Source: Paraburkholderia phytofirmans PsJN (GTDB lineage: Bacteria > Pseudomonadota > Gammaproteobacteria > Burkholderiales > Burkholderiaceae). From it: a DNA stretch of 64,000 bases. Below the pieces are notes generated by a model, which was not told the origin of the DNA, searched no databases, and was given only the letters and a program-made list of their open reading frames with translations. This document shows positions 1 through 64,000 of the stretch, piece by piece; within the stretch, counting starts at the first letter, position 1; each line of letters begins with the position of its first letter. A program made the position numbers and the translations under genes. The stretch is from the NCBI RefSeq assembly GCF_000020125.1, contig NC_010681.1, positions 2,666,001-2,730,000 on the forward strand. The letters run 5' to 3'.

Positions 1-140
1 GCAGCGAGATCGAAATCGCATGGCGCCACGACGACTGCAAGATTCTCGCGATGAGCGTGCCGCGCAGCGCGCCCGTGATCCCCGCATCCACCCCGCTCTC
101 ACCCTCCATCATCACGACCGCACCTGCAGGAGCCAACTAA
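1..140 (+). CDS. C-terminal end of ABC importer ATPase (partial)
   Basis: An open frame enters from the left edge and stops with TAA at 138-140, one base before the ATG of the binding-protein gene. The visible 45 residues include a short beta-type stretch (SEIEIAWRHDDCKILAM) and a Ser/Pro/Thr/Ala-rich tail, which would suit the end of a TOBE-type C-terminal domain of a PotA-like ATPase. The assignment rests mainly on context: a binding protein and two permeases follow on the same strand and no other ATPase gene is nearby. No Walker motifs are inside the window, so the function is inferred. Confidence 0.5.
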   Translation, partial: SEIEIAWRHDDCKILAMSVPRSAPVIPASTPLSPSIITTAPAGAN

Positions 141-141
141 A

Positions 142-1197
142 ATGCGCACTCTCGTCAAAACACAAAACGTCGCACTCGCAATACTAGCCGCAGCCGCTTT
201 GACCACCGTGACCACCCAGGCAGCGGAGACGCTTTCCGTCGTGACCTTCGGCGGTGCATACGAAGCGGCGGCAAAGAAGGCTTATTTCGAACCGTTCACC
301 CAGGCCACCGGCATCGGCTTCTCGACGGAATCGTATGACGGCGGCCTCGCGAAACTTTCCGCGATGGAGCAGGCGAAGAACACCACGTGGGATCTGATCG
401 ACCTCGAAACAAACGACGCGATCACCGCCTGCGACGAAGGCCTCCTGCAGAAGTTCGACAAGAAGACGATCGGCAAGACGAGCGACTTCATTCCCGGCAC
501 GATCAGCGATTGCGCGGTGGCGAGCATGGTCTGGTCGACGATCTACGCGTACGACGCGAGCAAGCTCAAGAGCGCCCCGACCACCGTCAACGACTTCTTC
601 GATCTGCAGAAATTCCCGGGCAAGCGCGGCTTGCGCAAATCGCCGAAGGTCACGATGGAATGGGCGCTGATTGCGGATGGCGTCGATCCCAAGGATGTCT
701 ACAAAGTACTTGGAACACCTGCCGGCGTGGATCGCGCGTTCAAGAAGCTGGACACGATCAAACCGAACATCGTGTGGTGGGAGTCGGGTGCGCAGGCGCC
801 GCAGTTGCTCGCTGACGGCGCGGTCGTGATGACGCAGGCCTACAACGGCCGCATTTCCGGCGCCGCGAAGAAGGACAACAAGCCGTTCAAGACCGTGTGG
901 GACGCGCAGGTCTACGACTTCGACTGGTGGGCCGTTCCGACGGGCGCGAAGCACGCCGATGCCGCCGCGAAGTTCATCGCCTCCGCTTCGCAGCCGAAGG
1001 CGTATGCGGATCTGTCGAAGTACATCGCCTACGCGCCGCCGCGCAAGGACGCGATCGCGCTGATCGACAAGCAGCGCCTCGCCGATCTGCCGACCGCGCC
1101 CGACAACTTCAAGCGCGCCTTGCAGATCAACGCGAATTTCTGGGCCGACAACGCGGACCAGATCAACAAGCGCTTCCAGGTGTGGCTGACGCAGTAA
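142..1197 (+). CDS. ABC transporter substrate-binding protein, spermidine/putrescine (PotD/PotF) type
   Basis: 351 residues. A signal peptide is visible at 1-28 (Arg/Lys n-region, hydrophobic LAILAAAALTTV core, cleavage near TQA-AE). The mature part begins with LSVVTFGGAYEAAAKKAYFEPF, the usual opening of the family that binds polyamines, opines or related amines, and includes the WDLIDLETND and QAYNGRISGA regions. The protein should deliver an organic cation to the two permeases encoded immediately downstream. It starts one base after the preceding ATPase stop, so it is almost certainly co-transcribed. The exact ligand cannot be read from the sequence. Confidence 0.9.
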   Translation: MRTLVKTQNVALAILAAAALTTVTTQAAETLSVVTFGGAYEAAAKKAYFEPFTQATGIGFSTESYDGGLAKLSAMEQAKNTTWDLIDLETNDAITACDEGLLQKFDKKTIGKTSDFIPGTISDCAVASMVWSTIYAYDASKLKSAPTTVNDFFDLQKFPGKRGLRKSPKVTMEWALIADGVDPKDVYKVLGTPAGVDRAFKKLDTIKPNIVWWESGAQAPQLLADGAVVMTQAYNGRISGAAKKDNKPFKTVWDAQVYDFDWWAVPTGAKHADAAAKFIASASQPKAYADLSKYIAYAPPRKDAIALIDKQRLADLPTAPDNFKRALQINANFWADNADQINKRFQVWLTQ

Positions 1198-1222
1198 CAC
1201 CACCGTCCGACGAGAGCCCGAC

Positions 1223-2488
1223 TTGACTACTCACATGCCCGCTTCGGCCCGCGCCACGGCCCCGGGCTCTCCGACGAGAGCCGACGGCCGCGCGTCGTTT
1301 GAAAAGGCGCGCCGCCGCGCATCGGTGCAGGCGCTGCTGCTCGCGCTGCCGCTGATCGTATTTCTGCTGTCGACGTTCATCGCGCCGATCGCGCTCCTGC
1401 TCGCGCGCAGCGTACAGAACCACGAAGTGCCCGACAGCATGCCCGCGCTCACGCGTACGCTCGATGCCTGGGACGGGCGCGGCGTTCCGGACGAGCATAT
1501 GTTCGCCCTGCTCGCCGCCGGACTCAGGGAGGCGCAGCAGAGCGGCCAGCTTGGCACGGTCGCGAGGCGGCTGAACTTCGATCAGGCCGAGTTCCGCAGC
1601 CTGCTGATGCGCACCGCGCGCCAGTTGCCCGCCAACGCGCCGCCCGCATGGAAACCGGCGCTCATCGAGCTCGACCCGCGCTGGGATTCACCGGAAATCT
1701 GGCGCTTGCTCAAGCGTGCCGCCTCGTCGCCGACACCCGACTATCTGCTCGCGGCCGTCGATGCACATGTGACACCGCAAGGCGCCGTCGCGTTCGTGCC
1801 GGACGACGCGTCGATCTACCGGCAGGCGTTCGCGCGCACGATCTCGATCAGCGCCACGGTCACGCTGCTGTGCCTCGTGCTCGGCTATCCGGTCGCGTGG
1901 CTGCTCGCGAACCTGCCCGCGAAAAGCAGCAACCGTCTGATGCTATTCGTGATCGTACCGTTCTGGACCTCGCTGCTCGTGCGCACGACCGCATGGTACG
2001 TTCTGCTGCAACCAGGCGGCGTCATCAACAGCCTGCTGATGGGTCTCGGTCTCACCACCCATCCACTACCGCTCGTCTTCAACCGCGCGGGCGTGCTCAT
2101 CGGCATGACGCATGTGCTCCTGCCGTACATGATTCTCGCGATCTATTCGGTGATGAAAAGCGTATCGCCCGTGTACGTGCGCGCCGCGCAATCGCTCGGC
2201 GCTCACCCGTTCACCGCGTTCGTGCGGATCTACATTCCGCAGACGCTGCCCGGCGTGGGAGCGGGCTGCTTTCTCGTGTTCGTGCTCGCGCTCGGCTACT
2301 ACATCACACCCGCGCTGCTCGGCGGCGCCGGTGACGAGATGATCAGCCAGCTCATTGCCATTCAGACCAACACGCAACTCAACTGGGGCCTCGCCGGTGC
2401 GCTCTCGGCCTATCTCGTGATCTTCACGGCGATTTTCTATTTCCTGTTCAACCGTATCGTCGGCATCGACCGCTTACGCTTCGGTTAA
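1223..2488 (+). CDS. ABC transporter permease, PotB/PotH type, with a large loop insertion
   Basis: 421 residues, longer than the roughly 280-310 usual for PotB/PotH. TM1 lies near residues 35-60 (LLALPLIVFLLSTFIAPIALLL). About 130 residues of mostly hydrophilic sequence follow before the canonical core of five TM segments (about 205-415), which includes the EAA-like loop (AAQSLGAHPFTAFVRIYIP). TTG at 1223 is chosen because GAG-rich sequence precedes it at a suitable distance; an in-frame ATG at 1235 lacks a clear ribosome site. The gene follows the binding-protein gene by 25 bp and precedes the second permease by 26 bp. The extended first loop is real and in frame; its role is unknown. Confidence 0.88.
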   Translation: MTTHMPASARATAPGSPTRADGRASFEKARRRASVQALLLALPLIVFLLSTFIAPIALLLARSVQNHEVPDSMPALTRTLDAWDGRGVPDEHMFALLAAGLREAQQSGQLGTVARRLNFDQAEFRSLLMRTARQLPANAPPAWKPALIELDPRWDSPEIWRLLKRAASSPTPDYLLAAVDAHVTPQGAVAFVPDDASIYRQAFARTISISATVTLLCLVLGYPVAWLLANLPAKSSNRLMLFVIVPFWTSLLVRTTAWYVLLQPGGVINSLLMGLGLTTHPLPLVFNRAGVLIGMTHVLLPYMILAIYSVMKSVSPVYVRAAQSLGAHPFTAFVRIYIPQTLPGVGAGCFLVFVLALGYYITPALLGGAGDEMISQLIAIQTNTQLNWGLAGALSAYLVIFTAIFYFLFNRIVGIDRLRFG

Positions 2489-2514
2489 ACACGCTGACAC
2501 GACCAGGGAACGAC

Positions 2515-3327
2515 ATGCAAGAACAACGCAACAAGGTGCTGACGGAACGCGTCGCCGCGCGCTGGGTACGGCTGCATACAGCGCTTGTGCTGTTCTTCCT
2601 GATCGCGCCGATTCTCGCGATCATCCCGCTCTCGTTCAATTCGGGTTCCTACTTCTCCTACCCGTTGCAAGGATTTTCGCTGCGCTGGTATGAGCAGGCG
2701 CTCACGAGCCCGGACTGGCAGCGATCGCTGCTGAACAGCATTGGCATCGGCGCGGCGTCGACGCTGATCGCCACGTGTCTCGGCACGCTGGCCGCCCTAG
2801 GCATTTCGCGCACGCAATTTCCGCTACGCTCGCTGATCATGCCGATCCTCATCTCGCCGATGATCGTGCCGATTGTGGTCGTGGCCGCGGGCTTCTATCT
2901 GATCTTCGCGCCGCTCGGTCTGGTGAACTCGTACCCCGGCGTGGTGCTCGCGCATGCTGCACTCGGCACGCCGTTCGTCGTGATCACCGTGACGGCGTCG
3001 CTGCTTTCGTTCGATCAGAGCCTGCTGCGCGCCGCTTCCGGACTCGGAGCGACGCCCTGGATCACATTCAGGCGCGTGACCTTACCGCTCATCACACCAG
3101 CGGTTGCGACCGGCAGCGTCTTCGCTTTCGCGACCTCGTTCGACGAAGTCATTGTCATTCTATTCATTGGCGGCCCGGATCAAAGAACAGTGCCGCGGCA
3201 GATGTGGAGCGGAATTCGCGACTCGATCGATCCTTCGATCCTCGCCGTGGCGACGATGCTGATCGTGTTCGCCGTGCTGCTCTTCGCGAGCATCAACTGG
3301 CTGCATGGGAGCCGGGTACGGCACTAA
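2515..3327 (+). CDS. ABC transporter permease, PotC/PotI type
   Basis: 270 residues with six predicted membrane segments and the inner-membrane EAA loop (RAASGLGATPWITFRRVTLP, about 180-200), which contacts the ATPase. It is the second half of the heterodimeric permease and closes the polyamine/opine-type importer operon. The sequence GACCAGGGAACGAC just upstream gives a weak ribosome site for the ATG. The next gene is convergent. Confidence 0.9.
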   Translation: MQEQRNKVLTERVAARWVRLHTALVLFFLIAPILAIIPLSFNSGSYFSYPLQGFSLRWYEQALTSPDWQRSLLNSIGIGAASTLIATCLGTLAALGISRTQFPLRSLIMPILISPMIVPIVVVAAGFYLIFAPLGLVNSYPGVVLAHAALGTPFVVITVTASLLSFDQSLLRAASGLGATPWITFRRVTLPLITPAVATGSVFAFATSFDEVIVILFIGGPDQRTVPRQMWSGIRDSIDPSILAVATMLIVFAVLLFASINWLHGSRVRH

Positions 3328-3390
3328 CGAAAACGGGTCGTGCTGCCTCTCGATAGCTGTCGCCGTCGTGGGCACAAGCCGCCTGCGCAA

Positions 3391-3822
3391 TCAATGGTAA
3401 ATCGTCTTGGACGACTGCAGCTTCGTCAGCACGCCGCCTTTGAATCTGAACCAGCCTTGCGAGCTTTGCATCACGACTTCATCGCCTTGCCAGAACACGC
3501 GCTTGACCGTCATGCGCTGACCCGAGCGCTGCACAAGTGCCGGACGACGGCGAAAGTCGTACAGCACCGGACCGGCATCAGTCTGCACGAGCGTGCGCGT
3601 GACGGTGTCGCTTGCGCTACCGGCCTCGTCAAAATGCGTGAGCGAATTCGCAGCGAAGCGATCGAATACTTCCTTATCGAGCATCCCCACGAATTCGCGG
3701 TCGGCGCGCACGAATTCCAGTGCGCCCGAAGGCGTGGCGAGCGGGCCAGGCGCGTTGCTCTGTGCCTGAACAGAGGTCACGAAGGAGATGGCTGCGAGCG
3801 AAGCGAGAAATAGTCGTCTCAT
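3391..3822 (-). CDS. Small exported protein of unknown function
   Basis: 143 residues from the ATG at 3822. That start gives a clean signal peptide (MRRLFLASLAAISFVTSVQA, cleavage before QS). A longer frame upstream has no signal and unlike composition, so it was not used. The mature part is about 120 residues with alternating polar and hydrophobic segments, a likely periplasmic beta-rich domain (FWQGDEVVMQSSQGWFRF). I do not recognise the family. It sits convergent to the ABC operon and 134 bp downstream of the AraC regulator on the same strand. Confidence 0.6.
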   Translation of the reverse strand: MRRLFLASLAAISFVTSVQAQSNAPGPLATPSGALEFVRADREFVGMLDKEVFDRFAANSLTHFDEAGSASDTVTRTLVQTDAGPVLYDFRRRPALVQRSGQRMTVKRVFWQGDEVVMQSSQGWFRFKGGVLTKLQSSKTIYH

Positions 3823-3956
3823 GTTGTCTTTTGGATCCAAGGGCGGCTCCGACTGCGGAGTGCGACTTGCAATCGTAGCGTGGGAACATCGACGCCAATT
3901 CTGACCGACACGTTTAAGGTCTGCAATTGGACCGGGTAATCGGCGCGCAACTCCTG

Positions 3957-5036
3957 TCACCCATCCTTGTCCATTCCCTTCCGATAAAGACTGGGCGAGT
4001 TTCCAGTCCACTTCCTGAATGACCGGCGAAAGCTCGCCGCGTCCGAAAATCCAATGCGTTCGGCAACCTGATCGATAGGAAGCCGCGTGTTCTCGAGAAA
4101 TTCGATGGCGAGCTGCCGGCGCACATCGTTCAGCAAGGTTTGATACGAGTAGTTGTCGTCGGCCAGACGTCGATGCAAAGTTCGCAGCGACATACCGAGT
4201 TGGGCGGCCATCTTCTCGGCGGATGGGAACACGCCCGGTGCGTTCAGGCAGGCCATGCGAATCTGGCGCGGAAGTTCTGGAATGCCGTCGCGTTCTTCGA
4301 GAATGCGATCACACAATTGCTGGCAGATTTGCGCGGTAATTGGATTCGCATTTGGACACGGACGGTCTAGTACATGCACGTCGAAATGCCATTCCATCGT
4401 ATCCGCGCCGAACTCCACGGGACAGTCAAACATCCTTTCGTAATTCCTCCAATGCGGCGGCGCCGGATATGCCATGACCATGCGCTTCGACGGAAAAGGC
4501 GCTTCCAGCACGCGGCTGAATAACACGGTCATCGAGCTTCGCCAGAATTCGGCGACAAACGGCAACATGTCGCCGAGCGATGCGAGCCCGTGGCTGCGCA
4601 GAATGCCGGTGTTCCCCTCCGTGGAATAGCTGATCTGCAAAACCGCGCCGGCCATCCTGACATTTTCGACGCTGAATTTCAGGGCGTCTCCAAAGGTCGT
4701 GCTGCTGACCATGGCATAGCCATATATGCCGAAGTCGCTGATCCTCTGACGCGCACCGGCAAGCAAGCCAACATCGGCTCTTGTTGCGAGCCGTTGAGCG
4801 TTCCGATAAATGGCGAGGCGCTGACGATGCGAAATTCTCGCCTGCGAATCCTCCAACTGGTTCGGATGGACGCCCGTATTCGCGAACAGTTTATTGACCG
4901 ACACGCCCTCGGCGGCCAGTTCGGCGGCGAGCGCGGCCAGGCCCAGAAGACTCTGCGTCGGCGCGTCGAGATCCGGATGCAATGGCGTGATGATTTTAGG
5001 TGGTCGCACGGTATGTCTCGCTTCAACTGCGAACAT
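3957..5036 (-). CDS. AraC-family transcriptional regulator with arabinose-binding-like sensor domain
   Basis: 359 residues from the ATG at 5036. The N-terminal two thirds (about 25-215) resemble the sensor domain of OruR/ArgR-type AraC proteins (SLLGLAALAAELAAEGVSVN, ISHRQRLAIYRNAQRLA). The last 90 residues are a double helix-turn-helix (AEKMAAQLGMSLRTLHRRL, then VAERIGFSDAASFRRSFRKW). It is divergent from the catabolic operon starting at 5342, so it is the obvious candidate regulator. The three-fold TTTGRCAC-type direct repeat at 5070-5101 lies just upstream of its start and is a plausible binding site. Confidence 0.88.
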   Translation of the reverse strand: MFAVEARHTVRPPKIITPLHPDLDAPTQSLLGLAALAAELAAEGVSVNKLFANTGVHPNQLEDSQARISHRQRLAIYRNAQRLATRADVGLLAGARQRISDFGIYGYAMVSSTTFGDALKFSVENVRMAGAVLQISYSTEGNTGILRSHGLASLGDMLPFVAEFWRSSMTVLFSRVLEAPFPSKRMVMAYPAPPHWRNYERMFDCPVEFGADTMEWHFDVHVLDRPCPNANPITAQICQQLCDRILEERDGIPELPRQIRMACLNAPGVFPSAEKMAAQLGMSLRTLHRRLADDNYSYQTLLNDVRRQLAIEFLENTRLPIDQVAERIGFSDAASFRRSFRKWTGNSPSLYRKGMDKDG

Positions 5037-5069
5037 GCTCGCACATTTTTCCAATCTTCGTCGCGCGCG

Positions 5070-5101
5070 TTTGGCACAGTTTGACACGGCAATTGGCAGG
5101 G
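5070..5101. promoter_or_regulatory. Tandem direct repeats, candidate AraC operator
   Basis: Two adjacent 10-mers, TTTGGCACAG (5070-5079) and TTTGACACGG (5080-5089), match at 8 of 10 positions. A third related copy, ATTGGCAGGG, follows at 5092-5101. AraC-family proteins commonly bind direct repeats spaced by about a helical turn. The site lies between the AraC gene (start 5036, leftward) and the enoyl-CoA hydratase operon (start 5342). Binding is inferred. Confidence 0.4.
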
Positions 5102-5179
5102 TTGGACGTTGCCGCTCAATGCTCTCGCTGGGATAGTAACCATCAACGGCGCATGCCGAAAAACAGATGGAGACAAGCC

Positions 5180-5296
5180 ATGAAGCCCTCAATTCAACCC
5201 ACCCCAACAGTAGTGACAACCCTGATCGGCGCGCGTCTTGCAATCGTGGATGGCGCGATCGGTCCCGTCCACGCCGCGACGCAACACACTGCCTGA
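5180..5296 (+). CDS. 38-residue small ORF, possibly a leader or a signal-peptide remnant
   Basis: ATG at 5180 is preceded by GGAG at 5169-5172 with 7-nt spacing. The 38 codons encode MKPSIQPTPTVVTTLIGARL followed by a hydrophobic stretch and a HAAT end that resembles a signal-peptidase site, then a stop at 5294-5296. It looks like the signal peptide of an exported protein whose body has been lost, or a small leader peptide ahead of the catabolic operon, which starts 45 bp later. There is no homology evidence. Confidence 0.3.
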   Translation: MKPSIQPTPTVVTTLIGARLAIVDGAIGPVHAATQHTA

Positions 5297-5341
5297 AGCC
5301 AGCGGGCTTTGCTTCGCCTATCGCACATTGCAGAGAGAACC

Positions 5342-6112
5342 ATGACCACAATAAAGATTGAAATGGACGGCGCCGTCGGAATCGTTTCGTTAGCCAAGCC
5401 GCCGCACAACCTGATCGACGACGCGATGATCGCGGATCTGCTCGCCGCGTATCGCGGCGTGCTCGCCGATGGCGCGCGCGCGATCCTGCTCAAGAGCGAG
5501 ATGCGGCACTTTTCTGCCGGCGCGGAAATGAGCTCATTTACCGATGGCAAAACGGCAATCCAGCATAACGCCGATCAATTCCTCGAGTTTCTCGACGTGC
5601 TGGAAAACGCGCCGGTGCCGACACTCGCCGCCGTTCACGGCGCCGCGCTCGGCGGCGGCCTCGAACTCGCGCTCACGTGCGACATGATCGTCGCTGCGGA
5701 CACGGCGTACTTCGGCCAGGTCGAGAACATCGTTGGTCTGATTCCCCTGCTCGGCGGCACGCAACGGCTCGTACAGAGAGCGGGCGTTGTGCGCGCCAAG
5801 GAAATCGCGCTGATCGGACGGCGGCACGCAGCGGAAGCATTCGAGCGCTGGGGAATCATCAATCACGTCGTGCCCGAAACCGAGCTCCAGGCCGCCGCCA
5901 TGTCGTTCGCCCGGCAACTGGCCGCGGGCCCCACCAAAGTTCTCCACGGCATCAAGCAGCAGGCAAACCTTGCTGCGAACGGCGGCGTGCGCAGCGCCGA
6001 CCTGGAACAGATCAACCTCAACAACATGATCTGGCAGACGGGCGATCGCGAACGCGGTTTCGCTTCGTTCTTTTCGACCGGGCCCGCCACCGCCGAATTC
6101 AAGGGAGATTGA
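5342..6112 (+). CDS. Enoyl-CoA hydratase/isomerase family protein
   Basis: 256 residues from the ATG at 5342, preceded by GAGAG. The crotonase fold is clear: oxyanion-hole segments HFSAGAEMSSF (56-66) and HGAALGGGLELAL (99-111), and both catalytic glutamates of true hydratases are conserved, E108 (GGGLE) and E128 (FGQVE), so water addition to an enoyl-CoA is feasible. It is first in an operon with a CaiB CoA transferase starting 2 bp after its stop, implying that a substrate is activated by CoA transfer and then hydrated. The specific substrate is unknown. Confidence 0.92.
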   Translation: MTTIKIEMDGAVGIVSLAKPPHNLIDDAMIADLLAAYRGVLADGARAILLKSEMRHFSAGAEMSSFTDGKTAIQHNADQFLEFLDVLENAPVPTLAAVHGAALGGGLELALTCDMIVAADTAYFGQVENIVGLIPLLGGTQRLVQRAGVVRAKEIALIGRRHAAEAFERWGIINHVVPETELQAAAMSFARQLAAGPTKVLHGIKQQANLAANGGVRSADLEQINLNNMIWQTGDRERGFASFFSTGPATAEFKGD

Positions 6113-6114
6113 TC

Positions 6115-7344
6115 ATGTCCGCACCGCTCGAAGGTATTCGCGTGATCGATTTCACGCGAGTGCTGGCCGGACCGCATTGCACCAAAACGCTCCTCGATCT
6201 CGGCGCCACCGTGACGAAGATCGAGCCACCCTCCGGCGATATCGGCCGCGTGAGCATGCCGCATATCGGCGACATGTCGCTGTATTACGTGCAGCAGAAC
6301 GCCGGCAAGCGCAACGTGAGCCTTGATCTCAACTTCCCCGAGGCACGCGCGATCATGGTCGACATGTGCCGGGACGCGGACATCATCGTCGAGAACTTTC
6401 GCCCCGGCACGTTGGACCGGTTTGGACTCGGCTATGAACAGGTGCGCGCTTTCAACCCGTCTGTGATCTACGCGTCTTTGAGCGGCTACGGACAATCGAC
6501 CTCATGGCGCAATCGTCCCGCGTTCGCGCCAACCGTGCAAGCCGAGTCGGGACTGACCGACATCGTCCAGCACCATTTCGGCGCTGCGCTTACCGAAGTC
6601 CGCAACGACGCATGCAGCCACGCCGACATGTACACCGGCCTTCATGGCGTGATCGGTATTCTGGCCGCTCTTCAGCATCGTGCGCGTACCGGCGAGGGGC
6701 AACACGTCGACGTCTCGATGGCGGCCACCATGCTATCGGTGAACGAACGCGTGGGCGCACAACTCTCGGAAATCGATACGGATGGCGAACCAATCATTCT
6801 CTCGGCACCCGATTCGCACATCTTCGATTTGCCCGACGGACGCCAACTCACCATAGCAGGCAGCCCGATCTACACGCCGATGTTTTCGCGCTACTGCGCG
6901 ATGATGCGCCGCAACGATTTGCTGGGCGATCCCCGCTTCGGCACGGCGCTTTTGCGGCGGCAGAACATTGCTGATCTGCTGGCCGAAGTGCGCGCCTGGC
7001 TTCTCACGTTCAACGATCTTGATCAGCTCCAGACGCAGGTCAGCGAAGCGGGATTGGCTATCGGCGTGGTCCGGAGCGTCAACGAGTTCGCCGATTCCGA
7101 GTGGGTGCAGGAATGGGGTGCGCTAGTGGATGTCGACGACAGATCAGGCGGCACGACACGCATGCCCGGCGCGCCGTGGCATTTCAGCGAGTCTGAGTTG
7201 CCGCAGCCGGGCAGCCCCGCTTTCCAGGGCGAGCATAACGCCGAGGTGCTCTCCGAACGCAAGCTCAGCGCGGCGTTCATTCGTGATTTGCAGGAGCGCG
7301 GAATTCTTCTCAGCAGGCACAGCCCCACGCGTCCATTCGACTGA
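6115..7344 (+). CDS. CaiB/BaiF-family (class III) CoA transferase
   Basis: 409 residues. The start MSAPLEGIRVIDFTRVLAGP is the hallmark N-terminus of formyl-CoA transferase-type enzymes. The catalytic aspartate is in HADMYTGLHG (about residue 169), which forms the aspartyl-CoA anhydride. IVENFRPGTLDRFGLGY and ASLSGYGQ are further family motifs. It moves CoA between carboxylic acids. AGGGAGA at 6101-6107 is the ribosome site, and the ATG comes 2 bp after the hydratase stop, which indicates coupled translation. Confidence 0.92.
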   Translation: MSAPLEGIRVIDFTRVLAGPHCTKTLLDLGATVTKIEPPSGDIGRVSMPHIGDMSLYYVQQNAGKRNVSLDLNFPEARAIMVDMCRDADIIVENFRPGTLDRFGLGYEQVRAFNPSVIYASLSGYGQSTSWRNRPAFAPTVQAESGLTDIVQHHFGAALTEVRNDACSHADMYTGLHGVIGILAALQHRARTGEGQHVDVSMAATMLSVNERVGAQLSEIDTDGEPIILSAPDSHIFDLPDGRQLTIAGSPIYTPMFSRYCAMMRRNDLLGDPRFGTALLRRQNIADLLAEVRAWLLTFNDLDQLQTQVSEAGLAIGVVRSVNEFADSEWVQEWGALVDVDDRSGGTTRMPGAPWHFSESELPQPGSPAFQGEHNAEVLSERKLSAAFIRDLQERGILLSRHSPTRPFD

Positions 7345-7400
7345 ACGTCGTTGCCATTATGCGAGCGGCTCGCGCTTTAACCGAATGAATCGAGACGAAC

Positions 7401-8723
7401 ATGCAACACATACTGAACCAAACGCATGATCCCGCTGCGCGCAGTTGGGTCGAGTCCGCCAATGCGCCGACATGTGACTTTCCAATCCAGAACTTACCGT
7501 TTTCGGTTTTCCGCAGAAGGCATTCCGACGAGGCGTTCCGCGGTGCGGTCGCGATCGGCGACCAGGTGATCGACATCGCGGCCTGGGCGTCTCGTGCCGG
7601 TCTCAATGGAATCGCTGGCGAGGGCGCGCGGGTGTGCGCTCAGCCCGTGCTCAACGAGTTCTTCTCGATGGGTCCGTCCGCATGGCGCGCTGTACGACAC
7701 GCGCTATTTGCAGCGCTTCACGAGCGAGCCCCTTCGGACGATCGCGCGGCGCTCGAGGCATGTCTGATCCCGCAATCGGAAGTGGAATACGGCCTGCCTG
7801 CGCAGATCGGCGATTACACGGATTTCTATACGTCGATTCATCACGCGACCAACATCAGCAAGCTACTTGGCCTGAGCGGCGTGGGCGCCAACTTCAAATC
7901 GATCCCCATTGCGTACCACGGCCGGGTTTCTAGCATCGGGCTCAGTGGTCAGCGGTTCCGGCGCCCAGCGGGTCAAATCATGCTTCCAGGCGAAGATGCA
8001 CCCATCTTCTCGCCCTCGCGCAAGCTGGACTACGAACTCGAACTCGGCATCTACATTGGGCAGGGCAATGCCGCCGGCGAGCCGATCGCTCTGGATCAGG
8101 CCGACAGTCATGTATTCGGGCTATGCCTGCTCAACGACTGGTCCGCTCGCGATATTCAAGCGTGGGAAATGCAGCCGCTAGGGCCGTTTCTGGCCAAGAA
8201 TTTTGCCACCACGATCTCGCCGTGGATCGTGACCATGGAGGCGCTGGCGCCGTTCAGGCTACCCCTGCCCCGCCCGCACACGGACGGCAAGCCGCTGCCT
8301 TATCTGGATTCCGACCGCAATAGCACGACGGGCGCGATCGATATTCAACTGGAAGTCTGCATCGAGACTTCTCGCCATCAAGCCGGGAATCTCCCGGCGG
8401 CGCAACTCTCACTCACGAGTTTCAGACATCAGTACTGGAGCATCGCACAGATGGTCGCGCATCACGCCGCGGGCGGCTGCAATCTGCGTGCTGGAGACCT
8501 GCTTGGCAGCGGCACCATTTCAGGTCCTGGGCAATCGGAAGCAGGCGCACTGATGGAACTTGCACGCAACGCCAGCGAACCAGTCACGCTGAATACCGGC
8601 GAAAAGCGCAGCTACGTGGAGGATGGCGACGCCATTATTCTGCGCGGCTACTGTGAGAAAGCAGGCTTTGCACGAATCGGATTCGGAGAGAGCCGCGGCG
8701 AAGTTTTGCCGGCAAAGCGCTAG
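7401..8723 (+). CDS. fahA: Fumarylacetoacetase
   Basis: 440 residues, the normal length of FAH. Recognisable elements are the N-terminal SH3-like domain (FSVFRRRHSDEAFRGAVAIGD), the metal-binding region DYTDFYTSIHHATN, the conserved YHGRVSSIGLSGQ loop, and the active-site LNDWSARDIQAWEMQPLGPF segment. The enzyme hydrolyses fumarylacetoacetate to fumarate and acetoacetate at the end of homogentisate/tyrosine catabolism. No homogentisate dioxygenase gene is adjacent. Here FAH is embedded with a CoA transferase and a symporter, so it may act on a related acylpyruvate. Confidence 0.93.
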   Translation: MQHILNQTHDPAARSWVESANAPTCDFPIQNLPFSVFRRRHSDEAFRGAVAIGDQVIDIAAWASRAGLNGIAGEGARVCAQPVLNEFFSMGPSAWRAVRHALFAALHERAPSDDRAALEACLIPQSEVEYGLPAQIGDYTDFYTSIHHATNISKLLGLSGVGANFKSIPIAYHGRVSSIGLSGQRFRRPAGQIMLPGEDAPIFSPSRKLDYELELGIYIGQGNAAGEPIALDQADSHVFGLCLLNDWSARDIQAWEMQPLGPFLAKNFATTISPWIVTMEALAPFRLPLPRPHTDGKPLPYLDSDRNSTTGAIDIQLEVCIETSRHQAGNLPAAQLSLTSFRHQYWSIAQMVAHHAAGGCNLRAGDLLGSGTISGPGQSEAGALMELARNASEPVTLNTGEKRSYVEDGDAIILRGYCEKAGFARIGFGESRGEVLPAKR

Positions 8724-8776
8724 CGATTCGCCGCTTCAGCTGTCTGTCATAAACACCATCACGGAGGAGACCCGAC

Positions 8777-9151
8777 ATGCAATCGATGGAATCAATCAAC
8801 GCGGAGTTCGAGAGGCAAAACGCGACGAAAGTCAGATTATCCCGCTTGTCCCTCGACGAGAAGACGCGAGCGCTCGCCAAGTTCCGCAACCGCTTCGTAT
8901 GGTCATTGCTTTACACCTCACTGGGAATCTATTTCGGCCTGTTGATTGCAGTACTGGAGTTTCCTGGCGCGATGTCCCTGTCCGTCTACGGCGAGCTCAA
9001 TCTTGGACTGCTCGCGGTAGTCGTTCAGTTCGCGCTCACGATCGCTACCTTCTGGGCCTACTGCGCATGGGCCGAGCGAGTCTACGACCCGAAAGCGGCC
9101 GAGTTGCTTCGCAGCGCGTTTGCACATTCGAACGGTGATCGCCATGAATAA
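8777..9151 (+). CDS. DUF485-like small membrane protein, symporter partner
   Basis: 124 residues with a polar N-terminus and two membrane segments (about 48-68 and 82-104), ending in a basic/acidic tail (YDPKAAELLR). The shape and position match YjcH/DUF485 proteins, which are encoded directly upstream of ActP-type acetate symporters. GGAGGAGA before the ATG is a strong ribosome site. Its stop overlaps the symporter start by 8 bp (9144-9151), so the two are translationally coupled. The family call relies on both topology and context. Confidence 0.75.
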   Translation: MQSMESINAEFERQNATKVRLSRLSLDEKTRALAKFRNRFVWSLLYTSLGIYFGLLIAVLEFPGAMSLSVYGELNLGLLAVVVQFALTIATFWAYCAWAERVYDPKAAELLRSAFAHSNGDRHE

Positions 9152-10730
9152 TCTGATCAGTCACGGCGGGCTCCGAATCATCGCCTTTGTGGGCTTTATC
9201 GGACTCAGCCTCGTTCTCACCGGATGGAGCGCTCGCCGATCGCGCGGAACCTCCGGATTTTTCGTGGCCGGACGCAATCTGTCGCCGTTTCAGAATGGCC
9301 TCGCGCTGGCGGGGGACTTTATGTCCGCCGGTTCGTTTCTCGGTGTGACGGGACTCGTTTCCCTGTTCGGATTCGACGGCATCGTGTATCAGGTCGGCTT
9401 TATCGCCGGATGGATCATGATCATGCTGATTGTCGCCGAACCGGTCAGAAACTGCGGCAAATACACTCTCTCCGATGTGGTCGCACTGCGTTTGCGCAGC
9501 CGCGGCGTGCGAGCAGCCACATCGGTCTCTTCGCTGATCACTTCGTTAGCCTATCTACTCGCGCAACTCGTTGGCGGGGGTGCACTAGCCAGTCTGCTAT
9601 TGCCGATCGGCACCAACGCGGCGATCGTGCTAATCGGCATACTCATGATCGCGTATGTGCTGTTCGGCGGAATGGTGGCCGCGACTTACGTGCAGATCGT
9701 CAAAGCCGTCCTCGTCTGGACTGCCGGCGCGGTGCTCGTGCTGCTCGCTCTCGCGCATTTTTCCTTCGACGTGGGTGCGCTATTCAATAAGGCACGCCTT
9801 TCGTCGCTGCATCCGGCGCAGTACTTCGTGCCGGGCGGCTACTTCAAGGATCCGCTGGATACGCTGTCGCTCACGCTCGCCCTGGCGTTGGGCACAGCAG
9901 GACTGCCGCACGTCATGACCCGATTTTACACGGTGCCGTCCGCCGTCGCGGCGAGAAAGTCCGCGAAAATTGGCCTGATCGTGATGACGTCTTTTGCGGT
10001 AATGATGATCTTGCTCGGATTTTCCGCCACCGCAATCGTGGGACCTGCAGCAATTCTCGCCACACATAGTTCAGGAAATAGCGCCATTACGCTGCTCGCC
10101 ACGACACTCGGCGGCGGTGCGGGGTCTGCCGGCGGCGAACTTCTTCTCGCCTGCGTGTCGGCCATTGCCTTCGCGACGATCCTTGCGGTTGTCTCGGGCA
10201 TCATGATTTCCTCGGCCTCGACTATCTCCCACGACATCTTCGGCCAGCTCTTCTCGGCGTCTCGCGACAAGGAGCGCCGGCAGGTCGTGATCGCGAAGAT
10301 CGCCACGATAGTCTTTGGTATCGCCGCGATGGGACTCGCGCTGCTCGTCAAGACGTTCAATGTCGCGTTTCTCGTGGGGCTCGCGTTCGCCATTGCGGCA
10401 AGCGCAAACCTGCCCGTGATTCTCTTCTCGATGTACTGGCGGCGTTTTACGGATCGCGGTGCTGTAGCCGCGGTGCTCGCCGGCACCCTTTCCTCGATTG
10501 GACTCGTACTGCTGGGGCCGGCCGTGATTGGCGCGAAAGGCATCATCTTCAAGGATTCCACCCCGCCTTTCTGGCTCTCGAATCCCGGTCTGTTCAGCAT
10601 TCCGGTGGGCTTTATCGCGGGCTGGATCGGATCGGTCACGACAAGCCAGAACGCCGCCGACACTTCCTTTGATGCCCAGCAACTTCGAATGCTAAGCGGC
10701 CTTGGCGCGGAAGCCGCGTCGGAACACTGA
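9144..10730 (+). CDS. Sodium:solute symporter, ActP-like (acetate/short-chain organic acid)
   Basis: 528 residues from the ATG at 9144, with about 13 hydrophobic segments. GDFMSAGSFLGVTGLVSLFG followed by DGIVYQVGFIAGW, and GKYTLSDVVALRLRSR, are typical of the ActP branch of the SSS family. TAGLPHVMTRFYTVPSAVAAR is the conserved cytoplasmic loop. It would import a carboxylate with Na+, presumably the substrate of the CoA transferase, hydratase and FAH genes upstream. Its start lies inside the DUF485 gene. The substrate is inferred only from operon content. Confidence 0.9.
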   Translation: MNNLISHGGLRIIAFVGFIGLSLVLTGWSARRSRGTSGFFVAGRNLSPFQNGLALAGDFMSAGSFLGVTGLVSLFGFDGIVYQVGFIAGWIMIMLIVAEPVRNCGKYTLSDVVALRLRSRGVRAATSVSSLITSLAYLLAQLVGGGALASLLLPIGTNAAIVLIGILMIAYVLFGGMVAATYVQIVKAVLVWTAGAVLVLLALAHFSFDVGALFNKARLSSLHPAQYFVPGGYFKDPLDTLSLTLALALGTAGLPHVMTRFYTVPSAVAARKSAKIGLIVMTSFAVMMILLGFSATAIVGPAAILATHSSGNSAITLLATTLGGGAGSAGGELLLACVSAIAFATILAVVSGIMISSASTISHDIFGQLFSASRDKERRQVVIAKIATIVFGIAAMGLALLVKTFNVAFLVGLAFAIAASANLPVILFSMYWRRFTDRGAVAAVLAGTLSSIGLVLLGPAVIGAKGIIFKDSTPPFWLSNPGLFSIPVGFIAGWIGSVTTSQNAADTSFDAQQLRMLSGLGAEAASEH

Positions 10731-10775
10731 CGCGAGAAAGCACACTCTACTTATTTGTCCAGCAAGGAGACAACA

Positions 10776-11369
10776 GTGATTAACTTACGTACTGCCGCTT
10801 CACGAGTTGCATTGTCTATAGCGGCAACTGCCGCGATCAGCATGAACGTGTTCTGCGCGCAAGCGGTCGCGGCGACCGTCGAGGTATCGGAAACAAAGAC
10901 GATTATCGATCACGTGACCGTCTCTTCCAGCAAACCCTACGCTGCCGTCAAACAGGATCTGGAGAGCCGTCTCGGCCGACTCGACGATCATATCCGCACG
11001 CTTCTGAAGCAGGACAAGGTCGACGAATTGCGTACCGCCCTTCAGAAAGCCGCAGGCAACGACGGCCTTGTGATTCATTACATCGGTCTGCATGGAGATT
11101 GGCTTGTATTGAAAGGACAGCGCAGGAACGGCACCGAGTATTTCACCGGCAATATTCTCACCGCGACCGAAATGACCAGCGTCAATATGGCGGCGGGACT
11201 GTACGCGCCATTGCGTATCATGGTCTACGAAAACGCACAGGGCGGCACGACGATCGAATACGATAAGCCGTCGACCCAACTGAGCCAGTTCCACAGCGCC
11301 CAGATCGACGTACAAGGCCGCTCGCTCGACGACAGGCTAGCGAAACTATGTGCTTCGGTATTGCAATAG
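10776..11369 (+). CDS. Exported DUF302-like protein
   Basis: 197 residues starting at GTG 10776, chosen because AAGGAG lies at 10763-10768. A signal peptide covers about 1-33 (AALSIAATAAISM-type core, cleavage near AVAA-TV). The mature part (SKPYAAVKQDLESRLGRLD, then IHYIGLHGDWLVLKG and a C-terminal segment ending in DRLAKLCASVL) resembles DUF302 proteins, whose biochemical role is unclear. It is the last gene of the catabolic cluster, 45 bp after the symporter. Confidence 0.7.
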   Translation: MINLRTAASRVALSIAATAAISMNVFCAQAVAATVEVSETKTIIDHVTVSSSKPYAAVKQDLESRLGRLDDHIRTLLKQDKVDELRTALQKAAGNDGLVIHYIGLHGDWLVLKGQRRNGTEYFTGNILTATEMTSVNMAAGLYAPLRIMVYENAQGGTTIEYDKPSTQLSQFHSAQIDVQGRSLDDRLAKLCASVLQ

Positions 11370-11397
11370 CAACGTACGGGATCTGATGGGTCAATGA

Positions 11398-11553
11398 GCC
11401 ACGCTGCCAGACACGCCGCGTCTGGTGATTCGCTACGAGGAAGATATCGTCGATGGTCTGGAGAAAGCCCCTGAGGCATTTCCCGGCACGCTGGAGGGGC
11501 GTACCTTCGGCGAGGTGGTGGCGCGGGTCGCGGACCCGGTCGGGTTCGACTGA
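11398..11553 (+). pseudogene. C-terminal remnant of an NADP-dependent oxidoreductase (MDR family)
   Basis: A frame without a start codon, bounded on the left by TGA at 11395, encodes about 51 residues ending at TGA 11551. Its core, YEEDIVDGLEKAPEAFPGTL, followed by EGRTFGEVVARVA, is the typical C-terminus of the zinc-independent NADP-dependent oxidoreductases. The intact family member at 12838-13863 ends with the matching but clearly different segment (VDGFEQLPAALNSLFEG). No catalytic or Rossmann part precedes it, so this is a decayed or deleted gene copy. Confidence 0.7.
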
Positions 11554-11720
11554 TCGAAGTGGCTGCAAACTCAAGGGGTAGAGGCCGGCGCCAGGCCTGG
11601 CCCAAGCTTGGCCACGAAGCGAACGCGCTCCCAGCGCGTTCCACGATATGCTAACTTAGCGCGTCCAGGCGCCAGTCGCGTCGAACCACTGCTTACCCCA
11701 AGACTGTAGTTTTCCTCTGT

Positions 11721-12692
11721 ATGCCGTCCTCAACCAAGATGTCGCGCCTTCCCCCTCTCAACGCGCTGCGGGCATTCGAAGCCGCCGCTCGTCATCTCAA
11801 CTTCCGTGTCGCTGCAGAGGAAATAGGCGTCACTCAAGGTGCGGTTGCTCAACAGGTGCGCAATCTCGAAGATGTGCTTGGACATCAGCTATTCGATCGC
11901 GTACCACGCGGGCTCGCACTAACTGCCAACGGTTCGATTTACTTCTCATCGGTGCAGCGCGCGCTGACGATCATCGCGAATGCAACGGAAGCGCTAGCGC
12001 ACCGGGCATCGAGTTTGACGGTCAGCACGACGCCTTCATTTGCGTCGAAATGGCTTATCCCACGGCTGGCGACGTTTACGGACGCCCATCCGTCCATTGA
12101 AGTGCGCGTGATCGCGGATCAACAACTCTCGACTTTCAAGGGCGACGGTGTCGATATCGCAATCCGCCACGGCAAGCCGCCTTTCGGTAAAGGACTAGCT
12201 GCCGATCCACTCTTTCCGGTCGATATCTATGCCGTGTGCAGCCCTTCATTGGCCGACGCGAGACGACCACTTAAAAAGCCGTCCGATCTGAAGCGTCACG
12301 TCTTGCTGCATGATTCACATAACCTGTGGCCCGAATTTCTCGAAGCGCTGAACGAGGGAGGACATGTCGATGCGAGTAAGGGTCCTCGATTCAGCCAGTC
12401 CGCCCTTGCAATCGATGCCGCGATATCGGGTCAAGGCATCGCTCTGACGAGCGAACAACTCGTGGAACGGGATCTTGCCGCCGGCCGCCTGTGCCGCCTC
12501 TTTGATTTCGCGCTGCATCTCTCGCTCGGCTATTATGTCGTCTATCCCGAGGACCGGCGCGACTCCGAGACTATTCGGGCGATGCGAGATTGGCTGATCA
12601 CGCAGGCTCGATATGAACTAAACGTAGCGGCAACAGCAAAGCGATCGCGACGAGGCAGTAGAAAAACTACTGCCAAGCCGGACAAATTATGA
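11721..12692 (+). CDS. LysR-family regulator, GcvA-like
   Basis: 323 residues. The N-terminal HTH begins with LPPLNALRAFEAAARHLNF and VTQGAVAQQVRNLEDVLG, and the GcvA-type effector domain begins at STTPSFASKWLIPRLATF. The C-terminal 20 residues are very basic (KRSRRGSRKTTAKPDK). It lies 145 bp upstream of the NADP-dependent oxidoreductase on the same strand and downstream of the oxidoreductase remnant, so it may have controlled both. No effector can be assigned. Confidence 0.9.
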   Translation: MPSSTKMSRLPPLNALRAFEAAARHLNFRVAAEEIGVTQGAVAQQVRNLEDVLGHQLFDRVPRGLALTANGSIYFSSVQRALTIIANATEALAHRASSLTVSTTPSFASKWLIPRLATFTDAHPSIEVRVIADQQLSTFKGDGVDIAIRHGKPPFGKGLAADPLFPVDIYAVCSPSLADARRPLKKPSDLKRHVLLHDSHNLWPEFLEALNEGGHVDASKGPRFSQSALAIDAAISGQGIALTSEQLVERDLAAGRLCRLFDFALHLSLGYYVVYPEDRRDSETIRAMRDWLITQARYELNVAATAKRSRRGSRKTTAKPDKL

Positions 12693-12837
12693 TTCGACGG
12701 CGGCTGTCCATAAAATTAAAATATCGGCGCACGAATGTCTCGCCTCGTTGAATCCGTCATACCCGCATCGCAACGGCTTCGCGCGACTCAAGGGAATCGT
12801 TCCCACGTCATCGCAATTCGCACCGGAAATCCAATCC

Positions 12838-13863
12838 ATGAACGCACCCTATTCGAATCGTCAATGGTTCTACGTAAAACGTCCCACGAGTCGCGTTGGA
12901 TCGGAACACTACGAGCTTCGTGAAAGCGAAATCTCAGGACCGTTGGCGGCGAACGAAGTGGTTGTCCGCGCGCGGTATATCAGCGTGGACCCGTACATTC
13001 GCATCCAGCAGCACGAGCGCAATACGTATGACGTACCGCATCCCCTCGGCATCGTGCAACGCTCCGGTGTCGTAGGTGAAGTAGTCGAGTCGGCCAGCCC
13101 GCTGTTCGCCAAAGGCGACTGGGTGTCGGCTTATTCGGGTTGGCAGTTATATGCACGGTGCCATCAGAGCGAACTGACCAAACTCGATCCGGCAAGCGCG
13201 CCGGTTTCCACGGCACTCGGTGTGCTCGGCATGCCAGGGCGTATCGCGTGGTTCGGCCTCATGGAAGCCGGCCGGCCGCGCCCTGGCGATACCCTGGTCG
13301 TTTCCGGCGCGGCCGGGGCCGTCGGCTCGCTGGTTGCACAGTTCGGGAAAAAGGCGGGCTGCAAGGTCGTGGGCATTGCCGGTGGTCCAGACAAGTGCCG
13401 ATTCCTGCTCGACGAACTGAAACTGGATCGCGCGGTCGATTATCGGGAACACAAGACGCACAAAGACTTGACGAGCACACTGATCGAGGCCACCGGAGGG
13501 GTGGACGTTTATTTCGACAACGTCGGCGGCCCGATCACAGATGCCGTGATCCCGCTTATCAAGCGCCGGGCCCGCATCGTGATTTGCGGAGCAATCAGTC
13601 AATACGACGGTGGTTTGGACACGCCGGACATGGGCCCGCGATTTTTACAGCACATGCTCTTTCAACGCGCCACCATCCAGGGCGTGCTGGCCAGAGACTA
13701 CATCAATCGTATGGACGAAATGGTGGCGCAAGTGGCGCCTTGGGTTAAGAGCGGTGAGATTGTATTCAAGGAGACTTTCGTCGACGGGTTCGAACAACTG
13801 CCTGCCGCGCTGAATAGCCTGTTCGAAGGCGGCAACATCGGCAAGTTGCTCGTGAGGGTTTGA
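12838..13863 (+). CDS. NADP-dependent oxidoreductase, MDR (2-alkenal reductase/CurA) family
   Basis: 341 residues from the ATG at 12838. GroES-like N-domain with VRARYISVDPYIRIQQ, followed by the nucleotide-binding domain with VVSGAAGAVGSLVAQFGKK (about 155-172) and YFDNVGGPITDAV. No structural or catalytic zinc cysteines are evident, as in zinc-independent enone/alkenal reductases that use NADPH to reduce activated double bonds. The upstream frame lacks family features, and GGAA precedes this start. It is probably controlled by the adjacent LysR. Confidence 0.9.
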   Translation: MNAPYSNRQWFYVKRPTSRVGSEHYELRESEISGPLAANEVVVRARYISVDPYIRIQQHERNTYDVPHPLGIVQRSGVVGEVVESASPLFAKGDWVSAYSGWQLYARCHQSELTKLDPASAPVSTALGVLGMPGRIAWFGLMEAGRPRPGDTLVVSGAAGAVGSLVAQFGKKAGCKVVGIAGGPDKCRFLLDELKLDRAVDYREHKTHKDLTSTLIEATGGVDVYFDNVGGPITDAVIPLIKRRARIVICGAISQYDGGLDTPDMGPRFLQHMLFQRATIQGVLARDYINRMDEMVAQVAPWVKSGEIVFKETFVDGFEQLPAALNSLFEGGNIGKLLVRV

Positions 13864-13950
13864 AAAGAATTCGTTTAGCGCCTGTAGAAGGGTCAAGAGC
13901 CGCGAGTAGCCATCAGTCGAAGCCCGGATCAAAGTTATGTGAGTTCGACA

Positions 13951-13971
13951 GCCCGGTGTTAGTCACCGGGC
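13951..13971. terminator. Stem-loop between convergent genes
   Basis: GCCCGGTG (13951-13958), a 5-nt loop, then CACCGGGC (13964-13971) form a perfect 8-bp GC-rich stem. It lies in the 144-bp gap between the rightward oxidoreductase and the leftward amidohydrolase. There is no U-tract, so it may be a weak bidirectional terminator or only an mRNA-end stabiliser. Confidence 0.4.
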
Positions 13972-14007
13972 CCAGCGCTTCACGCAGAGCGGCGCACACG
14001 GCGCATG

Positions 14008-15459
14008 CTAGTAATGGCTGCGCCGCCAAAGCGTCGACGGCGCGTCGAGCAGGTGACGCAAGCCGCTGCGCTCGAGCATCTGTTCCGCGGCCGCGGTGAC
14101 GCGTTCCAGTATCTCGCCTTCATCGACCGACAACACGCGGCCCTCCTCCATCAGTATCTTGCCGCCGACCATCGTCATGCACACGTCGCCGGCATTGGCG
14201 AAGCACGTGACGCGATACACCGGCATGTTCATCGGCATCATGTGCGGCTTGAACAGGTCGACGAGAATGATGTCGGCCAGCTTGCCGGTTTCGAGCGACC
14301 CCAAACTGTCGTCGAGCGACAGCGCCTTCGCGGCGTCGATGGTGACCATTTCCAGAACCTTGCCGTGCGGCAGCACGTCCGGATCGCCGAAATGCCGGCG
14401 ATGGTAATGCATGCATTGCCACATATGGCGGAACATGTCGTAGCCGCGATCGGGCGCCGCGCCGTCCGAGGCGATCGCCACGTTGACCCCGGCGTCGAGC
14501 AACTCCGGCACCGGACAGCGTCCGATGATCGACATGATCGCGCTGGGATTGTGCACGATCGATGCGCCCGTCTCGACACAGGCCGCGATGTCGTCCTCCG
14601 TCAAATCGATTGCGTGCGACATGAAGGATGTTTCGTTCAGCAGTCCCAACTCGCGATGGGCAAAGGCGAGCGTGCCGGCCCGATGTCCGTCCTGGGTGAA
14701 GCGCAGCCCGCGTTCGCGGGCAAGCGCCATGTATTGCCCGGCCTGAGCGCGAAATTCCCGCTCGTACGCGGCCTGCTCTGGGTAGTGCTGCGGTGCATAG
14801 ACGGGCAAGGTCAGCGCAATGCCGATGCGGCCCTTCGCGTCGCCGTGGCACGTGTCGACGATTTCCGTGCAGACTTCGTACATGGTATCGAAATCGATTT
14901 CCCGCGTTACGCTGCCGTCCGCTGTATAGCGGGTATAGGCACGCGGCGCGGGCGGACGCGACGGACCGACCGCCACGAGCGAGCGGGTGCCCGTTCTGAC
15001 CACCGCGTCGCAATGACGTCGCGCGTACACCGGATCGTCGACGCGCATGATCGAATTCCCTCCGCCAAGCAGAGACACGCCGGTCGTCACGCCGGCCTGC
15101 AGACGCTCGAGCGCCGCCAGGTGCGACTCCACTTCCCAGAATGTTTCGTCGGACGCTCGCGTGTAGATCGTCTCGCACGCATCGGTCCACGCATCGCCGT
15201 CCGCGCCGCCGATGGTTCGGAGCATCGCATGGCCGGCGTGCGCGTGCGCATCGATCAACCCAGGTAGCACGGCCTTGCGGCGCGCGTCGATCACGCGATC
15301 CGCGCAGAATTGCGACGCAAGCGCCGATGTATCGCCGACCGCGACGATGCGCTCGCCCTTCACCGCGACTGCGCCATCTTCGATCACACGGCGTTGCGAA
15401 TCGACAGTGATCACACAGCCGTTTTTGATCAGTACATCGACCCGTTCCCGATTGTCCAT
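14008..15459 (-). CDS. Amidohydrolase, TRZ/ATZ (chlorohydrolase/deaminase) type
   Basis: 483 residues from the ATG at 15459, chosen over an ATG at 15483 because GGAGAGGA sits at proper distance. Metal-site motifs are present: GLIDAHAHAGH (HxH), a mid-protein histidine region around SHAID, and IASDGAAPDRG (metal/catalytic Asp). The C-terminal beta-strand domain has KLADIILVDL. Family members hydrolyse C-N bonds of ring amines (guanine, cytosine, triazines). It is last in a leftward operon after a second amidohydrolase and a symporter. The substrate is unassigned. Confidence 0.88.
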   Translation of the reverse strand: MDNRERVDVLIKNGCVITVDSQRRVIEDGAVAVKGERIVAVGDTSALASQFCADRVIDARRKAVLPGLIDAHAHAGHAMLRTIGGADGDAWTDACETIYTRASDETFWEVESHLAALERLQAGVTTGVSLLGGGNSIMRVDDPVYARRHCDAVVRTGTRSLVAVGPSRPPAPRAYTRYTADGSVTREIDFDTMYEVCTEIVDTCHGDAKGRIGIALTLPVYAPQHYPEQAAYEREFRAQAGQYMALARERGLRFTQDGHRAGTLAFAHRELGLLNETSFMSHAIDLTEDDIAACVETGASIVHNPSAIMSIIGRCPVPELLDAGVNVAIASDGAAPDRGYDMFRHMWQCMHYHRRHFGDPDVLPHGKVLEMVTIDAAKALSLDDSLGSLETGKLADIILVDLFKPHMMPMNMPVYRVTCFANAGDVCMTMVGGKILMEEGRVLSVDEGEILERVTAAAEQMLERSGLRHLLDAPSTLWRRSHY

Positions 15460-15504
15460 GCGTGAAGTCCTCTCCGTGTGCATTGTCCTTCTGAAGCCGT
15501 CACA

Positions 15505-16710
15505 TTACGCCGCCGCGACCAGCTCACCATTGCGCGCGACGATGCGCCCGTTGGCCACCACCAGCTTGCGCCTCGGCCGGGCGACCACCGCTTGCGCGAT
15601 GGTTTCCGCGTCGACCAGCACGAGGTCCGCCCTCGCGCCGGCATGCAGCCCGTAGTCGTGAAAGCCGCAGCCGCGCGCCGCCGCTGTACTGACGCAGTCG
15701 AATGCGATGGCCAGTTCGTCGTCGCGGCGCATGTCGTAGCGCAGGCCGATCAACATCGCGCGTTCGAGCATGTCGGGCGAGCCATACGGCGACCAGGTAT
15801 CGCGAATGCCGTCGTTGCCGCCAAAAATAGTGATGCCTCTTTCCCGGCAGATCTTTAGTGGCGGAACCGGACGCGACGGCGGCGCCGAGGTCAGGAGCGC
15901 CACATTCAGACGCGCAATCCGTTCGAGCAGCACGTCGCGTTCGCGCTCCGGCAATGCACCCAGACAGAACCCGTGGCTGACCACGACCTGCCCTTGCATG
16001 CCCAGCGCCTCGACACGATCGAGCAGCAGTTTGAGGCTGAATGCGCCCACCTCGCCGGGCTCGTGCAGATGGATATCGATCGGCTTGCGATAGCGTTCGG
16101 CGAGCGCGAACGTCAGGTTCAGCGACGCGACCGGATCGCCGTCTATCAAGGCCGGATCGAGCGCGCCGAGCACGTCCGCGCCGTCGGCGAGCGCGCGCTC
16201 CAACAGTTCATCCGTTCCCGGACGGCCCAATACGCCCGACTGCGGAAATGCCACGATCTGTATGTCGAGCATGTCGCGCATCGTCTGCCGGGTCTGCAGG
16301 ACGCCTTCGAGGTAGCGCAAACCCGCGTCGGTATCCACGTCCACATGCGTACGCAGGCGCGTGGTGCCCGCCTGCACGAAGGCACGCGCAAGCGCGAGCG
16401 ACTGCGCGCCCGCGTCGTGCCCCGACTCCTTGCGCCAGCGCCGCTCATTGTTGATCCTGTCGAGCAGCGTCGCGCCGACCTCGTTGCGATACCACGGCCT
16501 GCCCCAGTTGGTTTTGTCGAGATGCGTGTGCCCTTCGACGAAGCCAGGCAGCAGCAACGCGCCGCCGCCGTCTTCCATAACGGCGCCTGGTTGCGCCGCG
16601 AGGTCCGGGCCGAGAGCGGCGATGCGGCCGTCGGCGATCGACACAGCCACCGTCTGGCCGTCGGCCAGCCGCACATTGGAAATGACGAGAGAAGAATGAG
16701 AAGAAGTCAT
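15505..16710 (-). CDS. Amidohydrolase, cytosine deaminase-like
   Basis: 401 residues. LLPGFVEGHTHLDKTNWGRP contains the HxH-x-DK signature of the CodA branch; DIHLHEPGE, VVSHGFCLG and FGGNDGIRDTWSPYGS supply the remaining metal and substrate ligands of cytosine/isoguanine deaminase-like enzymes. Its ATG overlaps the symporter stop by 4 bp (16707-16710), so synthesis is coupled to transport. Sequence motifs alone do not separate cytosine deaminase from related lactam or hydantoin hydrolases. Confidence 0.88.
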   Translation of the reverse strand: MTSSHSSLVISNVRLADGQTVAVSIADGRIAALGPDLAAQPGAVMEDGGGALLLPGFVEGHTHLDKTNWGRPWYRNEVGATLLDRINNERRWRKESGHDAGAQSLALARAFVQAGTTRLRTHVDVDTDAGLRYLEGVLQTRQTMRDMLDIQIVAFPQSGVLGRPGTDELLERALADGADVLGALDPALIDGDPVASLNLTFALAERYRKPIDIHLHEPGEVGAFSLKLLLDRVEALGMQGQVVVSHGFCLGALPERERDVLLERIARLNVALLTSAPPSRPVPPLKICRERGITIFGGNDGIRDTWSPYGSPDMLERAMLIGLRYDMRRDDELAIAFDCVSTAAARGCGFHDYGLHAGARADLVLVDAETIAQAVVARPRRKLVVANGRIVARNGELVAAA

Positions 16711-18185
16711 GTCGATTCGATTGAAGTAGCCATACGGGCCCGCACTGCGCGCTGCACGGCGCTGATCGCAATGAAAACCACCGCGTTTGCGAATAGCGCC
16801 ACGAGTCCGGGATTAATGGACGTCAACGTGGCCGGCGCGCCGGGAAACAGGGACGCAAGGGTCACGCCCCGCCAGCTTACGAGCGCTAGCACGATGGCGC
16901 CAGCGACAATCCCTCCGAACGCGGCCTCGCGCGTGCCAAACGGACGCTTCAGGAAACTCGACGCGAGCATTGGAAGCAGTTGCGTGAGCAGGCTCGACGA
17001 AAAGATCGCCAGCGTGACAAAGGTGGCCCCGCCGACCAGCGTGAAATAGACCACCACCAGCGTGAATAGAGGCAGCGCAATACGGGCGACGCGAGCGACC
17101 TGCTGCTCGGTGGCGCGCGGCGCGAAGCCTTCGCGATAGATGTTGCGCGCGATCGTCGTCGACGCGTTGAGCATGATCAGCGAACCCGGCACGAGCGCGG
17201 TGAGCAGCCCGGCGCCGCCGACAATGCCGACGAACCACGGCGCGAAAGTCTGCTTGACGAGACGAAGCAGCGCCAGATCGGTTTGCGCGCCCTCCAGCCC
17301 GTGAACCGTCAGGATGGCGGCAAAGCCGACGAGGAACAGGAAGGCGATCAGCACCTGATAGATCGGCATCATCACCACGTTGCGGCGCAGCGCCTTCGCG
17401 TCACGGGCCACATAGACGGCCGTGAAGCCGTGCGGGTACAGGTAGTAGCCGAGCGAAGTCAGCAGGATCGTCGAGTTGTACCAGCTCAGGTTGAAGCCGT
17501 GTTCGGGCATCCGCAGCAGTTCGGGATGCACCTCGTTGATGCGCGTGAACATGGCGCCGATGCCGCCGTAATAGTGCAGCGGCAGATAGAGGCCGAGGAA
17601 GATGGCCAGCCCGAGGATCAGCACGTCCTTCACCACCGCGATGCTCGCGGAACCGTGAATGCCCGACACGGTCATGTACACCGTCATCAGAATCGCGCTG
17701 ATCCAGATCGCGACGGCCGGCGGGATCGTGCCGTACGACATCTCCGACACGATGATGCCGAGCCCGCGCAACTGGATGATCAGCAGCGATACCATCGCGA
17801 ATACGGCGACGATGGACACGAGCACGCCGATACTACGGCTCTCGTAGCGCGACGCGAAGTAGTCGGCGAACGAGACCAGGTTGCGTTCTTTCGAATAGCG
17901 CCAGATGGCGGGCAGCATCCAGTAGCCGATCACGTACGCGAGACAGCCGTACGACAGGATGTAGAAAGCGGGAATGCCTTTACTGTAGGTCCAGCCGCTC
18001 GCGCCGAGAAACGTGAAGGTCGAGAATGCTTCACCGGCCATCAGCAGGAAGGTAAGCAGCGAACCGAAGCCGCGGCCGCCGACTGCCCATTGTTCGAGAC
18101 TCAGCTTCTTGCCGCGACGGGCGAACAGTCCGATCCCCAGTGCGAACGCAGCGAACAGGATGATGATGACCAGCGCTACGTTCAT
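16707..18185 (-). CDS. Sodium:solute symporter (SSS family)
   Basis: 492 residues, about 13 membrane segments. LSLEQWAVGGRGFGSLLTFL followed by LMAGEAFSTFTFLGASGW is the SSS start; LRGLGIIVSEMSYGTIPPAVA and GLLTALVPGSLIMLNASTT are also typical of this family. It probably imports the heterocycle or amide used by the two amidohydrolases. ATGA overlaps couple it to DUF3311 upstream (18182-18185) and to the deaminase-like gene downstream. Confidence 0.9.
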   Translation of the reverse strand: MNVALVIIILFAAFALGIGLFARRGKKLSLEQWAVGGRGFGSLLTFLLMAGEAFSTFTFLGASGWTYSKGIPAFYILSYGCLAYVIGYWMLPAIWRYSKERNLVSFADYFASRYESRSIGVLVSIVAVFAMVSLLIIQLRGLGIIVSEMSYGTIPPAVAIWISAILMTVYMTVSGIHGSASIAVVKDVLILGLAIFLGLYLPLHYYGGIGAMFTRINEVHPELLRMPEHGFNLSWYNSTILLTSLGYYLYPHGFTAVYVARDAKALRRNVVMMPIYQVLIAFLFLVGFAAILTVHGLEGAQTDLALLRLVKQTFAPWFVGIVGGAGLLTALVPGSLIMLNASTTIARNIYREGFAPRATEQQVARVARIALPLFTLVVVYFTLVGGATFVTLAIFSSSLLTQLLPMLASSFLKRPFGTREAAFGGIVAGAIVLALVSWRGVTLASLFPGAPATLTSINPGLVALFANAVVFIAISAVQRAVRARMATSIEST

Positions 18186-18400
18186 TGCCGGCCTCCGTTC
18201 TGGTTGGCGGCATTCATCGCTTCATCGCGGGTGTCGAGGTAAAGGATGAAGGCGAGAACGGCAGCCGTGCCGGCCATCCAGATCAGGTTCCATGACAGCA
18301 GGAACGGCATCCCGAACAGCATCGGCAGATGCTCCGCGAGTGTGCCGCCCGAGTACATGCCGATGAACGGCAGCGCGGCGAGGAGGAGTCTGAGTTTCAT
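18182..18400 (-). CDS. DUF3311 small membrane protein
   Basis: 72 residues with two hydrophobic segments (about 5-25 and 37-57; MPFLLSWNLIWMAGTAAVLA). DUF3311 proteins are typically encoded immediately before SSS symporters and may be an accessory subunit. The gene overlaps the symporter start by ATGA and is first in the operon. Confidence 0.8.
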   Translation of the reverse strand: MKLRLLLAALPFIGMYSGGTLAEHLPMLFGMPFLLSWNLIWMAGTAAVLAFILYLDTRDEAMNAANQNGGRQ

Positions 18401-18477
18401 ATGAACCTTGCGCGAAGGACGTGAACGCTCGATCAGAAGTGGGGGTTGGGTCGATGCACCGCATCGCCACTCACGAT

Positions 18478-18491
18478 GTTATCTAGACAAC
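18478..18491. promoter_or_regulatory. Imperfect palindrome, candidate LysR site
   Basis: GTTATCTAGACAAC matches its own reverse complement at 12 of 14 positions and contains a T-N11-A core. It lies in the 292-bp divergent gap between the DUF3311-symporter-amidohydrolase operon and the LysR gene at 18693, 78 bp from the operon start, a usual place for a LysR target. Binding is inferred. Confidence 0.4.
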
Positions 18492-18622
18492 CTCGCATTC
18501 AAAAATGAAATGTTCCACTGACAGCCAGTTGGAAATCGAATAGCGGCGAGAACCCGTTTCCGTTCTTTGGTTACCTTACGAATACGCCGTAAACGAAACG
18601 TAGGCTTGCGGCTTGTCGGGGC

Positions 18623-18646
18623 GGTGCAATATTGCCGGACTGCACC
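18623..18646. promoter_or_regulatory. Inverted repeat upstream of LysR gene
   Basis: GGTGCA (18623-18628), 12 bp, TGCACC (18641-18646): perfect 6-bp arms, 47 bp upstream of the LysR start. It could be an autoregulatory site in the same divergent region as the palindrome at 18478-18491. No direct evidence of function. Confidence 0.35.
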
Positions 18647-18692
18647 ATGCGTGATACAAGTCGGCGAGGACATTCGGAAATCAGATAGCTCG

Positions 18693-19574
18693 ATGGCAAA
18701 CAGTGCAAAAACGCGTAGGCCGCTGTTCGATCTGGATCTGCTCAAGGCGATCGTCATGGTCGCCGATTGCGGCACATTCACCGCCGCGTCCGCGCGGCTC
18801 CACTCCACCCAGTCCACCGTTAGCCAAAAAGTGCGGCGGCTGGAGGACATGGCCGGGCATAAACTTCTCGATCGCGGAAGCCGCGATGTGCGTCCAACCG
18901 ATGCCGGTGAAACGCTGCTTGGATACGCACGCCGAATGCTCGCGCTCAACGATGAAATGATCGAAGCGCTGTCGGGCGCGACCGTGGGGCTGACTGTGCG
19001 GTTCGGCGTGCCGGAAGACTTCGTGGGCGGACCGACGACGCATGTGCTCGCGACGTTCAACCGCAAGCATCCGCAAGTGAAACTGGAAGTCACCAGCGGC
19101 CTGAGCCGCGACTTGAGTAATAGCTTCGATCGCGGCGACCTCGACCTTGCTATCGTCAAACAACGGCGTAACAGCCGTGAAGCCGTCGCGACGTGGCCCG
19201 AGCAATTGAGGTGGATCGACAGCGTAAAGAACCCTTCAATCCAGCTCGATCCCGTTCCGCTCGTCGCGTTTCCGCCGCGCGGCCTTTATCGCGACGACAT
19301 GATCAACACGATCGAAGCACTCGGGCGGCGCTGGCGGATCAGTTTCATCAGTTCGAGTTTGAGCGGCATCCAGGCCGCGGTTGCGGACGGTCTTGGTGTC
19401 AGCCTCCTGCCCGCGCGCGCCGTCACGGCGGAACACGTCGCCTTGACGCCGAAAAGCGGGCTTCCGCCGATCAAGACCATGGACATCGCGCTGCTGCATC
19501 GCCCGACCGCTGACCCGGTCGTGAAAGAACTGGCGCGCGCGTTGACCCGGATGTTGGGGCCGCAGCGGCGCTAG
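18693..19574 (+). CDS. LysR-family regulator, probable regulator of the amidohydrolase operon
   Basis: 293 residues from the ATG at 18693; the longer frame upstream is arginine-rich and was not used. HTH at about 14-70 (LDLLKAIVMVADCGTFTAAS, STQSTVSQKVRRLEDMAG) and an effector domain starting near VGLTVRFGVPEDF. It is divergent from the DUF3311-symporter-amidohydrolase operon, the classical LysR arrangement. Confidence 0.9.
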   Translation: MANSAKTRRPLFDLDLLKAIVMVADCGTFTAASARLHSTQSTVSQKVRRLEDMAGHKLLDRGSRDVRPTDAGETLLGYARRMLALNDEMIEALSGATVGLTVRFGVPEDFVGGPTTHVLATFNRKHPQVKLEVTSGLSRDLSNSFDRGDLDLAIVKQRRNSREAVATWPEQLRWIDSVKNPSIQLDPVPLVAFPPRGLYRDDMINTIEALGRRWRISFISSSLSGIQAAVADGLGVSLLPARAVTAEHVALTPKSGLPPIKTMDIALLHRPTADPVVKELARALTRMLGPQRR

Positions 19575-19662
19575 GCTGCGAGAAAGCACTGGAGCGGTCA
19601 AGACGTGCCACGCGCAGTTCTTCCCGCTGATCGGCAATCTTGCAGAATTTCCTGGTCCCGCG

Positions 19663-20430
19663 TCAGGCAATCCATCCACCGTCGACCGTCAGGCTTTCGC
19701 CGGTCGTGTAGCCTGCTTCGGGGCTGGCGAGATAGGCAACGGCTGCAGCGATTTCCGCCGGTTTACCGAAACGGCCGACGCTCGCGAGCTTTGCCATCGT
19801 CGCGTAATCTTCCGTGCCGGGCTGCGGAGCAAGTTCTGTATCGATCGGGCCAGGCTGAACAGCATTCACGGTCACGCCGTATTTGCCGAGTTCACGCGAG
19901 AGCCCGCGGGTGAAGCCTCTGAGAGCGAACTTCGACGCGATGTAGAGCGTCACGCCAGGCAGGGGCGCGGCTTCGCCAAAGGCCGAGCCGACGTTGATGA
20001 TGCGCCCCCAGCCCGCCGCGACCATACGCGCCGCCGCGTCTTTTGCCAGCTTGATCGGCGCACGAACGTTCAGGTTGAAGTGCGTGTCGTATGAACTCTC
20101 CGAAGAATCGAGAAATGGTCCGTATTCGACCGTGCCCGCGTTGTTGACAAGGATGTCGAGCCGCCCTTCGAAACGGCCACCGAACGCGCCGCTCAGCGAA
20201 TCGATGAGGCTTCTGACGCCTTCCGGTTTCGACAGGTTGGCGCCCACGGTTTCCGCCTCGCCGCCGGCATCGCGGATCTCTTTGACGACTGCTTCGGCGC
20301 GCTCCGTGCTCGACGCATAGTGAACGATGACGGATGCACCATCGCGCGCAAGACGTGCCGCGATGGCCGCACCGATTCCGCGCGAAGCGCCGGTAACGAG
20401 GGCGAGTTTGCCTTTCAGAGCTTGAGTCAT
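19663..20430 (-). CDS. Short-chain dehydrogenase/reductase (3-oxoacyl-ACP reductase-like)
   Basis: 255 residues from the ATG at 20430, which has TGAGGA upstream. The cofactor motif TGASRGIG is at 13-20, LVNNAG lies mid-protein, the catalytic Ser/Tyr/Lys are in GSAFGEAAPLPGVTLYIASK, and the end is the usual YTTGESLTVDGGW. It is an NAD(P)H-dependent reductase/dehydrogenase of unknown substrate. The LysR gene 205 bp upstream on the same strand is its likely regulator. Confidence 0.9.
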   Translation of the reverse strand: MTQALKGKLALVTGASRGIGAAIAARLARDGASVIVHYASSTERAEAVVKEIRDAGGEAETVGANLSKPEGVRSLIDSLSGAFGGRFEGRLDILVNNAGTVEYGPFLDSSESSYDTHFNLNVRAPIKLAKDAAARMVAAGWGRIINVGSAFGEAAPLPGVTLYIASKFALRGFTRGLSRELGKYGVTVNAVQPGPIDTELAPQPGTEDYATMAKLASVGRFGKPAEIAAAVAYLASPEAGYTTGESLTVDGGWIA

Positions 20431-20635
20431 GGTTTTCCTCAACGGGTAGGGTTTGAATCGGTCCTCCGGCATGAACTGCCAGGACAGACCGCTGCATCGG
20501 AGCCAATCTTTAATGCATTGGTTGATGCGTATCCTCCGCTCAGGCGGCGTCGTACGGTAGTCATGGCCGGGGAATAGCTTCTATTCCCGCGGCAAGGGAG
20601 CAGATCGAGGCCAATCGAACCCGGCTGCACTGGGG

Positions 20636-21550
20636 CTAGGCGATCGGCTTGTCGCTGGATGTGTGCTCATTGAGAACGTGCTCGACGAATGCGACGAAAG
20701 CACGCGCTTTCGTTGTCGCCATACGCCCGGCGGGAAAAACTGCCCACACATCGATGGTCGGCAAGGACCAGTCCGTCAGGACGGCCTGCACCGTGCCGTT
20801 CGCGAGTTCAGGTGCGAACATCCACTCCGATGCGACAGCAAGGCCCATGTGAGCGAGCACTGCCGTGCGCATGCCTTCAGCTGCGTTCACGCTGATTCGG
20901 CCGGACAACGTCACGGTTGAATCCGAACCGTCATCGCGGCTGAACAACCACGATTCGCCGCCGCCTCGCAAGGAATAGACAACCGCCTGATGCCGGCTGA
21001 GGTCGAGCGGTGTTTGCGGAAGTCCGGCTTCCGCGAAATATGATGGCGTGCCGACCACGAGTCGCCGTCCGTTCGCGATGCGACGCGCGGTCATGCTCGA
21101 GTCGTCCAGCGTGCCCATACGCAATGCGACATCGACGCCCTCTTCGAGCAAATCGACGGACCGGTCGTCGAGCACGATGTCGATGCTCAGATTGGGGTGT
21201 TGATCGAGGAAAGGCTTTAGCGCCGGCAAAACGTGCAGTCGGGCGAAGGTGACGGCCGCGCCTACGCGCAGTTGCCCCGACAAGCCATCGGACGACTCGC
21301 GCACAGCCTGTTCAGCTTGATCTGCCTCATGGATGGCTCTGAGTGCGTGCTCATAAAACCGCTGCCCGGCAGCCGTCGGCGCCAGACCGCGTGTCGATCG
21401 TAGTAGCAAACGGGCGCCCAGACGCTCCTCCAGTTGGGCGACCGCCTTTGAGACAGCTGGCTGACCTAGCTTCAGGCGACGGGCGGCGGCAGAGAATGAA
21501 CCCGCATCGACCACCGTCACGAAAGTCTCCATCGTCGCCATGCGGTCCAT
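20636..21550 (-). CDS. LysR-family regulator (DhaK/AaeR-type subgroup)
   Basis: 304 residues from the ATG at 21550, selected because GGAGG lies 6 nt upstream; another ATG at 21556 abuts that site. The HTH starts METFVTVVDAGSFSAAARRL with GQPAVSKAVAQLEERLGARL, and the effector domain starts near LRVGAAVTFARLHVLPAL. It is followed on the same strand by the SDR gene, which is usually a target in such pairs. No effector can be named. Confidence 0.9.
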   Translation of the reverse strand: MDRMATMETFVTVVDAGSFSAAARRLKLGQPAVSKAVAQLEERLGARLLLRSTRGLAPTAAGQRFYEHALRAIHEADQAEQAVRESSDGLSGQLRVGAAVTFARLHVLPALKPFLDQHPNLSIDIVLDDRSVDLLEEGVDVALRMGTLDDSSMTARRIANGRRLVVGTPSYFAEAGLPQTPLDLSRHQAVVYSLRGGGESWLFSRDDGSDSTVTLSGRISVNAAEGMRTAVLAHMGLAVASEWMFAPELANGTVQAVLTDWSLPTIDVWAVFPAGRMATTKARAFVAFVEHVLNEHTSSDKPIA

Positions 21551-21636
21551 GCGCATCCTCCGGGCAAAGTTGTCGGCGAAAATGCGCAGTGTAGCGTTCG
21601 CCCGGTCATCGCGAGTTCATTCGGCGCCGGGCTATC

Positions 21637-22359
21637 TCACTCTGCACGAACTTCAACGGAAACCCGCCTGTCCGGTTGCAAGCAAGCGATGAGCGACTTG
21701 CCGCCGCCGTCCGGACATTGCGTCGTTGCATTGTGGGAGCCCACGCCCGTTGCGTGTATCAACTCACCGTCCAGTCCATGATCAATCATGTACTCCCTCA
21801 CTGTCTGGGCACGCGCGAGGGACAGCGGGTAGTTGACCGTTTCAGGCCCAAGACGGTCGGTGTGACCTACGACCGAAACGGACTGAACGCCGCGACTCTG
21901 CCTGATACGCGCAATGACCTGGTCAAGAGCGGCCGCTCCGCCCGGTAAGATCGAAGCGCGGCTTGACTGCCCGAAAGCAAACAGGGCATCGCTTTGCAGC
22001 ACGAACTCATCGACCGTTTGCGCCACAGGTGCGGCCTGCTGCGAGGCCGCTGAAGCCGGAGTATCCGGCGCGTCACCACACGCGAACGTGAGCCGCCGCG
22101 TGACATCGGCCTGGTCATTGTCCGGCAGGAGGCGTCCGACTTTCTGCACAGGGTGAACGGGCTCTCCGTGACATATCCGCTGGGCCACTGTCATACAGGT
22201 AGCCGGTCCTTCGAATATCCCATGACATTCGACCTGATGAAGCCGCGAGCCATCCGCGGCCGTGACCGTATAGGCGTTAAACGTCGGCCCGGAAGCACTC
22301 GAACATCCTGCAAGAAGAACCAGGCTCAGTGACAAACTCCATCCAGAAAGCTGCTTCAT
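21637..22359 (-). CDS. OmpA-family outer membrane lipoprotein
   Basis: 240 residues from the ATG at 22359, which has TGGAGA at the right distance (an ATG at 22371 is the alternative). The lipobox LLAGCSS (Cys about residue 19) marks it as a lipoprotein. The C-terminal 110 residues form an OmpA peptidoglycan-binding domain (VSVVGHTDRLGPETVNYPLS, LARAQTVREYM, DRRVSVEV). It starts 80 bp after the giant adhesin gene on the same strand and is probably co-transcribed, anchoring the surface complex to the wall. Confidence 0.88.
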   Translation of the reverse strand: MKQLSGWSLSLSLVLLAGCSSASGPTFNAYTVTAADGSRLHQVECHGIFEGPATCMTVAQRICHGEPVHPVQKVGRLLPDNDQADVTRRLTFACGDAPDTPASAASQQAAPVAQTVDEFVLQSDALFAFGQSSRASILPGGAAALDQVIARIRQSRGVQSVSVVGHTDRLGPETVNYPLSLARAQTVREYMIDHGLDGELIHATGVGSHNATTQCPDGGGKSLIACLQPDRRVSVEVRAE

Positions 22360-22438
22360 TGTGTTCTCCATATTATTTTTCGCACGCCCGTGCGGCGCGC
22401 GATCACGTTGTCCGCACTTGAGCGAAGGCGTCCGCGCA

Positions 22439-25400
22439 CTACCATTGCATGGCCGCGCCCATTCCGAAGGTTGTGCCGCCAGGGCTCATGCCGACGCCGG
22501 CTTTCATCTTGATGTTCTCGGTGAGACGGGCGGTTCCGCCCAGCGCCACGGCCTGGTAGCCACGGAAGCCCGCTGTGCCGATGCCGAATGACAACGTCTT
22601 GTCCTTGTCGACCTCCGGAATCATCGTCAATGCGGTCGCCGCGGCGATGCCGGAGTAGGCATTGCGCGCGACCGAGTTGATGCCCGATTGCAACTGGTCC
22701 ACGCGTTGGTCGGTATACGCGTTGGCCTGCGCGAGCCCGGCATTGAGCTGGTCCACGTTGACGGCGTCCGTCCCTTGCGTTCCCGCGGCTACATTCGCCA
22801 CCTGCCGCGTATCGTTAATCGAGCCGACAGACACCACGTTGCTTCGGCCTCCGTCTGTGCTATTGGAACCCAGCGCCACCGAGTTATTCCCGCTCGCGGC
22901 CGCGCCAACCCCGACAGCGGTCGCGCCCGTCGCGCTGGCTTGCGAACTGTTGCCCACCGCCGTGCTATTGGACGCGGATGCCGATGCACCCTGGCCGCCC
23001 GCCGACGAATTCGAACCCGATGACGAAGGTGGCGTTGGCGTGCCGGGCGAGGACGAGAAGCTGCCGCCGTTGTTCGTGGTGCGCTGGTCGATCAGCGTGG
23101 TCAGTCGGGTCGACACCGCGTCCAGTTGTGAGACGTTCACCGCATCGGTTCCGGCCTTGCCGGCAGCAACACCGGTGATCTGCCGATTGCCGATATTGAC
23201 CTCACCCGCGGAGGACTGCGGACTGCTCAACCCGTACGCGATGTAATTGCTCAACGCGCCAATCGTCGTCACCGATCCCGCGCCCAGCGCAACACTGTTT
23301 GCCATTGTCGCGCTCGCGCCCGAGCCCATCGCGACCGCATCGATGGCGCTGCTTTGCGCCCCCGAGCCGATAGCAATGCCGCCCGCGTTGGCGGCCTTTG
23401 CGTTCGCGCCTTGTGCGATCGACTGCGCACCGCTTGCGATCGAGCCGCTGCCGAGCGCAAGCGCATCGGCCTGTGCCGCGTTCGAGCTCTCACCGATCGC
23501 GACGCCGCCCGGTGCCGTGGCATCGACGACGGCGCCGTTGCCGATACCCACGCCGTTGTCACCGTTGACCACGGTGGTCGGTCCGACGGCAATCGATTGC
23601 GCGCCGACCGCCAGCGAATCCGCCGCCGTCGAATTCGCGTGAAAGTACATCTGTCCGGAAACAGCGAACGACGAGAGCGCGCCCGCAAGCTGTCTGATGG
23701 TGACCGCGTCCTGGGCCTGCGTGCCGTCCGCGACGTTGGTCAACTGGCGATAGGTATTGCCGGCCGCGCTGCCGAACGACACGGCGCCGAGCAAGGTTTG
23801 ATCAGACGTGTTGAAGGGAATCGCATGGGTGCCGTTCGCAATTGAACCGATACCGGACAGGACTGCGCGATTGGACACAGAACCCGAGCCGATTGCCACT
23901 CCGCCCGCCACCGACGCGCTCGACAGCGCGCCCAATGCAAGCGCGTTGTCCGCTTGCGCGGCAGCGCCGTTGCCGCCGGCGAAGCTGCTCGCCCCGACGG
24001 CCGTCGCCCCCACACCCGCCGCCAGCGCACCGACGCCAGTGGCGCCATTGTTGTTGTAGTTGCCACCCTGCGTGCCGCCGTCGTTGACGCTGTAGTAGTG
24101 CGTTTTGCTGGCCGTGACTACACCGGCGAGGTTGTCGACAGCCTGATCCGTCGCGTACAGCTGCGAACCGTTCACTGCATCGGTACTGGCTGCGCTCACC
24201 CGGCCCGCCGCCACGTTGGTCACCGTGCGCTCATGACCCGCGCTGCCCACGCTCACGGTGCTCGTCGGGGCAGTCCCCGCGTACGTATAGGCCGTGCCGT
24301 TGATCGTGTCGCCGGTCGTTGCCACTGCCGCGGCGGTGGTCGAACCGCTGCCGACGGCGACCGCGTTGGCGTTGTTCGCCACTGCGCCCTGACCCAACGC
24401 CGTGCTGCCAGCGCCGGTCGCGCTGGCAGCCACGCCCGCCGCAAGCGAGTTGATGCCGGTGGCGCCGTCGTCGGCGTAGTTGGCACTCTGAGTACCGCCG
24501 TCGTTGACGCTGTAGTAGTGCGTCTTGTTGGCGGTTACCGCCGTGGACAGACTGCTGACTGCCTGATCGGTTGCATACAACTGCGAACCGTTCACCGCGT
24601 CGGTGCTGGTCCCGCTCACCCGGCCCGCCGCCACGTTGGTCACCGTGCGCTCGTGACCCGCGCTGCCCACGCTGACCGTGCTGGTCGGAGCCGCACCCGC
24701 GTAGGTGTAGGCCGTGCCGTTGATGGTGACGCCCGGTGTCGCCACCGCCGCGGCCGTTGTGGATCCGCTGCCGAGCGCCACGCTATTGGCGAACGTCGAG
24801 CTGGCCCCGGCACCTAGCGCTACTGCGTCGGCAGCGCTGCTTTGCGCGCCGGAGCCGATCGCCACGCCGCCCTGGTTCGCGGCATTTGCGTTGGCGCCCT
24901 GCGCTATGGATTGCGCGCCGCTCGCGACCGCGCCGCTGCCAAGCGCCATTGCGTCAGCCGCGGCCGAATGCGATTGCTGGCCAATCGCGACACCGCCGGG
25001 CGCCGTTGCATCGACCACCGCCCCGTTGCCGACACCTACGCCGTTGTCGCCGTTGACGACGGTCGTCGGTCCGACTGCGATCGACTCCGCGCCCACGGCG
25101 AGCGAATCGGCCGCCGTCGAATTGGCGTGGAAATAGTTCGTGCCCGTCACTGAAAACGACGACAGTGCACCCGCCAGTTGCCTGACGGTAACCGCATCTT
25201 GTGCCTGCGTGCCGTCGGCCACGTTGGTCAACTGCCGGTAAGCCGTGCTGCTGCCGACGGACACTGCGCCGAGCAATGTCTCGTCGGAGGTATTGAACGG
25301 AATCGCGTGGGAACCGTTGGCGATCGATCCCACTCCGGGCAGAACCGTGCGATCCGAAACCGATCCCGAGCCGATCGCCACGCCGCCGACAACCGAAGCC

Positions 25401-28400
25401 GTTGCTTGCAGTCCGAATGCGGTTGCGCTGTTCGCCAGCGCCTGTGCGCCATTGCCCAACGCCGTGCTGCTCACGCCCGAAGCCAGAGCGCCGACACCCG
25501 CGGCCAGCGCGTTGACGCCGGTGGCGCCGTCGTCGGCATAGTTGGCGCCTTGCGTGCCGCCGTCGTTGACGCTGTAGTAGTGCGTCTTGTTGGCGGTTAC
25601 CGTCGTGGCGAGCGCGTCGACGGCCTGATCGGTCGCGTACAGCTGCGAGCCGTTCACCGCGTCGGTACTGGCCGAGTTCAACTGGCCCGCGGCAACGTTC
25701 GTCACCGTGCGTTCGGCGCCCGCTTTGCCGACGCTGACCGTGCTCGCCGGCGTGGTGCCGGCAAACGTGTACGCGGTCCCATTGATCGTCGTGCCTGGCG
25801 TCCCCACCGCGGCGGCTGTCGTGCTTCCCGCCCCAAGAGCCACAGCACCGGCGTTGGTGACTGCGGCGCCCGAGCCGATCGCCACGCCTTGCGTCGCCGC
25901 GGCCGACACCGTTGCGGCGTCGCCGAACGCGATCGAACCCGCGTTGTTCGCTTGCGATGCATTGCCCAGCGCGACGGCGCCCTGGCCGGTCGCGATATTG
26001 GCATTGCCGAGCGCCACCGCGCCCTGGCCGTTGGACGTATTGTTCGCGCCCATAGTTATCGCACCGGTCCCGATCGCCGAGTTCGGATCGCCGATGGCGA
26101 CCGCGCCGTTACCGCTGGCGGTATTGCCCACGCCGATCGATACCGCCTTGCCGCCGGTGGCGGTTGCCGTCTGACCGATCGCAATGGCGCCGGCCGTGTT
26201 CGCGATTGCCCCGGTGCCCTGAGCGATCGAGTCGCCACCCGTGGCTTGAGCCCCGTTGCCCAACGCTATGTCGTTAGCCGTTGTCGGTGCGCCATTTACG
26301 CCGGCCACTGCATTCAGGCCCAGGGCGATCGAAGCGTCACCGTACGCATTGGCGACCGGTCCCACCGCAATTGCGTCGGTGCCGGTGGGGACACTGTCAG
26401 CCAACACCGAATTGGCGTGGAAATATTTGATCCCGCCGCCATTGTTGATGTTGGCAATCGCGGTTGTATTGGTCGAGACCTGCTGGTTGGTGGCGAACAG
26501 TTGGGATCCATTCACCGCATCCGTGCTCGTAGCATTCAATGCGGCCGGCGCCATGTTGGTGATAGTCACCGCAGACCCGGCTCCCGCCCCGCCGGTCGCA
26601 CCAAGCGTGATCTTCGTTCCGCCCGCCGCGTCGTACTTGACCGCGATATTGGCGGTGTTGTCGATATTCGTATTCAGCGCGGTCAACGCGCCGGCAACCG
26701 TCGTCTGCGGGTTGGGTCCGCTTACGGCTCCGGTAGCACTGACGGTGTTGACCGGCTGGCTAAAGCCGGTGATATCGCCGGTCGTCGCGCTATAGCTGGC
26801 GCCGCCGCCCAACGTGCCGGCCGTCGACGCGCCGAGATTATTGACGCCGGTGACAACCGTATTCAGTTGCGAGCCGTTGATCGCGTCGGTGCTGGTAGCC
26901 GAAATGACACCGGCTGCCACGTTCTGCAGTTGCCGCTCTTTGCCGGCGGAGCCCACCGACACCACGCCATTGGCCGCGTTCGCGATGCCGGCGGCAGTGC
27001 CGCCGTAAAGCGCAGTGGTGCCCGTATGGGGCGCTGCGGTCGTACTGCCCGCACCCAATGCGACGTCGTTCGCGTTGCTGGTCGATGCGCCGGCACCGAG
27101 TGCAATCGCATGGGTCTGGTTGGCCACCGCCGAATCGCCGAACGCCAGCGCGCTCGCGCCGTTCGCGGTGCTCGCGTTGCCGAGCGCGAGGGCGCCTTGA
27201 CCATTGGCGGTATTGCCGTTTCCCTGCGCTATCGCGCCGTCGCCCGTGGCGGTATTGTTCGCGCCCACGGCGACCGCGCCATTGCCGGTCGCGGTATTGG
27301 GATCGCCAATCGCGACTGCGCCGTTGCCGCTCGCGGTCTGCGCCTGACCGAGCGCGACTGCGCCCGTCCCGCCGAGTACCTGGGAATTATGGCCGCCGGC
27401 GAACGAACCCGCACCGGCTGCGGCAGCCACTGTGCTGCCGTCGCCGATCGCAACCGTCGAGGCGGCGAGCGCACTTGCGGCATTGCCGATGGCGGAAGCA
27501 TTGGCCGCGTTAGCCGTCGCGGAGGTGCCCATGGCAAGGGCATCCGTGTTGGCGCCCGTCAACGCCGAATCGCCTATCGCGATGGAAGACGAGCCAGCGG
27601 AGCTCGCGCCGGAGCCGATCGCAATCGCGCGAATGCCCGACGCCGCGGCGCCTGCTACTGTCGCCGGTGCCGACGCGCCGCCTTCCGCTACGGTATCGGA
27701 TGACCCCAACGCTATCGAATTAGCACCGGTGGCTTTTGAGCCGTTCATCATTCCGAGAGCGTTGAGCCCTGAGGCGGCGGCGCCGGCCCCCAAAGCCACG
27801 GCATTCTGCGCCGTGGCTTTGGACACGGTGCCCGCAGCCAGCGACGAGGGACCGGACGCGGTCACATCCGTGCCAACGCCGATCGCACCCGCCGCCGTTG
27901 CGCCCGTGCCTGCGACAGAGCGCGGTCCGAGATAAACGGCGTTCAGACCGCTGGCGATGGACTGGAAGCCGACAGCGACGGCATGCGTCCCGGAAGCCGC
28001 TGCGGTATAGCCCACTCCGACGGCCGCGGGTCCGCTTGCCACGGCCTGGAAGCCAATCGCCGCGGCATAATCGGCATTCGAGATGACATCGGTGCCGATG
28101 GCGATGGAGGCAGTTCCGGTCGAACCGCTGCCCGCCGCGGTGCGCGCGCCCAGATAAAGGGCGTTTGCACCGGTGGCGCTGGCTCCCGAGCCGACGGCTA
28201 TACCGTTGGTCTGGGCGCCAGAGGCTCCGCTGCCCAATGCGACCGCGCCCGAGGCGGCAGCGTTGGCACTCGAACCCATTGCAAGGCTGTTGTCCCCGGT
28301 AGCTTTCGCCAACGGGCCGACAGCAGTGGACACATTCCCGCTCGAGACGACATCGACGCCAATCCCGATAGCCGACGATCCGCTGGCGGTGACATCCGTA

Positions 28401-28864
28401 CCGATGCCAATCGCCGATTGCGAGGTCGCGCCGGTGCCTGCCGCGGTGCGCGCCCCCACGTAAATGGCGTTGATACCATTAGCAATGGCCTGAAAGCCGA
28501 AGGACAAGGCATTAATGCCCGTACTGCTGGCGCCGTAACCTACCGCGGTGGCTCCGCCGCCAGAGGCCGTGGACGCCAAGCCCACGCACGTCGTGCTGCC
28601 ACTATAGAAATTATAGGGCGCCGACGCGCAGCTCAACTGCGCTTGCGCCTGCGCGCCCCATCCCCCGAAACCCATTAGCAACAGCACGGTGACGACGCGC
28701 GGTCCCGGACCAGGCGACGCTGCGGCATCCTGCTCGCCAGCGCGTGCGCCGCATATGGAAGCAGCCGCCCCCGACTTTCCCTTGCCCCGCGACGTGTCCA
28801 GCTCCGACGCGGCTACGAAGGCGCCAAGCGCCTTGTTCCAGATGGTCCGATATGCTCTGTTCAT
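22439..28864 (-). CDS. Giant trimeric autotransporter adhesin (YadA/Hia type)
   Basis: 2141 residues. An ESPR-type extended leader opens the protein (MNRAYRTIWNKALGAFVAAS), with the signal core near 57-74 and cleavage around AQA-QL. From about residue 95 onward there are dozens of YadA-head repeats (AxxxGxxSxAxGxxA pattern), broken by neck modules of the NVAAG...STDAVNGSQL type and by KTHYYSVNDGGTQ blocks. The C-terminal ~95 residues are the YadA anchor, ending in a terminal Trp, which forms the trimeric beta-barrel. GAGG lies 8 nt before the ATG. It would mediate adhesion or autoaggregation. Passenger size and modular duplications are notable; no frameshift is seen. Confidence 0.95.
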   Translation of the reverse strand: MNRAYRTIWNKALGAFVAASELDTSRGKGKSGAAASICGARAGEQDAAASPGPGPRVVTVLLLMGFGGWGAQAQAQLSCASAPYNFYSGSTTCVGLASTASGGGATAVGYGASSTGINALSFGFQAIANGINAIYVGARTAAGTGATSQSAIGIGTDVTASGSSAIGIGVDVVSSGNVSTAVGPLAKATGDNSLAMGSSANAAASGAVALGSGASGAQTNGIAVGSGASATGANALYLGARTAAGSGSTGTASIAIGTDVISNADYAAAIGFQAVASGPAAVGVGYTAAASGTHAVAVGFQSIASGLNAVYLGPRSVAGTGATAAGAIGVGTDVTASGPSSLAAGTVSKATAQNAVALGAGAAASGLNALGMMNGSKATGANSIALGSSDTVAEGGASAPATVAGAAASGIRAIAIGSGASSAGSSSIAIGDSALTGANTDALAMGTSATANAANASAIGNAASALAASTVAIGDGSTVAAAAGAGSFAGGHNSQVLGGTGAVALGQAQTASGNGAVAIGDPNTATGNGAVAVGANNTATGDGAIAQGNGNTANGQGALALGNASTANGASALAFGDSAVANQTHAIALGAGASTSNANDVALGAGSTTAAPHTGTTALYGGTAAGIANAANGVVSVGSAGKERQLQNVAAGVISATSTDAINGSQLNTVVTGVNNLGASTAGTLGGGASYSATTGDITGFSQPVNTVSATGAVSGPNPQTTVAGALTALNTNIDNTANIAVKYDAAGGTKITLGATGGAGAGSAVTITNMAPAALNATSTDAVNGSQLFATNQQVSTNTTAIANINNGGGIKYFHANSVLADSVPTGTDAIAVGPVANAYGDASIALGLNAVAGVNGAPTTANDIALGNGAQATGGDSIAQGTGAIANTAGAIAIGQTATATGGKAVSIGVGNTASGNGAVAIGDPNSAIGTGAITMGANNTSNGQGAVALGNANIATGQGAVALGNASQANNAGSIAFGDAATVSAAATQGVAIGSGAAVTNAGAVALGAGSTTAAAVGTPGTTINGTAYTFAGTTPASTVSVGKAGAERTVTNVAAGQLNSASTDAVNGSQLYATDQAVDALATTVTANKTHYYSVNDGGTQGANYADDGATGVNALAAGVGALASGVSSTALGNGAQALANSATAFGLQATASVVGGVAIGSGSVSDRTVLPGVGSIANGSHAIPFNTSDETLLGAVSVGSSTAYRQLTNVADGTQAQDAVTVRQLAGALSSFSVTGTNYFHANSTAADSLAVGAESIAVGPTTVVNGDNGVGVGNGAVVDATAPGGVAIGQQSHSAAADAMALGSGAVASGAQSIAQGANANAANQGGVAIGSGAQSSAADAVALGAGASSTFANSVALGSGSTTAAAVATPGVTINGTAYTYAGAAPTSTVSVGSAGHERTVTNVAAGRVSGTSTDAVNGSQLYATDQAVSSLSTAVTANKTHYYSVNDGGTQSANYADDGATGINSLAAGVAASATGAGSTALGQGAVANNANAVAVGSGSTTAAAVATTGDTINGTAYTYAGTAPTSTVSVGSAGHERTVTNVAAGRVSAASTDAVNGSQLYATDQAVDNLAGVVTASKTHYYSVNDGGTQGGNYNNNGATGVGALAAGVGATAVGASSFAGGNGAAAQADNALALGALSSASVAGGVAIGSGSVSNRAVLSGIGSIANGTHAIPFNTSDQTLLGAVSFGSAAGNTYRQLTNVADGTQAQDAVTIRQLAGALSSFAVSGQMYFHANSTAADSLAVGAQSIAVGPTTVVNGDNGVGIGNGAVVDATAPGGVAIGESSNAAQADALALGSGSIASGAQSIAQGANAKAANAGGIAIGSGAQSSAIDAVAMGSGASATMANSVALGAGSVTTIGALSNYIAYGLSSPQSSAGEVNIGNRQITGVAAGKAGTDAVNVSQLDAVSTRLTTLIDQRTTNNGGSFSSSPGTPTPPSSSGSNSSAGGQGASASASNSTAVGNSSQASATGATAVGVGAAASGNNSVALGSNSTDGGRSNVVSVGSINDTRQVANVAAGTQGTDAVNVDQLNAGLAQANAYTDQRVDQLQSGINSVARNAYSGIAAATALTMIPEVDKDKTLSFGIGTAGFRGYQAVALGGTARLTENIKMKAGVGMSPGGTTFGMGAAMQW
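23267..25720 (-). repeat. Imperfect duplication of a ~960-bp passenger block
   Basis: Positions 23267-24235 and 24757-25720 align with a constant offset of about 1490 bp at the left end. Both encode head repeats, a FHANSTAADSLAVGA segment, a NVADGTQAQDAV neck and the THYYSVNDGGT block. The copies differ mainly at silent positions and at a few residues, so the duplication is not recent. A shorter head segment separates them. Confidence 0.75.
24070..25795 (-). repeat. Three copies of a ~230-bp neck module
   Basis: Near-identical blocks at about 24070-24310, 24490-24730 and 25555-25795 each encode the order AxAYTY(A)G, TVSVG.AGxERTVTNVAAG, STDAVNGSQLYATDQAV, then THYYSVNDGG. They are substrates for recombination that could change adhesin length. 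Confidence 0.75.
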
Positions 28865-29603
28865 GTCGTTGCCTCACCAGTTAATTTAAATTCGAAGTTC
28901 ACAAGTACGAGCATGTATATGCACCTAACATATTCAGTAAGACTACTTATCATGTTTAATTGATCCAGCTTCGGCGCGCGCCGCCTTAGCGATGACCGTG
29001 CGGCAAACTCCTCCTACTCCCGGCGAATGATGAATCCCCAGAGCTAGCGCATACCCACGCCGACAATGCGATTCGCATGACTAAGTAAATATCGAAGATC
29101 GATCAGAGCGCCGTTTTTCGAAGCACTGGCTCCCCGGACGCTTGGCGAATGTCCGGTTTATGAAGGTCCGAAGGGGAGACGCAAAGGAAAGGCAATCGAG
29201 CGGCGGAGCGCCAATTGCCGGCCAGGCTGATGTGGTCGCTTAGCCGTGGCAGCGCCCGACTCTGTTCCGACTGGGATACTCATCGATACTGTCCCCTCAG
29301 TAGCCTCTTGCAACGTTTCGCCGGCTCGTGGCATGACAAGTAGTCTTGCGCCGGCTACACGCACCGCTTTTTCTTTCTCGCAACGTATTGAGCACTATGT
29401 GAGACGAAGGCCGGCGCGCTATTCGCATGGAATGTGGCGGCTCCCTTTATTTGAGTCGTGTAATAAAAGGAAAGATGGGTGCCCGCGCGAACTCTCTCAT
29501 AGGTCTTTTCATTTGTCTAGAAAAAGCCTTTGGCGATATCCGGTTATTCCAAATGTAACAACCAGATTCCATTAACCCTATTAGCAACTGCGAAAATGGT
29601 CAG

Positions 29604-29631
29604 GATTTCCTGACAATTGTTTCAGGAAATC
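29604..29631 (+). terminator. 10-bp perfect inverted repeat followed by T-rich DNA
   Basis: GATTTCCTGA (29604-29613) and TCAGGAAATC (29622-29631) form a perfect 10-bp stem with an 8-nt loop. On the + strand it is followed by TGCAATTATTTTTCTATTTT, the pattern of an intrinsic terminator, yet no rightward gene lies before it. It may shield the adhesin genes from rightward transcription, end an unseen small RNA, or be a protein-binding site. Confidence 0.45.
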
Positions 29632-29773
29632 TGCAATTATTTTTCTATTTTTTAACGCCAGTTGCGTGTAGCAAGGTGCATTAAAAATGCGAGGCAGTTA
29701 AGGAGAAGGAAAAAGAAATCCATTCAGAAAGCCGGCCTGACAGGTTCTCCTGTTTCTTGCCTGTCTGCCCGCT

Positions 29774-29798
29774 GCTGCTGCACGAGGGCGGCAGCAGC
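29774..29798 (-). terminator. GC-rich stem-loop downstream of second adhesin gene
   Basis: GCTGCTGC (29774-29781) and GCAGCAGC (29791-29798) can pair around a 9-nt loop, 19 bp beyond the adhesin stop. No clear U-tract follows in the leftward direction, so efficiency as a terminator is uncertain. Confidence 0.35.
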
Positions 29799-29816
29799 GG
29801 AACGCAGTCAAGCTAC

Positions 29817-31784
29817 TTACCAGCGGTAGCCGACGCCCGCGCCAGCACCCACGGAACCGTGACCCGAAACGCCCGTCGTGACGGAGCCTTTCACCATCCA
29901 CTTCTGCGTCGCGACCGAAAGCCCGACAGCCATTGCGGATTGTCCACCGTAGTTGCCGCCTGCGAGTGCAACAACCTTCTCACCCGGCAACACAGCTTGC
30001 GGCAAATTCGCCATGGCGATTGCGGACGCTGTACCAGCGTTCGCGTCACGACGATATTTCTGCACGTCATCGCGAACGCTGTTGATTGCGTCATTCATCT
30101 GTCGCACGTTGACTGCGTCAGTCGGAGCCGTACCGTCTGCAACATTGGTGATCTGACGCTCAGCACCTGGCGCGCCGACCGAAACCGTGTTGTCCCTGTC
30201 CGCGACTGAATTTGCACCCAGGGCAACCGAATTATTCGCGGTGGCCTGGCTATTGGTGCCGATCGCAGTCGAGTCCGTCCCTGTGACTCTGGAATTCGCG
30301 CCGATGGCGGTTGCGCGTGCAGCGGTGACTGTCGTGTTCGTGCCGATTGCCGTACCGTCTTGCCCCGAAACGTTCGCACCGTTGCCCACAGCGGTTCCGT
30401 TCGGAACTGACACCACCGAATTTTTGCCCACTGCGGTGCCGGTGTCGTCAGTGGCCGTGCCATTCGAGCCGGACGTCGAGATCTTGTCGACCGTAACGGT
30501 GATTGACGCCAGATTGGTCGAGAGTGCCGAAACCTGCGAAGCGATCGAGAAAAGCTGCGAGCCGTTCACAGCGTCCGTGCTGGTGGCGCTGATTCGACCG
30601 GCGGCGACATTCTGCAACTGATGTTCCTGACCGACCGCGCCGATACTCACGACGCCGGTCGGCGCCGCCCCCGCGAAGCCACCGAAGGTGACGCCGTTCA
30701 GCGTGACGCTACTCACGTTCGTTGCTGCACGTGTAACCGCGCCGGACCCGAGCGCTGTCGATTCTGCAGTCGAAGCGACGGCTGCGTTACCGATCGCGAT
30801 TGAATTTGCGCCTGTGGCCTGTGTGAGCGTGCCCAGCGCGATCGCATTGGCCGATGCGGCATTCGCATTAAATCCGACTGCGATGGAAGTGAGTGATGAT
30901 GAAGTTGACGACTGGCCAATTGCAATGGCCGATCCGCCACTGGCCACGCTGGAGTTGCCGAGCGCCGTCGAGCTACCGCCGCTTGCCGTCGCTAAGGGAC
31001 CTATTGCCGTGGCGCTGTTGCTGCTCGCGTTCGCCCCGGCACCTACGGCCACGGCAGCTACGTTGCTTGCCGCTGAAGACTCACCGATCGCAATTGCGTT
31101 CTGGCCGGTCGCCTGTGCGCGGGCAATTGCAACGCTACCGATCCCTGACGCCACGGAATCCACACCGACTGCCGTGGCGTCAGACGCGTTCGCACTTGCC
31201 TGGAAACCCAGCGCCGTTCCGCCAGCGGCCGAACTATTGGTACCGACAGCCGTTGAAAATTCAGAAGTAGTGTGTGCAAGCGCACCGATTGCAGTCGCGT
31301 CGCCGGTCGTCGTGGTCGCCCCACCGCCGATCGCAACGGCTCTCGTGCCGTTTGCGACCGAATTGGCGCCGACCGCCGTGGCATTCGTACCATTCGCCGT
31401 GACCGTATCACCCACTGCCGTCGCGGCACCGCCTTGCGCCGAAACATTTATGCCGACAGCCGTATTCTGGCTTGAACCGTCCGCACCAGCGACCGCAGGG
31501 AACACTCCGCCCGTGCTCGCGGGGGGCGCCGTGGCGCCCCCGACGGTCGCAGTCTGACCAGCGTTTTCGCCACCGACAGCGAGGTTATCTGCGTACGCCT
31601 GACCCACCGGCAGCAGTATCACTGCCGTCAGTGCTGCCAGCGCCGCCTTTGATTTCAGTGGGATACCGATCTTACTCATTTCCGCTTGCCCGTCGTCACC
31701 CCGCACGCCGCGCTGCGTCCCGGCTGCGGCGACCAGCGCGCCAACTTGACGATTCCACACCAACTTATTTCGGCTCTTGTTCAT
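29817..31784 (-). CDS. Trimeric autotransporter adhesin (YadA/Hia type), shorter
   Basis: 655 residues. ESPR leader (MNKSRNKLVWNRQVGALVAA) with a second hydrophobic core at 47-62 and a cleavage site near AYA-DN (about residue 66). The head consists of YadA-type repeats (AVAVGAGANASSNSATAIGP and many relatives). Necks with ISATSTDAVNGSQL and TNVADGTAPTDAVNVRQM occur, then an anchor domain ending in VGYRW. It lies upstream of the giant adhesin on the same strand but is separated by 952 bp, so it likely has its own promoter in the divergent gap with the response regulator gene. Surface adhesion is inferred from family. Confidence 0.94.
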   Translation of the reverse strand: MNKSRNKLVWNRQVGALVAAAGTQRGVRGDDGQAEMSKIGIPLKSKAALAALTAVILLPVGQAYADNLAVGGENAGQTATVGGATAPPASTGGVFPAVAGADGSSQNTAVGINVSAQGGAATAVGDTVTANGTNATAVGANSVANGTRAVAIGGGATTTTGDATAIGALAHTTSEFSTAVGTNSSAAGGTALGFQASANASDATAVGVDSVASGIGSVAIARAQATGQNAIAIGESSAASNVAAVAVGAGANASSNSATAIGPLATASGGSSTALGNSSVASGGSAIAIGQSSTSSSLTSIAVGFNANAASANAIALGTLTQATGANSIAIGNAAVASTAESTALGSGAVTRAATNVSSVTLNGVTFGGFAGAAPTGVVSIGAVGQEHQLQNVAAGRISATSTDAVNGSQLFSIASQVSALSTNLASITVTVDKISTSGSNGTATDDTGTAVGKNSVVSVPNGTAVGNGANVSGQDGTAIGTNTTVTAARATAIGANSRVTGTDSTAIGTNSQATANNSVALGANSVADRDNTVSVGAPGAERQITNVADGTAPTDAVNVRQMNDAINSVRDDVQKYRRDANAGTASAIAMANLPQAVLPGEKVVALAGGNYGGQSAMAVGLSVATQKWMVKGSVTTGVSGHGSVGAGAGVGYRW

Positions 31785-31951
31785 TACGTTCCGCTCTCGC
31801 TTGTCTGATAGTCAATAGAAGGATCCATATCTGGTCTCCGTCACGCTCTACCGCCGGAAACACGCCACTGCACCCATGCTTACGAATGCATTAACTGGCA
31901 ATTTTGTGTAAGGCCGCGAGGAATTATGTGCAGCGTTATTGCGGCAATCGT

Positions 31952-31985
31952 TTTGCCGGAGGGACGAAATGCTTTGCCGGAGGGA
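31952..31985. promoter_or_regulatory. Phased 13-bp direct repeat, candidate operator
   Basis: TTTGCCGGAGGGA occurs perfectly at 31952-31964 and again at 31973-31985, a 21-bp period equal to two DNA turns. It lies in the 363-bp divergent gap between the 655-residue adhesin and the REC-AraC response regulator. The rest of the gap is AT-rich around 32010-32045, where promoters are likely. Direct repeats on one DNA face fit an AraC-type dimer, so the adjacent regulator is the natural candidate. Binding is inferred. Confidence 0.55.
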
Positions 31986-32147
31986 AAATTCTTTTGCTAT
32001 TCGTGCCCAAACCGCTCGATTTAAATTGAATTAACAATCTGGTACTCTTCGCGGCACTAAGATGGCGACCGATCCCCGCAACACTCAAGCCGCGCGATTC
32101 GCCGCCGTTAATCAGAAGTTCACCTGTCAGCTCATTTCGCCTACACG

Positions 32148-32957
32148 ATGTCGCCCCGAAACAGTGCCCTCACGGACGCCCATCTACTTCTGGTAGACGA
32201 CCAGCCGGATCAGCTTCGATTGCTAATCGATGCGCTGCGCAACGCCGGGTGCCGGATCAGTGTCGGATTCGACGGGTCACAGGCTTATCAGCGAGCCCTG
32301 GCGATCTCACCCGATCTGATCCTGATGGACGTCCGGATGCCACGCATGGATGGATTCGCCGCCTGCCGGCTGCTTGCCGCGGACCCTCGCACTTCTGCGA
32401 TTCCGGTCATATTCCTCACCGTTGCCGGAGACCTTCAGGATCGGATCAACGGTCTGGAAATCGGGGGCGTGGACTATGTATTGAAGCCTTTCGAGCCGGA
32501 CGAGGTACTCGCACGGATTCGCGTTCACCTCGCCCGAACACGCGGCAACCGGTATGCCGATCAGGAAGTGTCCGTTTCGGACTTCACGGGCAATAGCGTC
32601 ATCGTTCGCGCGGCCATCCGTCACTTGTCGCAGAGGCTGAACGACGCGCCGACGGTCGAACAACTCGCGCGCCTGGTGGGGACTAATGAAAAACGACTGT
32701 CGCGTGCGTTTAGGGACAACCTTGGCAAGACAGTCTTCGAGCATCTTCGGGACGAACGGCTGCGGATCGCACAAAAGCTGTTGCGCAGCACCTCATTGAG
32801 CATTGCCAGCATTGCCGAAGAAATCGGCTTTTCCAGTGCCGCGAATTTTGCCACTGCGTTTCGCGAACGATTCGGTATGCCACCGTCGAGCTATCGGGAG
32901 GAATTTCGCAGCCGGGATCTGGCTGACACCGTGGAATCCGCCCTCGAGGCAGAGTGA
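32148..32957 (+). CDS. Response regulator with AraC-type output domain
   Basis: 269 residues. Receiver domain at 10-128: acidic pair DD at 17-18, phosphoacceptor D61 (ILMDVRMPRMDG), conserved Lys in YVLKPFEPDE (K114). The C-terminal AraC double HTH runs about 165-262 (VEQLARLVGTNEKRLSRAF, IASIAEEIGFSSAANFATAF). It is encoded 7 bp before a histidine kinase, which is its likely partner, and is divergent from the shorter adhesin gene. Targets may include that adhesin and the TonB-dependent receptor downstream. No strong ribosome site precedes the ATG. Confidence 0.92.
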   Translation: MSPRNSALTDAHLLLVDDQPDQLRLLIDALRNAGCRISVGFDGSQAYQRALAISPDLILMDVRMPRMDGFAACRLLAADPRTSAIPVIFLTVAGDLQDRINGLEIGGVDYVLKPFEPDEVLARIRVHLARTRGNRYADQEVSVSDFTGNSVIVRAAIRHLSQRLNDAPTVEQLARLVGTNEKRLSRAFRDNLGKTVFEHLRDERLRIAQKLLRSTSLSIASIAEEIGFSSAANFATAFRERFGMPPSSYREEFRSRDLADTVESALEAE

Positions 32958-32964
32958 CGACATC

Positions 32965-35286
32965 ATGACGACGACCCGGTGGCTTCGCCTATTGTTCTTG
33001 TGTCTGAGCTGGTGGACCACCCATGCGTCGGCCATCGGTCTCGACACCTCGGGGGCGAGGACACAAGAAGCTCCCACCGTGGATCAACTGCAGGTATTCG
33101 AAGACGTCTCGGGCAAGATGAACCTCGACGATATCCTCACACTGTCCGCGGGGTCCGCGCCAGGCTTCCGTCCCATGCAGCGGAGCCGATTGACACCAGG
33201 GTTCACCCGCTCGGCGTGGTGGCTGCGCATGTCGGTGAGCAATAGTGGCTCAACAGCCCTTCCACTCGTGCTCGTGTTCCCGGACGCGCGCTTTCTGACA
33301 GTGGACTTTTACACCGGGTCCCGGTCCGGCAACCACTGGACACACGCCGGCATCGATCCCGCTCGCTCGGTGCCCCAGTCCCTTCCGGCGCGGTATCGGT
33401 TGGTCAATTTCTCGCTCGTTCCCGGTGAACAGCGCCTTTTTCTCATCCGGGCAGCCAGCGATACTGCGCTCACGCTCGAACCGAAACTGTATCCCGCAGC
33501 GGTATACGACGCGCTGGAGATGCGCGCAGCGCTCTGGGACGGCGGATTGATTGGCGGCACGCTTGCATTGGCATGGTGCGCGCTGCTCATCGCTTATTTT
33601 TCCCACAGTGTCTCGTTCCTCGTGCTGGCCGCGCTGTGCGCCATGACAGCACTGTTCGAAGCTGCGGATCGCGGCTATACGAAGATCTATCTGTGGCCGT
33701 TCGCGACCGGCTGGAGCGCCAGAAGTGTGACGGTGCTTGGATGTACTGCCGTCCTGCTGTTCATCGTCTTTATCTTGCGCATCTCTCGCAGTGAAAAAGC
33801 AAACCTGCCCGCGCGCTACATACTGTTCGGGTTTGCGTTGCTGGAGTGTGTCGCAGCGATAGGCGCCGCATTCGGCAATCTGTTCGTGTTCGCCCAAGTC
33901 GGCGTGTATATCAATGCCCTGTTCGGCGTCTTCACGGTGATAATTGCTGCACACCTCGCGCGTCAGTCCACCCCCACCGCGCGGATCATGCTGCTCGTCA
34001 TGAGCTTCTCGCTGTTCAGCTTTGCGTTGCGCATGCTCGAAACGCTTGGCTCTTTGCCGACGGCGCTCGCCTGGTTGAAGTCCGACATTCATCCGAACCC
34101 CGTCGTTGCAGTCACTGGTTTGGCCACCAACCTCATTGTGCTTGCAGCGTGGATAAACCACGTCGGAAAGCAGCGATTGGCGGCAAGAACTGCACTCGCA
34201 GACTGGCAAAGAACCGAACACGACCGCCTACGCGAACAGGTGGCGCAGCGCACAGTGGAGTTGAACGAAGCATTGCTTTACGCCGAGGAGAAAAACCAGC
34301 AGCTGATCGAAACCTTGGGCTACGTGAGTCATGACCTCCGTGCGCCGCTTGCTACGATCACGGGTTATGCCAGACAGTTGCGAGAACTGGCGGATTCGAA
34401 GCAGGTTAAGCCGATCCTGGCAATCGAGCGTAGCGTGAACTATCAACTTGGCCTGATCGACGAACTGGTCGGGTATGCGAAAACCGAGTTGCAGCCGTTG
34501 GAGATCGCGCCAGTCGCAACCGACCTGCCTGCGCTTCTCGATGACATTGCAGAATACGCGCTCGCACTCTGCTCGCAGTTGAACAACCAGTTCAACTATC
34601 AGGCTCTGACGCCGTTGCCCCGTCGACTGACGATCGACGGCCGCCGGCTGCAACAGGTACTGCTCAACCTGCTCTCGAACGCGTCCAAGTTCACCCGCGA
34701 CGGCTTTGTCACGATGACGGTGAGCACGCGCCTGCAGGACGGTCAATGGCACATGAGGTTTGAAGTCGCTGATACTGGCATCGGCATCGACATCGAAGCG
34801 CAGTCGAGACTCTTTGCGGCTTTTCGCCGGATACAGGCTGTGAACGGCAGCACGGGACTTGGTCTTATTATCGCGCAGCGCATTGTCAACTCCATGGGCG
34901 GCGACTTGCGTGTGTCGAGTGCGCCGCATCGCGGCACCTCGTTTACCTTCGAACTCATCGTTCCATCTGCGGCAGATGAGAATGCGCTGCCGTCGAGCAT
35001 CGTAGAGCATTCTTCTGGCTGTTCCGTTCCTATTCGCTCTCAACGCAAACACGGGTTTGCTGTTGCCGTTCCTCCAGAGAGCGATCGCCGGGAACTGGCG
35101 GTTCTTGCGAAGAACGGGCGCCTCACTGACATAGAGCGATGGATAGACAGCATGACCAACGCTCACCCCGCCTGCGTCGCGTTTCTGACCGACATGCGGC
35201 ATTGCCTCGAAGCGTTGGATTTCCCAGCCATCGAGGCTCGTGCTCTCGCACCGCACAAAAAGTACGAAGGCTCACGCGCCTGCTAA
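32965..35286 (+). CDS. Membrane sensor histidine kinase, 7TMR-DISM type
   Basis: 773 residues from the ATG at 32965. A signal peptide/first TM (about 1-23) is followed by a periplasmic 7TMR-DISM extracellular domain (about 40-180, WWLRMSVSNSGSTALPLVLV). Seven TM segments (about 190-395) and a coiled linker come next. Dimerisation/H box: GYVSHDLRAPLATITGYARQ with His456. ATP-binding domain: N box QQVLLNLLSNASKF, G1 VADTGIGID, G2 STGLGLIIA. The C-terminal ~100 residues have no clear domain. DISM domains are thought to bind carbohydrates or other small ligands, so it may read an external cue for the surface genes around it. Confidence 0.92.
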   Translation: MTTTRWLRLLFLCLSWWTTHASAIGLDTSGARTQEAPTVDQLQVFEDVSGKMNLDDILTLSAGSAPGFRPMQRSRLTPGFTRSAWWLRMSVSNSGSTALPLVLVFPDARFLTVDFYTGSRSGNHWTHAGIDPARSVPQSLPARYRLVNFSLVPGEQRLFLIRAASDTALTLEPKLYPAAVYDALEMRAALWDGGLIGGTLALAWCALLIAYFSHSVSFLVLAALCAMTALFEAADRGYTKIYLWPFATGWSARSVTVLGCTAVLLFIVFILRISRSEKANLPARYILFGFALLECVAAIGAAFGNLFVFAQVGVYINALFGVFTVIIAAHLARQSTPTARIMLLVMSFSLFSFALRMLETLGSLPTALAWLKSDIHPNPVVAVTGLATNLIVLAAWINHVGKQRLAARTALADWQRTEHDRLREQVAQRTVELNEALLYAEEKNQQLIETLGYVSHDLRAPLATITGYARQLRELADSKQVKPILAIERSVNYQLGLIDELVGYAKTELQPLEIAPVATDLPALLDDIAEYALALCSQLNNQFNYQALTPLPRRLTIDGRRLQQVLLNLLSNASKFTRDGFVTMTVSTRLQDGQWHMRFEVADTGIGIDIEAQSRLFAAFRRIQAVNGSTGLGLIIAQRIVNSMGGDLRVSSAPHRGTSFTFELIVPSAADENALPSSIVEHSSGCSVPIRSQRKHGFAVAVPPESDRRELAVLAKNGRLTDIERWIDSMTNAHPACVAFLTDMRHCLEALDFPAIEARALAPHKKYEGSRAC

Positions 35287-35483
35287 CGCAGCCCTGGCTG
35301 CATTCAAGCTAGTGCAACTTCGGCCGACATCCGCGAAACACTCGTGCGCAATGCAACGAAGAGAGCCACGCCACTGAAGCGAGCGACGCTCACCGCGGAA
35401 AAATGAGGCGGCGGCCGGACGGCTGCCGCTCTTTGACAAACGGGCCGGCCGAGCAGGCTGCCAAGAAAATGGAGCAGCAGAAG

Positions 35484-37673
35484 ATGGTGTGGACAACCGC
35501 AGCAAGGCAGCGTGCGATCACAGTGACAGTGAACGGGATGTTTTGCGCGGCGACAGCCGGTCATGCGTATGCACAGGTGGCACAATCAGCGAACGACAAT
35601 GTGAAACCCGAGGTCACGCTGTCGGAGATTAAAGTGCAAGACGCGGCAAACGCGGCGTCCGTCGGGCTCGTCGGCAAACGCACCGCGACCGGCACGAAGA
35701 CCGACACACCGATCACCGAAGTCCCGCAAACGATCAACGTCGTCACCGAGCAGCAGATTGAAATGACTGGCGCAACCGACCTCAATCAGGCGCTGCGCTA
35801 CGTGCCAGGCTTCGCATCGTTTGGATCCGACAGCCGCACAGACCTGTATGCGGTGCTGCGCGGCTTTACACCCACCTTGTTCATCGACGGATTGCAAGCG
35901 CCGAATACAACGCCCATCGCGAGTTGGCGCGTCGACCCGTACATGATCGACAGCATCACTGTGCTACGCGGGCCGACATCGGTTCTGTATGGAGCAGGAG
36001 ATCCGGGCGCGATCGTCGACGTGCAAACCAGGCGAGCCGACGGCGAGCGCGTGCGTGAGGCGGATGTGCAGTTCGGCAACTCTGCGCGCAAGCAGATCAT
36101 GTTCGACATCGGCGACAGGCTGGACGCCGATGGCAAGTACGCGTATCGCTTCGTTGGCGACGCGCGCGACGGCAACGCGGTGACCGGGCCGAATGCGGAC
36201 CGGCGCGTCGCGCTTGCGCCGTCGTTTCGCTGGCGACCGGATTCCGGCACTTCCCTCACGCTCACGGCGACCTACCTGCAAGACTGGAATGATATTTCGC
36301 ATAACTTCCTGCCCGCGCAGGGCACCGTAGTGCCCAACCCGAATGGGCAGTTGTCGCATGACGTCTACACGGGAGACCCCACATTCAATGACTACCGCAA
36401 GAAGCAGTGGTCCCTCGGCTACCAGTTCTCGCACGACCTCGATACCATCTGGACGTTGACCCAGAACCTGCGCTGGATGCACCTTTCTCTCAGTGACGCG
36501 TCGGTCTTTGGCGGCGGCCTTGCCCAAGGCAGCACGACCGATATCACGCGTTATGCAGGGCTGTTTCAGCCCAACTACAGCCGCTTCGACATCGACAACA
36601 ACGCGCAGGCACGTTTTGGTACCGGCCAACTCGAGCATATTGTGCTGCTCGGCTTTCAGTACAACCGGCAGACGACGATTAACAGCGTGTGGCTCGCGTT
36701 GGCGCCGGAGCTGAACATCTACAATCCGGTCTACACACCGGTCACGAGTGCGATTTTCTCGAGCCCCGCGTCGCTCGGCCACCAGGACCAGTACACCACG
36801 ATGAACACATTCGGCGTGTACGCGCAGGAACAGCTCAAATGGAATCGCTGGACCTTGACGTTCGGCGGCCGTGAGGATTGGGTCGACACGCATCTGGACG
36901 ACCACGAGGCCAGTACGCAAACGAAACAGGATGTCAGCGCGTTTTCCGGTCGCGTCGGCCTCACGTATGAGGGCGATTACGGACTGTCGCCATACATCGG
37001 CTATTCGACCTCGTTCAATCCGGTCATCGGCGTGAAGATGTTCGGTGGCGGATTGCCCGAGCCGACGCGCGGCACACAGATCGAGGCCGGCCTGCGCTGG
37101 CAGCCGCCCGGCAAGAACCTGATGTTGAGCGCAGCCGCCTATCAGATCAACCAGACGAACGTCGTAACACCGGCGCCGACGAATCTCGATCCCACGGGAA
37201 CGTCTTCCGTGCAGACGGGAGAGGTGCGTTCACGCGGCATTGAACTGAGCGCGGTCGGAAACGTGACGCGCGAGTTGTCCATAATTGCGTCGTACATCTA
37301 TCAGGACGTGAAAAACGTAAAGGCAAACGACGCGTCGCTGAACAACTGGCCGGTCGACATTCCCCGCCCTCGCCAGATGGCGTCGCTGTGGACCGACTGG
37401 ACATGGCATACAGGAGCGCTCGCGGGCTTCGGGATCGGCGGTGGGATTCGCTACCAGAGCGCGTCCGCGGGGGCGCCGGACAACTCGCTGACGGTCGCAA
37501 GCTATACGTTGTACGACGCGGCACTCCACTATCAGATGCGTGACTGGCGTTTCATGCTGAACGCGGCGAACCTGTTCGACCGCCACTACATCAGCGGCTG
37601 CCAATCGTACTCGGTCTGCGCATTCGGCAATGGGCGAACGCTGCTAGCCAACGCAAAGTACAGCTGGCAGTAA
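35484..37673 (+). CDS. TonB-dependent siderophore receptor
   Basis: 729 residues from the ATG at 35484, chosen for the GGAG 9 nt upstream; ATGs at 35469 and 35403 are in-frame alternatives. A signal peptide ends near HAYA-QV. The plug (about 60-190) includes EVPQTINVVTEQQIEMTGAT, ALRYVPGF and SITVLRGPTSVLYGAGDPGA, and the 22-strand barrel ends in a Trp-Gln C-terminus. No STN signalling domain is present, so it does not control a FecR/sigma pair itself. Ferric-siderophore uptake is inferred; no clear Fur box is visible in the 200 bp upstream. It lies 197 bp after the histidine kinase. Confidence 0.92.
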   Translation: MVWTTAARQRAITVTVNGMFCAATAGHAYAQVAQSANDNVKPEVTLSEIKVQDAANAASVGLVGKRTATGTKTDTPITEVPQTINVVTEQQIEMTGATDLNQALRYVPGFASFGSDSRTDLYAVLRGFTPTLFIDGLQAPNTTPIASWRVDPYMIDSITVLRGPTSVLYGAGDPGAIVDVQTRRADGERVREADVQFGNSARKQIMFDIGDRLDADGKYAYRFVGDARDGNAVTGPNADRRVALAPSFRWRPDSGTSLTLTATYLQDWNDISHNFLPAQGTVVPNPNGQLSHDVYTGDPTFNDYRKKQWSLGYQFSHDLDTIWTLTQNLRWMHLSLSDASVFGGGLAQGSTTDITRYAGLFQPNYSRFDIDNNAQARFGTGQLEHIVLLGFQYNRQTTINSVWLALAPELNIYNPVYTPVTSAIFSSPASLGHQDQYTTMNTFGVYAQEQLKWNRWTLTFGGREDWVDTHLDDHEASTQTKQDVSAFSGRVGLTYEGDYGLSPYIGYSTSFNPVIGVKMFGGGLPEPTRGTQIEAGLRWQPPGKNLMLSAAAYQINQTNVVTPAPTNLDPTGTSSVQTGEVRSRGIELSAVGNVTRELSIIASYIYQDVKNVKANDASLNNWPVDIPRPRQMASLWTDWTWHTGALAGFGIGGGIRYQSASAGAPDNSLTVASYTLYDAALHYQMRDWRFMLNAANLFDRHYISGCQSYSVCAFGNGRTLLANAKYSWQ

Positions 37674-37788
37674 AGCACCCTCGATTGTTGCGCTGACTTG
37701 AGCGAACCTTCAAGGGCACTGTCATAGTTTTTTCACGCCTACTCGAAGATGCATCGAGCGCGCTCAGGCCAGTTTGCACTCACTCTCT

Positions 37789-38361
37789 TCAGCCCGGCGG
37801 CCGACGGTATTTCGCAACATACTGCGCCCTGCCGAGAACCTTGCCATGCATCTGATAAGCGACGAGCGCAGCGCTCGATGCCGAACTCACATCGATATGC
37901 GAGACAGCGAGAGCAGATGCTGTCACAACATAACGATGCGATTCTCCTTGAGGAGGACAGGGTCCGCCGTATTTGGACTCGCCAAAATCCGTCAAGGTTT
38001 CGACGGCGCCGGTTGGCATCAAGCTGGCCGTACCCGAAGCGCCCTTTTCAAGCGACGACTCCGACGCCGGTATGTTCGCGACTTGCCAGTGAGTCCATCC
38101 GAGTCCCTCTGTCGGCGCGTCGACGTCGTGAATCGTTACAACAATGCTTCTGGTTCCCCGCGGAACGTTGGACCATGAAATGTGCGGGGATACGTTAGCT
38201 CCGTGACATCCGAATCCTCCGTACACCTGTTCGTTTGCGAACTGGCCGCGATTCAGATCATCGACCTTGACGGTAAATGGCGCTGCGATCGCTATCGCCG
38301 GCATCATCGCAATTAACGCCGAATAGCAAAGCGTCGTACGAAGACAGAATGTCGACCTCAT
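37789..38361 (-). CDS. YbhB/YbcL-family (PEBP-like) exported protein
   Basis: 190 residues. An N-terminal signal peptide ends near AIA-AP. The PEBP fold motifs are ISWSNVPRGTRSIVVTIHDV followed by DAP, WTHWQVANIP and YGGPCPPQGESHRYVVTASA. Proteins of this family bind phosphorylated ligands; bacterial functions are mostly unknown. GGAGG lies 5 nt before the ATG. It is convergent with the TonB-dependent receptor gene. Confidence 0.92.
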   Translation of the reverse strand: MRSTFCLRTTLCYSALIAMMPAIAIAAPFTVKVDDLNRGQFANEQVYGGFGCHGANVSPHISWSNVPRGTRSIVVTIHDVDAPTEGLGWTHWQVANIPASESSLEKGASGTASLMPTGAVETLTDFGESKYGGPCPPQGESHRYVVTASALAVSHIDVSSASSAALVAYQMHGKVLGRAQYVAKYRRPPG

Positions 38362-38727
38362 ATCAACCTCCGTGAGAGATAGGTCAGTGGGAATGCTCCC
38401 ACGCTATCTATCAACAGTACGGTCTGGAAGATCGATTCGGGGAACCACTACGTTGTCGTTAGTGCAACGTCAAATCTGACCAGCGCAACGGAGCTGCTCC
38501 GAATATTGGCTGTGCGGCTGTTCGAATAAGTGGCCCGCTGGAGGCGGCGAGCTGCGTCGTTGATTGGTGCGGGGTGGGCAACACCATGTAACCGTCCGCG
38601 AGACTATCGCAACATCCGGCATCCGCACTACGATATCGACGTGTATATCGCGCATGCTCTGGACACGTCGAGTCGGCGAGACGCACATGCGAGGGTCGTC
38701 TCGATCGCCAATGCAGGAGAACGGGTT
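38362..38727. other. 366-bp spacer with two inverted repeats
   Basis: No gene is seen. GTGGGA-ATGC-TCCCAC (38387-38402) lies 26 bp upstream of the YbhB-like start and ACGTTG-N9-CAACGT at 38450-38470; both are perfect 6-bp arms and could be operators for the leftward gene. The remainder leads to the truncated oxidoreductase gene. Confidence 0.35.
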
Positions 38728-38886
38728 ATGAAGATCATCGTCATCGGCGGTGGAGGCCTGGCAGGCTCACAAGTCATGACCGTTCTGCGGCGGGACGGCC
38801 ACGAAGTTGCTGCCGCACCGTCCCAAGGTGAGTCGATGCCATCGACGGCAATGCTCATTAAGCAACCGCTAGTGCTCCCTGATTGA
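38728..38886 (+). pseudogene. Truncated NAD(P)-binding SDR/NmrA-like gene
   Basis: ATG at 38728 has AGGAG at a suitable distance. The first ~35 residues (MKIIVIGGGGLAGSQVMTVL followed by RRDGHEVAAA) match the Rossmann opening of atypical SDR proteins, which normally continue for about 250 residues. Here the frame diverges after APSQGES and stops at residue 52. The start and ribosome site survive, but the protein would lack most of its nucleotide site and all of the substrate domain. Internal deletion is the simplest explanation. Confidence 0.65.
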
Positions 38887-38917
38887 TTGACGTGATTGAT
38901 TCAATTGACCGACCATC

Positions 38918-39790
38918 ATGCGTACCATTCAAATCCTGCTCCAAACGACCATCCCATTTACAGCTGACGACTGGTCGATAGCCCGGTTTAGCCTATTGAC
39001 CGAATTATTGCGGACCTATCGAGATCCCAAGGAGCAGGTGACGTTCAACGTTGTGGCTCGTGACCGCGAGCCGCGCGGAGAGCCGGACCCTATTCTTTCT
39101 CGACTCGATGAGAGCGAATTCGATCAACTGTGGCTGTTTGCCGTCGACGAAGGGGACGGACTGACTTCCGAGGACTGCGCGGGAATTACACGATTCCGGG
39201 AGGCCGGTCGTGGCTTGCTGGCGACCAGGGATCACATGGACCTGGGCAGCTCGCTTTGCAGTTTGGGCGGAGTGGGCAATGCACACCACTTTCACACGCG
39301 CAATCTGGATCCCGACCAGTCGAGACGCATGATCGATGACCCGTACTCGGCACACATTTCCTGGCCCAATTTTCACTCGGGCGCAAACGGCGACTTTCAG
39401 GAAGTATCGATCGTCGCACCCGCGCATCCGCTATTGACGGACCCTGACTCGCCAACCGGCTCGATCCGCTTCCTACCGGCTCACCCCCACGAGGGCGCCG
39501 TCTGCGCGCCAGATGGCGAAAATGCTCGAGTCATCGCACAAGGCAAAAGCAAGGTGACGGGGAAACTCTTCAATCTTGCTGTCGCGTTCGAACCGTCGAT
39601 TCGCGGAGGCCCCGCGGTCGCCCAAAGCACCTTTCATCATTTCGCCGACTACAACTGGGCCACCGAACTCGGTTGCCCATGCTTCGTCACTGAACCGCCC
39701 GGCAGAGGAATGCGGGAACAGCCGCAGGCGCTGCGGGACACCCATCGATATTGCGTAAATGTCGCGCTGTGGCTAGCCGGGGTCATGTGA
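38918..39790 (+). CDS. Conserved-looking cytosolic protein of unknown function
   Basis: 290 residues, no signal peptide or membrane segment. The early part (LLQTTIPFTADDWSIARFSL) and the central segment LWLFAVDEGDGLTSEDCAGI, RFREAGRGLLATRDHMDLG suggest a flavodoxin/amidotransferase-like (ThuA-type) alpha/beta fold in which a 'DEGD...L...D' loop and HHFHTRN follow. This is a structural guess; I do not recognise the family with certainty. It starts 31 bp after the truncated SDR. GC content and codon use look like the neighbours, so it appears to be a real gene. Confidence 0.65.
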   Translation: MRTIQILLQTTIPFTADDWSIARFSLLTELLRTYRDPKEQVTFNVVARDREPRGEPDPILSRLDESEFDQLWLFAVDEGDGLTSEDCAGITRFREAGRGLLATRDHMDLGSSLCSLGGVGNAHHFHTRNLDPDQSRRMIDDPYSAHISWPNFHSGANGDFQEVSIVAPAHPLLTDPDSPTGSIRFLPAHPHEGAVCAPDGENARVIAQGKSKVTGKLFNLAVAFEPSIRGGPAVAQSTFHHFADYNWATELGCPCFVTEPPGRGMREQPQALRDTHRYCVNVALWLAGVM

Positions 39791-40159
39791 CGCATCGGCG
39801 TTCGTGATGATTGCTTTTGAAGCGGACCGGCTGGGAGCAGCGGCGGTTGCCTACTCGTGCAACCACCGCGACGGTACTCCGCTTTCATCTGCTGATTTGG
39901 ATTGGTGCTAATCCGGAAACACCGCGAGTCCGCCGGCGGCACTATCGCCATGATTTGCGCCCGACTACTATTGACTCAGGGATCCTCCGGAGATTCACCC
40001 ACGCATCGCGCTGTCCGTGAACACCTGAATAAAATGACGCGCGTTGCCGTGATTCGGAGATGATGCCGTCCTGACCATCTTTCAGCGCTGACACCGTAGG
40101 TTTCGACGAATGGGCGGCGGACAGTAGAGAACGCGAGTCACCGATCTCGAGAAGACATC
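39791..40159. other. 369-bp intergenic region
   Basis: No gene of supportable length or ribosome site. It should contain the promoter for the Ohr-like gene at 40160. I did not find a convincing OhrR-type palindrome by eye. Confidence 0.3.
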
Positions 40160-40660
40160 ATGGACAACAACAAGCTGCAACCACCACCGCTTTCCCTCCT
40201 CGACCGGTATCGCGGCCAGGATTTCGAGTCCCTGTACACAACGACTGTCACCGTTTCCGGTGGCGAGACGGGGCATGGCCGCGCGTCGGGCGTGGCCCGA
40301 TCAGATGACGGAAATCTCGTTCTGGATCTGCGGCTGCCCAGTGAGCTGGGCGGACCGGGCACCGGGACCAACCCCGAACAGTTGTTCGCCGCGGGCTTCG
40401 CAGCATGCTTTCACGGGGCGCTGAATCTGCTTGGAAGTCGCGCTGCGATGGAGATCAGCAATACTGTCGTAGAGGTGCAGGTTTCGTTCGGTCGCGATCC
40501 GGTCGATGGAGGCTATGCATTAGCTATCGATATCCGGGTCCGAATGCCGGGCGTTGAGCGACACCGCGTGGAAGAACTGGTTCGCAATGCCGAGCGCCTG
40601 TGTCCGTATGCAAAAATGGCCCGACAGGGAACCGTCAATATCGTGACCGTTGTTGACTGA
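40160..40660 (+). CDS. ohr: OsmC/Ohr-family organic hydroperoxide reductase
   Basis: 166 residues, slightly longer than the usual ~140 because of an N-terminal extension of about 20 residues. The two redox cysteines are conserved: C83 in NPEQLFAAGFAACFHGAL and C148 in RLCPYAKMARQG. GPGTGTNPEQLFAAG is the Ohr subgroup motif. It reduces organic hydroperoxides with a lipoyl/thiol donor in the cytoplasm. No OhrR-type MarR regulator is adjacent. Confidence 0.88.
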   Translation: MDNNKLQPPPLSLLDRYRGQDFESLYTTTVTVSGGETGHGRASGVARSDDGNLVLDLRLPSELGGPGTGTNPEQLFAAGFAACFHGALNLLGSRAAMEISNTVVEVQVSFGRDPVDGGYALAIDIRVRMPGVERHRVEELVRNAERLCPYAKMARQGTVNIVTVVD

Positions 40661-41356
40661 CTCCGCGTGCGCTTCTTTCGCCGGGGTCTGCGGAGCGTTC
40701 CGCGCGGTCTGGCATCGTCGTGACCGGGCTTCTCGCACGAAAGGCCTTGCAAACGCCGATCGTCGGTTGTATCTGCCGGTTTGCTGTTTTCACATTCGCT
40801 CGACGTCAATGACAATCGGCGAGAACCGTCATTGCAAGGTGTGGCTTCGTTCGTGCACCGCTTCACTTCGTCATTCTGCTCGGTACCGTGTTTTCAAGCA
40901 CCGTTCTGTGCCGGCTTCGCCGGTCATCGCTGCTCAACGCGAGCGCGGCTCGGCAGTGTCCCCCTTATCAGTCCTCATTCCTAACACTCTTTGCAGCCTC
41001 AATGCCAATACCCGGTTGCGGAGCTGCTACGTCTGGCTGTGTCAGAAATATGTCCGACGGCTCATATCCAGGTATAGGGTCCCCACTTGTTCGTAGGTAC
41101 AAAACCAGCCGTTTGTTGAATGTTTTTTGCGCTGCCCAGGGCATAGATTGGTAGTCGTGCGAAAACCCGGTGTTGCCCGCCGAAATCGCTTCCAGTCTCG
41201 CACGAAGAGCGGCGTCCACAATCCGACGCCGCACACACCATCATTAAAAGGGAGCCTGCAGTCGCGCCCGAGACACCGAAGCACACGTGACGGCAGCAGG
41301 AATGCCACGGCGAACGGTACAGCGGGCCGCATCAGTTCTCCTTTTTGGAAAGCAAA
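40661..41356. other. 696-bp spacer with broken leftward frames
   Basis: No intact gene. On the minus strand between about 41330 and 40980 there is a signal-peptide-like opening (MRPAVPFAVAFLLPSRV) followed, in shifted frames, by short segments such as IVDAALR. These loosely recall the start of a Burkholderia-type porin. If so it is a decayed porin gene with frameshifts, but the match is too weak to call. The last ~30 bp before 41357 resemble the sequence before the LysR paralogue at 60641. Confidence 0.25.
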
Positions 41357-42394
41357 ATGAATCAATCGGACACATCGGAACGCTGCTTTCGAATCGGCTT
41401 GCCGAATCGCGCTGACGCGCTGTCCACCAGTATTGCCGCGAGCTACGTAGGCATCATGGCCTTCATGGCGGTGGCGAGCGAGGGCAGTTTCGCCAAGGCC
41501 GGCGAACGTCTGGGCGTCGGCAGATCGGCCGTGAGCCGCAACGTCCAGAAGCTCGAAACGCAGTTGAGCACGCGGCTATTCCTGCGCACCACGCGCAGCA
41601 CGCAACTGACGCGTGAAGGCCAGCGGTTCTTCGAGAACTGCCACCAGGGTGTCTCGCACCTCGTGGAGGCCATGAACGACATGCTGGAGCTTCGCGAGGG
41701 ACCGCCTCGCGGCCTGGTGCGCATCAGCTCGACGGTCGGCTTCGGCAGGAAAGTGGTGGGACCGTTGCTGGAACAGTTTGTCAAGGCCTATCCCGACATC
41801 GCCGTCGATCTGCTGCTCGACGATCGGCCGATGGACTTCGCCTCCGAGCAGATCGACGTGGCGTTCCGCAGTGGACGCATCGAGGATTCGAGCATCATCG
41901 CCAAGCAGCTGATTCCGATGCAGATGGCGCTCTGCGCCGCACCATCTTACGTGGCAGCGCACGGTCTGCCGCAAACGCTGGACGAGTTATGCCAGCATGA
42001 TTGCATCAACTTCCGACTCTCCAGCGGCCGGGTGTTCGAGTGGGAGTTCAAGGTAGACGGCCACGTGCGCAAATACCTGCCCACTGCCCGCCTCACGTTG
42101 AACGATGCCGACCTGGTCTTACACGCGGTTCTGCAGGGCTCGGGCATTGCGCAGATGGCCGGCTACCAGATCCGCGACCACATTGCCGCCAATGAACTCG
42201 TCGTGGCGCTGGCGAGGCACGTGCCCGACGATGGCGGGCACTACATCTGCTATCTGAGCCGACGGCACTTGCCCACGCGCATCCGTGTTTTTATCGACTT
42301 TATGACCGAGCAGATCCGCGCGCTCGATCTGAATTGCCTGAGCGGCTTTAATGCTGAAGCAACCGGACCATCGGCAGCGGGAATGGCGGCCTGA
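41357..42394 (+). CDS. LysR-family regulator, paralogue A
   Basis: 345 residues from the ATG at 41357, set by comparison with its paralogue at 60641. It has an unusual 30-residue N-terminal extension before the HTH (MAFMAVASEGSFAKAGERLG, GRSAVSRNVQKLETQLSTRL) and an effector domain starting at PRGLVRISSTVGFGRKVVGP. About 85% of residues are shared with the second copy by eye, highest in the HTH, so the two likely recognise very similar DNA. No obvious target gene is adjacent here, in contrast to the second copy. Confidence 0.92.
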   Translation: MNQSDTSERCFRIGLPNRADALSTSIAASYVGIMAFMAVASEGSFAKAGERLGVGRSAVSRNVQKLETQLSTRLFLRTTRSTQLTREGQRFFENCHQGVSHLVEAMNDMLELREGPPRGLVRISSTVGFGRKVVGPLLEQFVKAYPDIAVDLLLDDRPMDFASEQIDVAFRSGRIEDSSIIAKQLIPMQMALCAAPSYVAAHGLPQTLDELCQHDCINFRLSSGRVFEWEFKVDGHVRKYLPTARLTLNDADLVLHAVLQGSGIAQMAGYQIRDHIAANELVVALARHVPDDGGHYICYLSRRHLPTRIRVFIDFMTEQIRALDLNCLSGFNAEATGPSAAGMAA

Positions 42395-42632
42395 AGCTGT
42401 CCTGGCGGCTATGCGCGCCAACGCGATGAGTCTGCGACTGTCGCAACACTTTTCAGCGCAACGTGGGCGGGCCTGGTGCTTGCGCGCACCCGAAGTCAAG
42501 ACGCGCCGCCACGCCCCATACGTCTGTATGATTTGGCGCCGACCGCTTCCGGGCTAGTCTGTAACGATTAAGCATTCACGGCGCAAGCCTGCCGAGCCGG
42601 CGGCCTCGCGCGCGACAGTCGAGGTCTGAGCT

Positions 42633-43007
42633 TTGGATACCAACCCGGTTGTCTGCATCGTCGACGACGACGAGGCCGTCCGTTGCGCGACCGCGAGCGT
42701 CGTTCGCGCCGTGGGCTGGCCAACGCGCGTTTTCGCTTCCGCGGAGGACTTTCTGCAAGCCGCGGACGCCCTCGGCCGTCTGGCCTGTCTGATTTGTGAC
42801 GTGCAAATGACTGGTATGTCCGGCGTCGAAATGCACGAGCGCCTGCTGTCACGCGGCTGTGCGCCGCCGATCATCTTGGTGACGGCATTCCCTACCCCTG
42901 AACTCGAGGCACGAGCTCGCGCCAACGGTGCGTATGCGTTTCTAGAAAAACCGGTGGATGCGACCACCATCACAGGTTGGCTGGCGCGCGTTTGCGGCAA
43001 AGCGTGA
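42633..43007 (+). CDS. Single-domain response regulator (FixJ-type receiver)
   Basis: 124 residues from the TTG at 42633, which has GAGG 9 nt upstream. Complete receiver: DDDE at 11-14, phosphoacceptor D56 (LICDVQMTGMSGVEMHERL), T in VTAFPT, and K in FLEKPVD. There is no output domain. It is convergent with a full FixJ-like regulator 45 bp away. A role as a phosphate sink or in-trans signal relay is possible; no kinase lies nearby. Confidence 0.85.
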   Translation: MDTNPVVCIVDDDEAVRCATASVVRAVGWPTRVFASAEDFLQAADALGRLACLICDVQMTGMSGVEMHERLLSRGCAPPIILVTAFPTPELEARARANGAYAFLEKPVDATTITGWLARVCGKA

Positions 43008-43051
43008 CGCTTACCCGCGCCGGGCGCCTAGCCTCCGCACAGGTTAACCAA

Positions 43052-43714
43052 CTATCGTGTGGCGTGTGGTTCATTTTTCAGTGCTTCCGCCTTGCGAACG
43101 AGGTCCGCAACGGAGCGTGCCGCCATTTTCTTCATCGCTTGCCCTCGGTGGATCTTGACGGTAATTTCGCTAAGATGCATTTCCGATGCAATCTGCTTGT
43201 TCATCAGTCCCATCACGACGAAGCCCATCACTTCTTTTTCCCTCGGTGTAAGCGACTCGTAGGCAGCGCGCAGCGCACCGTTCGCCTGCTCGACATCAAG
43301 CCGTTCACGGTCGCGCTTGAGCGCCTGATCTACAGCATCGATCAAGTCCTGGTTGCGAAACGGCTTGGGAATGAAGTCCACCGCGCCGGCTTTCATCGCT
43401 TTGACTGTCATTTCAATATCGCCATGGGCAGTGATGAACAGGATCGGCATATGCAACCCGCTCCCCGCCAGTTCCTGCTGAAACGCAAGGCCGCTCTCGC
43501 CGCGCAGTCTGACGTCGAGAATCAGACAACTCGGTCCACCGTGCTTCGGAAAAGCGAGGAACTCCCGCGATGACGCGAACGTCTCGACACTCAGGCCGAT
43601 CGAGCGCAGCAGCGCACTCAACGCAAGCCGCATGGGCTCCTCGTCGTCGAGGACGTAGACAACGGATGCATCGCCGCCGTTTTTCGTCGAATTGGAATTC
43701 GGGTCCGAAGGCAT
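43052..43714 (-). CDS. FixJ/NarL-family response regulator with LuxR-type HTH
   Basis: 220 residues. Receiver domain about 17-135 with D67 (CLILDVRLRGESG), T in FITAHGD, K in FIPKPFR. LuxR-type HTH about 150-212 (LTPREKEVMGFVVMGLMNKQ, SEITVKIHRGQAMKKM). AAGGAG precedes the ATG by 6 nt. It is an orphan: no kinase gene is visible next to it. Family members such as NodW/FixJ control respiratory or host-associated genes, but no target can be assigned. Confidence 0.92.
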   Translation of the reverse strand: MPSDPNSNSTKNGGDASVVYVLDDEEPMRLALSALLRSIGLSVETFASSREFLAFPKHGGPSCLILDVRLRGESGLAFQQELAGSGLHMPILFITAHGDIEMTVKAMKAGAVDFIPKPFRNQDLIDAVDQALKRDRERLDVEQANGALRAAYESLTPREKEVMGFVVMGLMNKQIASEMHLSEITVKIHRGQAMKKMAARSVADLVRKAEALKNEPHATR

Positions 43715-44205
43715 TTCGGCTCCTTGTGAAACAGGAAAGTCGCGGCGCTAACCGGAGTGGACGGGCATCAGCCAGGCGGCAAACGACGCCAAGCGAAACG
43801 CGTATCAGGTGAACGATAGAACCTTAACGCCTCTCTGAGCTAGCGCGCCCATCTGAGAGTGTAATGATTTAGTCTTGCTCTTCAATACGAATCCCGTATC
43901 AAAGCGCGGCACCTGTGTGCTTTAACGCGAACGAGCCGCCTAAATTCCATGGTCTTGCAACCCGCTGCGCCGCAGGACGGAGCCTACGGCACCGCAGCAG
44001 GCAAGATGCCTTGACCACGCTGCCTGCAGCTACCTCGCTAAACGGGAAAATGCTGGCTTGCACAACGGCTCGCGTTTACCCTTGGACTGCATCAGGTAAG
44101 CGAGCATGGCAGACAGCCAAAAGAGGGAACGTGCGTGGAGGACGGCGTGCGCGACGCGTCGCCTGCTCACTCATCAAGGTTGCGTCTGTACCATCGTCCG
44201 TGTTT
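43715..44205. other. 491-bp intergenic region
   Basis: Lies between the start of the FixJ-like gene and the end of the TetR gene, both leftward. No gene with a ribosome site or family motif is visible on either strand. It should hold the FixJ-gene promoter near 43750-43900. Confidence 0.3.
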
Positions 44206-44925
44206 TCAGCTCGATGCGCGCACGTCGATGCTCACTTCTTCCGGCGCGGCAGCGCTAACACCTGTCTCGTTTCCGCATTTATTCAAGGCGGACTGTCCTG
44301 ATGCTATCGATGACACGTAAGCGCCGCACATCGTCGTCAATTGCTTGCGAAGCAGCTGCATCAGGTGATCCGACGCATGCTGCTCAAAGGCAAGACGTGT
44401 CGATCCCAGTAGTGTTGAAGTCAGCATGAATGCAACGACCGGCAGTTGTTCGCCTTCCAGGCGGCTCGAACTCGCCAGCATCGCAACGGTTGCCGACTCG
44501 AGTCGACGATACGTCTCCTGAACCAGCTCACCGGTGTCCAGTTCCGGCCAGACGAGGTAGAACGCTCTTGCCTCCAGATTCTGTGCCGTCGATGCCGTAA
44601 AGAACGAGTCGACAAAGCCGGCCACCATTCGGTCGAGTGAACATCGATGAAGCCCAAGACACGCGGCCTCGACTGCATTTGCCACTCGCTGCAAATGTCG
44701 CTGCACGACAGCATAAAGAAGCGAATCTTTATTTGCGTAATACTGGTAGACGGTGCCGACAGAAAATCCGGCACGATAGGCTACTCGAGTGGTCGTCAGC
44801 TTCTTCGGACCGTCTAGCAGAATGACTTGCACCGTTGCTTCCAACACCGTTTCGAGTGTGCTTGCAGAGCGAGCCTGGCGGGGTGACTTTCTTGGTTGCG
44901 ATACGCTCGCGTTTTTCCGCCTCAT
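44206..44925 (-). CDS. TetR/AcrR-family regulator
   Basis: 239 residues from the ATG at 44925, supported by GAGG 7 nt upstream. The basic N-terminus (MRRKNASVSQPRKSPRQARS) is followed by the TetR HTH (TTTRVAYRAGFSVGTVYQYY, ANKDSLL). The C-terminal half is a helical ligand/dimer domain, ending in an unusually long disordered tail. Not adjacent to an efflux gene, so the target is unknown. Confidence 0.9.
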   Translation of the reverse strand: MRRKNASVSQPRKSPRQARSASTLETVLEATVQVILLDGPKKLTTTRVAYRAGFSVGTVYQYYANKDSLLYAVVQRHLQRVANAVEAACLGLHRCSLDRMVAGFVDSFFTASTAQNLEARAFYLVWPELDTGELVQETYRRLESATVAMLASSSRLEGEQLPVVAFMLTSTLLGSTRLAFEQHASDHLMQLLRKQLTTMCGAYVSSIASGQSALNKCGNETGVSAAAPEEVSIDVRASS

Positions 44926-45416
44926 TGCCGCGCCTCTAGTCACGATCAAAAATAAACTCACTTCTTCAACGCAAACTCGGCGCTATGCTATTACAGGAAA
45001 CGAAGTCTCTGACGGATCGAGCCGCCGAAAAAACTGAGGATTCAGCTCGAGTAGTGCCCTGCGCAAGAACCCGGCGACGGCTTCGCCTTTGCCAATGGGA
45101 CTTCGCCGCACGAGATGCATCGAGAAAAAAATGAATGGTGGAATCGCGACAGAAAGCGATGACGCCGGTTGAATCTGATCCTTATATAGGCGCTTTAAGC
45201 GTAGAGCCTCACAGCCTGGAGCTTGGCCCAGTAAGATAAAACCCGGCGATTGCCAATTACCGCGAAGTCGGGCGCGCCAAGTAGGCTGACATGGAAAACG
45301 CGCGGCATAGTGGTTGCGCCGCTTGGACGCACCCATGCTGGCATTCGCGATATGGTCCGCGGCTTTTTCAAGCGCGCATAATCGGCGCACACCAAAATAG
45401 ATTCGCCGCAAACCAA
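44926..45416. other. 491-bp intergenic region
   Basis: Between the TetR start and the DedA-rhodanese stop, both leftward. A leftward open frame covers 44983-45411, but its composition, lack of ribosome site and absence of any recognisable motif argue against a gene. I see no repeat structure. Confidence 0.3.
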
Positions 45417-46421
45417 TTAATGCGCGAAAAGCTTCTCCCCTTCTCCACTAATGGCAGCGTCGCTTTCCACCGCCATCGGATCGACGTCGAAGCCCGCGTC
45501 GCGCCAGGCACCGATGCCACCGGAAAGCGGCAATGCAAGTTTGACTCCGGCCCGTCGCAACCGCTTGGCCATCCACGCCGCCGACACGTCGTTTGGACAC
45601 GAGCAATAAATGACGAGAGTCCGGTTTGCCCCATAGTTCTCGACGATCTGCTGAAGTCTCCGTTCGTCTACAAGGACGGCACCCGGAATGACAAACGGAT
45701 CGAGCATCCTGCGCTCGGCAGAGCGGATATCGAATACGATGGGTCGCGGCTTGTTGGCCAGCAAAGCATGTAACTCGTCCACGCTGATCCGCGCCTTCTC
45801 GAGCGCATTTGCCAACAGAACTCTGCGGCCGTACCGATACGCTACATAGAGCACCAGCGCGATGCCAATCACGAGCAACGTATCCCAGCCGAAATGAGAG
45901 ATCAACGCGAAAACACCGTCGATCTGCGAAGCAAACAGTGCGCCGACGGTCGAACCAGCCGAAGCCCACAGCGCCACGCCGGCGCAATCGTACAGAATAA
46001 AAGAACGCAACCTGACTGCCATCGCACCGCATAGCGGCACGGCAACCAGCGATAAGCCGGGCAGGAATCGTGCAACGATCAGCACACGAACTCCCCAGCG
46101 TCCAAAGAAGCACTCCGTTTTGCGGACGCAGGTTTCGCGCGACAGCGACAGTTTGCAAACCATGTGAAGCGTACTTTCACCGTACCGTTTGCCGCCCTGA
46201 AACCAGACCAGATCGCCCAGCACGCCACCAGCCACAGCCGCGCCGACTATTGTCGCGAAATGCAGGAGCATGGGCGACGCACCGTGTGCATTGAGGGCAA
46301 TGCCTGCGCCAACCTTGATCAATGTCGGTATGACGGGCAGTGGCAGGCCAAGCGATGAACCCAGAACATTCAGGAATACGACTAGCACGCCATACCGTGC
46401 GATCAGTTCATTCGACAACAT
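45417..46421 (-). CDS. DedA-family membrane protein fused to a rhodanese domain
   Basis: 334 residues. The DedA/SNARE-associated domain (about 1-200) includes GDLVWFQGGKRYG and the basic FGRWGVRVLIVARFLPGLSL motif with several TM segments. A C-terminal rhodanese domain (about 212-320) keeps the active Cys273 in LVIYCSCPNDVSAA and the entry RPIVFDIRS. DedA proteins act in lipid-carrier/phospholipid recycling; the rhodanese part suggests a redox or sulfur-transfer link. This fusion is known in proteobacteria. There is no operon partner on either side. Confidence 0.9.
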   Translation of the reverse strand: MLSNELIARYGVLVVFLNVLGSSLGLPLPVIPTLIKVGAGIALNAHGASPMLLHFATIVGAAVAGGVLGDLVWFQGGKRYGESTLHMVCKLSLSRETCVRKTECFFGRWGVRVLIVARFLPGLSLVAVPLCGAMAVRLRSFILYDCAGVALWASAGSTVGALFASQIDGVFALISHFGWDTLLVIGIALVLYVAYRYGRRVLLANALEKARISVDELHALLANKPRPIVFDIRSAERRMLDPFVIPGAVLVDERRLQQIVENYGANRTLVIYCSCPNDVSAAWMAKRLRRAGVKLALPLSGGIGAWRDAGFDVDPMAVESDAAISGEGEKLFAH

Positions 46422-46601
46422 GATGCTCTCCCTTCCGGCTTACGTGTACCCGTCTTGACGATCGATTATCGCTTCGCTTGGATCGGGCTGCCTGAAGCGA
46501 GCCCGGCACTGACTCGCATCCTGCCCGTCGAGGTCTGGGCGTTCGACTCATTTTTTGCTGACGAGTCAAAATAAACGCCCCACGACGAGATCCGATAGGC
46601 G

Positions 46602-47873
46602 CTACTTCGCACCTGATAATTCTTTCTCGGCCAACCTCTTTGATTGCGGCGCAATGTCTTTCACCGGGCCGGCGAGATCGTCATGATCCTGCCGATAGCG
46701 GTGAACGTCACGCGTGACAAAACCAGTCTCGTGGCTGGGAATGTCGAACCACTCGGGGTGTCGGAAGGAACGCCGGATGTCCGCGAGCCCGCTCGCCCAG
46801 TGCTCTCGCATCGTACCTTTGCTGAACTCATAGTCCTTGTAATGCCCCTCGAACGCCTTGTTCTTGTAGATCAGGTGTACGACGTTTACCGCGCCGCCGT
46901 CCGCCACTTGCTGCGCCTCGCGAAGCAACGGGTGGGCAAGCCGAATGTTTTCTGGAACGTGCTCGAGCAGTTCCTTGATCATCTGCGCATGTTTCTGCTG
47001 CTGCGACATAAAGGCGGTGATCGCTCTTGTACGGCTCGAATACTGAATGTCTTTGGTACGCTCGCTGACGTCCAGAAAGTCGCCGGGCAATTTGCCGCGA
47101 GAACTCCATAGATCCACCTGGAAAACGAGTGTGTCCTTATGCTGACACTCCTTGATAATCTCGGTGAGCGGCGTGTTGGAGACAAGTCCGCCGTCCCAGT
47201 AAAATTCTCCATCGATCTCGACGGCCGGAAAACCCGGTGGCAGAGCACCGGATGCAATGAAATGCTCGGGGGCCAACCGCATTGCCGAATTATCGAAGTA
47301 GACGAGATTGCCCGTTCGCACGTTGACCGCGCCAACGGACACGCGAACGTTGCCGTTGTTGATTCGATCAAAGTTTGCGTATCTCAGGAGCGTTTCACGC
47401 AATGCGGACGTATCGTAATAGCTGATTTGGTCCGGGCGCTTTTTGCCGAGCGGCGCCAAAGACATGTGCGCGCGCGGTGAGAAGAAGCCCTCCTGACCTT
47501 CCATCAGGGTACGGGTCGCAGCCCACGCACTTGACCATCTGCGGCCTATGTCTTCAAATCCCGGCCACGCCGGAACGCGCGCGCTGGCATGCGAGAAGAA
47601 ATCCAACGGCTGGCTGATCGTGTTCCAGAAACCGCGCAACGCCTCTACTCGATCCGAGGGTGCATTGCCGGCGATGATCGCCGTGTTCAGTGCGCCGATG
47701 GAAATGCCCGAGATGCGAGTGGGCTCGACACCGGATTCGGCCAGGCCTTCATATACGCCGGCCTGATATGAGCCTAAGGCACCGCCTCCCTGTAGCACGA
47801 GTCCGATTTCGTCATACGAGGGGAGTTTCAGGTTTGAAGGCTGCAATAGCTCGTCACGCTGACTCGCATTCAT
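46602..47873 (-). CDS. Patatin-like phospholipase, DUF3734-type C-terminus
   Basis: 423 residues from the ATG at 47873 with AAGGAG upstream. Patatin signature complete: oxyanion-hole GGGALGSYQAGV (29-40), nucleophile Ser58 in GISIG, and catalytic Asp227 in WDGG. The C-terminal region has VVHLIYKNKAFEGHYKDYEF followed by SKGTMREHWASGLAD, as in patatins found beside PHB/3-hydroxybutyrate genes. It is the third gene of an operon with acetoacetate decarboxylase and 3-hydroxybutyrate dehydrogenase (10 bp after the latter). A role in lipid or PHB-granule ester hydrolysis is inferred. Confidence 0.92.
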   Translation of the reverse strand: MNASQRDELLQPSNLKLPSYDEIGLVLQGGGALGSYQAGVYEGLAESGVEPTRISGISIGALNTAIIAGNAPSDRVEALRGFWNTISQPLDFFSHASARVPAWPGFEDIGRRWSSAWAATRTLMEGQEGFFSPRAHMSLAPLGKKRPDQISYYDTSALRETLLRYANFDRINNGNVRVSVGAVNVRTGNLVYFDNSAMRLAPEHFIASGALPPGFPAVEIDGEFYWDGGLVSNTPLTEIIKECQHKDTLVFQVDLWSSRGKLPGDFLDVSERTKDIQYSSRTRAITAFMSQQQKHAQMIKELLEHVPENIRLAHPLLREAQQVADGGAVNVVHLIYKNKAFEGHYKDYEFSKGTMREHWASGLADIRRSFRHPEWFDIPSHETGFVTRDVHRYRQDHDDLAGPVKDIAPQSKRLAEKELSGAK

Positions 47874-47883
47874 GACGGTCTCC

Positions 47884-48666
47884 TTACTGCATGAACCAGC
47901 CATGACTGACCACGATCGATTGGCCGGTGAGCGCGCTCGACTCGAACCCGGCAAGGAATGCAACCGTGTTGGCGACATCGTCGACCGACGTGAATTCGCC
48001 GTCCACGGTGTCTTTCAACATGACGTCGCTTACCACCTGTTGCTCGGATATACCCAAAGCCTTGGCCTGCTCAGGGATCTGCTTATCCACCAGCGGTGTC
48101 CTGACGAAGCCAGGACATACGACATTCGCGCGTACGCCATGCGGACCGCCTTCCTTCGCGACAACGCGAGCGAGACCGAGAAGCCCGTGCTTGGCTGTCA
48201 CGTAAGCGGACTTGAGCTGCGACGCCTCGTGGGAATGTACCGAGCCCATATAGATCACCGCGCCGCCCTTTTTGGAGGCGTACATGTGCCTGATAGCGGC
48301 TTTGGTTGTGAGAAACGCGCCATCGAGGTGAATCGCAAGCATCTTCTTCCAATCGGCAAACGGATACTCTTCGATCCGGTTGACGATCTGAATGCCCGCA
48401 TTCGAGACGAGAACGTCGAGGCTGCCCAGTCGCCGCACCGTTTCAGCCACACCGGCATTGACTGATTCTTCGCTGGTCACATCCATACCGATAGCAATGG
48501 CTTTAGCACCAGTCTTTACGATATCTTCAGCCACCTTCTGCGCGTTCACCAGATTCAGATCCGCAATCACGACTGTCGCGCCGTCTGCCGCGAGCTTTCG
48601 TGCACACTGCTCGCCGATGCCGCTTGCCGCGCCCGTAACGAGCGCGACCTTATCATTCAGTGCCAT
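47884..48666 (-). CDS. bdhA: D-3-hydroxybutyrate dehydrogenase (SDR)
   Basis: 260 residues. Cofactor motif TGAASGIG (11-18) with D36 selecting NAD+, catalytic S142, Y155 and K159, and the 3HBDH-specific stretch [20 protein letters not shown] followed by LGISEQQVV. It interconverts D-3-hydroxybutyrate and acetoacetate. Placed between acetoacetate decarboxylase and the patatin, it fits PHB/ketone-body turnover. Confidence 0.93.
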
Positions 48667-48684
48667 ATTCTCTCCGTGAACGTT

Positions 48685-49464
48685 TTACTGGTTGACCGCG
48701 AGTTTCATCGACTCCGCGGGAGCAAGATAGTCATAGGCCACCTCACCCACATCGAGTGTGAGATGGGCAATGACGTGACGTGCGCCGATAACCCTGCGAA
48801 CGGGCAGATCGGTGACCGACGCGAGAGCGTGCGGATTCAGTTCGAGCGCTGCCGGACCTTCCCACGCGCCGATAACCTCGACATCGCGTAAAAAGAAGCG
48901 GACCAGTTCGCAAATTCTCACCGATCCGTCGACATGGGGAATGACCTTGAGCAAATAGTTCGGCGTGTCGGCAAGCTTGCGGCATTCCGCGGCTGTATCG
49001 AGTGCGCGAAACTTGTAGCCCATCGTTCCTGTAGCGATACGCTGCGTCCCATAGTCGAGCGTGCCGAGCAACGTGTCCTTGCCGTCGACGCATAGCTTGG
49101 GCGAAGCGAGTTTCTTCGGAAACCCCCAGATTTCCCGTCCGCCGGCGATGGGGCCTTCGTCATCCAGAAACATCGCGTGCGTAAAATTGGCGCGATTTCC
49201 ATCCGCGTCGAGAACGGAAATGACCTGCCCGCTTTCCGTGTAGTCGCCGAACCCCGAAGAATCCGGCATACGAATGAACTCGTAGTGAACGATCGGCTTG
49301 TCGACCATCAGCGGCTCGGGAACAACGGCCTCGAGCGCATTCATATCCGTCTCATACGAGATGATGAAGTATTCCCGATTGACGAAACGGAACGGCGGAC
49401 GCGGATAGGCGGGGTTGTGCACCGGCATCGCAAACGCGTTCTTGCGGATATCTTCTTCTGTCAT
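48685..49464 (-). CDS. adc: Acetoacetate decarboxylase
   Basis: 259 residues. [15 protein letters not shown] holds the Schiff-base lysine and its neighbour (K117/K118), as in the clostridial enzyme. [20 protein letters not shown], and [17 protein letters not shown] are also conserved. It decarboxylates acetoacetate to acetone and CO2. First gene of the operon; bdhA follows by 18 bp. Confidence 0.93.
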
Positions 49465-49705
49465 GGATCGTGTCCCGGTTAGTGAGGTGCGGCGTATCGG
49501 CAGGTCAACTTTCGGCCGCTGTCAGGACAAATCGTAGGCGCGGTTGGCGAACTCCAGTAGCCCCGTGAACGAAATCATCATGTTGTCGGACCCGCAACAA
49601 TCGACGACACCACGAAGATGCACCACCGTGTCGAGCGCGACGCGCAAACCCGTTCACGCGGTGACGAAACGATCATCCGCATTGGAGCAATGCTGCTTGT
49701 TCCGG

Positions 49706-50509
49706 CTACTTCGACAGATGCAGCGTCTTCGACAGCACCACGCTTCGCTGTGCGCTTATCAGCCAGATGGCGCTGATATCAACGTATAAGCGGGAAGTTC
49801 TGGTCGTGATATCGGTTGGTTCGTCATCCGTAGGATCGCGATGATCGATCTGATCGCTGAAATACGGCGGCACCATATGTCCCGTGATGGCAATCGCGTA
49901 CTCCCCTTCCGTTTCCGCATATGCGGCCGGTGAGAGCGTCACGCTTCCGCGAACCGTGGTCTTCTTACTCTTGCCTGACTCGAGTTCGATTACGTCGACT
50001 TGCTGGATGAACCCCTTGGCCCGCGCTTCGGGTGCGACCACAAGCTTTCGTCCGCTTAGTCCGCTTACTGTTCTTTTGATCAGAATGTCTGCTGGATCTT
50101 CGTCACCGGACAGATCGACGTTGACCGTCAACCGGTGCTTGTCCGCCTGATACCGTATTCCATACCGGACGGGTACGACAAACGTGAAATCGTCAGCCAG
50201 TCCGGACTCCGTCGAGTCGTGATGGGATCGCTCATCACCTACAGGAAGGTGGACCAGGCGCAGAACGCGATTGCCAAAGGAAGGCGGCTCGGCATGCGCA
50301 TGTTGATTCACCACCCTATCTCGAACGACAACGGGATCGTCACCTACAACTGGGTACCTCGCGGATTGGGCGACATTGGAGGGCGCCATGTCTGCCGCAC
50401 GCATCGCCGTTACCGCGTTCGCTGGTGTTCCGACTTCCGTCAGCATCAGCGCACATACGAGCCCACGCGTGACGTTGCATAAGGTTCGTCTGGATCTCGG
50501 TTTAAACAT
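49706..50509 (-). CDS. Exported protein of unknown function
   Basis: 267 residues from the ATG at 50509, which has GAGGAG upstream; the longer frame was not used. Signal peptide about 1-31 (RGLVCALMLTEVGTPANA). The mature protein has a disordered stretch, then a beta-rich domain (about 110-225) with TFVVPVRYGIRYQADKHRLT and VTLSPAAYAETEGEYAIAIT, resembling a sandwich fold. The family is not recognised. It lies 111 bp after the bestrophin gene on the same strand. Confidence 0.6.
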   Translation of the reverse strand: MFKPRSRRTLCNVTRGLVCALMLTEVGTPANAVTAMRAADMAPSNVAQSARYPVVGDDPVVVRDRVVNQHAHAEPPSFGNRVLRLVHLPVGDERSHHDSTESGLADDFTFVVPVRYGIRYQADKHRLTVNVDLSGDEDPADILIKRTVSGLSGRKLVVAPEARAKGFIQQVDVIELESGKSKKTTVRGSVTLSPAAYAETEGEYAIAITGHMVPPYFSDQIDHRDPTDDEPTDITTRTSRLYVDISAIWLISAQRSVVLSKTLHLSK

Positions 50510-50620
50510 GACCGTACTCCTCGCATTCCAACACGGCTGTTGCAAAGCCACTCCGGTTCGATCCGGACGCGCGCCAAACGCGCGCACACCGTCGCCTCCG
50601 CAATTCCATTCACTTCCAAT

Positions 50621-51628
50621 CTAGAGCACGACGGTAGTCTCGTGGTCCGGTGTGGGAGCCATTTCCACATCGCCGAGCATCTCTTTGAGTTCGCGTTCGA
50701 CAGTCCGGCAAAGCATTGAAATCGGCACGTCATTGGCGCCTCCTTCAAAGGGGTTTTCAGTGCTGTCCCCGACCTGCTCGAGCGTGGTGTACATCCACGA
50801 AACGACCACGCTGAACGGCACGACGAGCCAAACCATGTTGCCGTGCATGAACCCGGTCACGCCGTCGTTAAGTTTGTTGAACTCCTGAAGCAAGCCAAAC
50901 GGGAAAAGCAGACAAAAAAACCGCACGAACAATGTATTGATGGTTGCGTACTGGCGCGGGTAAGGAAAGTTCTTGAGTCGCTCAGCGCTCGCTTGCTGGT
51001 CGATCAGATCCCGGAGTGTTCTTTCCAATTCCATGTAGAAGCTAACGCTGATTTTTCCGGAAGCAAGCAGTCGGCAAATAGCCGCACCTTGCAGACTTAA
51101 AACCTGTGTGGGCTTATTCGCACTCGACAACACCTGCTTTGTCTCCTCGGGAGGCAGGTACAACGGGAGCAGATCCTGGATTGCCACCGCACGCTCGGGA
51201 ATACGGTAGAAGCGTTGGTATTCGGCGTTGAATGGCTTGTCCGCACTTTCCCATACACGCGGTTGCCTGAGCTCGTAACGCAGTGCCGTGAGCCATGCCA
51301 GATGGCGGTTCACCAGTGCTTTCGAGACCTCCGCATCCATAGGGAAATCCCGGGCTATGACGCCCCAGAGTCGGCTGGCGCTCAGGATCGAGGTCCAGAT
51401 CTGCTGCGCCTCCATCGCCCGATTGTAGGTCTGAACGTTCTTGAAACCGACAATAAACGATGTGGCCGTACCGAGCAGAACAACGACACTCAGCGGTACG
51501 GACAGCCACGAAAGCCCCAGGGCTTTATAAAGAACGACCGGTACCGATCCCCACAGGAACAGCGCGTAGATCTGCCTTCTGGTCCAGACCAGAAACTCGG
51601 ACAATTTGTATGATTTTCCTAGATGCAT
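50621..51628 (-). CDS. Bestrophin-family (UPF0187) membrane protein
   Basis: 335 residues from the ATG at 51628. Bestrophin homology is clear: an N-terminal TM pair after WTRRQIYALFLWGSVPVVLY, the SFIVGFKNVQTYNRAMEAQQ segment followed by IWTSIL with a conserved RxxE-like pore region, and LVVPFSVVVSWMYTTLEQVG DSTENPF near the C-terminus (Asp/Glu-rich, as in the Ca2+-clasp of bestrophins). Bacterial members form pentameric ion channels, often cation-selective. No strong ribosome site is seen. Confidence 0.88.
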   Translation of the reverse strand: MHLGKSYKLSEFLVWTRRQIYALFLWGSVPVVLYKALGLSWLSVPLSVVVLLGTATSFIVGFKNVQTYNRAMEAQQIWTSILSASRLWGVIARDFPMDAEVSKALVNRHLAWLTALRYELRQPRVWESADKPFNAEYQRFYRIPERAVAIQDLLPLYLPPEETKQVLSSANKPTQVLSLQGAAICRLLASGKISVSFYMELERTLRDLIDQQASAERLKNFPYPRQYATINTLFVRFFCLLFPFGLLQEFNKLNDGVTGFMHGNMVWLVVPFSVVVSWMYTTLEQVGDSTENPFEGGANDVPISMLCRTVERELKEMLGDVEMAPTPDHETTVVL

Positions 51629-51836
51629 GAAAAGTTGAAGACAAGAAAATTGCCGAAATGGGAGTGAATGACGCCGTGCAAAACGACGTCGGGCGCGCCG
51701 ATCTGCAAGCGCGCCTTTGCAAGGATTTTTTACCGGCAACATCCGCAACGCTCGACCGGTTGGCGCTCATCTGATTCGGGCGGGCGTTGCGCAATTCCGC
51801 GGGTCACATCGAATTCCACTAGCAGATCGAGAGCCG

Positions 51837-53390
51837 TTAGTGCGCGCCGGCCGCCGCGCCGCCATCGACCTTGCCGGGTCTCGTCAGCCAGACCAGCGGA
51901 ATGATCACGATGAAAATCAGTGAAGAGAGCCAGAAAATATCGTTCAGCCCGAGCATCGCGGCCTGTGCATTCAGCGAACGTTCGAAAAACGCCGTGGCCT
52001 GCTCCAGATTGCCGCCGAGTATCGTCTGGAGGTTCGCAATAGCGCTCATGTAGCTAGGGTTATTCACGCTCGACTGTTCGGCGAGTTGCGCATGGTGCAG
52101 AATCGTACGGTCGTTCCAGCCCGTCGAGATCAACGACGTGCCGACGCCGCCCGCGAATACGCGCACGAAATTGGACAGGCCCGCGGCCGCCGGAATCCTC
52201 TCGGGCGACAGTCCCGACAGGATGATCGCGGTGAGCGGCGTAAAGAAGAGTGCCATCGGAATGCCCTGCAACAGCGTCGGCAGCACCAGGGTATAGGGAT
52301 CGACGCTGGTTGTGTAATGCGAACGCATAAAGAACACGCCCGCAAAACCGAGGAACGCCAGAGTCGCGAGTACCCGTGCGTCGGACTTCGGCATGATCTT
52401 CGCCATCACGGGGGCGAGCAGCACCGCGAAGATGCCGAGCGGCGCCGTCACGAGACCGGCATCCACTGAACGATAGCCGAGATAGCCCTGAATCCACTGG
52501 GGCAAGATCACGAGGTTCGAGAAGAATACGGCGTACGCTACCGAGATCGCAATCGTGCCGCCACGGAAATTGCGCCCTGCGAAAAGACGCAGCTCCACGA
52601 TTGGATTCTTCTCCGTGAATTCCCAGATCAGGAAGAACAGGAAGCTGATGCCGGCAACGACAGCGAGTACGCAGATCACCGGCGAGTTGAACCAGTCGAG
52701 ATCCTTGCCCTTGTCCAGCATGATCTGGAGCGACGCGACCCATGCGATCAGTGACAGCAGGCCGACCTTGTCGATGGGAAGCTTGCGCGTCGACGAGTCG
52801 CGGTCCCGATAGATCATCCAGGTCACGGCGGCGGCGAACAGGCCCACGGGAATGTTGATATAGAAGATCCACGACCAGCTATAGCTGTCGGTAATCCAGC
52901 CGCCCAGCGCCGGACCCGCAATCGGCCCGACCGTTGCCGTCATCGCCCAGAGCGAAAGCGCCGTCGAACTTCTTTCCTTTGGATACGAGCCGAGCAGAAT
53001 GGCCTGTGAGAGCGGAATCAGCGGGCCCGCGACCGCGCCCTGCAATACGCGCGCCGCGAGTAGTACGATCAAATTCGGCGCGATGCCGCACAGCCACGAC
53101 GAGAATACAAACAACAGGATCGCGCTCACGAATAGTCTGATCTGACCAACACGCTGCGTCAGCCACCCCGTAAGCGGAATCGCCACGGCATTGGCCGCCG
53201 AGAATAGCGTGATCACCCAAGTGCCTTCGTCGACGGAGACACCGAGATTGCCCGAGATGGTTGGAATGGCCACATTGGCAATGGACGAATCGAGCACGTT
53301 CATGAACGTCGCGAGCGCGACGGCGAGTGTCGCGAGAACCAGTTTGCCGCCTGTCAGCGGCGGCGGTGCAAGTTGCGTCGAGGGATTCAT
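51837..53390 (-). CDS. MFS multidrug efflux transporter, EmrB/QacA (DHA2) family
   Basis: 517 residues from the ATG at 53390, 14 TM segments. ATFMNVLDSSIANVAIPTIS (TM1 motif D1), ARVLQGAVAGPLIPLSQAIL and the TM5 antiporter motif GPIAGPALGGWITDSYSWSW are diagnostic. It pumps drugs with H+ exchange together with the EmrA-like adaptor upstream and the NodT-like channel. The gap to the adaptor gene is 104 bp. Confidence 0.93.
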   Translation of the reverse strand: MNPSTQLAPPPLTGGKLVLATLAVALATFMNVLDSSIANVAIPTISGNLGVSVDEGTWVITLFSAANAVAIPLTGWLTQRVGQIRLFVSAILLFVFSSWLCGIAPNLIVLLAARVLQGAVAGPLIPLSQAILLGSYPKERSSTALSLWAMTATVGPIAGPALGGWITDSYSWSWIFYINIPVGLFAAAVTWMIYRDRDSSTRKLPIDKVGLLSLIAWVASLQIMLDKGKDLDWFNSPVICVLAVVAGISFLFFLIWEFTEKNPIVELRLFAGRNFRGGTIAISVAYAVFFSNLVILPQWIQGYLGYRSVDAGLVTAPLGIFAVLLAPVMAKIMPKSDARVLATLAFLGFAGVFFMRSHYTTSVDPYTLVLPTLLQGIPMALFFTPLTAIILSGLSPERIPAAAGLSNFVRVFAGGVGTSLISTGWNDRTILHHAQLAEQSSVNNPSYMSAIANLQTILGGNLEQATAFFERSLNAQAAMLGLNDIFWLSSLIFIVIIPLVWLTRPGKVDGGAAAGAH

Positions 53391-53494
53391 CTCGTTCCCA
53401 GTCCGAAGTTTTCGACAGGTCCGCGTAGTCGCGCGGCCCGCCAGCTTACTGAATGAACCGGAACGCCGCGGCGAGACGCGCTCCGGCAGGTCGT

Positions 53495-54808
53495 CTAGCC
53501 CGCGCGCTGTCTGGTGCTGCTCCTGTCGCCTGCCTCGCGCTTCGCGGATGGCATCGACGATGCAACGTTGCCTGTGGATCCCGCATGCAACGGGACGATG
53601 TTTCGCGCGATGATCTTCTCGATCTCCGCATCGGCTTGCGCGCCGTATTCGGCGAATACATCCGTGCGATACGACGTCTTCGTCGCCGCGCCGAGTTGCG
53701 GGCCCGTGTTGTCGCGGGTATCCACGTCGACATCCATCGAGAGGCCGATCCGCAGCGGATGCGCTTCGAGTTCCTTCTGATCGAGCTGGATGCGCGCGGG
53801 CAGACGCTGGACAATCTTGATCCAGTTTCCCGTCGCATTCTGCGCAGGCAAGCTCGCAAACGCGCTGCCCGTGCCTGCGGAGAACCCCACCACCCGGCCG
53901 TGATACTTGACCTTGCCGCCGTACACATCGGCCGTCAGCGTGACAGGTTGACCGATGCGCATATTGCGCAACTGGTTTTCCTTGTAGTTCGCATCCACCC
54001 ACACGCCGTCGAGCGGCACAATCGCCATTAACGGCGTGCCCGGCGACACGCGCTGCCCGACCTGCACCGCACGCTTCGCGACATAGCCGGTGACGGGCGC
54101 GGGCAACGTGTTGCGCGCATAGCCGAGATAGGCGTCACGCACTTTCGACGCGGCGGCCTGCACATTGGGATGCTGTTCGATCGTGGTGAGATCGGTCAGC
54201 GCGCGATTAGCTTCGGCCTGTTGATGCGCGGCGTCGAGGGCGGCCTGTGCGGCCGTCACGGCGTCGCGGCTGTGCGCGATATCCTCGGCCGATACGGCGC
54301 CCATATCGGCGACGCCCTGGCGGCGCCGCAGATCGGCCTGCGCGCGGACCAGATCGGATTGCTTCTGCGCCACATTCGCGGCGTAGAAATGGTTGTTCAC
54401 GTACAGGCTGCTCACCTGCCGCACGGTCTGGCCCAGGTTTGCTTCAGCGTTGCCGAGCGCGACCTTCGCGTCGGCAACGTCGAGCGTGACCACCGGGTCG
54501 CCGGCCCTGACGATCTGCGTATCGTCGGCGTTCACCGCGACGACCGTGCCCGTGACCTGCGGCGTGAGTTGCACGAGATTGCCGCTGACGTATGCGTCGT
54601 CGGTTGATTCGTGATAGCGCGCATAGGTCATGTAGTAAGCACCATAGGCCGCCGCCGACATGACGACAGCCACGCCAAGCAGCGCGAGCAGCACCTTGCG
54701 CTTGCGCGGATTGGGTGCGTTTTCAACAGCACCGTTTGCCGTTGCCGCTTCATGCTTCGCGGCCGCCGCGCGGCCCTCGGGACGCTCCGTTGTGTTGGTT
54801 TCGCTCAC
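53495..54808 (-). CDS. EmrA-family periplasmic adaptor (HlyD/MFP)
   Basis: 437 residues starting at GTG 54808, chosen because GGAG precedes it by about 8 nt. One TM anchor at about 37-59 (VLLALLGVAVVMSAAAYGAY). A barrel-sandwich domain follows with STDDAYVSGNLVQLTPQVTG and VNADDTQIVRAGDPVVTLD, a coiled-coil hairpin about 110-205 (KQSDLVRAQADLRRRQ), and the VWVDANYKENQLRNMRIGQP beta-barrel. It links EmrB to the outer-membrane channel. The C-terminal ~20 residues are a basic, Ser-rich tail. Confidence 0.92.
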   Translation of the reverse strand: MSETNTTERPEGRAAAAKHEAATANGAVENAPNPRKRKVLLALLGVAVVMSAAAYGAYYMTYARYHESTDDAYVSGNLVQLTPQVTGTVVAVNADDTQIVRAGDPVVTLDVADAKVALGNAEANLGQTVRQVSSLYVNNHFYAANVAQKQSDLVRAQADLRRRQGVADMGAVSAEDIAHSRDAVTAAQAALDAAHQQAEANRALTDLTTIEQHPNVQAAASKVRDAYLGYARNTLPAPVTGYVAKRAVQVGQRVSPGTPLMAIVPLDGVWVDANYKENQLRNMRIGQPVTLTADVYGGKVKYHGRVVGFSAGTGSAFASLPAQNATGNWIKIVQRLPARIQLDQKELEAHPLRIGLSMDVDVDTRDNTGPQLGAATKTSYRTDVFAEYGAQADAEIEKIIARNIVPLHAGSTGNVASSMPSAKREAGDRSSTRQRAG

Positions 54809-54842
54809 TTCAATTCTCCAGGCGGATTCGGTGGGTAACGGC

Positions 54843-56360
54843 TCAGCGCACAGCGACGACCGGCGCGCCGGGTGCCGTTGCATTGGCGCGCGGCGCCGCC
54901 GCGGGGGCTGCGTTCGGCTCGTCGACGAAACCGCCGCCCAACGCGGACGCCAATGCAATCTGCTGATCCCGGCGGTTCATGCGCAGATTCGCGACGGCCT
55001 GATCGGCGGACAACGCGTTCAAGTCGACGTTAAGGACGGTCAGTTGATTCGTGAGGCCGGCCTTGTACTGAATAAGCGCGAGTTCATCGGCTTGGCGGGC
55101 CGCTTCCTGCGCGGCCTGCGCATCGACAAGTTGCGCATCTGTCGAATGCACGTCCGCGAGTTGCGTGGCGACTTCGTTCAGCGCGGTCACGAGCGTCTGG
55201 TTGTAGGCCGCGACGGCATAATCAAAGTCGGCGTAGCGGCCCTTTAGCTGCGCGCGCAATTCGCCTGCGTCGAAGATCGGCAGGTGAATGGCCGGACCGA
55301 CCGACGCCGTGCGGCTCGCCGCCGTCAGAAAGCGGCCGAAGCCGAACGCATCGAGCCCGATTGCGGCACTGAGGTTGATGTCGGGATAGAACTCCGCTTT
55401 CGCTTCTTTCACGTCGTGCGCCATCGCATCGATGCGCCAACGCGCGGCCACGATTTCCGGGCGGCGACTCACGAGATCGGCGGGCAGATTGTCGGGCAGA
55501 CGCACTTCGTCGCCCAAGCCGAGCGTTGGGCGTGAGATCTGCAAACCACGATCAGGACCCGCGCCAAGCAGCGCGGCGATCTGATAGCGTGTCGTGAGGA
55601 TTCGTCCGTCGAGCGATTTCAAAGTGGCGCGACTTGTCGCAAGATTGGCATGCACTGTCTTGCGCTCCACTTCCGTGTCGAGACCTGTCGCAATTCGCCC
55701 TGCGGTAATGCGGTCGATCCGCTCGCGCTGTGTGATTTCCTTTTGCGCGATGTCGCGCAGCACGTATAGGCGCGCAAGCTGGTTGTAGGCGCGGGCAATC
55801 GATGTGGTCAATGTCAGCTTGACGACTTCCGCATCGGCCTGGCTCGCCTGAGACTGCGAGATTGCCGCTTTCAGCGCTTCGCGGTTCTTGCCCCACAGAT
55901 CGAGATCAAAGGAAGCGCCCAGCACGCCCCTGTTCTCCGTCTGCCATGAGCCGCCGAACGGAGGCGGCAGGAAAGTCGTATTCGACAACTGTTCGCGAGT
56001 GAGCGAATAGCTGGCGTCGACACGCGGCATCGTGCTCGCCTTCGCCGTCTCGGTGTAGGCGAAGGCGGCCGCCACGCGGGCACGCGCCTGGTCGAGCGTC
56101 GGGTTGCTGCTCAATGCTTCGCTGATCAGCGAGCTCAGTTGCGCATCGCCAAACTGGTCAGCCCAATTGGCTGCGGGCCAATGGCCTTGCTCGGCGGGAA
56201 GGCTTTGCCGCGTTGCAAACTGCTGCGGGTCGGCCGTTTTCGCTTCGCCATGGATGCCTGCATAGTTCACGCAAGCCGACAGCGCCGCCGTGAAGATCAA
56301 AGACAGCGCCGATTTCATTGCGCCTGATGCACGCCGTCTCGCGTTTGACTGAATGCTCAT
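54843..56360 (-). CDS. NodT-family outer membrane efflux lipoprotein
   Basis: 505 residues from the ATG at 56360 (alternatives 56372, 56318). That start gives a lipoprotein signal (LSLIFTAALSAC, Cys about residue 29) and an OMF domain: two repeats of the TolC-type helical hairpin (AFAYTETAKASTMPRVDASY, FLTAASRTASVGPAIHLPIF). The gene has no in-frame stop on its 5' side: the open frame continues to an LRAT-like acyltransferase starting at 56942. If translation begins there, the lipobox becomes internal. Ribosome sites before 56360 and 56372 are weak. The adaptor gene begins 34 bp after its stop. Confidence 0.9.
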   Translation of the reverse strand: MSIQSNARRRASGAMKSALSLIFTAALSACVNYAGIHGEAKTADPQQFATRQSLPAEQGHWPAANWADQFGDAQLSSLISEALSSNPTLDQARARVAAAFAYTETAKASTMPRVDASYSLTREQLSNTTFLPPPFGGSWQTENRGVLGASFDLDLWGKNREALKAAISQSQASQADAEVVKLTLTTSIARAYNQLARLYVLRDIAQKEITQRERIDRITAGRIATGLDTEVERKTVHANLATSRATLKSLDGRILTTRYQIAALLGAGPDRGLQISRPTLGLGDEVRLPDNLPADLVSRRPEIVAARWRIDAMAHDVKEAKAEFYPDINLSAAIGLDAFGFGRFLTAASRTASVGPAIHLPIFDAGELRAQLKGRYADFDYAVAAYNQTLVTALNEVATQLADVHSTDAQLVDAQAAQEAARQADELALIQYKAGLTNQLTVLNVDLNALSADQAVANLRMNRRDQQIALASALGGGFVDEPNAAPAAAPRANATAPGAPVVAVR

Positions 56361-56942
56361 TCTCTTGCCCATCAGATAGTTGCTTAAGCGGTTCCGCGTG
56401 GAAAAGCGCGTGGTGCACTCGCCCCGAAGTTGGCGACACAAAGCGCGCGTTAGCCGGTGAACGTCCCGAAGAGCCGGCGCCGCGAAATCACGGCAACCGT
56501 CTTCCGCTAGCGCAAACAGCGTCTTGACACCTGCCCATGGATTCCTCAGGCATCGACGCACCTGCTGACTACGCCCGGACCCCAGCACACACCAAGTACA
56601 GAAGTGTTCGCAGTTATTGGTCAACAATCGATATCGGTCTTCACCGAGACGGGACCGGGCTCTCTCCACGGCTTGGATTCCGCTATAAACAGCATCTGGT
56701 TCGGGCTGAATCGTTATTCCGTTTCCCGCTGCAAAGTCGCGCAGCGCAATATATTCAACGGGACGGCGTTTAACGGATTGAAGAAAGCCTCCGTAGTGAA
56801 TGACGAGTCCATTCCCAGCATATATTCCATGGTGCGTATAGCCTTCCCGCTCACTCACGAGATGAGCGCCGACCTCGATGCGCCCAATTGTTCGGGCCCA
56901 AGCCGGCGACGTTGCGAGGCCATCAATCTCTGCGGTTTCCAT
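56361..56942 (-). CDS. LRAT-like (NlpC/P60 superfamily) acyltransferase domain, open frame continues into nodT
   Basis: From the ATG at 56942 (GGTGG upstream) the frame encodes an LRAT domain: VGAHLVSEREGYTHHGIYAG (catalytic His37/38), VIHYGGF (second His), and NNCEHFCTWC with the nucleophile Cys111. After residue ~130 comes a basic tail. There is no stop codon between it and the NodT gene, so a predicted product of about 700 residues would join LRAT and NodT. The right boundary given here is where nodT starts, not a real stop. Possibilities: a natural fusion, a lost stop, or a sequencing/assembly indel. The domain call is strong; substrate and cellular role are unknown. Confidence 0.8.
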
Positions 56943-57060
56943 GACGAACCACCCATGTCGTATCTGCAATGAATTCAGTACCACCGGCGAGCAGATTCGC
57001 TTTGTCGTCACACAGCGCTGGTAACGCAAGATTCGCGATTCCGGCGTTGCAGATCCGGCA

Positions 57061-57162
57061 TCAGAGAATGCCGCTGAATGAGAGTGCGATGGCAAGTCCG
57101 ACAATGACCGTGGATATCGTGATCCAGCCGACCAGCATCAACAGAGGTGCGAGACGAAACAT
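57061..57162 (-). CDS. 33-residue single-span membrane peptide
   Basis: ATG at 57162 has GGAG 6 nt upstream (CGCTTGTGGAGAGCACT). The product, MFRLAPLLMLVGWITISTVI and then a hydrophobic run ending FSGIL, is almost entirely one TM segment (about 5-29) with only two charged groups, at the N-terminus. The stop is at 57061-57063. It lies 118 bp upstream of the LRAT-like gene on the same strand and may be co-transcribed. Too short for homology; the ribosome site and composition support translation. Confidence 0.5.
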   Translation of the reverse strand: MFRLAPLLMLVGWITISTVIVGLAIALSFSGIL

Positions 57163-57594
57163 AGTGCTCTCCACAAGCGACCGCGACGACCCGTCAACTC
57201 CGTTGAGTCACCGCGCTGCCATGTTGGAAATCATAGGTGCCGGCTTTCTGCCGTGGTAGATACGTATAGGGACACGCTCCGTTTCCGCGTGGGCACCAGT
57301 GAGCGCCGACCGTTATGTATTACGACCGCTACCGCAGGTGTCGCCACTGCCATCTATGCGACATCGCTGCCGACGGCGAGATGCTCGCTGGCGTCTCGAC
57401 CGGCGCATTGATCAATGCGCTCTTCGGTACGCACCCACCTGTTTTTTGATTGGTGCCAAAGAGGCAACACCGTGAGCCCATTTGCACGTCTACCGCACTA
57501 CGCCGCGCCGGCCTACGATACCTTCACGCGGCGCACTGCCGCTTACGACATCCGCTAGCAGTGGATATTTACCGTCGTCGTTCAGGAGATGTTC
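57163..57594. other. 432-bp divergent intergenic region
   Basis: Between the leftward membrane-peptide/LRAT/efflux genes and the rightward AhpD-like gene. It must carry both promoters. A rightward 44-codon frame at about 57315-57449 encodes a Cys/His-rich segment but lacks a ribosome site. No clear palindrome was found by eye. Confidence 0.35.
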
Positions 57595-58074
57595 ATGACC
57601 CAGCGTATCAACTACATCCAGCAATCGCCGGAACTCTTCAAGAAATTCCTCGAATTCAGCAATCAGCTGAAGGACTGCGTGCTCGAAGAGTCGATCCGCG
57701 ACCTCGTTTCGCTCCGGGCGTCGCAGATCAATGGCTGCGGCTTTTGCGTCGATATGCATGTGAAGGAAGCACGCTTGCACGGAGAGCGCGAGCTGCGTCT
57801 GCACCATGTCGCGATCTGGCGCGAGTCGACGCTTTTCGCGCCGCGGGAGCGCGCCGCGCTCGCGTGGACTGAAGCTCTGACGAAGCTTGCCGAACATGGC
57901 GTTTCCGACGATATCTACCAGCACGTGCGCACCCAGTTCTCCGAGAAGGAACTGTCGGACCTGACGTTCGAAGTGATGGCGATCAACGGCTGGAATCGCG
58001 CGAGCATCGCGTTCAAGGCCGTGCCGGGTTCGGCCGACAAGGCATTTGGGCTCGACAAGGCGAATCTCGCCTGA
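57595..58074 (+). CDS. Carboxymuconolactone decarboxylase/AhpD-family protein
   Basis: 159 residues from the ATG at 57595, set by AGGAG 6 nt upstream (ATG 57589 is the alternative). The CxxC active site with trailing His is present: C48-GF-C51-VDMH55 (LRASQINGCGFCVDMHVKEA). The family acts in alkylhydroperoxide reduction or as thiol-dependent decarboxylase. It heads a rightward trio with a cupin and an NDH-2-like flavoprotein, with the LysR paralogue B further downstream. A redox/stress role is inferred. Confidence 0.92.
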   Translation: MTQRINYIQQSPELFKKFLEFSNQLKDCVLEESIRDLVSLRASQINGCGFCVDMHVKEARLHGERELRLHHVAIWRESTLFAPRERAALAWTEALTKLAEHGVSDDIYQHVRTQFSEKELSDLTFEVMAINGWNRASIAFKAVPGSADKAFGLDKANLA

Positions 58075-58143
58075 GCGCTCGGTGTGTTCCGGTCACCGTC
58101 ATCGTCGTCCCGCGCGCGCGTCGCGCCACTTGGAATACACACC

Positions 58144-58551
58144 ATGTCTGCCCTGAAGAACACCGCAATTGCCGTGCTGGTCCTTGCCGGCATGCTCGTT
58201 GGCACGGCTCGCGGCGCCGCTCCCGAAGCCGTCGTCAGCCCGCTATTCAACAAGCAGCTCGACGATTATCCCGGCAAGGAAGCCGTGATGATCACCGTGA
58301 CTTATCCGCCGGGTTCGGTCGATCCCGTGCACCGGCATCATGCGCACGCGTTCGTTTATGTACTCGAGGGTTCGATCGTGATGCAGGTCAAAGGCGGCAA
58401 GGAAGTGACGCTGACGCCCGGACAGACCTTCTATGAAGGTCCGAACAATGTGCACGTGGTCGGGCGCAACGCAAGCCAGACTAAACCTGCGAAGTTCATT
58501 GTGCTTCTTTTGAAGGACAAGGGCGCGCCCGTGCTCGTGCCAGAGAAGTGA
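58144..58551 (+). CDS. Exported cupin-domain protein
   Basis: 135 residues from the ATG at 58144. Signal peptide about 1-23 (AIAVLVLAGMLVGTARG). One cupin barrel: motif 1 PVHRHHAHAFVYVLEGSIVM supplies the His metal ligands and PGQTFYEGPNNVHVV is motif 2. It follows the AhpD-like gene by 69 bp. The substrate is unknown; a periplasmic single-domain cupin. Confidence 0.9.
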   Translation: MSALKNTAIAVLVLAGMLVGTARGAAPEAVVSPLFNKQLDDYPGKEAVMITVTYPPGSVDPVHRHHAHAFVYVLEGSIVMQVKGGKEVTLTPGQTFYEGPNNVHVVGRNASQTKPAKFIVLLLKDKGAPVLVPEK

Positions 58552-58730
58552 GCGCTTTGAGGCAGCGGCGTTTTTATTCGCAAGCGCCCGCCTCGTAGGG
58601 CACCGGCGTTACTCCCGCGATGCGTCACCGAACCGCATTGTGATTAATCAACGCGTCACGAAGCAGAGCATCGGTTGTCGCGAGTTCGCTACTTGGCGTT
58701 GAATCCGCAACCTTCCAATAGAGGCAAATC

Positions 58731-59939
58731 ATGTCGCAGAAGATCCTGATTGTGGGTGCCGGCTTCGCCGGCGTGTGGGGTGCGCTAGGCGCGGCTCGCG
58801 TACTCGATGTTGCAAAGATATCGTCCCGTGACGTCGAGATCACCCTGATCTCACCGAAGCCGGAACTGCAGATCCGGCCACGCCTGTACGAAAGCGAGCC
58901 AGCGCGGATGGCCGCGCCGCTGCTGCCGCTTCTTGAAGCCATCGGTGTGGGCTTTGTCGAGGGTGTTGTCGACGAAATATGCGTTGCTGACAAAACCGTG
59001 CGCGTGGTGGGCGCAAATGGGCAGGAGCGCACGCTCGCGTACGACCGACTGCTGCTGACAAGCGGCAGCAAACTGAACAGACCACCGGTTCCGGGGCTTG
59101 CGGATCATGCCTTTGCCGTCGATCGCAGCGAGGACGCGGTCGTGCTCGAACACCACCTGGAAGAGTTGGCGAAACTGCCGGATTCACGCGCCCGCAACAC
59201 CGCTGTCGTGGTGGGATGCGGCTTCACGGGGATCGAGGTCGCGACCGAGTTGCCTGCGCGAATGCGCAAGCTGTTTGGCCCTGATGCCGCTATCAGGGTC
59301 GTCGTGGTCGGCTCTCAGCCGGAGATTGGCCCCGACCTCGGACCTAATCCTCGCCCGTTCGTAGCTGCAGCGTTCGACTCACTCGGCATCGAAGCCGTGC
59401 TCGGATCGGGCGTCGTGTCGATTGACGCGGATGGGGCTCGCACTGCCTCGGGAGCGCATATCGAGGCCAAGACGGTGATCTGGGCGGGAGGCATGCGCGC
59501 CAGTACATTGGCCGCGCAGGTTTCCTCGCATCTTGATTCGCTGGGACGCGTTGAGGTGGCCTCGGATCTTCGCGTGCCAGAAGCACCCGATGTTTTTGTG
59601 GCGGGCGATGTGGCGCGAGCACGGTGCGACGATGACGGGCGCTACGCATTGATGTCTTGTCAGCACGCTATCGTGATGGGGCAATTTGGCGGACACAATG
59701 TCGCCGCAGACCTGATCGGCATCCCGACTCTCGAATACCGGCAGCCGTTTTATGCCACCTGTCTCGACCTCGGCGAATGGGGTGCTATCTATTCGGAAGG
59801 CTGGGATCGGCAGATCAAATTGACGCACACCGAAGGCAAGGCGCGTAAGCAGATCATCAACACGCAGTGGATCTATCCGCCAGCGCCAAATCGCAATGAG
59901 GCATTGGCTGCGGGGAACCCGCAAGCGTCTTTTGGCTGA
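58731..59939 (+). CDS. NAD(P)/FAD-dependent oxidoreductase, NDH-2-like
   Basis: 402 residues; GAGG 7 nt upstream of the ATG. FAD motif ILIVGAGFAGVWGALGAARV (5-24), second dinucleotide motif VVVGCGFTGIEVATELPARM (about 157-176), and the late FAD contact DVFVAGDVAR (about 285). There is no obvious C-terminal membrane helix, unlike respiratory NDH-2. It probably passes electrons from NAD(P)H to a quinone or partner protein. Third gene of the AhpD-cupin-oxidoreductase set. Confidence 0.92.
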   Translation: MSQKILIVGAGFAGVWGALGAARVLDVAKISSRDVEITLISPKPELQIRPRLYESEPARMAAPLLPLLEAIGVGFVEGVVDEICVADKTVRVVGANGQERTLAYDRLLLTSGSKLNRPPVPGLADHAFAVDRSEDAVVLEHHLEELAKLPDSRARNTAVVVGCGFTGIEVATELPARMRKLFGPDAAIRVVVVGSQPEIGPDLGPNPRPFVAAAFDSLGIEAVLGSGVVSIDADGARTASGAHIEAKTVIWAGGMRASTLAAQVSSHLDSLGRVEVASDLRVPEAPDVFVAGDVARARCDDDGRYALMSCQHAIVMGQFGGHNVAADLIGIPTLEYRQPFYATCLDLGEWGAIYSEGWDRQIKLTHTEGKARKQIINTQWIYPPAPNRNEALAAGNPQASFG

Positions 59940-60640
59940 TCTCCGGAACCGCGTTCGCGGATGCAGTGAGCGAAGTGGGATTGCCAGGTGCAGCAGCGGC
60001 AATGAATGTTTACAACAATCGCGCGCCGCTGCCGCCCGAGGCAGCATTCGCCCAACCTCTGTTTGTCACGTGGAACGTGATGCCATTCGATGTGGACCTG
60101 ACATGCCGCGCTATGCCAGATCTGGAGAAGCGCTCGTGACGAAGAGCCCTTTTCACCTCGTTGCCGCCAGACCCTGCGATCAAACGTATTCTCTCCCAGA
60201 GACATCTCCGTGCGAGAGCGTAGTCAAAGCAGTCACATGAACGCTTCCAAAACCTTGCTTGCGATGCGCGCGGACCTCCAGCAATGAAATTGCGCGCGTT
60301 CGTATAGTTAAACCAGAATGTGACAACGAGTACAGAGACGTGCGTCCTGCATTGACTCATCAGTCGATGTTCCCAGTCCTTCATCTAATTTTTTCTTCGC
60401 GCAACCTCTCCTGACCCAGAGTCGCGAGAGGCACTTCGCTTTCTTTCAAAGGCACGTTTCTGCGCCTGTACGCGGCGATACAACTCTGCGAATCCAGTCA
60501 TACAAAGTGAACTCGCAGTACTACCATCCGCGGAATTCAAAATCAGTTGGAAGAAAAACCTGACATCCATGTGATGACGGCGCGCACGCCACAACACACT
60601 CGAACTCAGGTCGCATCGGATTTCTTTTTGGGGTTACAGA
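59940..60640. other. 701-bp spacer before LysR paralogue B
   Basis: No full gene. A rightward frame at 60002-60139 (45 codons, MNVYNNRAPLPPEAAFAQPL then VMPFDVDL) has coding-like codon use and is open leftwards to about 59930 without a start. It could be a fragment of a lost gene whose family I cannot name. The last 30 bp before 60641 resemble those before the paralogue at 41357. Confidence 0.3.
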
Positions 60641-61678
60641 ATGAATCATTCGGACACGTCGGATCGTTGCCTTCGCCTCGGTTTACCGAATCGCGCTGAC
60701 GTGCTGTCCACCAGTATCGCGGCGAGCTACACGGGCATCATGGCATTCATGGCAGTAGCGAGCGAAGGGAGCTTCGCCAAGGCCGGCGAACGTCTGGGCG
60801 TCGGCAGATCGGCCGTGAGCCGCAACGTCCAGAAGCTCGAAGCGCAGTTGAGTACGCGGCTATTCCTGCGCACCACGCGCAACACGCAACTGACGCGTGA
60901 AGGCCAGAGGTTCTTCGAGAACTGCCACCAGGGTGTCTCGCACCTCGTGGAGGCGATGAACGACATGCTCGAGCTTCGCGAGGGACCGCCTCGCGGCCTG
61001 GTGCGCATCAGCTCGACAGTCGGCTTCGGCAGGAAAGTGGTGGCGCCGCTGTTGGAAAAGTTCGTCAAGGCCTACCCCGACATCGCGATCGATCTGCTGC
61101 TCGACGACCGGCCGACGGACTTTACCTCCGAACGGATCGACGTAGCATTCCGCGATGGCCGCATCGAGGATTCGAGCATCATCGCAAGGCAGCTGATTCC
61201 GATGCAGATGGCGCTCTGCGCCGCACCATCCTACGCGGCGGCGCACGGCCTGCCGCATACGCTGGAAGAACTATGCCGGCATGATTGCATCAACTTCCGC
61301 TTCTCCAGCGGGCGGGTTTTCGAATGGGAGTTCAAGCTCGATGGACGTGTACGGAAATACCTGCCGACGGCCCATCTCACATTCAACGATGCCGACCTGG
61401 TCTTGCACGCGGTTCTGCAGGGTTCGGGCATTGCGCAAATGGCCGGCTACCAGGTCAGCAATCACATTGTTGCCAAAGAACTCGTCGTAGCGTTGTCCGC
61501 ATATGCACCCGACGATCGCGGCCACTACATCTGTTACCTGAACCGACAACACTTGCCAACGCGCACCCGTGTGTTTATCGACTTCATGGCCGCCCAGGTC
61601 CGCGCACTCGATCTCAATTGCCTCAGCGGATTTAACGCCACCGCAATCCGGCCTTCGACGGGGGGGATCGCGGCGTGA
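60641..61678 (+). CDS. LysR-family regulator, paralogue B
   Basis: 345 residues, same length as the copy at 41357 with no gaps in a by-eye alignment, and about 85% identical. It shares the unusual N-terminal extension (SIAASYTGIMAFMAVASEGS) and the HTH GRSAVSRNVQKLEAQLSTRL, which differs at one residue. It follows the AhpD-cupin-oxidoreductase set on the same strand, a likely target. Differences cluster in the last third of the effector domain (for example VALSAYAPDDRG versus VALARHVPDDGG), suggesting changed ligand response. Confidence 0.92.
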   Translation: MNHSDTSDRCLRLGLPNRADVLSTSIAASYTGIMAFMAVASEGSFAKAGERLGVGRSAVSRNVQKLEAQLSTRLFLRTTRNTQLTREGQRFFENCHQGVSHLVEAMNDMLELREGPPRGLVRISSTVGFGRKVVAPLLEKFVKAYPDIAIDLLLDDRPTDFTSERIDVAFRDGRIEDSSIIARQLIPMQMALCAAPSYAAAHGLPHTLEELCRHDCINFRFSSGRVFEWEFKLDGRVRKYLPTAHLTFNDADLVLHAVLQGSGIAQMAGYQVSNHIVAKELVVALSAYAPDDRGHYICYLNRQHLPTRTRVFIDFMAAQVRALDLNCLSGFNATAIRPSTGGIAA

Positions 61679-61809
61679 GTCAGGATTCGTGGTTCTGCGC
61701 GACCGGCGCAATTCTGCTCTGGGCGTCCGTCGCGACACCAGCCTTGCGCGCGTGAATGGCATATGCCCTTGCGGACAATGGCATTCGGTACCGTTGACCC
61801 GTTCGTGAA

Positions 61810-62463
61810 TCATCGACCGCTGCCGGAGTTTGATGCTCGGCTGCCAGCATCCAGCTCCATTGCGAGACTGCCAAGGACCAGACCCGCGTCTACCGAAACC
61901 GGGCTGCTTTCCGGCGGCGAGACGATAATACTTCCGTTCGGATCAGCGTTCTTCTGGAACTGCTCCACCCTGGCTTTCATCTGGTCAACGAAGTCAGCAG
62001 TGTCGAATGGATTGGGCAAACTATCCTCCAGTTCCCGCACGGAAACGGAACCATCGCCGTTTTCATCCATGGCCTTGTACATTGCGACCGCCTGAGCATT
62101 CGTCCCGCCACCGGCAACCACTTGCTTCCCAAGTTCGGATAACGAAATCGTGCCGTCACCGTTTTGATCCGTCTCGACCATGACTTCATTTTTGTAGCTA
62201 GCCACAAAAGATCCAAGCGTCAGGGTAAAGCCCTTTTTTGCCAACTCGCTGATGGCAACCGCATTCTCTTGCGTGATCTCGGCATTTTCTCGAGCGTCTT
62301 GTACCGATGCGCTCTGCGCATTCTTGATTACATTCGCGCCGGCTCCCGCATCGACTGAAAACTGTCCACTGCTTCCCGCAACCGAATGCCGCTGCTTCGA
62401 TTTGTTCGCTTCCTGATTGACGAAGTTCGAATAAAACGACGACAACGACGGAATCACAGCCAT
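61810..62463 (-). CDS. EF-hand calcium-binding protein
   Basis: 217 residues from the ATG at 62463 (GGAGAGGG upstream); ATG 62520 is an alternative. Two canonical EF-hand loops: DQNGDGTISLSE at 99-110 and DENGDGSVSVRE at 133-144, with all Asp/Asn/Glu ligands in place. The N-terminal 60 residues are polar and low in structure. No signal peptide, so secretion, if any, is non-classical. It sits beside a flgE-type gene on the opposite strand; a functional link is unproven. Confidence 0.85.
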   Translation of the reverse strand: MAVIPSLSSFYSNFVNQEANKSKQRHSVAGSSGQFSVDAGAGANVIKNAQSASVQDARENAEITQENAVAISELAKKGFTLTLGSFVASYKNEVMVETDQNGDGTISLSELGKQVVAGGGTNAQAVAMYKAMDENGDGSVSVRELEDSLPNPFDTADFVDQMKARVEQFQKNADPNGSIIVSPPESSPVSVDAGLVLGSLAMELDAGSRASNSGSGR

Positions 62464-62957
62464 CGCCCTCTCCAAGGTAGTTGAGAAAAAAGTGTGTGAT
62501 AGGCCGATTTTGGCATTCATCGCTAAGAGATCTTCGCAAGCACATTGCACGGAAGTTGCGGCAGGCACATGCCGATATCCTACTGCAGCCACCGAGACCA
62601 TAGAGTCTTAATAATCCAACGCGCGATCAAAATAATCCATTCACTTTCCGCTCAGCAGAGAACTCATTTGGAAGTCGCGCTGGGCAAAGAAGCAAGCGGA
62701 AACAGCGCCTGGCGAGATGCACCTCGCGCTCGAACATTCAGGTTTTGCAGCCGTTTAACGTGCCCTTGCGGACTCTTGTTGTACTAGCATAGCAACGCAT
62801 TGCGTGCCATGAGACTGCTCAGCCTGAATGTGTGCAGAGGCACGGCAATAAGTGCGAGAAAGGCAAAGGTGTCGCAAACATCTCAGACGCAACATGGCCC
62901 ATCGCAGACACCGTAATTGTCGGGCTTAGCGACCTGCCCTCACGAATCGAGAGACCG
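62464..62957. other. 494-bp divergent intergenic region
   Basis: Between the leftward EF-hand gene and the rightward unknown-flgE pair. It should contain both promoters. A GTG at 62832 in the frame of the downstream gene could extend it by 42 residues, but that part looks non-coding and has no ribosome site. No sigma-28 consensus was recognised with confidence. Confidence 0.3.
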
Positions 62958-63575
62958 ATGCGTGCAACCGGAACGTCCGCGTTCATTGAACAATCGCGCT
63001 TCAATTTTTTCGACACAGAACAAAGCATGCGAGCGCAGTTTTTTCCCGCTTCCGGCACTGTATCCACATTCGACTGCAACGCCAGCGCGACCGAGCCGAT
63101 CAAACTCATCGGTTCCGCTTATTCCCGTTCGATATGGGAGGGCTTCGACACACGTCCGCTTTGCGTGGACCGATGGAATGTCGATTTACGCGGCCCATGC
63201 TTCGCGGCGGATACGGACAGTGATGACGGAATCATCGACACACTTAGTCTCTCCGTCACGACCATCGCGATGTCCAATTACCCGATAAAAACAACGGGCT
63301 ACCTATACGACGGACATGGCAAACGACATCTCGGGTTACTGGACTTGAGGTACTTCGGCCAGAAGCTGCCGAGGACGCTGAGCTTTTCTCTCGCCGAGCA
63401 CGGCTTTCCCATGTCAACGCGGTTTGAAATCCGCTTTAGTGTCGATGGAGGAGGTTCACCGCTTATTCCTCGTCCGCCGACGGTGACAAGTGTCGGATTA
63501 CTGATCACGGAAAGCCGCCGCTGCGCGGCAACGCCCACGTTGAACGAAGCTTCCCAATACCAAGGTGACTCATGA
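62958..63575 (+). CDS. Unknown protein translationally coupled to flgE
   Basis: 205 residues from the ATG at 62958, which has GAGAG just upstream (GTG 62832 would give 247). No signal peptide, TM helix or recognised domain. Mixed alpha/beta composition with a beta-rich middle (DTLSLSVTTIAMSNYPIKTT) and a Pro-rich segment (GGGSPLIPRPPTVTSVGLL). Its TGA (63573-63575) overlaps the flgE ATG (63572-63574), so the two are made together. In standard flagellar loci flgD occupies this place; this protein has no FlgD features. Role unknown, perhaps specific to this hook gene. Confidence 0.6.
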   Translation: MRATGTSAFIEQSRFNFFDTEQSMRAQFFPASGTVSTFDCNASATEPIKLIGSAYSRSIWEGFDTRPLCVDRWNVDLRGPCFAADTDSDDGIIDTLSLSVTTIAMSNYPIKTTGYLYDGHGKRHLGLLDLRYFGQKLPRTLSFSLAEHGFPMSTRFEIRFSVDGGGSPLIPRPPTVTSVGLLITESRRCAATPTLNEASQYQGDS

Positions 63576-64000
63576 GTTATCAAACCGGCCTTAGCGGCCT
63601 CTCCGCAGCCTCGACGGACCTCGATGTGATCGGCAATAACATCGCGAATGCGAACACTGTCGGGTTCAAAAGCTCGACGGCACAGTTCGCCGACATGTAT
63701 GCCAACGCGGTGATGACCGCGGCCAATAACCAGGTGGGTATCGGCACGCGCTTATCCACGGCCGAACAGGACTTCAGTAACGGTACGTTTAGCAAGACCG
63801 ATCGGCCACTAGACATTGCAATAAACGGAAATGGATTCTTCCAGCTCTCCAATAACGGCGCTCTGGTCTACTCGCGCAATGGTGTGTTCCATCTCGACAA
63901 AAGCGGGGTAATTGAGAATGCTCAAGGACTGCCATTGATGGGTTACTCCCCCGGACCCGACGGGAAGATGAATACGGGCAGCGTTGGGCCGCTCATGGTC
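63572..64000 (+). CDS. flgE: Flagellar hook protein FlgE, N-terminal part (runs off right edge)
   Basis: The visible 143 residues begin MSYQTGLSGLSAASTDLDVI then GNNIANANTVGFKSSTAQFA, the rod/hook/HAP N-terminal signature, and continue with PLDIAINGNGFFQLSNNGAL, as in proteobacterial FlgE. The gene is cut by the window edge. It overlaps the upstream unknown gene by ATGA. Only the left side is visible, and there are no flgB, flgC or flgD genes there, so it is either a second, accessory flgE or the start of an atypical flagellar cluster. Confidence 0.9.
   Translation, partial: MSYQTGLSGLSAASTDLDVIGNNIANANTVGFKSSTAQFADMYANAVMTAANNQVGIGTRLSTAEQDFSNGTFSKTDRPLDIAINGNGFFQLSNNGALVYSRNGVFHLDKSGVIENAQGLPLMGYSPGPDGKMNTGSVGPLMV

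Follow-up and report, generated by a model that had tools for sequence, protein, structure and literature searches.

The permuted NlpC/P60 superfamily includes enzymes that act on the acyl chains of lipids, among them the PLAAT enzymes (PMC4624172), LnsA (PMC7387801), and the Tox-Act1 phospholipase and the lipoprotein N-acyltransferase Lnb (PMC12994826); lipid-binding bacterial relatives of the superfamily are described as well (PMC3142127). In the excerpted text on the PLAAT enzymes, PLAAT3 deprived of its C-terminal hydrophobic span loses both membrane binding and activity, and PLAAT5 also has no such span (PMC4624172), so that a missing span does not bar a protein from membership in the PLAAT family.

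Tripartite pumps of the NodT plus EmrA/EmrB type are encoded by consecutive genes for NodT, an HlyD protein and an MFS permease of the DHA2 type. A known case of two proteins that are made from one reading frame is the cytochrome b-c1 polyprotein FbcH of Bradyrhizobium, which is split at an internal signal peptide by ordinary signal peptidase.

The window analysed here is a stretch of 64,000 nucleotides from the genome of Paraburkholderia phytofirmans PsJN (8.2 Mb, 3 contigs), and it contains a locus that can be compared with each of these systems. Its LRAT part (PF04970) shares with PLAAT/HRASLS proteins the fold, the His-His-Cys residues and the NCEHF motif, but it is a bacterial, predicted enzyme without a C-terminal hydrophobic span of its own, and a lipoprotein signal peptide comes next. 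The genes for NodT, an HlyD protein and a DHA2-type MFS permease lie in a row as in other NodT-EmrA/EmrB operons; in contrast to the usual operon, however, the first gene encodes LRAT, shares its frame with nodT and occupies the position that marR genes have in relatives. With LnsA of S. aureus and Lnb/DUF4105, the LRAT part has in common the superfamily, the lipid chemistry and a lipoprotein partner, whereas those proteins belong to other families and, as far as the excerpts of the sources go, are not reported as joined to their substrate, and a cytoplasmic location is expected here. As compared to FbcH, the cut would be made by LspA instead of ordinary signal peptidase. Among the papers listed by searches of the open-licence PMC literature, judged by titles and abstract openings, none dealt with LRAT-NodT or with a link between LRAT and efflux in bacteria. 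The families are known; the arrangement is new.

The joined reading frame and its parts

On the minus strand of the window, an uninterrupted frame runs from an ATG at 56942 to a stop at 54843 and encodes 699 amino acids (ORF listing); the surrounding open frame (54843..57104, 753 amino acids) contains this ATG. The original prediction that no stop separates the LRAT start from the NodT stop is hence correct, and the LRAT motifs THHGIY, VIHYGG and NNCEHF as well as the internal lipobox LSAC, which it had described as intact, are all present. Along the frame, an LRAT/PLAAT-like domain is followed by a 48-codon linker and by NodT with its own ATG, signal peptide and lipobox (Table 1).

Table 1. 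Features of the LRAT-nodT-emrA-emrB region, in positions of the window (L038 is the corresponding locus of Paraburkholderia panacisoli).
Feature	Position	Strand	Basis and remarks
LRAT/PLAAT-like domain, codons 1-146	56505..56942	-	ATG 56942; H37, H49, C111; PF04970
Linker, codons 147-194, open	56361..56504	-	pN/pS 0.99, window vs L038
Internal lipoprotein signal peptide (predicted)	56271..56360	-	sequence; lipobox LSAC residues 221-224, Cys codon 56273-56271
nodT, outer-membrane efflux lipoprotein, own ATG 56360 (residue 195)	54843..56360	-	TIGR01845
emrA-like adaptor, GTG 54808 by eye, GGAGA before	53495..54808	-	HlyD/CusB Pfam on longer frame 53495-54958
emrB-like MFS permease, start near 53390 by eye	51837..53390	-	MFS_1 176.2 bits, longer frame

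The LRAT part scores 74.1 bits against PF04970 (residues 22-122; curated cut-off 24.3), and its best match among PDB sequences is PLAAT2 (HRASLS2; E 5.6e-6), with PLAAT2, 3 and 4 all aligning. The catalytic triad is aligned with that of PLAAT2 and is invariant in all 53 chosen rows, i.e., the window and 52 of the 80 fetched loci, which were also used for the AF2 model. Since AF2 on a 9-row alignment of the whole joined chain reached a pLDDT of 47 only, the LRAT domain was modelled alone (162 residues; pLDDT 78.7 for the best of five models, 66.5 for the lowest), and the top Foldseek matches of this model are PLAAT2 (E 8.7e-7) and PLAAT3 (E 2.5e-6). From residue 110 to nodT, the maximal 19-residue hydropathy is 0.45 in the window and 0.20-1.58 across the 19 orthologous loci described below, and by this measure LRAT has no C-terminal hydrophobic span of the PLAAT1-4 kind. 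By eye, LRAT carries no export signal or signal peptide of its own either, for which reason it is expected on the cytoplasmic and not on the periplasmic side. The NodT part reaches 386 bits with TIGR01845 (cut-off 210) and 136.7 bits with OEP (PF02321) in two stretches.

One trivial explanation would be that the window was misread or misassembled, for example by an indel that opened the frame. Nothing was found that speaks for it, and the separately assembled P. panacisoli locus (L038 = L058) has the same open frame and the same spacing of 582 nt, so that we regard such an error as very unlikely. A single joined locus is unremarkable, since chance alone easily opens such a linker (when that of the window was shuffled 3000 times, 21% of the results were open). 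What is remarkable is the recurrence of the joint together with the frame-keeping in the Burkholderia relatives.

Recurrence in related genomes

A full-query search in 144 genomes of the genus, with eight candidates scored per genome, matched at least eight loci; in a ninth genus locus (L016), LRAT and NodT lie in different frames. Among the matches listed, the frame is open throughout in three of nine genus loci, namely the window, L009 (= L038) and L010 (= L039). The LRAT domain by itself was then used as query in at least 398 genomes of the family, 65 of Burkholderia, 60 of Cupriavidus and 11 of a further genus, and loci fetched under two identifiers (e.g., L058 and L038) were counted once. 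In a class-level survey, PF04970 was present in 5 of 369 genomes.

LRAT lies directly before an orthologous nodT in at least 19 loci (L001, which is the window's own, L038-L045, L066, L067, L190-L196 and L203). Both are joined in one frame in 12 of the 19 (L001, L038, L039, L067, L190-L196, L203), and a stop precedes nodT in the other seven (L040-L045, L066). The alignment of orthologous loci, which the original prediction had proposed as a check, thus cuts both ways: the joined frame recurs, and the case named as speaking against it, relatives in which LRAT ends in its own stop before nodT, is likewise realised in a sister group. The observation of a joined frame is nonetheless stronger than a reader of the single sequence could know.

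All eight Burkholderia loci found are joined, seven of them from genomes with an ortholog among the 65 searched and one from plasmid pBPJTT of B. pyrrocinia, whose gene table gives a single CDS of 702 amino acids (WP_258285227.1) under the name "efflux transporter outer membrane subunit". This entry and the continuous frame would suit a stable bifunctional fusion, in which LRAT remains on NodT and works at the channel. Such a fusion is improbable, as the signal peptide and the LSAC lipobox between the two parts are kept in 19 of 19 orthologous loci, LRAT lacks an export signal (by eye) and, moreover, would take the N-terminus that lipoproteins have acylated. Of the product of about 699 residues that was originally proposed, the joined frame is hence real and recurrent, whereas a mature channel of 699 residues is unlikely and cleavage is expected because the signal peptide and lipobox of NodT are intact inside the chain.

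The joined Burkholderia loci form one clade in both the LRAT and the NodT tree (support 100/100). The remaining four joined loci with an orthologous nodT group together in the LRAT tree (96/90) and are not resolved as one clade in the NodT tree; the joined label needs two changes on the former tree and three on the latter. In one genome, that of Cupriavidus respiraculi (L072, 7001-9118), LRAT shares a 705-aa frame with a different NodT (38% identical), which possibly represents an independent joining, although in a single genome chance may also account for the open frame.

The pump operon

An outer-membrane factor, an HlyD adaptor and an MFS permease with matching order and direction make up an Emr-type tripartite set in one predicted operon, and the emrB relative on pBPJTT is annotated as DHA2 family. 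The claim that LRAT heads such an operon held up well beyond the window, as the arrangement is seen in Paraburkholderia, Burkholderia, Trinickia and one Cupriavidus, and in more than one gene order: three pump layouts are headed by LRAT, with nodT first (19 loci), with emrB first (L065, L074, L204) or with the divergent pump of L072. Since LRAT genes precede pump genes in several genera, the role of bacterial LRAT enzymes becomes testable.

LRAT is, however, not tied to a pump everywhere, as ten LRAT-clade loci of the genus Cupriavidus are without a pump gene in the same direction within the stretches examined (L063, L070, L075-L078, L198, L199, L201 and L202, the last examined over a stretch of 4.3 kb only); in L076-L078, a pump is present on the opposite strand. 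The original idea that efflux is coupled to the modification of lipids or acyl groups, which draws on the family and the operon, has to be set beside these orthologs without a same-direction pump. One could further imagine that NodT is the substrate of LRAT as a lipoprotein acyltransferase, irrespective of whether both are made joined or separately. NodT is a predicted lipoprotein, and N-acylation of lipoproteins is described for LnsA with LnsB (PMC7387801) and for Lnb/DUF4105 (PMC12994826) in the excerpts of these sources. We give little credence to this possibility, as LRAT has no signal peptide and would consequently face the cytoplasm, and the ten Cupriavidus orthologs have no same-direction pump adjacent.

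Origin of the joint

Ten nodT loci without LRAT were examined (L046-L054, L057). Of the upstream frames in the four loci listed, those of L046, L047 and L054 are marR-like and that of L052 is not; both L046 upstream frames match MarR (Pfam). Six of these ten LRAT-less operons have the inverted repeat TCTGATAGGTCAGA directly ahead of nodT (by eye; e.g., L046:6936-6971); it is degraded in LRAT-type loci and is a possible MarR operator.

The linkers were compared with the marR 3' end in a test based on single-base shuffles, which included nine marR-type stretches (L052 omitted) and 17 linkers, those of L067 and L195 being too short, and for which p-values are uncorrected. The match beat all 300 shuffles in L040, L041, L044, L045 and L194, and p was 0.003 in L043 and L203, 0.007 in L190, 0.01 in L039 and L042, 0.027 in L191 and 0.047 in L196. 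By the same test, no marR relic was detected in L193 (p 0.08), L038 (0.17), L192 (0.18) and L066 (0.45), nor in the window's own linker (L001; 0.11). L039-L045 align to marR with few gaps or none, whereas the match in Burkholderia is gapped and that of L190 sits elsewhere, so that the Paraburkholderia loci are the only ones for which the relic is firm. In our own reading of the alignments, the stop of the stop clade falls on a Glu codon of marR. These comparisons indicate that LRAT replaced the marR regulator that precedes nodT elsewhere and that the linker holds a piece of marR in several relatives. Read in this way, the case shows how two genes can become joined when a regulator gene is lost.

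Linker and probable frame-keeping

With pN/pS values of 1.14 in seven Burkholderia loci, 0.99 for the window versus L038 and 1.19 for six loci, a coding constraint on the linker amino acids is ruled out. The corresponding values are 0.28 (Burkholderia) and 0.25 (window versus L038) for LRAT and 0.18 and 0.19 for NodT, and they point to purifying selection on both parts in Burkholderia. In the stop clade, the codons behind the stop have a pN/pS of 0.58, although they are not read from LRAT.

The 153-nt linker of the seven Burkholderia loci shows neither gaps nor stops at a p-distance of 0.231, as against 28 pairwise gap openings at a p-distance of 0.214 in the emrA-emrB spacer (about four gap events by eye) and 44 such openings in the 200 nt upstream of LRAT in the same loci; the short nodT-emrA spacer (35 nt) is also free of gaps. 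The eighth Burkholderia locus, L195, was omitted from the linker tests because its linker is deleted. In neutral simulations, the probability that all seven linkers are stop-free was 0.02-0.06 depending on the starting sequence, with means of 0.025-0.042 in three settings; for the variable first 90 nt alone it was 0.15, which counts against frame-keeping.

A distance of 591 nt between LRAT and nodT is common to 13 of the 19 loci, joined and stop loci alike, and the distance alone is hence weak evidence. Among joined loci, the shifts from this value are -9 (L001, L038), -126 (L067) and -141 (L195), all multiples of three, whereas they are -2 (L045) and +11 (L066) in stop loci. When four linkers were shuffled, 15-26% of the results were open. 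Taken together, the data on gaps, stops and spacing favour frame-keeping in Burkholderia, as far as sequence comparison can tell, while the small clade of the window has too few loci for a judgement.

Start sites

In relatives that have an LRAT stop, nodT begins with the matching ATG. This ATG is retained in 11 of the 12 joined loci; in L195 it is replaced by TTG, and the own ribosome site is better. The DNA preceding the nodT ATG is conserved at all codon positions, as would be the case for a start site.

Upstream of LRAT, the anti-Shine-Dalgarno pairing amounts to -9.5 kcal/mol in eight of eight Burkholderia loci, to -5.5 to -6.5 kcal/mol in the remaining four joined loci and, for the seven loci with a stop, to -1.8 to -5.8 kcal/mol (mean -3.7), a contrast in which the ranges overlap and the loci are related, i.e., not independent of kinship. 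The ribosome site of nodT itself reaches -1.9 to -3.5 kcal/mol in 18 of 19 loci and -5.7 in L195. In marR-type operons, it is -3.1 to -4.6 kcal/mol in five of ten, with L051 at -3.2 and L054 at -0.2; the computation misplaced the nodT start in L048, L053 and L057. As the site is about as weak in marR-type operons, its weakness is by itself no sign that NodT depends on the LRAT start. Weak as it is, this site may additionally serve for starts of nodT.

It could hence be that LRAT and nodT are two ordinary neighbour genes, with NodT made mostly from its own ATG, the LRAT stop lost by drift and the long chain tolerated as a by-product. The LRAT stop in seven of 19 loci, the nodT ATG of the joined loci, a nodT start site no weaker than in marR-type operons and an unconstrained linker of a kind that shuffling readily opens all fit this explanation, while the seven Burkholderia linkers without gaps and stops and the length changes of joined loci, three of three being multiples of three, do not. 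We regard it as a serious possibility that falls short of even odds.

Proposed mechanism

The best reading, to which we assign a probability of about 0.47, is that translation from the LRAT start yields an LRAT-preNodT precursor that would be split at the internal lipoprotein signal peptide, with translation, cleavage and topology all deduced from the sequence. In its favour we count the frame, its recurrence, the signs of frame-keeping in Burkholderia, the intact catalytic residues and signal peptide, the operon linkage, the marR relic in some relatives and the pairing upstream of LRAT, which tends to be stronger in joined loci; against it, we count the stops in seven of 19 loci, the unconstrained linker, the own nodT ATG, the conserved start-site DNA and the no-stop probability of 0.15 for the first 90 nt.

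According to this precursor reading, an LRAT gene would have displaced marR ahead of a nodT-emrA-emrB operon and ended in frame with nodT, so that ribosomes starting at LRAT would produce a single LRAT-linker-preNodT chain. The NodT signal peptide in mid-chain would direct this chain to the Sec/lipoprotein path, where the LSAC lipobox would be processed by Lgt and LspA. One product would be mature NodT, which would reach the outer membrane as the channel of the Emr pump; the other would be the LRAT enzyme at the cytoplasmic face of the inner membrane, anchored by the left-over signal peptide. There it might use the acyl chains of phospholipids, either for acyl transfer or as a phospholipase A, and its activity may be linked to the cargo of the pump. 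An LRAT anchored by its tail would resemble PLAAT1-4 with their C-terminal hydrophobic tail, and the need of PLAAT3 for its span suggests, by analogy, that the cleaved NodT signal peptide could serve as the hydrophobic span of LRAT.

That the chain is a bacterial polyprotein, in which one signal peptide exports NodT and, after LspA cleavage, anchors the enzyme and thereby fixes a 1:1 ratio, is a more doubtful proposition, for which we see clearly less than even odds. In a non-adaptive variant, a ratchet would operate: with a weak start of its own, NodT may become dependent on the LRAT start, and any closing of the frame would then no longer be tolerated. If the precursor reading is true, the locus would encode a bacterial polyprotein cut at a lipoprotein signal peptide in its interior, and a PLAAT-like lipid enzyme would be directly tied to a drug-efflux pump.

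Neighbouring genes

The window encodes a LysR regulator at 60641-61678, relatives of which (66-91% identical) occur near LRAT. Such a relative was found within the stretches examined in 15 of 23 loci tried; these 15 belong to Paraburkholderia, Trinickia and Cupriavidus and include a pump-less Cupriavidus locus; L070 has one at 33%, and none was seen in the five Burkholderia or the two marR-type loci tried. Given these LysR relatives near LRAT, it may be speculated that a LysR-LRAT unit took the place of marR in Paraburkholderia.

Two more LRAT genes are present in one genome (L055:6587-6964, 59% identical; L056:6941-7354, 51% identical), and the 14-kb stretches around them hold no match to the pump proteins of the window. 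Beyond the pump, on the same strand, the window carries genes for a VTT+rhodanese protein, a patatin with DUF3734, an SDR and an acetoacetate decarboxylase (45417-49464); the VTT+rhodanese gene recurs near LRAT in nine of 23 loci tried. A small hydrophobic frame of about 33 amino acids (57061-57162, minus strand; by eye) lies ahead of LRAT. On the plus strand, carboxymuconolactone decarboxylase, cupin and NADH-dehydrogenase-like genes follow at 57589-59939, the first two of which adjoin the LRAT operon in five of five Burkholderia loci tried.
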